Source of the DNA: Bacteroidota bacterium
GTDB taxonomy: Bacteria > Bacteroidota > Ignavibacteria > UBA10030 > UBA8401
Reading direction: 5' to 3'
Assembly (NCBI GenBank): GCA_021796275.1
Contig: JAJYOI010000035.1
Location: forward strand, 1-32,441
DNA length: 32,441 nucleotides
The notes below the pieces were generated by a model. That model saw nothing but the letters and a program-made list of their open reading frames with translations, was not told the DNA's origin and did not search any database. Numbering within the stretch: the first letter of the stretch is position 1; each line of letters starts with the position of its first letter. Shown here in pieces: positions 1 through 32,441 of this stretch. Made by a program: the position numbers and the translations under genes.

Positions 1-324
1 TCTTTTGCTAAAATCATTTACTTGCAGTTTATATCCGGGTATTGAAATAAGCTTTACTAACATCACAGAGCCGTCAAAAAAAGAATCCTTTATTCTCCCA
101 GGTAAAAAGGGACGCGCTTCCCCATCTTGCATATTCGAATAGACAAGCGTGTCTGAACAACTGGTTCGCAGCCCAAAAACACTTTTATTACTATTGGAAA
201 GCAATGTGTCGCCATTAGTACATATAATAAACTGATGGCTCTGCAAGGAAACATTATTTAGTTTCCTACAGGCATTCAGTGACAACAAAAGGAAAGCAAA
301 GAGAATGGGAATTAATCTTGACAT
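1..324 (-). CDS. Hypothetical lipoprotein, N-terminal part (runs off left edge)
   Basis: An open frame of 108 codons without a stop runs from an ATG at 324 to the window edge. The translation begins MSRLIPILFAFLLLSLNAC, a textbook lipoprotein signal: a short basic start, a hydrophobic core, and the lipobox L-N-A-C with Cys19 as the predicted lipidated residue. The mature part is polar and Ser/Asn/Thr rich and shows no family motif that I recognise. It has a later Cys in 'RTSCSD'. The AAAGGG just upstream is a mediocre ribosome site. An in-frame GTG nine codons earlier is possible, but the ATG places the signal peptide best. The protein is predicted to be membrane-anchored in the periplasm or on the outer membrane. 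Function is unknown. The gene is separated from its right-hand neighbour by the minisatellite, so it probably has its own promoter. Confidence 0.65.
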   Translation of the reverse strand, partial: MSRLIPILFAFLLLSLNACRKLNNVSLQSHQFIICTNGDTLLSNSNKSVFGLRTSCSDTLVYSNMQDGEARPFLPGRIKDSFFDGSVMLVKLISIPGYKLQVNDFSKR

Positions 325-365
325 TGAAAGCAGCCCTTTATCTCGTACCACAGACGCTCTATGTC

Positions 366-400
366 CTTATATTACTAATCCTTTGATTTTGAAATCACAA
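366..400 (-). promoter_or_regulatory. Possible sigma-70-like promoter of the left-edge lipoprotein gene
   Basis: On the minus strand a TTGTGA box (395-400) lies 17 nt from TAGTAA (372-377), about 40 nt before the predicted ATG at 324. The spacer contains the inverted repeat TGATTT-TG-AAATCA (384-397, read on either strand), which could be an operator. The -10 match is only moderate, so this is a suggestion. Confidence 0.3.
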
Positions 401-567
401 GTCGTGGTTTTCATCTTTTCGGTAAAGACTCTTTCACTCTCTCCTCCGAAAGCGAGCACGGAGGCATCCTCTCTTCGTGAAAAATGAATGCTCAAAAGTA
501 AATAAAACCTTCCCGAAGGTCAAGCCAAAAATATGCCTTGGGAAACAAATAGCCCTTGCAATTCCGG

Positions 568-903
568 CGGCAGTGCTCATCGTTCTGACGGCAGTACTCG
601 TTTTTCTGACGGCAGTACTCATTTTCCTGACGGCGGTACTCATTTTCCTGACGGCGGTACTCGTTGTTCCAGCGGCGGTACTCGTTTTCCTGACGGCGGT
701 ACTCGTTGTTCCAGCGGCAGTACTCATTTTCCTGACGGCGGTACTCATTTTCTCAGCGGCGGTACTCATTTTCCTGACGGCGGTACTCATTGTTCCGACG
801 GCAGTACTCATTGTTCCAGCGGCAGTACTCATTTTCCTGACGGCGGTACTCATTTCCCCAGCGGCGAAACTCGTCGTTCTGGCGGCGAAAGCGGCCTTTT
901 TGA
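568..903. repeat. 21-bp minisatellite, about 15 tandem units plus a decayed last unit
   Basis: Units of exactly 21 bp run head to tail with consensus CGGCRGTACTCRTTTTCCTGA. I count 15 units from 568 to 882 and one degenerate unit at 883-903. Variation is confined to a few sites: A/G at unit positions 5 and 12, T/G at 15, and endings TGA, CAG or CGA. Because 21 is a multiple of three, every reading frame stays open. The plus strand gives hydrophobic heptads (AVLIFLT), another plus frame gives GGTHFPD, and the minus strand gives MSTAVRK/MSTAAGT. On the minus strand many units read AGGAAAATGAG, a Shine-Dalgarno-like box next to an ATG. The array fills most of the 616-nt gap between the left-edge lipoprotein and the giant T9SS protein. 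The flanks 325-567 and 904-940 hold no gene that I can support. Coding by any frame is doubtful; a non-coding variable-number repeat is the safest reading. Confidence 0.9.
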
Positions 904-940
904 TTGAAAAACAGCCTTTTTTGCCAAAATTAGCTGCTTT

Positions 941-3900
941 TTACTTCATCAACAGCAATTTTTTCGTTTCCGTAAAGCTTCCCGCTTGCAAGCGATAAAA
1001 ATAGACGCCGCTTGAAAGACTGCTCGCATTCCATTCAACATCATACGTCCCCGGAGATTTTCGTTCATTCATAAGCACGGCAACTTCGCGCCCGAGTATA
1101 TCAAACACCTTCAGCGTCACCAATCCGGAAACAGGAATTCCAAACTGTATTCGCGTTGCGGGGTTGAAGGGATTCGGATAATTCTGCAATAGACTGAACT
1201 GTGTGGGAATATCTTTCGTCATTTCACCAGCTACTGCCGTAGCAACAGTTGTTGTGAATCTTCTCACTTCTGACCAACCACTTATGCCCTTATAGTCCTT
1301 TGCATTCACCCGCCAGTAATATGTCGTGTCATTCAGCAATGGTCCTACCGTTATAGAAGTTGTTATGATTGTCGAATCGTCATATTGCACAGCCGAAAAC
1401 ACCGGCGATGTTGATACCTGAAGACGGTACGACGTTGCCTCTATTGCGGAATTCCAATTCAGCGTCGGGTTAATTGCCAAACCTTTTGAACTATCTGCGG
1501 GCAATGTAAGTGTTGGAGCCGGAGGAATTGTCACCACAGGCGGCAAACCTGTGAGCAGCGATGCCCAGCTAATGCCCCAATTACCCGCAGCATCTTTGCC
1601 GTGAACATAGATTCCGTGCAAGTCTCCGTCATTGATCGGAGAAATCGAATGCTGCACTCTTTCGATAAGAGAATTGAACGCACCGTCTTGTGCAGACATG
1701 GTCGTCCCTCTTCCCGAAAGCATGAGAGCGACGCGGGCAACGATAAGAGAATCACTGAATTGGAAAATCCTGAAATCGGCTCCTCCGTTTTCCTTTCCGT
1801 CAAATGCCGCATGGTCCAGATGGAAAACGTGTGTTTTCCATGTATTTGTATTCTGTTTGAAGATGACCGTGGTCGAATTATATGGCGCAGAAGTTGAACT
1901 GAATTGTATGCCGAAGGAATCAAATCCGTTATCGAAATATTCTACGGCAACATAGGCATCGTAGTCACCGGAAGCGATGCTGGTGTCTGCGATGTAGATA
2001 TAGCGGCCTGAGGTGCCGTCCGTAGCGCGGGCTGCTCTTCCACTCCGATTAACAACTGAAGTCACTCCATCTGAGACATTGACGAAGTGCAGTCCATTTT
2101 CCGTGTTCGTTGCTTTGAGACGTATGCGATGCCACCCGTCAACAAAATATTCTCCGGCAGCAACATTGTTCATATCGTCCATGAGAGTGGTGGAAAAAAC
2201 CGAGTCGCTGTCAAATGCTATCGGTAACGGCACGGGACCTGCTTTATCTATCCCAAACAGCTTTCCCCATATCAGCGGATCGAGTGAATCTTTAGAAGGA
2301 AGCGGTGGCGGAGAAAATACCGTCCCAGTAAATCCGGCGATGATTTTGAGATACTGATAAGGATCGCCGGAATAATCTTCAAAGTCCCAGCCGGGCGTGA
2401 TTTCCGAATTCTCCTGCCAATCATTCAGAGAACTGATGACAACAAAGTCTGCGCCGGCCTGAGACGCAAGATCAAGTTGTTTACTGAACGTGTAACCATG
2501 CGCTCTATGAATCACTCTGTAAATACCGCGGCCAAGTTTAGTCTCATCATATCCGGGGAAGATGTTTATTGCCGCTGCCTTCTGATGTGAATGCAGAGTC
2601 GATACCAACCTCTGCGTCGCGGCGGTGACTTGGGTCCAATCAACACTATCTGTTGTCGCGGGAGTTAGCGGATGGTCCTCTATGCTGTTCAGTTGTGTTA
2701 TAGGCCACAAGTTAGCGTCAGTGCCATCCTGAATCATCCAGTATACTTTCCCTACAGCTGCTTCCACATTGGCGAAGAAGGTCTCAAGATCAGTGTAGTT
2801 CCACTTGCCTCCGAAATTGCCATAGAAGTTGAATTGATATATCGGATATCCATTTATCTTTAGATAAGCAGGATGATCTTTGAATGTTTTCAAAGCCTGG
2901 ATAGCACGGTCAGTCATGATCGTGAGATCCTTCGCCTTGTCATTATCAAAAGAAGCTTCATCAAGTATCCCTATCTTGAAATTCTCTTGTTGACTTATGT
3001 CGAGGAGCTTAGAGAACATATCTAGGTACTCCGTGCCAAAGTATCCTGTTTGACTATCGTGAAAGAGATCAACAAGCAGTCCGGAAAGCCCGGCATTCTT
3101 AGCCAATCGTATATGCCACCTCATGACATCTATATTCCGTGAATCAAAAGGTCCCAAGTAAGGATATCCTCTCGATACGGTCTTTCGCCGCCAAGTAGTT
3201 CCGGAGACTATTTCTTCTGGGTCTACAACGGTGTCAGCATTTGCCCACCAGCACCAGGGTTGGGCAATTGCATTCCCAACAACCGGCTCGCCTGAAATGT
3301 ATGTTGGCGTCCTATAGTCGAGGTGGAATTCCTGCGCAATCACGAGCGGTATTCCGGTCTTCGCCACAGTGCTGAATTGTCTCGTCGCGGAGAAGTTACC
3401 ATACCCTCCATCATTTTTTGCTCTGACACGCCAATAATAAGTTGTGCCGAGCGAAATCTCGCCTGTAGCTTTCGAAGTTACGGTAAGCGAAGAATCGTCA
3501 ATGATGGTTGTTGAAAATATAGAACTGGTAGATAACTGAAGGTGGTACGAGGTTGCACCTGATACCGCATTCCAACTGAGCGTCGTGCCCGCTTGCAGAT
3601 TTGTTGCACTGTCAGCCGGTGCAATAAGCGTCGGCGGCTGCGGTGCGGCAATAATAGTTGTGAGGCTTCCCGCCGCTGACCATCCGCTTGAACCCTTATA
3701 ATTCTTTGCATTCACCCGCCAGTAATATGTCGTGCTGTTTAGCAACGGCCCAACCTGATACGATGTCGTAGTGATCATCGAATCGTCAAACTGCAACGGT
3801 GAAAAATTCAATGACGTTGATACCTGAAGCCGGTAGGATGTCGCTCCTGCTACTGTGCTCCAGCTGAACGTCGGAAGAATGGCTATGTTGGTTGACCCAT

Positions 3901-5857
3901 TTGCTGGGGACGCAAGCATCGGTACAGAAGGTATCGCGGTCATCGGCGGTAAACTCGTGAGCAATGATGCATAGGACATAGTCCAGTTACCGGCAGCATC
4001 TTTGCCGTGAACGCAGATTCCATGAACGTCACCATCATTAATTCCAGCGATGGAATGGTATGCTTTTTCACTGAGTGAGTTGAACGCACCGTCCTGCGCC
4101 AGCATCGGAATTCCTTGCCCGGCAAGAATAACTCCTACCCGTGCAATGATAAGTGTGTCCGTATACTGAACTACTCTGAAATCAGCTCCGCCATTCTGTT
4201 GACCGGCGAACGTTGCGTGATCAAGATGGAAGATATGGGTCTTCCATGTGCCCGTGTTCTCTTTATATTTGGCAACGGAGTTGTCATATGCAGCCGTTGT
4301 AGAATTATACTCAATGCCGAAAAAGTTTGTTCCGTTATCAAAATACTCGACAACGACGTACGCATCATAATCACCCGGTGGTATTCCGGTATCGTTAATG
4401 TAGAAGTAGTGCCCTGTAACGTTATCAATCATTCGCGCAATTCTCCCCGCTCGATTGACAACTGAAGTAACCCCGTCCGTCACGCTCGGCTGGTGCAGGC
4501 CGTTTTCAATATTGGTCGTGCTGAACCTGATGTTGTGCCATCCATCAACAAAATATTCTGCGCCGGCAATGTTGCTCATGTCTTCTGTGAGTGTCGTCGA
4601 AAAAGTAGTATCGTTGTCAAACAGAATAGGTGAAGGCACCGGTCCTGCTTTATCAATCCCAAACAGTTTTCCCCAAATAAGTGGATCGAGTGAATCTTTT
4701 GAAGGAAGCGGCGGAGGGGAAAACGTGGTACCGGTAAATGAAGCAGTAATTTTCAAATATTGATACGGATCTCCGGAATAATCTTCGAAATCCCAGCCCG
4801 GCGTTATCTCCGAGTTTTCCTGCCAATCGTTGAATGAACTGACTACAACGAAGTCAGCACCGGACTGACTTGCAATATCCAGTTGTCTGCTATATGTGTT
4901 TCCATGGTCGCGATGGATATACCTCTGCGTCGAGCGTCCAAGTTTACTTTCATCGAAGCCGGGGAATATATTGACGGCGGCTTTTTTCTGATGCTGATGC
5001 AAATCTGCTATGAACGACTGAGCATAGCTGCTGTCTTGAGCCCAATACATGACGTCGGTAGTATTCGGGGCAAGAAAATGGTCCTCGATAGCATCGAGTT
5101 CCGGAATAGCCATTGCATTCTCATCGTTACCACCATCCTGGATAATCCAGAAGACGTCACCGACAGCTCTTTGTACTCGTACGAAAAAAGTGTCCAGGTC
5201 AGCATACGACCAACCACCCATTTTGCTGTAGAAGTTGAACTGATAAACAGGCTGACCGTCAATATGAAGGTATGCAGGATGATCTTTGTATTTCAGCAGA
5301 GCCTTGGTTGCCCGGTCTGTCATTATGGAAAGATTCCTTGCCTGATTATTGTCAAAGCTCGCATCGTCTTCTATGCCTATCTTAAATCCTTCTTGTTGGC
5401 TGATATCCAACAGTTGCCCAAAGCTATTGTAAGACTCCGATTGAAAGTAACCTGTTCCATCACAGTTTATGTCAACAAGAACACCAGCTAATCCGGAGTT
5501 CTTCGCAAGGCGAATATGCCATCGCTGCACGTCTGAGTTGCGAACATCAAAAGGTCCTATCATGGGATATCCCTTAGAGAGAGTGCTTCGCCTCCATGTT
5601 CCCTGCACAACATCTTCGGGATTGAAAACTGCCGCCAGGTTCTGGCGCCAGTATGTCCATGGATTTGCAAATGCCGATCCTGTATTCAGCTGGCCTGAGA
5701 TATATCGCGGAGTTCTCCACATGGTATTGAATTCCTGTGCGATAACCAGCGGAGCTGCCGTTGTGCTTTTGGTCCTGCGAACCGATTTAACAGGTTGTGA
5801 AAAAAGATTCGTACTTACTCCAAACAAGCAAATACACAAGCAAAGAAACTTTTGCAT
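941..5857 (-). CDS. Giant secreted protein with two GH99-like modules, FnIII domains and T9SS sorting tail
   Basis: The ATG at 5857 is chosen over an ATG 33 nt upstream because AAAAGGAA lies just before it and the product then starts MQKFLCLCICLFGVSTNLFSQ, a clean signal peptide. The protein is 1638 residues. Residues about 35-385 and 838-1190 are two copies of a module resembling GH99/GH71-like (endo-alpha-mannosidase-like) barrels. Each has 'IAQEF ... GPFD ... RWHIRLAK', 'INIFPG' or 'VNIFPG', and ends in 'NDWQENSEITPGWDFEDYSG'. Each is followed by about 220 residues of beta-rich, galactose-binding-like sequence. Two FnIII domains (about 645-830) follow the first half and one (about 1455-1545) follows the second. 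The last 85 residues are a T9SS C-terminal sorting domain (NYPNPFNP, GREVAVL, GVYFYRL, TKKLLLMK), so it is exported through the outer membrane and probably surface-bound or released. A role in polysaccharide breakdown is inferred; the substrate is unknown. The two halves are a whole-module duplication. Confidence 0.85.
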   Translation of the reverse strand: MQKFLCLCICLFGVSTNLFSQPVKSVRRTKSTTAAPLVIAQEFNTMWRTPRYISGQLNTGSAFANPWTYWRQNLAAVFNPEDVVQGTWRRSTLSKGYPMIGPFDVRNSDVQRWHIRLAKNSGLAGVLVDINCDGTGYFQSESYNSFGQLLDISQQEGFKIGIEDDASFDNNQARNLSIMTDRATKALLKYKDHPAYLHIDGQPVYQFNFYSKMGGWSYADLDTFFVRVQRAVGDVFWIIQDGGNDENAMAIPELDAIEDHFLAPNTTDVMYWAQDSSYAQSFIADLHQHQKKAAVNIFPGFDESKLGRSTQRYIHRDHGNTYSRQLDIASQSGADFVVVSSFNDWQENSEITPGWDFEDYSGDPYQYLKITASFTGTTFSPPPLPSKDSLDPLIWGKLFGIDKAGPVPSPILFDNDTTFSTTLTEDMSNIAGAEYFVDGWHNIRFSTTNIENGLHQPSVTDGVTSVVNRAGRIARMIDNVTGHYFYINDTGIPPGDYDAYVVVEYFDNGTNFFGIEYNSTTAAYDNSVAKYKENTGTWKTHIFHLDHATFAGQQNGGADFRVVQYTDTLIIARVGVILAGQGIPMLAQDGAFNSLSEKAYHSIAGINDGDVHGICVHGKDAAGNWTMSYASLLTSLPPMTAIPSVPMLASPANGSTNIAILPTFSWSTVAGATSYRLQVSTSLNFSPLQFDDSMITTTSYQVGPLLNSTTYYWRVNAKNYKGSSGWSAAGSLTTIIAAPQPPTLIAPADSATNLQAGTTLSWNAVSGATSYHLQLSTSSIFSTTIIDDSSLTVTSKATGEISLGTTYYWRVRAKNDGGYGNFSATRQFSTVAKTGIPLVIAQEFHLDYRTPTYISGEPVVGNAIAQPWCWWANADTVVDPEEIVSGTTWRRKTVSRGYPYLGPFDSRNIDVMRWHIRLAKNAGLSGLLVDLFHDSQTGYFGTEYLDMFSKLLDISQQENFKIGILDEASFDNDKAKDLTIMTDRAIQALKTFKDHPAYLKINGYPIYQFNFYGNFGGKWNYTDLETFFANVEAAVGKVYWMIQDGTDANLWPITQLNSIEDHPLTPATTDSVDWTQVTAATQRLVSTLHSHQKAAAINIFPGYDETKLGRGIYRVIHRAHGYTFSKQLDLASQAGADFVVISSLNDWQENSEITPGWDFEDYSGDPYQYLKIIAGFTGTVFSPPPLPSKDSLDPLIWGKLFGIDKAGPVPLPIAFDSDSVFSTTLMDDMNNVAAGEYFVDGWHRIRLKATNTENGLHFVNVSDGVTSVVNRSGRAARATDGTSGRYIYIADTSIASGDYDAYVAVEYFDNGFDSFGIQFSSTSAPYNSTTVIFKQNTNTWKTHVFHLDHAAFDGKENGGADFRIFQFSDSLIVARVALMLSGRGTTMSAQDGAFNSLIERVQHSISPINDGDLHGIYVHGKDAAGNWGISWASLLTGLPPVVTIPPAPTLTLPADSSKGLAINPTLNWNSAIEATSYRLQVSTSPVFSAVQYDDSTIITTSITVGPLLNDTTYYWRVNAKDYKGISGWSEVRRFTTTVATAVAGEMTKDIPTQFSLLQNYPNPFNPATRIQFGIPVSGLVTLKVFDILGREVAVLMNERKSPGTYDVEWNASSLSSGVYFYRLQAGSFTETKKLLLMK

Positions 5858-5970
5858 AACTGTTCCTTTTTTAGTTAAATGGTAATGCAATCAACCTCTC
5901 GCAACGCACTCTAAATTAATCCAATTGCTACTATACAGCATGTTGCCTTCCGAAAAAGCAAAACTTTGTC

Positions 5971-5990
5971 ATTCCTGCACGCGCAGAAAT
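5971..5990. repeat. Degenerate palindromic intergenic element (ATTCCTGC/GCAGAAAT hairpin)
   Basis: The plus strand reads GTCATTCCTGC-ACGC-GCAGAAATCC. The 8-nt arms ATTCCTGC and GCAGAAAT pair at 7 of 8 positions around a 4-nt loop. The form matches the widespread palindromic element beginning TCATTCC(T/C)GC and ending GC(A/G)GGAATCC, often mistranslated as 'VIPAxAGI'. One copy only is visible here, so family membership is by resemblance. Confidence 0.45.
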
Positions 5991-6452
5991 CCGGCCATTA
6001 AACACCTTTGCAGAATAAAACCTATTTTACACTGGTATAATATTTTTCTTAAAAAGTGTGCAACATGCATTGTCCACTATCCTACACGCCGTGTCTCATC
6101 GCAGAGAGAAAACATCACAAATACATCACGGACTTCGTTCCAATAAAACAGATATAAGGAAACCGGGAAAGGTTTTTTCATAAGGGGATTTTGTTGCAGT
6201 TGTTCGGAAAGCGCTGTAACTAACATTACGCGGAAAATTCATATCACAACTTCTGTTGCTTTGCACAGTCTTCTTCTACGTGATCATTCTTTCGGTCCGA
6301 ACAACCTCCCTCGCCGCTGAGCCCCTCAAAGCAAGGACACAATCTCACGCTATTTTATCGTCAAAAACAACGTGCAAAGCTAAATAAATCATTTACGAAA
6401 ATCAAGTGTTGGTTTGTCCGCGGGCACAACAATATCAGGCCATTGTGAGGCC

Positions 6453-6512
6453 TTACTGCATCAGCAGCAATTTCTTCGTCCTTTCAGATGGGCAGTGCAA
6501 CAGATGCGAAAT
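6453..6512 (-). pseudogene. Relic of a T9SS C-terminal sorting tail
   Basis: The minus strand ends in codons for TKKLLLMQ followed by TAA at 6455-6453, almost identical to the TKKLLLMK end of the giant T9SS protein. In frame upstream the sequence reads 'HLLHCPSER' and soon loses resemblance to a sorting domain, so only the last 8 to 20 codons survive. A hairpin AGGCC-N7-GGCCT (6437-6453) starts at the stop codon and could be the remains of its 3' end. The likely origin is a deleted T9SS cargo gene. The short match leaves room for chance. Confidence 0.4.
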
Positions 6513-6654
6513 GCTTCGTGCGGCGTAGAATCAACTATGAACTCCGCCAGAGGCAGATGCGCCTTCGGCGCAAATTACCAATGAATGCTGTTCGCTAACA
6601 ATAGGCAATTGTTCATTCGTCACTGGAAATTGTTTATTAGTCATTGTCCATTGC

Positions 6655-7551
6655 TCACCACGTCAGTTCCATCCCTTCGCGCGCGGCGGTGCATTTGAAG
6701 CTCAACGCTTTCGTCTTGATTTCCTTCTGGCACTTCTCGAAGATGTCGTCAATCTTTTCGTCATTATGCTGCGGGTCGTGGTGGAAGAGAACAAGATGCT
6801 TCACATTCGCTTCCGCCGCCACTTTAATCGTGAACAGATAATGCGAATGTCCCCATCCCACTTTGTCCACATATTCTTCCGGCGTGTATGTCGTATCGTG
6901 GATCAGAATATCGGCATTGCGCGCGAACTCGAACACGCGCTGATTCGGGTCTCCTTTTTCCGCAAGATATTTTTCCTGCACGATCTTTTCGAAGTTCATC
7001 AGCCGCGCTGCCGCTTCGCTGTCGAACGGCTCGTTGTCGCTGATGTACACAAGAATCTTCCCTTTATACTCAAGCCTGTATCCGACCGTGAATCCCGGAT
7101 GATTGACATAGATGGTGCGCACATGCGCCCCGAAGATTGTGAACTCTTCTTCGCCGATGGGGCGGAAATTGATCTTCGCCTTCAGCTCGTTCAACTGCAC
7201 GGGAAAATAGATGCGGTTCATCTGGTCGGCGATGATGCGCTGAAGATTGATGTCCTTCCGCTCCGTACCGATGATCGTAATTTCATTTCCCGAAATCAGT
7301 GCCGGTTTGAAAAAAGGGAATCCCTGAATATGATCCCAGTGCGGATGCGTGATGAGCAGGTACGTTTTGAGCGATTCGCCGTTTGCAATAAGGTGGTCGC
7401 CGAAGTCGCGAATGCCGGTGCCCGCATCAAAGATGATAAGTTCATCGTTATCGAGCCGGAGCTCAAGCGACGGCGTGTTGCCGCCGTAGCGGACCGTTGA
7501 TTTTCCCGGTGTTGGAATTGATCCGCGAACGCCCCAGAATTTGAGTTTCAT
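6655..7551 (-). CDS. Metallo-beta-lactamase-fold hydrolase
   Basis: The 298-residue protein begins MKLKFWGVRGSIPTPG, a start typical of a large family of MBL-fold hydrolases related to PhnP, cyclic-nucleotide phosphodiesterases and RNase Z-like enzymes. The metal-binding signature THPHWDH gives H69-x-H71-x-D73-H74. Further expected ligands are the His in 'YVNHPG', the Asp in 'ILIHDTTY' and the late His in 'LFHHDPQH', so a di-metal site looks intact. No signal peptide is present, so it is cytosolic. AAGGG lies 8 nt upstream of the ATG. It is the last gene of a run with the gamma-carbonic anhydrase (32 nt gap) and the DUF3108 protein. The substrate cannot be read from the sequence; phosphodiester hydrolysis is the family expectation. 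Confidence 0.85.
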   Translation of the reverse strand: MKLKFWGVRGSIPTPGKSTVRYGGNTPSLELRLDNDELIIFDAGTGIRDFGDHLIANGESLKTYLLITHPHWDHIQGFPFFKPALISGNEITIIGTERKDINLQRIIADQMNRIYFPVQLNELKAKINFRPIGEEEFTIFGAHVRTIYVNHPGFTVGYRLEYKGKILVYISDNEPFDSEAAARLMNFEKIVQEKYLAEKGDPNQRVFEFARNADILIHDTTYTPEEYVDKVGWGHSHYLFTIKVAAEANVKHLVLFHHDPQHNDEKIDDIFEKCQKEIKTKALSFKCTAAREGMELTW

Positions 7552-7583
7552 TCTGTTATCCCTTCCACGAGTTAAGGGTTGAG

Positions 7584-8117
7584 TTATGATTTCTTGTCCG
7601 CCATTTTTTTGGCGGAATAGGAAACAACATACCGCGTATAATTTTCTGCCGATTGCACAAGCGATTGCTTTTCTTCTTTGGTCAACGGGCGGACAACCTT
7701 TGCCGGAATTCCTGCTGCAAGCATGCCTTCCGGAATTACCATGCCGCCAAGCACCACTGCACCGGCGGCAACCAGCGCATAGGGGCCAACCTTCGCATCG
7801 TCGAGCACCGTTGCATTCATGCCGAGCAAACAGAAATCAAAGATTGTCGCTGCGTGAACGACGGCACCGTGTCCGATAGTAACATTCGAGCCGATGATAA
7901 GCGGAAATGTTTTGTGCGTGACATGAAGAACGGAATTATCCTGCACATTCGTCCGCTCGCCGATGCGGATATAATTCACATCGCCGCGGATGACCGTGTT
8001 GAACCAGACGCTGCTGTCTTTCCCGATCTCCACATCGCCGATGATGTGTGCGCCTTCCGCAATAAAAACGCTCGGATGAATGACTGGTGTTTTGCCTTGA
8101 TATGGAATAATGCTCAT
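7584..8117 (-). CDS. Gamma-class carbonic anhydrase family protein (YrdA/PaaY-like)
   Basis: The 177-residue protein is a left-handed beta-helix of hexapeptide repeats, clear in 'VIHPSVFIAEGAHIIGDVEI' and onward. The three zinc-ligand histidines expected for the family are present: H65 in 'VLHVTH', and H83 and H88 in 'GHGAVVHAA'. The RGDVNYIRIG motif and the C-terminal 'GIPAKVVRPLT' match YrdA-type proteins closely. It is soluble and probably trimeric. Some members hydrate carbon dioxide while others show little activity, so the enzymatic claim is provisional. The lysine-rich tail 'SAKKMADKKS' is encoded by a TCCGCC...GGCGGA inverted repeat (7599-7618), like two intergenic hairpins elsewhere in the window. 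It sits between the DUF3108 gene (27 nt) and the MBL gene (32 nt), probably as one operon. Confidence 0.88.
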   Translation of the reverse strand: MSIIPYQGKTPVIHPSVFIAEGAHIIGDVEIGKDSSVWFNTVIRGDVNYIRIGERTNVQDNSVLHVTHKTFPLIIGSNVTIGHGAVVHAATIFDFCLLGMNATVLDDAKVGPYALVAAGAVVLGGMVIPEGMLAAGIPAKVVRPLTKEEKQSLVQSAENYTRYVVSYSAKKMADKKS

Positions 8118-8144
8118 GGGCCGGAGGCATCCTTCAGAGTTCGA

Positions 8145-8987
8145 TTAGTTTGCCCGAGGCGGATTCCAGCCGGGCCGGCTCCATTTGATCAGTTCGATAT
8201 GCACGCTGCCGAGAATGACTTTCATTGTCGCCACGATAGGAATTGCCGCGTCGTCGTCGCTGAACCAGCCGTGAAACGCGCCGGTCATTCCGAAAATGCC
8301 GACAAAATCTGCGCGGCCGTCAAGCTCCACCGTGCGAACAGGATACTTCACCGCATCGATGGTGACCGTGCTTTTCTTATTCAGGAAATTAATATGAGTG
8401 TTGACCAATTTTTCATCTACATAAGTCGGAACATTGACGGAAGCCTTCGTATGCACGTGTCCGCGTGCATAATAGAAAAGAGAAAGCCCATCCTCCGTCG
8501 GCATGAGCAATGAATCTTCTCCTGTCTTGAATATTTTCTGTGTCTGGCGGATTCCGGTTTGGTAGAAGATTTTCTTCACATCGTAGCGAAAATCATAATC
8601 GGAATAATATGTGTTACTCGGATCTTTTGTATCCGTTCCGGAGAAATAATGAGAATACAAATCTGCATCGTTCTCTGAATAAAAGACATAATGCAGATTG
8701 ACAAAAGGAATCTTCGTGTGCGAATCCATGAACGCTTGTGCACGGTACACCGTTCGCCCGTCTTTTACGATTTGATCGAGCACTTGAATCTTGATGATGC
8801 CGAGCGTAAAGATGGAATAACTGACTTCGTATGTCAACTCTTCACCGACGAAAAACATTCCGTCGGGCGATTCAATTGTTGCTGCTTGTGCTTGTGCGTT
8901 CTCTTCAGAAGCAGCGGTCCGAACACCAAAAAAACCGAGTAAAATAATAAACGAAAAAAACTTTCGCATCCCTGAACATGATGGCAC
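8145..8987 (-). CDS. DUF3108 domain-containing exported protein
   Basis: The open frame extends upstream to 9227, but that would overlap the protease gene and run through a terminator. I place the start at the GTG at 8987, which has a GAGG box (complement of 8994-8997) exactly 6 nt before it. An ATG at 8969 is the other choice but lacks a good ribosome site. Either way the N-terminus carries a signal peptide, 'MRKFFSFIILLGFFGVRTAA'. The mature part, about 240 residues, has features of DUF3108: an opening 'FFVGEELTYEVSYSIFTLG', alternating beta strands, and the ending 'VHIELIKWSRPGW'. Its location should be periplasm or outer membrane. The role of DUF3108 is not established. It is first in a probable three-gene operon with the carbonic anhydrase-like and MBL genes. 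Confidence 0.75.
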   Translation of the reverse strand: MPSCSGMRKFFSFIILLGFFGVRTAASEENAQAQAATIESPDGMFFVGEELTYEVSYSIFTLGIIKIQVLDQIVKDGRTVYRAQAFMDSHTKIPFVNLHYVFYSENDADLYSHYFSGTDTKDPSNTYYSDYDFRYDVKKIFYQTGIRQTQKIFKTGEDSLLMPTEDGLSLFYYARGHVHTKASVNVPTYVDEKLVNTHINFLNKKSTVTIDAVKYPVRTVELDGRADFVGIFGMTGAFHGWFSDDDAAIPIVATMKVILGSVHIELIKWSRPGWNPPRAN

Positions 8988-9082
8988 GATACACCTCGTT
9001 TCGACTGCATAATAAAACTCCGACCTGCTTTTGCGCCCGAAGCGCATCCTCCCTTTGGCTGACTGCCGGAAAGCAGCCTCAG

Positions 9083-9115
9083 TGAAAAATCCGCCGCGCG
9101 TTACCCTCCGGCGGA
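9083..9115 (-). terminator. Rho-independent terminator of the CtpA/Prc protease gene
   Basis: On the minus strand TCCGCC (9115-9110) and GGCGGA (9095-9090) form a 6-bp GC-rich stem with a 14-nt loop, followed directly by TTTTTCA. It begins 8 nt after the protease stop codon at 9124. The same hairpin with the same loop length and tail occurs at 22454-22487 in the opposite orientation. Confidence 0.75.
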
Positions 9116-9123
9116 AAGGCTTT

Positions 9124-10749
9124 TTATTCTTTCTCCAGCTTCGCGATCTTCGCCGCTTCGGGGAAAAGAGAAAGAGCTTTTTGCAATTGATTGTCAACAG
9201 AAAGCACGATCGGATACCAGCCGTCATTGCCCCAGAAATTGCGGGCGATGTACGCCTTCAGCCGTGCCTGAATGAATGCTTTGTCTTTCTGGAATTGATC
9301 TTCTTTATATTCAACGCCTTTCGATTTGACATACGAAATGAAATCGGCAAGCATCGGTTCATCAACCGTAAACCCGGCATTGAACGTTTTGAAATCATTA
9401 TTGTATTTCTTCTTTATTTCCTGCGCGTGCTGATCGAGATATTCGGCATCGAACGTATAGAACAGATTTTTCCTGCTCACTTCGATTGTGAATTTAGTCG
9501 CATCATCGGGCTTGACGAAATAATCCGGCGTGATGCCTCCGCCGCCGTAAATTGTTCTGCCGTCCGCTGTCTTGAATTTCGGCCGCGTCGAATCACTTTC
9601 TTCTTTGTGCATAAGATTGTCGCCGGTAACTTCGTTCCGCGTGAACGGTTCGCGCTGGTATTCTTCTATCCCTTTCGCATATGAACGCTGAATTAACCGC
9701 CCGCTTGGCGTGTAGTACCGTGCAATCGTCAGGCGGAACGCAGAATGATCCTGCAGATCGAATTGCCGCTGCACCAGACCTTTGCCAAAACTCGTCTCGC
9801 CGACAATCAATCCTCGGTCCCAATCCTGTACTGCGCCGGAAACAATTTCGCTCGCAGACGCCGTGCCGCTGGAAATCAGAATGATCAACGGCATCTTTTC
9901 ATACTCGCTGTTCGTCGTTGCATAATACTGCTCATCGAATTCGGAGCGGCGCCCTTTGGTATAGACGACAAGGCGCTTGCCGGTTTTTGCGTCGCCATTG
10001 AGGAACAAATCTGCCATCTTTACAGCCTGATCAAGATAACCGCCCGGGTTGAACCGTAAATCCAACACGAGCCTGCGCATCCCTTCCCCTTTCAGCTTCT
10101 CCAAAGCACTGAGCATTTCGGTATTTGTCGTTTCGGAAAACCGCGTAACGTTAATATAGCCGACGTCATCGTTCAACATTGTCGCTTCATCAACGCTGTA
10201 GAGCGGAATGACATCGCGGATAATCACAAACTCAAGCGGCTCTTTTTCTCCCGGCCGGATGATCGTGACGGCAACCTTCGTTCCCTTCGGTCCTTTAAGA
10301 TTTTTCATCACCTGATCATTGGTAAATCCGACTGCGCTTTTGCCGTCGATCTTCACAATTTTGTCGTTTGCCATGATGCCAAGCTGTGCGCTCGGTCCGC
10401 CGCCGATAGGCTGTACAACCGTAATCGTATCGTTCACAATGGCAAACTCAATTCCAATGCCTTCAAACTTCCCGCGGAAATCTTCCGTAACGCGTTTCAG
10501 TTGATCCGGCGGAATATAAATTGAATGCGGGTCGAGATTGTTAAGCAGCCCGTTGATTGCCGCATCGGTCAGCTTTTGTGTGTCAACATCGTCGACATAA
10601 TACTTTTCGGTTAAGCTCAACACATCTTTGAATTTGTTAAGCTGATCGTAAATGTTATCGCCGGAGATCAGCGTATTCAACTGCATGCCGGCAAAAAACG
10701 CCGCAACAATAACAATCACGACCACTGGGATCGAAAATCTTTTTTTCAT
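9124..10749 (-). CDS. S41 family C-terminal processing peptidase (CtpA/Prc-like)
   Basis: The start is the ATG at 10749 rather than one 27 nt upstream, because AGAGGAG lies just before it and the product then begins MKKRFS followed by a hydrophobic segment (residues 7-20). That segment is a signal anchor placing the enzyme in the periplasm. The protein is 541 residues: an N-terminal helical part (about 30-85), a PDZ domain (about 95-165, 'GIGIEF ... GGGPSAQLGIMANDKI'), then the S41 core. The serine-lysine dyad is visible: Ser298 in 'GTASASEIVSGA', Lys323 in 'GETSFGKG', and Gln327. Such proteases trim C-termini of periplasmic and lipoprotein substrates. About 130 residues follow the core, with 'GGGITPDYFV' and a charged tail, as in the longer CtpA forms. 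It precedes a strong terminator. Confidence 0.92.
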   Translation of the reverse strand: MKKRFSIPVVVIVIVAAFFAGMQLNTLISGDNIYDQLNKFKDVLSLTEKYYVDDVDTQKLTDAAINGLLNNLDPHSIYIPPDQLKRVTEDFRGKFEGIGIEFAIVNDTITVVQPIGGGPSAQLGIMANDKIVKIDGKSAVGFTNDQVMKNLKGPKGTKVAVTIIRPGEKEPLEFVIIRDVIPLYSVDEATMLNDDVGYINVTRFSETTNTEMLSALEKLKGEGMRRLVLDLRFNPGGYLDQAVKMADLFLNGDAKTGKRLVVYTKGRRSEFDEQYYATTNSEYEKMPLIILISSGTASASEIVSGAVQDWDRGLIVGETSFGKGLVQRQFDLQDHSAFRLTIARYYTPSGRLIQRSYAKGIEEYQREPFTRNEVTGDNLMHKEESDSTRPKFKTADGRTIYGGGGITPDYFVKPDDATKFTIEVSRKNLFYTFDAEYLDQHAQEIKKKYNNDFKTFNAGFTVDEPMLADFISYVKSKGVEYKEDQFQKDKAFIQARLKAYIARNFWGNDGWYPIVLSVDNQLQKALSLFPEAAKIAKLEKE

Positions 10750-10879
10750 GACTCCTCTAAAAAAAACATTGAACATTAGTATTACAATACGTAATCGTAT
10801 TTTTGGAATTCGTGACGCTCTTCACTTCTAAATTAACTAAAATCGCCTGAAAATCAAGATGCGCTGACACACCCGTCGT

Positions 10880-13450
10880 TTACATTTCAAATACGACTCC
10901 CATGCGGACTCGGCGCGGTTCGTAATATGCACTCGGATCGCCCAACTCACCGCCGATGCGCCCGTTTGAATCTATCCATCGAACATTCTTTGCGTTGAAA
11001 AGGTTGCGCATGTCAATATACACTGTTGCGCTTGTAGAATGAGTTTCATTCAGCATGAATTTACGCGACATTTTCAGGTTTACTATTGTAACATCCTGCA
11101 TGCGCGCATTGTTCGGCACGAAATCTTTGGTTGAATCGATTGGAGTGAACCCGTCGCGCGTTGGGAAATACGTGTAGGGGCGAGCGGAGTTGAAAAGAAT
11201 GATCAGATTTGATTGGATGTTCCATGGCAGCTTGACATTGCCATCAATTTTCACGCTATGCCGCTGATCCCAGCTCAGAGGAAACGTCATCGGGCGTATT
11301 GGAAATCCCCATTCAGCGAGATTAATTGCTTGATTGACAGTTTCGCTCATCCCTTCTGCAACCATATAGGTGTACGATATACTTCCTGTAATCCGTTCCC
11401 CGCTTTCACGGCTTGCTACAACTTCTATGCCGGTAGCATCTGCTTCAGAATCGTTGACATACGAAGCAAATCCGAAATCACCCGCCGATTTGCTGTCGAA
11501 CGGAACAAGAGTCTTCGAATCAATTTGATTTTTTGTGCTCTTGCGAAAATATGTGATGGAGGCTGCAACAATATCGGCAACAGTCCTTTTGTATCCGACT
11601 TCCCAGGAAATCGTCCGTTCCGGCTCGAGATCGGGATTTCCGGCAAGAACATTCCTCGCCCCAGCCCAAATTTGCGTCGGATTGATTCCGGAATACAAAT
11701 AATCGAACAACGGATACTGAAAATAATATCCGATGTTGAAGAATATCATACTCTGAACATCAACGGGCGCCGCAAAAGCAAACCGCGGACTGATCTGCTG
11801 TTTCACACTTGCCTTTGCAGTCCCTTTTACTTGCTGTTGATATTGGTTTTGACTGACGGGAATATATTCTACAAGCGGACGTTCAGCACGCGGATCAAGA
11901 AAATCCCAGCGCAAGCCTATATTCAGAATTGCGCCGTCGTACGACGATTCGATGCGATCCTGAACATATACACTTCCGGCGCGCGGAAAATAATTATAGG
12001 CATTGCTGTAGTTCAAAAGCGGCTCGTCTTCAATCGGCTTGCCGAAATAGGTCAACTGAGGTTCATATTTGATCAGATCGGAAAAAATATTGTATTGATT
12101 AATTTCAAAGCCAGCCTTGAAAAGATTCAACGGATTAAGCTGCGATGTGTAATCGCCTTTAAGAGTGTACATCTGCTGACGGGTCTCCGCCCACCAATTC
12201 CGATTGCCGCTGACGATATAACGCAGGAAAAAATCGTACTGATACGGCGCTATCGTCAGTTCACTTTTTGATTCCGGACCTACATGAGACCGATTATAGT
12301 AGCGGCTGAAGCTTACGGTAAAAGCTGAATTGTCTGAAAGAATTTTTGAAAGGATCAGCGCAATGCGGTACGTATCGGTTGCACGCGCCGGCAATCCTGC
12401 GAGATTGTACCGCCAGCTGAATTCATAATCGCGCCATCGTTCCATTGAGTAAATTCCCTGAAGTGTAAGACGCGTATTTGGTGACGGCGTGTAATCAATC
12501 TTGCTCAATCCGGAAAATTTTCTGCTTACCGGCGAAGGAAAGAAATACTGCATATCCTGCCACCATCGCGTATCGGAAATCGCCGCTTGGTTTGAAGTGA
12601 AATAATACAGCTTATCGTTGACAATGGGTCCCTTAATGAATGCCTCCGCTTCGTTACGGCGGTCCACTTGTTGATCAAGCGATAATGGAAGGAATTTGTC
12701 GCGCTCATACCGGATTCCGCCATGCGTTTCATTATCTCCGCTCTTCGTCACAACATTGACAACCCCTGATAAAGCATTGCCAAATTCTGCGTCGAATCCG
12801 CCGGTGTAAATTGTCATACTGGTGATGGAATTTTTAGGAAGTTGAATTCCTAATCCGCCGCTGATAACATCCTGCACCGGAAGCCCGTCAACAAGGTACA
12901 CCACTTCAGTCGTTTTTCCTCCGCGGACATTTCCTTCCAATGTCGTACCGGGCTGCAGTGTCAGCACTTCCTGAAAAGTGGTAACCGGCAACGCTTCGAG
13001 TTTCAAATCCGCAATAGAGAAAGCAGTTTCGGGCTGATCTTTTTGAATGAGCGGGCGCTTTGCCACAATCTCCACCGGCTTCAATTCAACCGCCGAGGCT
13101 TTCATTGGAACATCAACATGCGTACGGCGGTCGGGAAAGATGGTAATATTTTTCATCACCACAGTTTCATATCCGACCAAGCTAAACTGGACATCGTAGG
13201 TGCCGGGAGGAAGGTAATTCAGATGATAAAATCCTTCTTCGTTGGTGATTGTACCAAAGACGGTGGACAGCACACGAACGTTTACATTAATAAGCGCGGA
13301 GTAAGCAGCTTGATCTGAGACTTTGCCTTCAAGGATACCCGTTGTTCCGGCAAATGATTTCTGCGGGATGAAAAAAATAACTTCCGCAATTATTATGAAC
13401 GCCACCGTTCGCAAGTTCAGGCTTATGTTCTGACACAAATTAGCCTTCAT
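10880..13450 (-). CDS. TonB-dependent receptor with carboxypeptidase-regulatory N-domain
   Basis: The product has 856 residues. A hydrophobic N-terminal signal precedes a CarboxypepD-regulatory-like beta-sandwich (about 37-118, 'GILEGKVSDQ ... GFYHLNYLPPGTYDVQFSLVGYE'). A plug domain (about 135-250) contains 'VVYLVDGLPVQD' and 'FDAEFGNALSGVVNVVTKSG'. The remainder is a 22-strand-type barrel rich in aromatic strand patterns and ends in 'PRRVRMGVVFEM', an aromatic-hydrophobic terminus typical of outer-membrane barrels. It takes up an unknown ligand across the outer membrane using TonB energy. It starts 9 nt after the stop of a small lipoprotein gene, which points to translational coupling and a joint function. 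It is not a classical SusC: no SusD-like gene accompanies it. The 103-nt gap beyond its stop holds no clear terminator. Confidence 0.9.
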   Translation of the reverse strand: MKANLCQNISLNLRTVAFIIIAEVIFFIPQKSFAGTTGILEGKVSDQAAYSALINVNVRVLSTVFGTITNEEGFYHLNYLPPGTYDVQFSLVGYETVVMKNITIFPDRRTHVDVPMKASAVELKPVEIVAKRPLIQKDQPETAFSIADLKLEALPVTTFQEVLTLQPGTTLEGNVRGGKTTEVVYLVDGLPVQDVISGGLGIQLPKNSITSMTIYTGGFDAEFGNALSGVVNVVTKSGDNETHGGIRYERDKFLPLSLDQQVDRRNEAEAFIKGPIVNDKLYYFTSNQAAISDTRWWQDMQYFFPSPVSRKFSGLSKIDYTPSPNTRLTLQGIYSMERWRDYEFSWRYNLAGLPARATDTYRIALILSKILSDNSAFTVSFSRYYNRSHVGPESKSELTIAPYQYDFFLRYIVSGNRNWWAETRQQMYTLKGDYTSQLNPLNLFKAGFEINQYNIFSDLIKYEPQLTYFGKPIEDEPLLNYSNAYNYFPRAGSVYVQDRIESSYDGAILNIGLRWDFLDPRAERPLVEYIPVSQNQYQQQVKGTAKASVKQQISPRFAFAAPVDVQSMIFFNIGYYFQYPLFDYLYSGINPTQIWAGARNVLAGNPDLEPERTISWEVGYKRTVADIVAASITYFRKSTKNQIDSKTLVPFDSKSAGDFGFASYVNDSEADATGIEVVASRESGERITGSISYTYMVAEGMSETVNQAINLAEWGFPIRPMTFPLSWDQRHSVKIDGNVKLPWNIQSNLIILFNSARPYTYFPTRDGFTPIDSTKDFVPNNARMQDVTIVNLKMSRKFMLNETHSTSATVYIDMRNLFNAKNVRWIDSNGRIGGELGDPSAYYEPRRVRMGVVFEM

Positions 13451-13459
13451 CGTGCATCT

Positions 13460-14068
13460 TTAATTGCAGTCCGGAACAGAACAGCCAAAAGCATATCCTT
13501 CTATATAGCATAACTTGAAAAGCTGGGGAACAGAATATATCGTAGCAACTTTGCTAAAGATTCGGACTGAAGATTGCAACAGCAGGATTTCTGAATTTGC
13601 GATACGGCGCCCCGGGCATGAAGGATTATATTGAAAATCATCCAAAATAGAAACGCTGTCATCCGTAGTAAAATCCCACGCATAATTAAACCGAAGTGTA
13701 TCGCCGGGATCGAATGCCAGCTCGCCCGTTGAAGGATTGAAGCCGTGGTAATACACCATAGATTTGGGTGAGAGTACAAACGTCTTTCTATATTGAGGCA
13801 GCCTTGTCCATACAATTTCTACTGCACCGGTGATTGCTGCCGTATCGGCTAATGTTTCATCATAAATATTCACAACGTCAACAGTGAGCCGAAGCTCATT
13901 TGTATTGTAGCCATATGCATAGTACGCTGAGAGAGACACGGCGAGGACTTTAGGCGGGTCATTTCTCGGCGGCAGTGATTCTTCGCAGCTGTCAAAAGCA
14001 AAAAAGGAAGCGGCAACGATGACGAGTACCATGTATTGCCGCGCAACGCAGTCAAATTGTTTCATCAT
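13460..14068 (-). CDS. Small Cys-containing lipoprotein paired with the TonB receptor
   Basis: I do not recognise a family. The ATG at 14068 (or the adjacent one at 14065) gives about 200 residues. A TTG at 14086, immediately after the lysS stop, is also possible, and no start has a convincing ribosome site. A hydrophobic stretch 'YMVLVIVAASFFAF' leads to 'DSCEES', a weak lipobox, and then to a proline-rich linker 'LPPRNDPPKV'. The body is beta-rich: 'LRLTVDVVNIYDETL' and 'LRFNYAWDFTTDDSV' suggest an immunoglobulin-like fold. Four further cysteines fall in the last 55 residues (NPSCPG, LCYIEG, GCSVPDC) and could form disulfides. It sits 20 nt after lysS and 9 nt before the TonB receptor. By analogy with other receptor-lipoprotein pairs it may be a surface ligand-capture subunit, which is inference. 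Confidence 0.65.
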   Translation of the reverse strand: MMKQFDCVARQYMVLVIVAASFFAFDSCEESLPPRNDPPKVLAVSLSAYYAYGYNTNELRLTVDVVNIYDETLADTAAITGAVEIVWTRLPQYRKTFVLSPKSMVYYHGFNPSTGELAFDPGDTLRFNYAWDFTTDDSVSILDDFQYNPSCPGRRIANSEILLLQSSVRIFSKVATIYSVPQLFKLCYIEGYAFGCSVPDCN

Positions 14069-14088
14069 GATGATAGGATGATGCAATC

Positions 14089-15600
14089 CTATTTTTCTGG
14101 TTTCATTTGTGGAAAGAAAATAACATCGCGGATGGATTCTTGTCCGGTCAGCAACATTGTCAATCGGTCGATGCCGATCCCCAATCCGGCAGTCGGCGGC
14201 ATGCCGTATTCCAGCGCGCGGAGAAAATCTTCATCAAGTGATTGTGCCTCTTCATCGCCGCGCTCGCGAAGCTTTGCCTGCTCTTCAAAACGCGCACGCT
14301 GATCAAGCGGATCGTTCAGTTCGCTGAACGCATTGCAGATTTCCTGTCCGTTAACTATCGCTTCAAATCGTTCAACCAATCCGGCTTCGGTCCGGTGTTT
14401 TTTTGCAAGCGGCGACATTTCGACAGGATAATCCATGATAAATGTCGGTTGAATAAGATGAGGTTCAACTTTCACGCTGAAAATCTCGTCAACAATTTTT
14501 CCTGCGCCTGCGGAAGGCTCCACTTCAACATGCAATTCCTTTGCGGCAGAGCGAAGCTCCGATTCGTTTTTTCCGCGCAGATCTTTGCCTGCATATTCTT
14601 TGATAGCATCGAACATTGTTATACGTTTCCACGGTGGAGTGAAATCAATTTCCTGAGCGCCGATTTTTACTTTCGCGCCGCCGTTCAACGCCACGGCAAC
14701 TTCGTGAATCATTTGCTCAACAAGCGACATCATCCAGCGATAATCATGGTACGCAACATACAATTCCAACATCGTGAATTCAGGATTGTGCGTTCTATCC
14801 ATTCCTTCATTTCGGAAATCTTTGGAAATTTCATACACGCCGTCGAAACCGCCAACGATAAGACGCTTCAGATATAATTCATCTGCAATCCGAAGATATA
14901 ATTGCATGTCAAGCGTATTATGATGCGTGATGAAAGGACGCGCCGATGCGCCGCCGTACACGGGCTGAAGCACCGGCGTTTCGACTTCGAGATAATTCCG
15001 TTCGTCAAGAAATTTCCGGATTGTCCGCATCATTACAGATCGCTTCAGAAATGTTTCTTGCACGACCGGATTGACAATTAAATCCACGTAGCGTTGACGG
15101 TACCGCAACTCTTTATCCGCAAACGGATCGAATACAATTTTATTTCCGGCTTCGTCGGTCTTTTCCTTCACAATCGGTAACGGGCGAAGCGATTTCGAAA
15201 GCAATTTCATAGACTGCGCATGAACGGAAACCTCACCCATCTTTGTTCGGAAAACAAATCCTTCGACCCCGATAATATCGCCGATGTCGAGCAAGCGGAA
15301 CGCATCGTAGGCGGCACCAAGATCATCCTTCTTCAAGTAAAGCTGAATTTTTCCCTGTGAATCCTGAATGTGACAGAACGACGCCTTTCCCATCCGGCGC
15401 AGTGACATGATTCTTCCCGCCACGGCGACAGTTTGCCGCGGCGCATCATCTTTGAAACTCTCAACAATTTCTTTTGAAAAGGCATTGCGCGCAAACTCGT
15501 GGGGGTACGGTTCAATCCCGAGTTTCTTCAGCTCTTCCAGCTCCTCGCGACGGCGCATCATGAGGACGTTTAACTCTTGTTGATATTCGTGCTGATCCAT
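14089..15600 (-). CDS. lysS: Lysyl-tRNA synthetase, class II
   Basis: The 503-residue protein charges tRNA-Lys. The N-terminal OB-fold anticodon-binding domain spans about 55-160 ('[21 protein letters not shown]', with 'IQLYLKK'). The class II catalytic core follows with motif 2 '[18 protein letters not shown]' and motif 3 '[16 protein letters not shown]'. '[12 protein letters not shown]' and '[12 protein letters not shown]' are also characteristic of LysRS-II. Length is normal. The ATG at 15600 has only a weak purine-rich GAAAGAAGA upstream. It lies 33 nt after the dacB stop and leads into the lipoprotein/TonB receptor pair, so an essential gene may drive expression of that pair. Confidence 0.97.
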
Positions 15601-15633
15601 TCTTCTTTCTCTTGATAAATGAACAAATTTTTC

Positions 15634-17130
15634 TTATGGCTTGCGGGAAAAGCTCGCCAGCCGTACGCACACATCATTCTGAATTTTCTCTGCCATCATT
15701 GTCGGAACGGTGTAATGATTCGCCATCATCGAAAAAGCGAACATCTCGCCGTCAAGGCTCGTGACGTAACCGGAAAGCGAGCGCACATAACCGATGAAAC
15801 CCGTTTTCGCATGAACGTTATTTTCAGCTTTTGTTCCCTTCATCCTGTTTCGCAGCGATCCGTCCACACCGGCAATCGGCAGTGATTCATAAAACGGTTG
15901 AAAATATTTTCCGTGATACATTCCGGTGAGCAGTGCCACAATGTTCGAAGGAGAAACCAAATCCAGCCGCGACAAACCGCAGCCGTCAACAATTTTCATC
16001 CGCGTTGTGTCCATTCCCCACGATGTAAAAATCGGATTCACAACATACCGCCCCGTCGTCATTCCGCCTTTCCCGTAGTAAATCATGCCCATCGTCCGGA
16101 ATAATTGTTCGGCAAATAAATTTTGGCTCGGCTTGTTAATTGATTTCACAATCTGCGATAATGCCGGTGATGTGTACGAAGCAAGCCGTACCGCTGAATC
16201 ATACTTCGGCTGCGCGTCAACGTCGTCAATATCCTGCGGCGCGCCGGTGACGTTGATCCCACGCCGCTCAAATTCTTCTTTCAGCACTGTCATCGCGTAC
16301 AGCGTGGGATTATCAATTGCAATTGATTCATGCCACACAGGTTTGTTGGTAGGAAAATTCCCGCGCACATGCACTCTGTTCGTTCCGCGCTCGCGATAAA
16401 ATGAAATATAATAATCCGAGTCAGGAGGTACCATCACTGTTTCATTGATAACGGTGATATAGTTCGTCGCCGGATTCCATGTAACCGATGCTGGCTTGCC
16501 AAGACTGTCGGATGGCGTGACTGTCATATCAACACAATTATCGTTGAACATAATGCCGCCGTACTGCGCAGCGTACCAATCCGTTTCATAATTTGCATCC
16601 CAGCCGTCGCCGTAAAAATCTTCATCGAAACAATTATCGTCTCCGATCACATTGCCGTCAATCGTTGTGATTCCCTTTGCTTTCAAACTGTCCGCCCATT
16701 CGTCAAAAGTTTCGAGAACATTGCCGCCGTTATAGCGCCCGGAAATTGTCGGGTCGCCGCTTCCTTTCAAAAAAACGTCGCCGTGCAAGATACCGCTGCT
16801 GATCGTTCCGTTTGTGGCGAGCATCGTGTAATAATGAAAATCGGGAGTGAGCGACGTAAGCGCGGCAGAGGTTGTGAACAGTTTCATGTTCGACGCCGGC
16901 ATGAAGCACTTGTTTTCGTTGCGTTGATAGATAATTTCGCCGGTCGTAAGCGATTGAATAACGACGCCCCAATTTGCATTAAAGAAATTCGGGTCGTCAA
17001 ATTTCGCCGTCAATTCCGAACGCAGACGCTCAACAGGTGAGAACGGAATTGCAGTTTCTTTTACGGACGGCGCAGTCGCACATCCGGCAGCAAAAAATAT
17101 TGCTCCAAACAATACCACAATGGTTTTCAT
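15634..17130 (-). CDS. dacB: D-alanyl-D-alanine carboxypeptidase/endopeptidase (PBP4 type, peptidase S13)
   Basis: The 498-residue protein starts with a lipoprotein signal ending in the lipobox F-A-A-G-C17, so it is probably anchored facing the periplasm. All three penicillin-binding motifs are present: S80-x-x-K83 in 'PASNMKLFTT', S336-Q-N338 in 'KPSQNLFAE', and K442-T-G in 'HAKTGFIG'. The large insert between the first two motifs (about 120-320) is the usual class C PBP insert, including 'LKGSGDPTIS'. It removes terminal D-Ala and cleaves peptide crosslinks during wall remodelling and recycling. Lipidation is a variation on the more common cleaved signal. It sits between malQ (33 nt) and lysS (33 nt), with no clear functional link to either. 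Confidence 0.93.
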   Translation of the reverse strand: MKTIVVLFGAIFFAAGCATAPSVKETAIPFSPVERLRSELTAKFDDPNFFNANWGVVIQSLTTGEIIYQRNENKCFMPASNMKLFTTSAALTSLTPDFHYYTMLATNGTISSGILHGDVFLKGSGDPTISGRYNGGNVLETFDEWADSLKAKGITTIDGNVIGDDNCFDEDFYGDGWDANYETDWYAAQYGGIMFNDNCVDMTVTPSDSLGKPASVTWNPATNYITVINETVMVPPDSDYYISFYRERGTNRVHVRGNFPTNKPVWHESIAIDNPTLYAMTVLKEEFERRGINVTGAPQDIDDVDAQPKYDSAVRLASYTSPALSQIVKSINKPSQNLFAEQLFRTMGMIYYGKGGMTTGRYVVNPIFTSWGMDTTRMKIVDGCGLSRLDLVSPSNIVALLTGMYHGKYFQPFYESLPIAGVDGSLRNRMKGTKAENNVHAKTGFIGYVRSLSGYVTSLDGEMFAFSMMANHYTVPTMMAEKIQNDVCVRLASFSRKP

Positions 17131-17163
17131 AGGCGTATGTAGTAGTAAATAGTGGAAGTGAAA

Positions 17164-18705
17164 TTACGGTTTTGCTTTTTCGCGCGGATATTCCGGAAGC
17201 ACCAGGCGGCTTGCATCGCAACGATTATTGAGTGCCGTCAACTCGTAAAGGCGCGCTGAATGTCCGGGCTTTACCTGATCCCATGTAAAACGCCACTCCC
17301 AATTCCCGGTCGGCGTTCCGGGAAAATTCATACGCGCACTGCTGTCAAGTCCAAGCACATCTTGCATTGGAAAGACCGCCATATCGGCAACCGAGCGCGA
17401 AGCAAGGTTGATGAGAGTCCAATGAATTTCATCGCCGTTCGAGCCGGCGTATTTTTTCACAAACACGCGCTCGCGGTCTGTTGCCGTATCGAACCAACCG
17501 ATGGTGGTATCATTGTCATGTGTGCCGCTGTAAACCACGACATTATGACGAAAGTTATGGGGAAGAAACGGATTCTTTGCATCTCCGGCAAACGCAAACT
17601 GCAAAATTTTCATTCCGGGAAAACTGAACTTTTCTCTCAGTGCGATAACATCGTCGGTAATAAATCCCAAATCTTCAGCAATGATCGGAAGCTTTCCAAG
17701 CTTCTCCAGCACTTTTTCAAACAGCTGCTCTTTGGGCCCTTCAACCCATCGGCCGTGCACCGCGGTCGGTTCTGAAGATGGAATTTCCCAATATCCCGCG
17801 AACCCTCGAAAATGATCAATGCGCACAATATCAACAAGAGAAAGCGTGGTGCGAATGCGTTCAATCCACCATGAATATTCATCTTCTTTCATCACGTCCC
17901 AGCGGTACAGCGGATTGCCCCACCGCTGGCCCGTAACGCTGAAATAATCCGGAGGAACTCCGGCAACGACTTTTGGGCGAAGATGTTCATCCAAATGGAA
18001 AAGCTCCGGCCGCGCCCACACATCTGCGCTGTGATATGCGACGAAGATCGGAATATCTCCGACAATCTGTACGCCTTTTTCGTTTGCATATTTTTTCAGC
18101 GCAAGCCACTGGCGATAAAAATTCCATTGCGTGAATTTCCAGAAGCGGATCGGTTCCGCCAGCGCCTCCCGTACTTTTGCAAGTGCCGAAGGTTCGCGCC
18201 GCGCTATCGGCTCATCCCACGTTGAAAATTCTCTTCCTCCAAATTTTTCATTCAACGCCATAAAGAGAGCGTAATCATCAAGCCATTCCGCTTTCTCACT
18301 GCAAAATGTTTCAAACGCAGATTTTTCCGGCGCTCCGGCTTCTGTGAAAAAATTTTTCGAAGCACAGAGAAGCTTCTTCATACGAAATGGAATCACGCGT
18401 TCGAATTTCACAACACTGGACGAAAGTCCGTCTCCATCGGAAATATCGTTCGCAGAAAGCCACCCTTGTGCGGACAATTCATCAAGATCGATCAGAAGTG
18501 GATTGCCGGCAAACGTCGAAAGCGACATATACGGCGAATTGCCCATGCCGGCTGGACCGAGCGGAAGCATCTGCCAGAGCTTTTGTCCTGACTCGACCAA
18601 CCAATCGATGAAATGATATGCCGGAAGTCCAAAATCGCCGGAGCCGTGCGGCCCGGGAAGAGATGTCGGATGCAACAAGATACCGCTACTTCGGGGAAAA
18701 CGCAT
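17164..18705 (-). CDS. malQ: 4-alpha-glucanotransferase (amylomaltase, GH77)
   Basis: The 513-residue cytosolic enzyme transfers alpha-1,4-glucan segments during maltodextrin and glycogen metabolism. It opens with 'RSSGILLHPTSLPGPHGSGD', the standard GH77 beginning. 'WQMLPLGPAG' and 'NSPYMSLSTFAGNP' follow. The catalytic residues are in place: nucleophile D297 in 'VRIDHFRG', acid/base E344 in 'IIAEDLG', and the stabilising D397 in 'SGTHDNDTTIGW'. Length matches the compact bacterial MalQ form without extra N-terminal starch-binding domains. The upstream ribosome site is weak. A 73-nt gap separates it from rluB and holds a weak CCGCA/TGCGG hairpin. No other glycogen genes are in the window. 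Confidence 0.96.
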   Translation of the reverse strand: MRFPRSSGILLHPTSLPGPHGSGDFGLPAYHFIDWLVESGQKLWQMLPLGPAGMGNSPYMSLSTFAGNPLLIDLDELSAQGWLSANDISDGDGLSSSVVKFERVIPFRMKKLLCASKNFFTEAGAPEKSAFETFCSEKAEWLDDYALFMALNEKFGGREFSTWDEPIARREPSALAKVREALAEPIRFWKFTQWNFYRQWLALKKYANEKGVQIVGDIPIFVAYHSADVWARPELFHLDEHLRPKVVAGVPPDYFSVTGQRWGNPLYRWDVMKEDEYSWWIERIRTTLSLVDIVRIDHFRGFAGYWEIPSSEPTAVHGRWVEGPKEQLFEKVLEKLGKLPIIAEDLGFITDDVIALREKFSFPGMKILQFAFAGDAKNPFLPHNFRHNVVVYSGTHDNDTTIGWFDTATDRERVFVKKYAGSNGDEIHWTLINLASRSVADMAVFPMQDVLGLDSSARMNFPGTPTGNWEWRFTWDQVKPGHSARLYELTALNNRCDASRLVLPEYPREKAKP

Positions 18706-18778
18706 GTATATGATCTTTCACCGCACGCAGAACAAATGCGGAATAGAGTAATTCAATGTGACACTACAATCTTCGTAG

Positions 18779-19540
18779 TTAGTTTTCAACACCCGCCTGC
18801 TCTTTTAAAGATGCAACTTCTCGTGCAGACAGAAAACGCCATCCTCCGCGTTTCAATCCTTGTGTCGTAACGCCGCCGTACTCAACGCGGTCCAGCCGTT
18901 TTACTTCGTAACCAAACGATTCAAACATTCTTCTCACTTGCCGGTTCTTTCCTTCATGAATTGCAAGCAGCACATCACGCCGCTTCGTTCCGGAAAGAAT
19001 ATCCACATGAGCAGGAGCAGTTTTTCCATCTTCAAGATGGACACCGTGCTCAATTTTCACCGCATGCTTCTCGTCAAGTCCGGTTTCAAGCGTCACGTGG
19101 TAAATCTTCGGTACATTGTGTGACGGATGCATAAGACGCGACGCCAATGCACCATCGTTGGTGAACAACAATACGCCCGTTGTCTTCCGGTCAAGCCGCC
19201 CGACGGGAAACACTCGTTCACGGGTGCGAACCAAATCGAAAACTGTTTTGCGCCCTCGTTCATCGCTCGCAGTCGTAATATAATCTTTCGGTTTATTCAG
19301 CACCAGATAAACGAGGCGCTCCTCCGCAGCAATAACTTTACTGCCAATAACGACACGATCGTTTTTCGGAGAAACTTTGGTCGCCAAATCTGTGACGACT
19401 TTTCCGTTTACTTTCACTTCGCCGGCAAGAATCAGGTTTTCCGCTTTCCTGCGCGACGCAATGCCTGCCATTGCAAGAAACCGGTTCAACCGAACAGCTT
19501 GCGGAAGAATGTTTGAATCTTTGTTTTCCACTTGCTCCAT
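18779..19540 (-). CDS. rluB: 23S rRNA pseudouridine synthase, RluB/RsuA family
   Basis: The 253-residue protein has an N-terminal S4 RNA-binding domain (about 16-65, 'VRLNRFLAMAGIASRRKAENLI' region with 'VKVNGKVV'). The catalytic domain carries Asp117 in 'VGRLDRKTTGVLLFTND', followed by 'HEGKNRQVRRMFESFGYEVKRL'. This is the pattern of RluB, which modifies a uridine in the peptidyl-transferase region of 23S rRNA. RsuA (16S) is less likely because of the S4 form and the 'TVFDLV' stretch, but the exact target is inferred. Its start overlaps the last 18 codons of scpB by 55 nt, so the two are probably cotranscribed. scpA-scpB-rluB is a very common gene order, which supports the call. Confidence 0.92.
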   Translation of the reverse strand: MEQVENKDSNILPQAVRLNRFLAMAGIASRRKAENLILAGEVKVNGKVVTDLATKVSPKNDRVVIGSKVIAAEERLVYLVLNKPKDYITTASDERGRKTVFDLVRTRERVFPVGRLDRKTTGVLLFTNDGALASRLMHPSHNVPKIYHVTLETGLDEKHAVKIEHGVHLEDGKTAPAHVDILSGTKRRDVLLAIHEGKNRQVRRMFESFGYEVKRLDRVEYGGVTTQGLKRGGWRFLSAREVASLKEQAGVEN

Positions 19541-20694
19541 CCTTTTCTCGTTTCTCCCGGAATCTCTGTTGCCGCCGATTCTTCTTCAGCCATCACAGCT
19601 TCAGCAGGTATTATGATATGTTCTATTTTCTTTTTAAAATCTCCTTCTTCTTCACTGCCAATGTCCTGAACAGGCGCTTCGGCGCGGGCTCCTGCTTTCA
19701 CCTCAGAAGGAAATTCATTTTTATCATCTTCAGCCGAGGTGAGAATCTCATCTCGCTCAGGCGAATCGCTATTTGTAGAAATATGCATTTCTTCAGGTGC
19801 GCTTGATTCAGCTTCATCCTGATGAACTTCCTGCTCGTCAACAGAAATGTGCGCCTCGTCTTCTTCATGTTGAAATGAAGGAACAACAGTGCTCGCCTCT
19901 TGAGCCGGTACGGGTTCAACTGTCGGAGATGTTTCCTGCACGGAAGGTTTTTGCGGCTTTGGTCTTCGACCCGTCACGCGAGGTGACTTTGATTTTGTAT
20001 CGAATTTTTCTTCCAGCTCTTCTTTAAATTCAATTTCCTGTTGTTCTGCCAGCAAACGCTTTTCGACTTCCAGTTCCGTTTCGCCGATGAGTTCTTCGAT
20101 CTCGCGCGGCTTCGGCAAATCGGAGATATCGTTCAAGCCAAAGTGCATCAAAAATTCTGCAGTGGTGCCGTACAAAAGAGGACGCCCCGGCGTGCTTGCC
20201 CTGCCGATGATCGTAACAAGATTTTTTTCCAACAGCGTTTTCATAATGTAATCGGCGTTCACACCGCGAATAAATTCAATCTCCGATTTTGTAATCGGTT
20301 GTTTGTAGGCAACGATGGCAAGCGTTTCGATCGCAGTCGCGGAAAGCCTCCGCCGCGCTTTCTCCTTGAGCAGCTTTCCAATCCAACCGGCATATTCCTT
20401 ACCGGTCGCAAAAGCAAATCCGCCGGCAAGCGCAATGATACGATACGGTTTCTGCATCGCGGCATATTCATGATTCAACTCCTCAATCGCGGCACGGAGA
20501 AGTTCACTGTTCGCATCGAGGCGGGCATCGGGCTGCGCATTGTCATTAAAATCATCGATGAGCATCCGGATAGTCTTCATTTCGAGCGGTTCATCTGATG
20601 CAAAGATGAGCGCCTCGACAATATTCTTCAGTGCAATCGGCACCTCGAGAATTTGCACGTGGCCGGCAGCTTCCAGGTGTTGTTCTTCGCTCAT
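19486..20694 (-). CDS. scpB: Segregation and condensation protein ScpB with a long acidic C-terminal extension
   Basis: The 402-residue protein binds ScpA as part of the SMC condensin complex. Residues about 15-190 are the conserved two winged-helix core ('IVEALIFASDEPL', 'RRRLSATAIETLAIVAYKQPITKSEIEFIRGV', 'GRPLLYGTTAEFLMHFGL'). Usual ScpB length is about 180-200 residues. Here about 200 more follow: a charged helix (200-235), a basic Pro-rich patch (236-252, 'SPRVTGRRPKPQKP'), then an acidic Glu/Ser/Asp-rich low-complexity region (260-380). The end is a short basic-aromatic segment, 'GWSKWKTKIQTFFRKLFG', which could form an amphipathic helix. The extension overlaps the rluB start. The ATG overlaps the scpA stop by 4 nt, indicating coupling. 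Confidence 0.93.
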   Translation of the reverse strand: MSEEQHLEAAGHVQILEVPIALKNIVEALIFASDEPLEMKTIRMLIDDFNDNAQPDARLDANSELLRAAIEELNHEYAAMQKPYRIIALAGGFAFATGKEYAGWIGKLLKEKARRRLSATAIETLAIVAYKQPITKSEIEFIRGVNADYIMKTLLEKNLVTIIGRASTPGRPLLYGTTAEFLMHFGLNDISDLPKPREIEELIGETELEVEKRLLAEQQEIEFKEELEEKFDTKSKSPRVTGRRPKPQKPSVQETSPTVEPVPAQEASTVVPSFQHEEDEAHISVDEQEVHQDEAESSAPEEMHISTNSDSPERDEILTSAEDDKNEFPSEVKAGARAEAPVQDIGSEEEGDFKKKIEHIIIPAEAVMAEEESAATEIPGETRKGWSKWKTKIQTFFRKLFG

Positions 20695-21428
20695 ACAAGC
20701 TCCTCCTTCGGAAGTTTGACAATAACCATCTCTCCGTACGAATCAACCTGACGAACACCGATTTGTTTTTGTCGTATCAATTCCAGCAGCGCGATGAATG
20801 TCACCACAATTTTTATTTTTTCCGTCATCGTTGAAACAAGCTCGTAAAATGTTGTCTCAACTTTCTCGTGGAAATATTCAAGGATGAACGCGATCTGCTC
20901 TTCGAGCGAAACGCTGAGCTTGGTAATTTCGTGAACATGTTTGCGCGGCATACGGTCAACGGCATATTTGAATGCTGCAATTAAATCAAACAGCGTCACG
21001 TCACGCAGAAGATTAATATCTTCCGTCCCGTCCATAATTTTCGGATCAGGTTCAAAATAAGAACGGTAATAAATTTTTTGCTGCTCACGCGCCATCCGTT
21101 CCATCTTTTCCGCCATCTCTTTATAGCGTTTGTATTCGAGCAACCGGCGCACTAACTCTGCACGCGGATCGAGCTCTTCCTCGTTCTCACCTTCAGGGCG
21201 GGGCAAAAGCATCTGCGCTTTGATTTGCATCAATTCCGCCGCCACCACGATAAATTCCCCTGCCACATCGAGATCCAATTCCTGAAGATACTGAAGATAC
21301 TCCAGGAAGTCGTTCGTAATTTTCGCAATCGGAATGTTGTAAATGTCCAGCTCGTCCCGTTTAATAAAGAACAGCAACAGGTCAAGCGGTCCCTCGAATT
21401 CCGAAAGCCGAACACGGTACACAGTCAT
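20691..21428 (-). CDS. scpA: Segregation and condensation protein ScpA
   Basis: The 245-residue kleisin bridges the SMC heads. The signature N-terminus 'VRLSEFEGPLDLLLFFIKRDELDIYNIPIAKIT' binds the SMC neck. The middle region is charged and coiled. The C-terminal winged helix near 'KIKIVVTFIALLELIRQKQI' contacts the other SMC head. Length is normal for the family. The gene overlaps scpB by 4 nt (ATGA) and starts 24 nt after the trpS stop. It acts on the nucleoid together with ScpB and with an SMC protein that is not in this window. Confidence 0.96.
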   Translation of the reverse strand: MTVYRVRLSEFEGPLDLLLFFIKRDELDIYNIPIAKITNDFLEYLQYLQELDLDVAGEFIVVAAELMQIKAQMLLPRPEGENEEELDPRAELVRRLLEYKRYKEMAEKMERMAREQQKIYYRSYFEPDPKIMDGTEDINLLRDVTLFDLIAAFKYAVDRMPRKHVHEITKLSVSLEEQIAFILEYFHEKVETTFYELVSTMTEKIKIVVTFIALLELIRQKQIGVRQVDSYGEMVIVKLPKEELV

Positions 21429-21452
21429 CTACAGTTTCTTCATCCTCATTGA

Positions 21453-22436
21453 CTAACCTATTGCCATTGCCTCGTGCACTTCAGACATCGTTTGCTGTGC
21501 AGTGTGTTTCGCACGTTTCTCACCATCAGCAAGAATGTTTTTCACTTCATCACGATGCGTTTCATAATAAGCGCGCTTTTCACGCAACGGTGCCAGCGCG
21601 TTGGCGATTGCCGCGCCGCATTGTTTCTTGCAGTCAACGCAGCCGAGTGCGCCGGATTCACAGCCTTTGCGTATCTCGCCAACCGCTGCAGGATTGAATT
21701 TTTGGTGATAAGTAAAGACGAGACAAATATCCGGACGTCCCGGATCGCCTTTACGAATTTTTTGAGGATCAGTCACGGCGGTCCTTAATTTTTTCTGAAT
21801 TTCTTCCGGTGAATCCGACAGCAAAATCGTATTGCCGGTTGACTTGCTCATTTTTTGATTGCCATCGAGGCCGGGAAGACGCGCAAATTTTGTTAAACGC
21901 GGTTCAGGCTCAGGAAATACATTTCCGTACTGTGTGTTGAACCGGCGCGCAATCTCACGTGTAATTTCAATGTGTGGAACCTGATCTTCACCAACCGGAA
22001 CAAGATTGCCTTTATACAATAAAATATCCGCCGCCTGAAGCACCGGATATCCGAGATGTCCATACGACATTGTTTCGATCTTTAAATCACGCGCCTGTTC
22101 TTTCAATGTCGGATTTCGTTCGAGCCGGGCAGTTGTGATCAGCATAGAAAAAAGGAGATGCAATTCCGCATGTTCTTTGATCTGCGATTGACGAAAGACC
22201 GGACTTTTCACAGGATCAATTCCCGCTGACAACCAATCAATAATCATGTCAATCGAATTATCATACAACTCAGAGGTCGAAAGATTCGTCGTCAACGCAT
22301 GATAGTCAGCAACAAGATGATAATTTTCAAATTCATTCTGCAGCGAAACCCAATTTTCCAATGCGCCAACCAAATGACCGAGATGCAACTTTCCTGTCGG
22401 ACGCATTCCACTCAAAATTCGCTTTTTGATAGTCAA
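21453..22436 (-). CDS. trpS: Tryptophanyl-tRNA synthetase
   Basis: The 327-residue class I synthetase attaches Trp to tRNA-Trp. The HIGH-like motif is 'GKLHLGHLVGAL' near residue 15, preceded by 'LSGMRPTG', and the KMSKS loop is in 'DGNQKMSKSTGN'. 'GYPVLQAADILLY' and 'VGEDQVPHIEITREIARRFN' are TrpRS hallmarks. A 'CESGALGCVDCKKQCG' stretch has three cysteines, as seen in many family members. The only usable start is a TTG at 22436. The AGGAG upstream is 13 nt away, an unusually long gap. That AGGAG lies right at the foot of the repeated TCCGCC/GGCGGA hairpin (22455-22480), which might affect its translation. Confidence 0.96.
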   Translation of the reverse strand: MTIKKRILSGMRPTGKLHLGHLVGALENWVSLQNEFENYHLVADYHALTTNLSTSELYDNSIDMIIDWLSAGIDPVKSPVFRQSQIKEHAELHLLFSMLITTARLERNPTLKEQARDLKIETMSYGHLGYPVLQAADILLYKGNLVPVGEDQVPHIEITREIARRFNTQYGNVFPEPEPRLTKFARLPGLDGNQKMSKSTGNTILLSDSPEEIQKKLRTAVTDPQKIRKGDPGRPDICLVFTYHQKFNPAAVGEIRKGCESGALGCVDCKKQCGAAIANALAPLREKRAYYETHRDEVKNILADGEKRAKHTAQQTMSEVHEAMAIG

Positions 22437-22453
22437 TGTTTCTGCAAAACTCC

Positions 22454-22487
22454 TTCCGCCGGAAAATGAGGCATGGCGGATTTTTCA
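22454..22487 (+). repeat. TTCCGCCGGA...GGCGGATTTTTCA hairpin, second copy of the terminator-like element
   Basis: TCCGCC (22455-22460) and GGCGGA (22475-22480) flank a 14-nt loop that begins GGA, and TTTTTCA follows on the plus strand. The element at 9083-9115 has the same arms, the same loop length, the same GGA after the first arm and the same TTTTTCA tail, but on the minus strand. Here the T-run faces plus-strand transcripts, of which none is evident. For the minus-strand operon it forms a stem just before the trpS ribosome site. It may be a dispersed mobile hairpin or a terminator acting on antisense transcription. Confidence 0.55.
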
Positions 22488-22498
22488 ATCAGTATAGT

Positions 22499-22990
22499 TC
22501 AGTTCATAAAGAGATACGGCTTCCAACGCTCATCAACATTTCCGACAAAATGACGGATAAAGGTGACATGATTCGGGCGAATTGGTCTCCGCACCAACGG
22601 CATTGATGCTTCTTCCGGCGTGTGGTCTCCTTTTTTGTTATTGCATAGAACACATGCGCATACAAGATTCTCCCACGTATCTTCACCTTTTCGCGAACGT
22701 GGAATCACATGGTCAACTGTCAACGGCAGATCCCCGCGACCGCAATACTGACAGCGATGGCCATCGCGACGAAGAATATTCTTGCGGGAGAGAATGATTT
22801 TTTTGTAGGGAACACGGATATACAGCGAGAGACGCACGACACTCGGAAACGGCATCGTCATCGAAACAGAATGAAGAACTTTGCCGCTTGCCGCTTCAAT
22901 CAATTCAGCCTTTCCAAGAAAAAGCAAAATAATTGCTTTCTTCACATTACACACGCTCATCGGTTCGTAATTCTGATTTAGCACCAACAC
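22499..22990 (-). CDS. HNH endonuclease family protein (McrA-like zinc-finger HNH)
   Basis: The 163-residue protein starts with the well-known 'VLVLNQNYEPMSVCNVKKAI' region of a widespread HNH family whose biological role is unsettled. The nuclease fold is intact: the zinc ligands are C80-x-x-C83 ('CQYCG') and C113-x-x-C116 ('CVLCNNKKGD'). The HNH core has D93-H94 in 'VDHVIPRSRKGEDTWENL' with N108. The start is uncertain. GTG at 22990 gives the length quoted, while GTG at 22984 has AAGG 5 nt before it. Homologues often begin 'MNSKVLVLNQ', and here those codons read CTG AAT AGC AAG, so a CTG start at 23002 is conceivable. An AGGAGG box lies farther upstream without a usable in-frame start. It sits between the NlpC/P60 gene and trpS. 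Confidence 0.85.
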   Translation of the reverse strand: MLVLNQNYEPMSVCNVKKAIILLFLGKAELIEAASGKVLHSVSMTMPFPSVVRLSLYIRVPYKKIILSRKNILRRDGHRCQYCGRGDLPLTVDHVIPRSRKGEDTWENLVCACVLCNNKKGDHTPEEASMPLVRRPIRPNHVTFIRHFVGNVDERWKPYLFMN

Positions 22991-23067
22991 CTTGCTATTC
23001 AGACGACCATAATTTCTTTTTGAATATAGTTTCGAACTGAAGACGACAACACCTCCTATCCTGTGAA

Positions 23068-24135
23068 TTAGCCGGCGTCAAGTATTCTGCGGGCACCGAC
23101 AAATCTCTGTAATAAATTATTATCAAATAGTGAATGTGACCGATCAAAACTATTCATTTTCACAAAACCGGAAGAGTGTATGAATTCAGCACCGCCCAGC
23201 CACATTGCCACATGAGTAATGCGTTCCGGCGTAGCACTGAAGAAAAGCAAATCTCCTTCAACAAAATTCTTTTTCTCCTTCCCAATATCGCTTCCGGTCA
23301 GCCATTGCAGTGAGGCATCGCGAGGGATTTCAATTCCATTTAAGCGATACACTGTCTGTGTAAAACCGGAACAATCGAATCCTTTCACTGAACGTCCGCC
23401 CCATTGATACGAAATTCCCAGAAACATCCGTGCAGTTGCTGTCAGTTGAGTTAGCGAAACGAGTTGCTTGTTTCTTTGCGGTAACATTTCCGGCGACTTC
23501 ACCCATCCAACTCGCCCATCAGGCAGTTTCACTGATATCCATGGCTTCGTGAATTTCTTCACTGCCAGAAATGTTCCGAATAAAAATTCTCGTATCGGCT
23601 CGCTATTCGTTTTGGGCGAACTCATAATCGGCGTGATGAGGTTGCGCGGGCTGGTTTTCTTTTGCGTCTGCCACGTCGCCATCTCTTTTTCATCAAAACA
23701 ACAAACTTGATTAGCGCTTACCCAGCCGACATAGTTGTCTTGATGCAGGCGAAGACGCAGCCAATCTTTATTAGATTGCTGTAAAACATCGGCCGACTCA
23801 CCGAGAAGCATTTGCGTAATTTGCTCGCTTTTATGTGTGCTGCTTTTCATCACAGGCGCTGCACTCACATTACATAGAGCGAATTTTTTCTTTCCGACAT
23901 CTGCCAAAGGAAGCACTTCCACAGAATACGTAAATAACGAATGCACTTCGTTATGCTTGCCTAAAAACGATCGAATTCCTTTTTCAATGAACGGGCTTGA
24001 TGCTAAAAAATTTATGTGCGGCTTGCCTTCAACATGCCCGAAAACGTAATCCAAAACAACAAATCGCCTGTCAAGGCGAAGTTCTCTGCTTACGGTTTCA
24101 ACAATGTCAGAGGCAACCTTTTCTGCGTCTAACAA
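23068..24135 (-). CDS. NlpC/P60 family peptidase with SH3b-like domains, probably cytosolic
   Basis: The start is TTG at 24135, supported by AAGG 5 nt upstream; no ATG fits. The 355-residue product has no signal peptide. An N-terminal region (1-85) precedes two SH3b-like domains (about 88-145, with 'DWLRLRLHQDNYVGWVS', and about 165-215, with 'WISVKLPDGRVGWVK'). The C-terminal cysteine peptidase domain (about 230-350) has Cys255 in 'FDCSGFTQ', His308 in 'ITHVAMWLG' and His320 in 'FIHSSG' as the catalytic triad. The layout matches YkfC-type gamma-D-glutamyl peptidases, which cut L-Ala-D-Glu from the next residue in recycled murein peptides. Lack of a signal fits such a cytosolic role, but the substrate is inferred. 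It has its own strong promoter. Confidence 0.87.
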   Translation of the reverse strand: MLDAEKVASDIVETVSRELRLDRRFVVLDYVFGHVEGKPHINFLASSPFIEKGIRSFLGKHNEVHSLFTYSVEVLPLADVGKKKFALCNVSAAPVMKSSTHKSEQITQMLLGESADVLQQSNKDWLRLRLHQDNYVGWVSANQVCCFDEKEMATWQTQKKTSPRNLITPIMSSPKTNSEPIREFLFGTFLAVKKFTKPWISVKLPDGRVGWVKSPEMLPQRNKQLVSLTQLTATARMFLGISYQWGGRSVKGFDCSGFTQTVYRLNGIEIPRDASLQWLTGSDIGKEKKNFVEGDLLFFSATPERITHVAMWLGGAEFIHSSGFVKMNSFDRSHSLFDNNLLQRFVGARRILDAG

Positions 24136-24182
24136 AATTACCTTGACCTTTCGGAAAACACTTCAACTCTTGTCAAGAACAG

Positions 24183-24218
24183 TATGAAAAATATACCACA
24201 GTTCAAAGGCATTGTCAA
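24183..24218 (-). promoter_or_regulatory. Sigma-70 promoter of the NlpC/P60 gene
   Basis: On the minus strand a perfect -35 TTGACA (24218-24213) is separated by exactly 17 nt from -10 TATATT (24195-24190), which is preceded by TGG as an extended -10. The predicted start is near 24183, giving a leader of about 48 nt before the TTG codon at 24135. The 10-mer TTCTTGACAA, which contains the -35 box, recurs 42 nt downstream (24179-24170), inside the predicted leader. Confidence 0.8.
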
Positions 24219-24240
24219 GAATTGGTTCGCTTCGCCAACA

Positions 24241-25419
24241 TTACTGCGCTTTTCTGTAACGTTTAGCAATTTCAGCTACTGAATCACTGCCAAATTTTTC
24301 CAAAAACGCGTTTGCGAGAACCGGAGCGATAACGGCTTCGGCAATGACAGAGCAAGCCGGCACGGCACACACATCTGACCGTTCATACCGTGACTGAATG
24401 ACCTTTTTCTGTTTAAGATCGACTGAACGAAGCGGTTTTGCAAGAGTGGAAATCGGCTTCATTGCTCCCCGGAGCACAACTATTTCACCATTGGTCACGC
24501 CGCCTTCAAGACCGCCTGCCCGATTTGTCGGGCGAACAAAATTACCGGTTTTACCCAACAAGATTTCATCATGCACTTCGGAACCAAAAAGACGTGCATT
24601 TTCAAATGCCGGGCCGATTTCTACACCTTTCACAGCATGGATAGAAACAATAGCTTGGGCAAGTTGGCCGTCCAATTTCCTATCAAATTCAACGTAGCTT
24701 CCCAAGCCAATCGGAACTCCGGTGACAATGACTTCAAAAATTCCGCCAAGCGTGTCCCCTTTTTTCTTCGCCGCTTTGATTGAGTGTACCGCTTTCGCTT
24801 CGATTGACGAATCAAGAATGCGCACAGGCGACTTGTCCGCCTCTTCAGTCACTTTGTATGCGCCGCATGATGCAACGGAGAATTTTTTAATCAACTTATC
24901 AAGCACCGAGCGGTCTTTCACTGATGCCGAACCAATGCTCAGAACATGGCTTCCGATAAAAATTCCGAATGTCTCAAGGAATTTGCGGACAATAGTGCAG
25001 GAAGCAACACGCATCGCTGTTTCGCGGGCACTTGCACGATCAATAACATTGCGCATGTCGTCAAAACCGTACTTGATCGCTCCGACAAGATCGGCATGAC
25101 CGGGGCGCGGTGTTGTAATTTTTTCGATTCCCTTTCCGGAACCTTCTACCGCCATCTTTTCTGTCCAATTTGCCCAATCCTTGTTACGAACTATGAAGGC
25201 AATTGGAGCGCCAAGCGTTTTGCCAAAACGAACGCCGGAAAGGATTTCCACTTTGTCGGATTCTATCCTCATTCTTCCGCCGCGGCCATACCCCTGCTGG
25301 CGCCGCCATAATTGATGATTAATGTAATCAGCAGAAATTTCGACTCCGGCAGGCACTCCTTCAACAATACCGACCAATGCTTGCCCATGAGATTCACCGG
25401 CCGTGAGATATCGTATCAC
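24241..25419 (-). CDS. aroC: Chorismate synthase
   Basis: The 392-residue enzyme converts 5-enolpyruvylshikimate 3-phosphate to chorismate using reduced flavin, the last step of the common aromatic pathway. Family signatures are visible: 'YLTAGESHGQALVGIVEGVPAG' at the start, 'RRQQGYGRGGRM', 'TTPRPGHADLVG', and 'RNVIDRASARETAMRVA'. Near the end 'DVCAVPACSVIAEAVIAPVLA' is also expected. Length is normal. The start is GTG at 25419 with AGAAGAG about 6 nt upstream. The 5' leader contains a CAGCC-TGC-GGCTG hairpin on the minus strand (25452-25464) of unknown role. It follows the htrA terminator, so it should have its own promoter. The gap after it (24136-24240) carries the promoter of the next gene. 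Confidence 0.97.
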   Translation of the reverse strand: MIRYLTAGESHGQALVGIVEGVPAGVEISADYINHQLWRRQQGYGRGGRMRIESDKVEILSGVRFGKTLGAPIAFIVRNKDWANWTEKMAVEGSGKGIEKITTPRPGHADLVGAIKYGFDDMRNVIDRASARETAMRVASCTIVRKFLETFGIFIGSHVLSIGSASVKDRSVLDKLIKKFSVASCGAYKVTEEADKSPVRILDSSIEAKAVHSIKAAKKKGDTLGGIFEVIVTGVPIGLGSYVEFDRKLDGQLAQAIVSIHAVKGVEIGPAFENARLFGSEVHDEILLGKTGNFVRPTNRAGGLEGGVTNGEIVVLRGAMKPISTLAKPLRSVDLKQKKVIQSRYERSDVCAVPACSVIAEAVIAPVLANAFLEKFGSDSVAEIAKRYRKAQ

Positions 25420-25499
25420 GCTTTTCTCTTCTATAGTGAATGGGAATTTTCAGCCGCAGGCTGATCAGTCTTTGGCTGATTTCTACGGTCAATATACAA

Positions 25500-25533
25500 A
25501 AAAAGTCCCTGATTCGCATACCAGGGACTTTTT
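25500..25533 (-). terminator. Strong rho-independent terminator after htrA, symmetric
   Basis: AAAAAGTCCCTG (25500-25511) and CAGGGACTTTTT (25522-25533) are perfect inverted repeats around a 10-nt loop. The stem has a 7-bp GC-rich core and a T-run on either strand, so it can work in both directions. It starts 25 nt after the htrA stop and separates htrA from aroC. Confidence 0.93.
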
Positions 25534-25558
25534 CAATAATACAAACGAATTTGAGTAT

Positions 25559-27091
25559 TTACTCCTCGGGAATCTCCATAGCGACATACACGGAAGAACC
25601 GTCAAGCCGTTTCACGCGCAGCATTACTGCGTCTCCCGGTTTTTTCGATTGAATAATTTTATTAAAGCTTGAAAGTGTGGTAATTTGCTGCCGGTCGGCT
25701 TCAACAACAATGTCGCCTTCTTGCAAAAAACGATTCCACGCTTCCTTGTACGGCTTTACGTCTGTCACCATCACATCGCTGTCAACTTTGCGTTCCTTCT
25801 TCGCTTTGATATCTGCTTTTTGCACAGAAAATCCTAACTTGTCGAAATGAATTGTCGCTGCTTGCTTCTGTTCTTCCGTCATTGATTCATCATCGCTGTT
25901 TGCATCATCATTTGCAGCGACTGTGGTATTCTCTGAACGCGGCTTTAGCCTGACAATCTTTTCCATATTTTTCCCGTCACGCCAGATTTGCAATGTCACT
26001 TTATCGCCCGGATGTTTTCCTGCAATCATTGTCTGCAATTCGTTCGGTGCATTCACAGGTTTTTTATCGACAGAAAAAATTATGTCGCCATCTTTCACGC
26101 CGGCTTCCTGCGCGGCGCTTCCCTCCAACACTTGCTGAACGAGAACGCCTTCAGCTTTATCAAGCCCGTTTGCCTTCGCGAAAGTTTCGTCAACAGCACC
26201 GATTTGAACACCGATATATCCGCGGTCAACTTTTCCGTGAAGAATCAAATCTTCAGCAACGGTCTTCACTAAATTAATCGGAATGGCAAACCCGTATCCC
26301 TGATAACGCTGGTTTGTGGTCGCAATTGCCGTGTTAACACCGATCACTTCACCGGCAATGTTCACCAGCGCGCCGCCGCTGTTTCCCGGATTGATCGCGG
26401 CATCCGTCTGAATAAAATTTTCGACGCCATAACTGTCGCCGATAATGCCGATATTTCTGCCGATGTACGAAATAATACCGGCGGTCACCGTTGAATTGAG
26501 TCCCAACGGATTTCCAATTGCGATTGCCCACTGCCCGACTTGAACATCATCGGAATTGCCAAGCGCGGCAACCGGCAAGTCACTCGCATCCACTTTAATG
26601 ACTGCGACATCAGTCAGCGGATCTGTGCCAATCAACTTTGCGTGATAACGGCGGGTATCGTTCAGTACAACTTCAATGCCATCGTCTGCCGCATCGTCAA
26701 TAACATGATTATTGGTAATGATAAATCCATCTGCTGTGACAATCACGCCTGATCCTGCTCCTTGCGATTGTTCTTCCGGCGGCATATGATATTTGAAGTC
26801 GGGAAAGAATTTAAAGAACTCATCCAAATTTTTCCCCGAAGGTTTTTTCGCTTTTGTCGTGACGACAATCGAAACAACGGACGGAGTTGCGTTTTTCGCA
26901 ACATTCATGAACGCGTTGTTCATCATCTTGAGATCCGGATTTATCGCTGCTGCCGGACGATTCGCTCCTAATTTTACCGACTTTGTCTGAGCCGAACCGG
27001 GGCTGATAGAATCGAAATTGATGACCACGGCGGCTCCGAAGATCACACCAATCACCACAAGAAAAACAGATGCGACAATCGACTTCTTCAT
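25559..27091 (-). CDS. Do/HtrA-family periplasmic serine protease with two PDZ domains
   Basis: The 510-residue protein begins with a membrane-targeting hydrophobic segment (residues 5-25) and acts in the periplasm on misfolded proteins. The trypsin-like domain carries the full triad: His129 in 'ITNNHVID', Asp161 in 'DPLTDVAVIK', and Ser238 in 'INPGNSGGALV'. PDZ1 (about 285-385) has 'GYIGVQIG', and 'AGVKDGDIIFSVDKKPV' is its loop. An acidic linker (about 386-410, 'NDDANSDDES') leads to PDZ2 (about 415-508, 'EGDIVVEADRQQI'). GAGG lies 7 nt before the ATG. The promoter region contains a perfect 12-bp palindrome, and a strong terminator follows. DegP, DegQ and DegS cannot be told apart here, though two PDZ domains exclude a DegS-type layout. 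Confidence 0.95.
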   Translation of the reverse strand: MKKSIVASVFLVVIGVIFGAAVVINFDSISPGSAQTKSVKLGANRPAAAINPDLKMMNNAFMNVAKNATPSVVSIVVTTKAKKPSGKNLDEFFKFFPDFKYHMPPEEQSQGAGSGVIVTADGFIITNNHVIDDAADDGIEVVLNDTRRYHAKLIGTDPLTDVAVIKVDASDLPVAALGNSDDVQVGQWAIAIGNPLGLNSTVTAGIISYIGRNIGIIGDSYGVENFIQTDAAINPGNSGGALVNIAGEVIGVNTAIATTNQRYQGYGFAIPINLVKTVAEDLILHGKVDRGYIGVQIGAVDETFAKANGLDKAEGVLVQQVLEGSAAQEAGVKDGDIIFSVDKKPVNAPNELQTMIAGKHPGDKVTLQIWRDGKNMEKIVRLKPRSENTTVAANDDANSDDESMTEEQKQAATIHFDKLGFSVQKADIKAKKERKVDSDVMVTDVKPYKEAWNRFLQEGDIVVEADRQQITTLSSFNKIIQSKKPGDAVMLRVKRLDGSSVYVAMEIPEE

Positions 27092-27118
27092 ATTGTATCC
27101 TCTTTTACAAAATCACTA

Positions 27119-27130
27119 TTGAAATTTCAA
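27119..27130. promoter_or_regulatory. Perfect 12-bp palindrome TTGAAATTTCAA upstream of htrA
   Basis: The palindrome centres 33 nt upstream of the htrA ATG, within the recO-htrA gap, where an operator would be expected. It also offers a weak -35 (TTGAAA). It is not a CIRCE element. AT-rich palindromes of this size can occur by chance. Confidence 0.3.
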
Positions 27131-27195
27131 GGCTGCTAAAAAGTAGTTACAGGAAAAAAGCCTCTTTGGTTATAGCCACCTGCACATGTCATTCG

Positions 27196-27963
27196 CTATA
27201 AAACATTCAACAACGAAAGCGAGCGTAACGTTCGTGCGCCCGCGACATGATATTGCAAATATGTCTGGAGCAACGCCAGAATCTCATCCTGCTGCTGCAC
27301 ATCGAGATCCAAGCGCGAGACATTGTCGATCGGTGCGGAAGCGAAATGAGCGAGCGAACGCACGACACCCTTGGTTATCCGAATGCCGGCGCCATCGTGA
27401 CCTTCAATGCAATTCGAACACACGACCGAGCCTCGTGCCAGAATCACATGAACGAATTTCACTCCGTCGTTATGAAGTACATCTGTACCGCATCGTGCAC
27501 ACGATTCGAAATGCGGCGCAAATCCTAATTGCTGCACCAGCTTCAATTCAAAAGCAAAAAGAATATTGAGAGAATGCCGCTCGGAAGTTTCCAACGCACG
27601 CAAAGAATCAGCCAACAGCGCAAACATATGCAGATTTTCTTCTTCATCATGCATTACCAAATGAACAAGTTCCACCAACGCTAAGCCGACAGTGAGCTTA
27701 TCCGGTTCGACATGCGTCTTGAAAAACGGCTGGACAATCTCACTTTTCGAAAGGAGATGAAGATCGCGATGCTCTTTTTTGTAGATGACGACCGTTGAAT
27801 GTGTCATCGGTTCAAGCGATGCGCCGAATTTATTTCTCGCCGCGCGCGCTCCTTTTGCGATGACGCTGATCTTTCCAAATTTTTCAGAATACAGCGTAAC
27901 AATTTTGCTTGTGTCGCGGTATTTCATTGAACGCAAAACAATCGCGTCGGTTGAAACAATCAT
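27196..27963 (-). CDS. recO: DNA repair protein RecO
   Basis: The 255-residue protein helps load RecA at gaps in the RecFOR pathway. The N-terminal OB-fold begins 'STDAIVLRSMKYRDTSKIVTLYSEKFGKISVIAKGAR', which is diagnostic. The C-terminal helical domain includes the four-cysteine zinc site seen in many RecO proteins: 'CARCG' and 'CSNC'. Length is normal. Its ATG overlaps the mtnA stop by 4 nt (ATGA), showing translational coupling to a metabolic gene. A 104-nt gap to htrA follows. Confidence 0.94.
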   Translation of the reverse strand: MIVSTDAIVLRSMKYRDTSKIVTLYSEKFGKISVIAKGARAARNKFGASLEPMTHSTVVIYKKEHRDLHLLSKSEIVQPFFKTHVEPDKLTVGLALVELVHLVMHDEEENLHMFALLADSLRALETSERHSLNILFAFELKLVQQLGFAPHFESCARCGTDVLHNDGVKFVHVILARGSVVCSNCIEGHDGAGIRITKGVVRSLAHFASAPIDNVSRLDLDVQQQDEILALLQTYLQYHVAGARTLRSLSLLNVL

Positions 27964-29012
27964 ACGCCCTGCACCGCTTTCTTCATGACATGCACAATGG
28001 AAACATCATACGGCGGACGGATCACACCGTGTTCTGTTACTATTGCCGTGATGTATTTATTCGGTGTTACATCAAAAGCCGGATTAAACACTTTCACGCC
28101 GTATGGCGCTGTTCGTGTGCCGAATCCTTCTGTAACTTCCTCAGCTTTCCGTTCTTCGACGGGAATCATTTCGCCATTCTTCAGTGATGAATCTATTGTC
28201 GAAGTGGGAGCGGCAACATAAAACGGAATCACATGCTCCTTCGCTATGATTGCAACATTATATGTACCGATCTTGTTTGCCGTGTCGCCGTTTGCTGCAA
28301 TGCGATCGGCACCGACAACAACAAGGTCAACTTTTTTCCGTTTCATCACCGATGCAGCGGTGTTGTCGGTAATCAGCGTAACATTAATTCCGTGCTTCTG
28401 CAACTCCCATGCTGTCAGTCGCGCGCCTTGTAAGAGTGGCCGGGTTTCATCCGCGAACACTGAAATATTTTTCCCTTGTGCTGCTGCAGTCGTAATAATC
28501 GCCTGGGCAGTCCCTTCACCGCCGGTCGCAAGAGCACCGGTGTTGCAATGTGTCAAAATTGTCGCCTGTTGAGGCACAAGTTCAGCGCCGAAGCGCCCGA
28601 TCGCCGCACACATTTCTTCGTCTTCGCGGTGAATGGTTTTCGCTTCGAGCAGTAACTGTTCGATGGTCTCCCGCGGTGAACGCTGTTGGCTGCGATGAAG
28701 AACTCCGCGCATTCTTTCTACCGCCCAAAAAAGATTGATCGCCGTGGGGCGCGTAGAGGTAATGAGCGATGCGGCTTTTTCAAAATCGCTGCGGAGTTTT
28801 TCGCCGGTCACTTCCACCGAGTTGTTCAGTCCTAACACGATACCGTACGCCGCCGCAATTCCAAGCGCCGGCGCCCCGCGGATTCTCAGCGAGGCAATCG
28901 CTTCAGCCAGAACAGAAAGCTCATGTGTTTCAACATACACTTCTTCAGTCGGAAGTTTTGTTTGATCGATGAAACGTACGCCGCTGCCGATCCATTCAAT
29001 GCTTCGTATCAC
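27960..29012 (-). CDS. mtnA: S-methyl-5-thioribose-1-phosphate isomerase
   Basis: The 350-residue enzyme isomerises 5-methylthioribose 1-phosphate to the ribulose form in methionine salvage. The catalytic residues are present: Cys156 in 'THCNTGALATGGEGTA' and Asp236 in 'VGADRIAANGDTANKIGTY'. 'RIRGAPALGIAAAYG' and 'FNPAFDVTP' are also typical. These features favour MtnA over eIF2B-like ribose-1,5-bisphosphate isomerases. The start is GTG at 29012 with GAGAAG upstream. It begins 7 nt after a PfkB-family kinase gene, which might supply its substrate or a related sugar phosphate. No mtnN, mtnK, mtnB, mtnC or mtnD gene is nearby. Confidence 0.95.
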   Translation of the reverse strand: MIRSIEWIGSGVRFIDQTKLPTEEVYVETHELSVLAEAIASLRIRGAPALGIAAAYGIVLGLNNSVEVTGEKLRSDFEKAASLITSTRPTAINLFWAVERMRGVLHRSQQRSPRETIEQLLLEAKTIHREDEEMCAAIGRFGAELVPQQATILTHCNTGALATGGEGTAQAIITTAAAQGKNISVFADETRPLLQGARLTAWELQKHGINVTLITDNTAASVMKRKKVDLVVVGADRIAANGDTANKIGTYNVAIIAKEHVIPFYVAAPTSTIDSSLKNGEMIPVEERKAEEVTEGFGTRTAPYGVKVFNPAFDVTPNKYITAIVTEHGVIRPPYDVSIVHVMKKAVQGV

Positions 29013-29019
29013 GTTCTTC

Positions 29020-29931
29020 TCAGTCCTCGAATCGCGATAAGTCTCTGAACGAGCGGTAACGATCCTGCACTTTCAGGTACGTCAGCTCGCGCAAACCATC
29101 AACACTGAATTTTTCCACGCAGAATGATGCCATCGCACTGCCGTAGATCACCGCTTTCTTCAAATTCTCATCCGACAAATCATCGGTCTTCGCCAGCCAG
29201 CCGATGAAACCGCCGGCAAATGTATCTCCCGCCCCCGTCGGGTCGTAAATATTTTCCATTGGATATGCCGGCGCGGAAAAAATGGTGTTTTCCGTAACAA
29301 GCACCGCACCGTGTTCGCCTTTTTTGATAATCAGAATTTTTGGCCCCATGCCAATCACCTTTTTCGCAGCACGAATCAAATTCGGTTCTTGCGTGAGAAG
29401 CCTCGCCTCCGAATCATTGATGATCAAAACATCAATGCGGCGAAGGGTTTTCATCAGCTCATCGTGCTTCCCTTCAATCCAGAAATTCATCGTGTCGCCG
29501 ACAACCAGCTTTGGCTTTTCAATTTGATCGAGCACTTTGCGCTGCAATATCGGATCGATATTGCCGAGGCACACATATTTGCATCGCCGGTACGCCACAG
29601 GGATTTTCGGGTCAAATTTCTCAAACACATTCAAGTGCGTAAACAGCGTATCACGCATATTCAGATCATAATGGTATTTTCCCGACCAGCGGAAAGTTTT
29701 TCCATCGCTGATGATTTGCAGACCTTCCACGTCGATCGAACGATCTTCTAAAAACTTGATCGCGGATTGCGGAAAATCGCCGCCCACGACCCCGACAAGT
29801 TTGACAGGTGCAGTAAAATAACTTGCTGCAGTCGAAATATAGACTGCAGATCCACCCAAAGCGTCTTTTGCTTTTCCAAACGGCGTCTCGATTGTGTCGA
29901 GCGCAAGCGAACCGACAACAAGTAAACTCAC
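29020..29931 (-). CDS. PfkB-family carbohydrate/nucleoside kinase
   Basis: The 303-residue protein has the ribokinase fold. The N-terminal part shows 'VGSLALDTIETPFGKAKDALGGSAVYISTAAS', with the substrate-side GG motif. The C-terminal PfkB signature is 'DPTGAGDTFAGGFIGW', with catalytic base Asp236 and the anion hole GAG. 'IINDSEARLLT' and 'IIKKGEHGAVLV' fit the nucleotide lobe. The start is GTG at 29931, backed by AGGAG 6 nt upstream. The substrate is not evident. Position next to mtnA suggests methylthioribose or another ribose derivative, but the usual methylthioribose kinase MtnK is from a different fold, so this is speculative. It lies 12 nt after the GHL10 gene. Confidence 0.88.
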   Translation of the reverse strand: MSLLVVGSLALDTIETPFGKAKDALGGSAVYISTAASYFTAPVKLVGVVGGDFPQSAIKFLEDRSIDVEGLQIISDGKTFRWSGKYHYDLNMRDTLFTHLNVFEKFDPKIPVAYRRCKYVCLGNIDPILQRKVLDQIEKPKLVVGDTMNFWIEGKHDELMKTLRRIDVLIINDSEARLLTQEPNLIRAAKKVIGMGPKILIIKKGEHGAVLVTENTIFSAPAYPMENIYDPTGAGDTFAGGFIGWLAKTDDLSDENLKKAVIYGSAMASFCVEKFSVDGLRELTYLKVQDRYRSFRDLSRFED

Positions 29932-29943
29932 AGAAAACTCCTA

Positions 29944-31635
29944 TTATTTTTGGTGGTCATGATATAATTGAGAAACTCCGGTAGCAGCGGCCGTACGAAA
30001 CGGTCCGGCGGCAAACAAATTTAATTGCTCGTCCGACAGACTCTGCGTTGCAAACAAGATCACGCCCCGCGTAGAAAGCGAACGCGCCGATTCAATTTCC
30101 TTCAGCAAAATTTCCGGTGTTAAATTTAGAAAGGGTGCCAATCCGGCATACACAGGGAAATTCTTTCCTGCAACTGCGCGAATACCTGCTACGCTTGTTT
30201 TCACCTGCAACGCATTCGGCGTATAGATCATCGGCGCGAGAAAATCAATGTACCTTTTGCGCGCCCATAATGCCCAATCCTGCATCTTGGTTTTTCTCGC
30301 TTCTTCAATATCGGGAAAGACATCGGCAGAAAAAATCACCTTCGGGTTTTCTTCTCTCACCCGTTTTACAAATCGCGTAATATTATCTTCACGCCATCGC
30401 TGCCACGTCTTCCATTCTTTTGGATGTGATGCGGGATCAATGTCCAAGGGATCAACACCGGAAAATTTCTTGAAAGCACTCCGGCAATAATCGCAATAGC
30501 ACGACGATTCTTCAAGCGAAGAGTTTACCGGATAGCGGACGTAATCAAGCTGAACTCCGCCAAGTCCCGGATATTTTACACAGATTTCATGATAGAGAGA
30601 TGCAAGGTAGTTTTGCACTTCGGGCCGTGCAGGGCACACATAAAGATAACCATCTTCAGCGCGAGAAATTTTCTCGCCGTTGCGTTTCACGAGCGCCCAT
30701 TCAGGATGATGTGTGAGAACTGGTCCAATGCTTTTTCCATTGCCCGGTCCGGCGTGTCCGACAAAAAACGTGTGTACCCACGCGTGAATTTTTACGCCGT
30801 ATTTTTTTCCTGCATCAATGAATGCCTGCAACGGATCGAACCCTTTGAATTTCTGTTTCTGTTCGGTGATCGCACCCGGATAAATTGTTTCACCGCCCCA
30901 CACCGTTTCAACAAACAGCATGTTGAATCCCGCGCGTACAAATTTTTTCACAGTTGCATTGACCTGCGCAGTTGTTGTTTCATCAGGACGATGCCATGCA
31001 CCGCGCCCTTCCACTTTTGGTGAAGCGGTAATCAAATAATCGGTCCGGTCTATCATGTGAATGCCGCGCGCGATAAACTCATCTGCTGTTTCGCGCGTTT
31101 GTTTCACCGCGGATTGCCGGCTCATTGCCCGTATCACAGCCAATTGCATAAAAATCTTTCTGCGTTCACGCGCTGAAAGTACCGCTTTCATCACGCGGAA
31201 TTTCTTTTCCAATTCCGGAAGCCGGACCCGCGCGAAAAAACGGAATGAACTGACATCAAACCGCGAAACTGCTATGCTGTCGCGTATGGTAATATCCGCG
31301 CCGATCTTCGCATTTTCCAGCAGCCACGCTCTTGCTGTGCCGTGCCCGGAAAGTATAATTCTTCCTTTTTGAATTCGAGAATTATTTCCACCGATGGCGA
31401 CAACGATACCATTGCGCACCACCGCTTCAACACCATAGTCGTTTGTTCCCGTCGTGGATTTTCCGTAATGCTCTGTATACATAACCAACTGATTCACACC
31501 GCGGCCCCCTGGAAATGTTGTATCGTTTGCCGGATTGATTTTTGAAATCGAATACGAATGCTCAACGGAAAGCTGTCCGAACGATGAAATCGTACAGAGA
31601 GAAGCCAACGCTAAAAACAAAAAAACTTTTTTCAC
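29944..31635 (-). CDS. Secreted GHL10 (YngK-type) glycoside hydrolase-like protein
   Basis: The 563-residue protein starts with a signal peptide 'MKKVFLFLALASLCTISSFG' cut before Gln21. An N-terminal beta-rich module (about 45-135) has 'GRIILSGHGTARAWLLENAKIG', resembling domains found in phosphodiester-glycosidase-type proteins. The GHL10 barrel spans about 213-540: 'EGRGAWHRP', 'FNMLFVETVWGGETIYPG', 'KIHAWVHTFFVG', 'HHPEWALV', and 'GVQLDYVRYP' with a candidate catalytic Asp364. 'CYCDYCRSAFKKFSG' is the cysteine cluster usual in this family. It is probably periplasmic or outer-membrane associated and may act on cell-wall or exopolysaccharide glycan. The start is GTG at 31635 with GGAG 8 nt upstream, overlapping the Nudix stop as GTGA. 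Confidence 0.86.
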   Translation of the reverse strand: MKKVFLFLALASLCTISSFGQLSVEHSYSISKINPANDTTFPGGRGVNQLVMYTEHYGKSTTGTNDYGVEAVVRNGIVVAIGGNNSRIQKGRIILSGHGTARAWLLENAKIGADITIRDSIAVSRFDVSSFRFFARVRLPELEKKFRVMKAVLSARERRKIFMQLAVIRAMSRQSAVKQTRETADEFIARGIHMIDRTDYLITASPKVEGRGAWHRPDETTTAQVNATVKKFVRAGFNMLFVETVWGGETIYPGAITEQKQKFKGFDPLQAFIDAGKKYGVKIHAWVHTFFVGHAGPGNGKSIGPVLTHHPEWALVKRNGEKISRAEDGYLYVCPARPEVQNYLASLYHEICVKYPGLGGVQLDYVRYPVNSSLEESSCYCDYCRSAFKKFSGVDPLDIDPASHPKEWKTWQRWREDNITRFVKRVREENPKVIFSADVFPDIEEARKTKMQDWALWARKRYIDFLAPMIYTPNALQVKTSVAGIRAVAGKNFPVYAGLAPFLNLTPEILLKEIESARSLSTRGVILFATQSLSDEQLNLFAAGPFRTAAATGVSQLYHDHQK

Positions 31636-32099
31636 AAATATATCTCCGTGAGTGCCGCAGCCTGCTTCCCTTGCACAATATACTCATGAATGATGTGAAT
31701 TGCTCGTACCTGGCCGGGCCACACAAGCAATTGTGTGGCACGCTCAATACCGCACCATTCAAATTGATAATGTTCCTCAGAAAGCCGCGGCTGCGCATCG
31801 GGCGATACCTGCGCCGCAAAGACTGCACTGATATGAACAATATCTTTTGCGGCGTCAAGAAATGTGTTCATGTACGGAACATTCCAGTACCGCAATGGCG
31901 TGAAGCCGGTTTCTTCTTTTAGCTCGCGCAGCGATGCACCAAGCGCCGTTTCGCCTTCTTCGATAGAACCGCTGACGATCTGCCAAATGTCGGGATACAC
32001 GTTCTCGGATTGTGAACGCCTCAACATAAGATAATGCGGCGCATTTTTCACAAATGAAAAAGCACACACTTCCACAATGCTACTTTGAATGACCGGCAT
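31632..32099 (-). CDS. Nudix hydrolase (NudB-like)
   Basis: The 155-residue cytosolic protein has a complete Nudix box from G44 to F66: 'GSIEEGETALGASLRELKEETGF' follows G-x5-E-x7-REL-x-EE-x-G. Preceding 'LMLRRSQSENVYPDIWQIVSGS' resembles NudB, the dihydroneopterin triphosphate pyrophosphatase of folate synthesis, more than MutT. The substrate is not certain, since Nudix specificity is hard to read from sequence. It is coupled to the GHL10 gene by a 4-nt overlap and starts 6 nt after the pseudouridine synthase stop. Confidence 0.88.
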   Translation of the reverse strand: MPVIQSSIVEVCAFSFVKNAPHYLMLRRSQSENVYPDIWQIVSGSIEEGETALGASLRELKEETGFTPLRYWNVPYMNTFLDAAKDIVHISAVFAAQVSPDAQPRLSEEHYQFEWCGIERATQLLVWPGQVRAIHIIHEYIVQGKQAAALTEIYL

Positions 32100-32105
32100 A
32101 AAATA

Positions 32106-32441
32106 TTATTTCCTCAGAAGTTCAACTTCGTGCTGCGTTAAGAAACGATATGAACCTTCCGCCAATGTACCAAGCGCAAGTTTTCCGATTGATATTCTCT
32201 TCAATGAGATCACTTCGTGCCCTACTGCGTCAAACATCTTTCGGATCTGACGATTCTTTCCTTCAACAATAGCGATGTGACATTCTGTCCGCCACTGCAG
32301 ATTTTCAATTGAATCGTGATGATACTTTATATTCGTCACTGCCGCCGGCAGTGTTGTGTACGAATCATCAAGTGAAACGCCGGATTGCAAACGCTCAAAC
32401 GTGCCGCTTGTTATTTTCCCTTCTGCTGCGACAAGATACGT
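32106..32441 (-). CDS. Pseudouridine synthase, RsuA/RluB family, C-terminal part (cut by right edge)
   Basis: The frame continues without a start to the window edge, giving 111 residues of the C-terminal half. The first residues are TYLVAAEGKITSGTFERLQS, the usual strand after the catalytic motif of RsuA-type enzymes. 'HIAIVEGKNRQIRKMFDAVGHEVISLKRISIG' is the conserved C-terminal signature. The catalytic Asp and any S4 domain lie outside the window. This is a second family member besides the rluB gene at 18779-19540. It ends 6 nt before the Nudix gene, so it leads the operon here. Confidence 0.9.
   Translation of the reverse strand, partial: TYLVAAEGKITSGTFERLQSGVSLDDSYTTLPAAVTNIKYHHDSIENLQWRTECHIAIVEGKNRQIRKMFDAVGHEVISLKRISIGKLALGTLAEGSYRFLTQHEVELLRK

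Follow-up and report, generated by a model that had tools for sequence, protein, structure and literature searches.

A conserved amphipathic helix at the C-terminus of ScpB, encoded within the rluB overlap, as a candidate membrane anchor of condensin

The ScpB protein encoded in the window (the whole analysed stretch of DNA, 32,441 nucleotides) ends in a conserved, amphipathic tip of 18 residues, which is joined to the core by a highly variable linker, occurs in three families among those examined and is under selection in the scpB frame. From these features we infer membrane binding, an influence on condensin and an advantage for the cell. Judged from sequence, the chances are about even that ScpB of this clade carries a clade-specific C-terminal membrane-anchor helix on a long tether that is flexible and, as a rule, acidic. 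To a wider proposal we give slightly less than an even chance: the clade would possess a membrane-tethered condensin with paired ScpB helices on long tethers, the anchor would have been gained once, and a segment of 55 nt would serve both as the anchor and as the start of rluB.

The open reading frames on the minus strand of the window give scpA, scpB and rluB in series, preceded by a gene which, from its translation, we take to be trpS. The assignment of scpB is clear from the profile scores (PF04079, 165.9 bits against a cut-off of 27.4; TIGR00281, 113.2 against 89.2) and from the adjacency of scpA (PF02616), which is a trait of the family. The features of the locus are as follows.

18779..19540, minus strand: rluB-type rRNA pseudouridine synthase gene (PF00849, PF01479; TIGR00093 above cut-off)
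19486..19540, minus strand: scpB/rluB overlap of 55 nt (from the reading frame coordinates)
19529-19531, minus strand: alternative rluB start GTG, formed on a Trp codon of the ScpB tip
19538-19540, minus strand: rluB start ATG, formed on a Trp codon of the ScpB tip
19486..20694, minus strand: scpB, SMC-ScpAB subunit, 402 aa (open reading frame; PF04079, 6.9e-49; TIGR00281 above cut-off)
19489..19542, minus strand: conserved amphipathic C-terminal helix GWSKWKTKIQTFFRKLFG, residues 385-402 (conservation, hydrophobic moment, AlphaFold2 helix)
19543..19938, minus strand: variable acidic disordered linker, residues 253-384 (pLDDT mostly below 50; 37/135 identical to a congener)
19939..19998, minus strand: basic Pro-rich patch, residues 233-252 (site of SR(L/A)PHIP(K/R)(K/R) in relatives; degenerate in the window)
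20002..20109, minus strand: post-core helix, residues 196-231, PREIEELIGETELEVEKRLLAEQQ... (AlphaFold2, block pLDDT about 61-73; similar in relatives)
20110..20694, minus strand: ScpB core with two putative winged helices, residues 1-195 (Pfam 25-195; AlphaFold2 mostly confident from about residue 20)
20691..21428, minus strand: scpA, kleisin (PF02616, 3.6e-41; open reading frame; 4-nt overlap with scpB)

Two further features were noted elsewhere in the window. A tandem repeat at 568-887, which has a unit of 21/42 bp (the 21-mer in about 14 copies) and is covered by open frames on either strand, lies just past the 3' end of a gene for a large secreted-type protein, and positions 941-5890 of the minus strand encode a protein of 1649 aa with two GH99-like stretches, Ig/fn3 domains and a Por_Secre_tail sorting domain, which looks like an internal duplication.

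The PF04079 profile matches residues 25-195 of the window ScpB, covering positions 2-159 of 160, and 206 residues follow this core. In the AlphaFold2 model, which was built from an alignment of 13 sequences (4 of them tipped), the core shows helices and strands in an order that would fit two winged-helix domains, mostly with pLDDT 85-93. Beyond the core, the model gives coil at about 234-383 with pLDDT mostly below 50, a flexible link between core and tip, and a helix at 384-401, at the very end of the chain, with pLDDT of only about 50. The initial annotation had described a disordered acidic tail of 200 residues with a basic-aromatic end helix, the codons of which overlap the rluB start. The length and the acidity of the tail hold (37 D/E against 14 K/R in the linker, 148 aa when cut from 40 residues after the core), as do the end helix and the overlap, but the tail is not wholly disordered because its first 36 residues are predicted to be helical. 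The overlap comprises the last 17 codons of scpB, the stop codon and one further base.

To see how far the tip extends among relatives, one can follow the ScpB core, which was found in 93 of 100 related genomes including that of the window (20/22 in family f1 and 31/32 in f6). The tip is present in 51/51 of the f1 and f6 genomes having a core. Among the near relatives, 66 of 70 frames are complete: 48 are tipped (18 from f1, 30 from f6) and 18 untipped (one from f2, four from f3, one from f4, 11 from f5, one from f7), while 23 of the 93 core-bearing relatives, all from f2-f5 and with open frames of 230-301 aa, lay outside the frame reading. In three genomes (G008, G016, G087) contig ends split scpB, and the tip is found on another contig, where the rest of the scpB tail enters from the contig end and overlaps rluB. 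Outside the order of the window, all six ScpB frames read from family f54 carry the tip, each with an rluB start at -55; it was absent from 13 complete frames among 14 examined from the rest of the class. A GTDB-wide scan gave the tip on 3 of 75 complete named loci (80 in all), titled Bacteroidetes or Bacteroidota (L072, L073, L075). These add no species, because their last 150 residues are identical to those of L005, L009 and L023. In total, the tip was missing from 103 complete ScpB proteins, 18 from f2-f5 and f7 and 85 others.

A search at the DNA level agrees with this distribution. A degenerate tip pattern was run against 98 genomes from the order, with at most 3 mismatches, and against 391 from the class, with at most 2; within the order, matches with 0-1 mismatch were confined to the scpB ends of f1 and f6. 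At these ends most matches had 0-1 mismatch (2-3 in G040, G044 and G076), and two tips (G056, G061) missed by the pattern were found by direct reading. The f54 matches, with 1-2 mismatches in the class search, are ScpB. Two further matches with 1 mismatch (G386, G573) lie on contigs other than those of the ScpB core; in the stretches around them (L206, L214), a looser motif gave no frame at L206 and a frame of 17 residues at L214. Other matches with 2-3 mismatches were taken as chance, a control pattern also having yielded a few. Beyond the class, the search consisted of the named loci and an insensitive peptide search with a consensus of 15 residues, which gave 5 matches in 296 genomes of the phylum, all from f6 and none from f1, and is uninformative on absence elsewhere. 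Among the families examined, the tip is restricted to three.

The initial annotation would have been refuted by absence of the tail from all relatives or by a frameshift artefact. Neither is the case: a frameshift is excluded by the recurrence of the end helix in dozens of genomes, and the presence of the tip in 54 complete ScpB frames (48 from f1 and f6, the window included, and 6 from f54) led us to reject misassembly as well. Tip and tether are kept even in two genomes of 1.7 Mb (G009, G015). In a separate f6 genome, G090 (96% complete), ParB is present with no match to the ScpB core or to the tip, which may represent a loss or an assembly gap. No co-occurrence of the tip with ParB or MinD was detected in the 75 genomes of the order that are at least 90% complete: ParB occurs in 70, the five without it spanning tipped and untipped families, and MinD exceeds the family cut-off in none, with weaker matches in all 75.

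In an ScpB tree of 64 chosen rows, with the tail removed, a branch separates the 35 tipped proteins from the other 29, with a single change of label and an SH-aLRT value of 87, which is below the level starred by the program. In an earlier tree without f54, the f1 and f6 proteins did not group unaided; forcing them together gave +9.86 log-likelihood (p-AU 0.685). The tip probably had a single origin in the history of the clade, with which the tree is consistent without amounting to proof.

The last 17 residues of the tipped proteins follow, with few exceptions, the motif W..WK.K(I/V)..(F/I)(F/I/V).K(L/I/M)F, which is terminal in all 48 complete f1 and f6 frames. Counting from the end, these 48 keep W-17 in 47, W-14 in 47, K-13 in 48, K-11 in 46, F-7 in 45, K-4 in 44 and F-2 in 48; Lys at -13 is never replaced by Arg (0/48), and both lost tryptophans were swapped for Leu. 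As a hydrophobic face, the tip gives a mixed picture: positions -10, -7, -6 and -3 interchange F, I, L, V, M and Y, yet the tryptophans and F-2 are nearly fixed. In f54, position -7 is Ile in 6/6 tips and the phenylalanines of the face are changed to isoleucine or valine. Against congener G001, the core of the window protein is identical at 168/196 positions and the linker at 37/135 (27%), while the tip is identical at 18/18; the tips of G002 and G004 agree at 15/18 and 16/18.

The window tip carries a net charge of +5 and has a hydrophobic moment of 0.62, which peaks at the helical angle of 100 degrees and is reached by 161 of 20000 shuffles of its residues. The 48 tips average 0.61 with a mean charge of +4.5, and those of f54 reach 0.65-0.75 despite the altered phenylalanines. 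For comparison, the C-ends of FtsA from the same order, which are presumed to be membrane anchors by the example of E. coli FtsA, have moments of 0.55-0.69 and charges of +1 to +2 (6 of 8 loci, L194 and L195 being left out). The end helix of ScpB therefore matches these FtsA ends in amphipathicity and exceeds them in basicity. The C-ends of the 103 untipped ScpB proteins have a median moment of 0.17 and a median charge of -4; their moments are at most 0.49, and the three highest belong to ends with a net charge of -3. Those of 22 other open reading frames of the window do not exceed 0.41. The window ScpB thus has an amphipathic helix at its extreme C-terminus, as indicated by the moment and by the low-confidence AlphaFold2 helix, and a search of the window genome with the 18-residue tip gave no match besides ScpB.

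Condensin of bacteria is commonly portrayed as a soluble complex bound to the nucleoid. ScpB is dimeric in solved complexes, so each SMC-ScpAB would present two tips. We suppose that insertion of the paired tips into the inner membrane, weak and reversible, would hold the loop-extruding condensin near it, and that the tether, a sequence-insensitive spacer, would be long enough for the complex to work on DNA while being held. A weak anchor made effective by pairing within the ScpB dimer is the most economical reading of the sequences. The persistence of tip and tether in the two 1.7-Mb genomes and the exchange of both lost tryptophans for Leu also speak for an anchor; the low AlphaFold2 confidence of the end helix, the moderate tree support for a single tipped group and the finding that neither ParB nor MinD goes with the tip speak against it. 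The initial annotation had offered membrane, DNA or another condensin subunit as the target of the end. Conservation, amphipathicity and position favour the membrane, with a protein as the main rival and DNA as a possibility to which nothing points specifically.

The main and serious rival is that the tip is a short linear motif which binds a protein (SMC, ScpA, ParB, a topoisomerase or another nucleoid protein), similarly to the tip of SSB; we regard this as possible, though clearly less probable than the anchor. SSB has a variable disordered linker and a conserved short acidic C-terminal tip recruiting proteins, so the arrangement of a variable linker with conserved last residues is shared, while the ScpB tip is longer, basic and amphipathic. 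The near-fixation of W-17, W-14 and F-2, together with a Lys at -13 that is never Arg, counts against a lipid anchor, since WK.K is stricter than a generic one should need and could mean a protein partner. The tryptophans are in part constrained by their role as rluB start codons, which likewise counts against the anchor. A protein partner may also be suggested by a second motif of f6 and a part of f1, PHIP(K/R)(K/R), which is placed between core and linker as in scaffolds with several binding sites. Against it, the hydrophobic positions swap F, I, L, V and M, above all in f54, the high moment and charge suit lipids, AlphaFold2 gives no confident tip, and no partner is known. Conservation itself does not decide between an anchor and a protein-binding tip because the FtsA C-ends also look conserved.

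The second motif belongs to a conserved site, SR(L/A)PHIP(K/R)(K/R), which lies directly after the post-core helix in f6 frames among L016-L063. The form PHIP[KR][KR] occurs after the core in 35 of 70 near-relative frames, comprising 31/31 from f6 and four from f1 (L004, L005, L022, L029); f54 has PHPLS...AKIIPLKP at this place, and in the window the basic Pro-rich patch alone remains. One can guess that this site contacts DNA or SMC.

It is rather improbable that the basic-aromatic tip itself binds DNA, adding a weak non-specific contact to SMC-ScpAB. Its mean net charge of +4.5, its attachment to a DNA-organising complex and the basic patch after the core would fit such a role, but the well-conserved hydrophobic face is not needed for DNA, and the linkers, net negative in 52 of 54 proteins, would repel it.

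Since the whole tip motif falls within the scpB/rluB overlap, its conservation could stem from either frame. It might be a by-product, a sequence kept for the start region of rluB. In favour of this, a start codon (ATG, GTG or TTG) formed from the Trp codons stands at -55, at -46 or at both places in all 48 tipped genomes, and the last two residues of ScpB are doubly constrained because the conserved S4 start of RluB begins there. The substitutions indicate the opposite. In 27 disjoint pairs, drawn from 54 frames by greedy choice of the nearest core distance and not taken to be independent on the tree, changes occurred at 89/195 sites silent only in scpB, at 22/226 silent only in rluB and at 74/790 silent in neither (Fisher p 2.7e-17, with sites treated as independent). 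Per site, changes silent only in scpB thus exceed those silent only in rluB by a factor of about five, which means that selection acts on the ScpB peptide. Over all pairs, the scpB-silent changes reach 2.35 of opportunity and the rluB-silent ones 0.62. At residues -17 to -3 of the 48 rows, entropy is lowest at the second positions of scpB codons (0.516 bits) and highest at the third (1.085).

The residues of RluB across the overlap are highly variable, and in three genomes a stop in the rluB frame stands between the two starts. Among five genomes in which rluB is unable to start at -55, four retain W-17, and among six in which it is unable to start at -46, five retain W-14; within these small numbers, the use of start codons alone does not explain the tryptophans. 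The constraint is mainly on ScpB, with little sign of any on the RluB leader, and we consider an rluB by-product very improbable. Because both Trp codons of the tip provide rluB start codons, scpB and rluB are tied to each other, and no relative was met in which rluB had moved away from scpB. Nothing on this overlap was found in the open-licence literature.

Returning to the putative anchor, its tether varies strongly in length and composition. The linkers of the 54 tipped frames are 90-348 aa long, and their net charge has a median of -22. The tail beyond the core has a median length of 226 aa in 57 tipped frames, including three named records that duplicate tails of genomes already counted, against 60 aa in 103 untipped ones; this survey left out 10 frames with contig-end cuts or partial core matches (L015, L021, L070, L068, L085, L091, L131, L146, L082, L230). 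The earlier view that ScpB typically ends sooner is correct for the medians, but tail length alone is not special, because nine untipped frames have tails of at least 150 aa.

Acidic ends are common on ScpB without the tip. Long acidic tails of 163-388 aa were seen on tip-less proteins at L219, L220 (f7), L222 (f59) and L227 (f17), that of L227 containing a TDDDE repeat. A Fibrobacter ScpB (L089:5995-7230) has an unrelated acidic tail of 250 aa ending in KKGFFQRLKKKKADPDEIDL, possibly an independent basic-aromatic end.

Linker charge is not essential, since two relatives with small genomes (L022, L029) keep the tip intact although their short linkers are net positive (+3 and +6). The initial annotation suggested that the acidic part inhibits the end. 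Such inhibition, with the linker folding onto the basic tip until the complex binds DNA or membrane, would suit the fact that linker and tip are oppositely charged in most proteins, but is very doubtful in view of these two relatives and of the long acidic tails without a tip in other families. A spacer is the best reading of the acidic stretch.

Thus, the window protein resembles ScpB of SMC-ScpAB in its core domains, the adjacency of scpA and the profiles above cut-off, and differs from it in the long tether and the conserved amphipathic helix; no description of such a tail tip was found in the open-licence literature, and the passages available from one paper (PMC7055376) contain nothing on an ScpB tail. 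Known membrane-bound proteins offer partial parallels. MinD has a C-terminal membrane-targeting sequence, an amphipathic helix at the extreme C-terminus. FtsA shares with the window ScpB the helix at the extreme C-terminus and, within the order, its moment. In contrast to both, the ScpB helix belongs to a condensin subunit, sits on a tether of 90-348 residues and is more basic, and its membrane binding is a prediction.

Among proteins of the chromosome, RocS of Streptococcus pneumoniae is, according to the parts of the paper available, a segregation protein whose C-terminal amphipathic helix binds membrane only with the help of oligomerisation or multivalency (PMC11500499). Unlike ScpB, it is not a condensin subunit; it contains a coiled coil and a domain for DNA binding, and no disordered linker serves as its spacer. 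The function of Noc, a ParB paralogue, is proposed to have been gained by grafting of an amphipathic helix onto ParB, as stated in the accessible part of PMC7333895. This nucleoid protein with a grafted terminal helix for membrane binding resembles the proposed ScpB arrangement, although its helix is N-terminal and it is a DNA-binding protein of the ParB type, not condensin. MatP, a chromosome organiser, binds lipid according to the abstract of PMC6538776.

The tip of ScpB clearly exemplifies selection on a peptide that is encoded in an overlap containing the start codons of the next gene. If the conserved anchor of ScpB is true, the effect of loop extrusion tied to the membrane would become testable by moving or deleting 18 residues.
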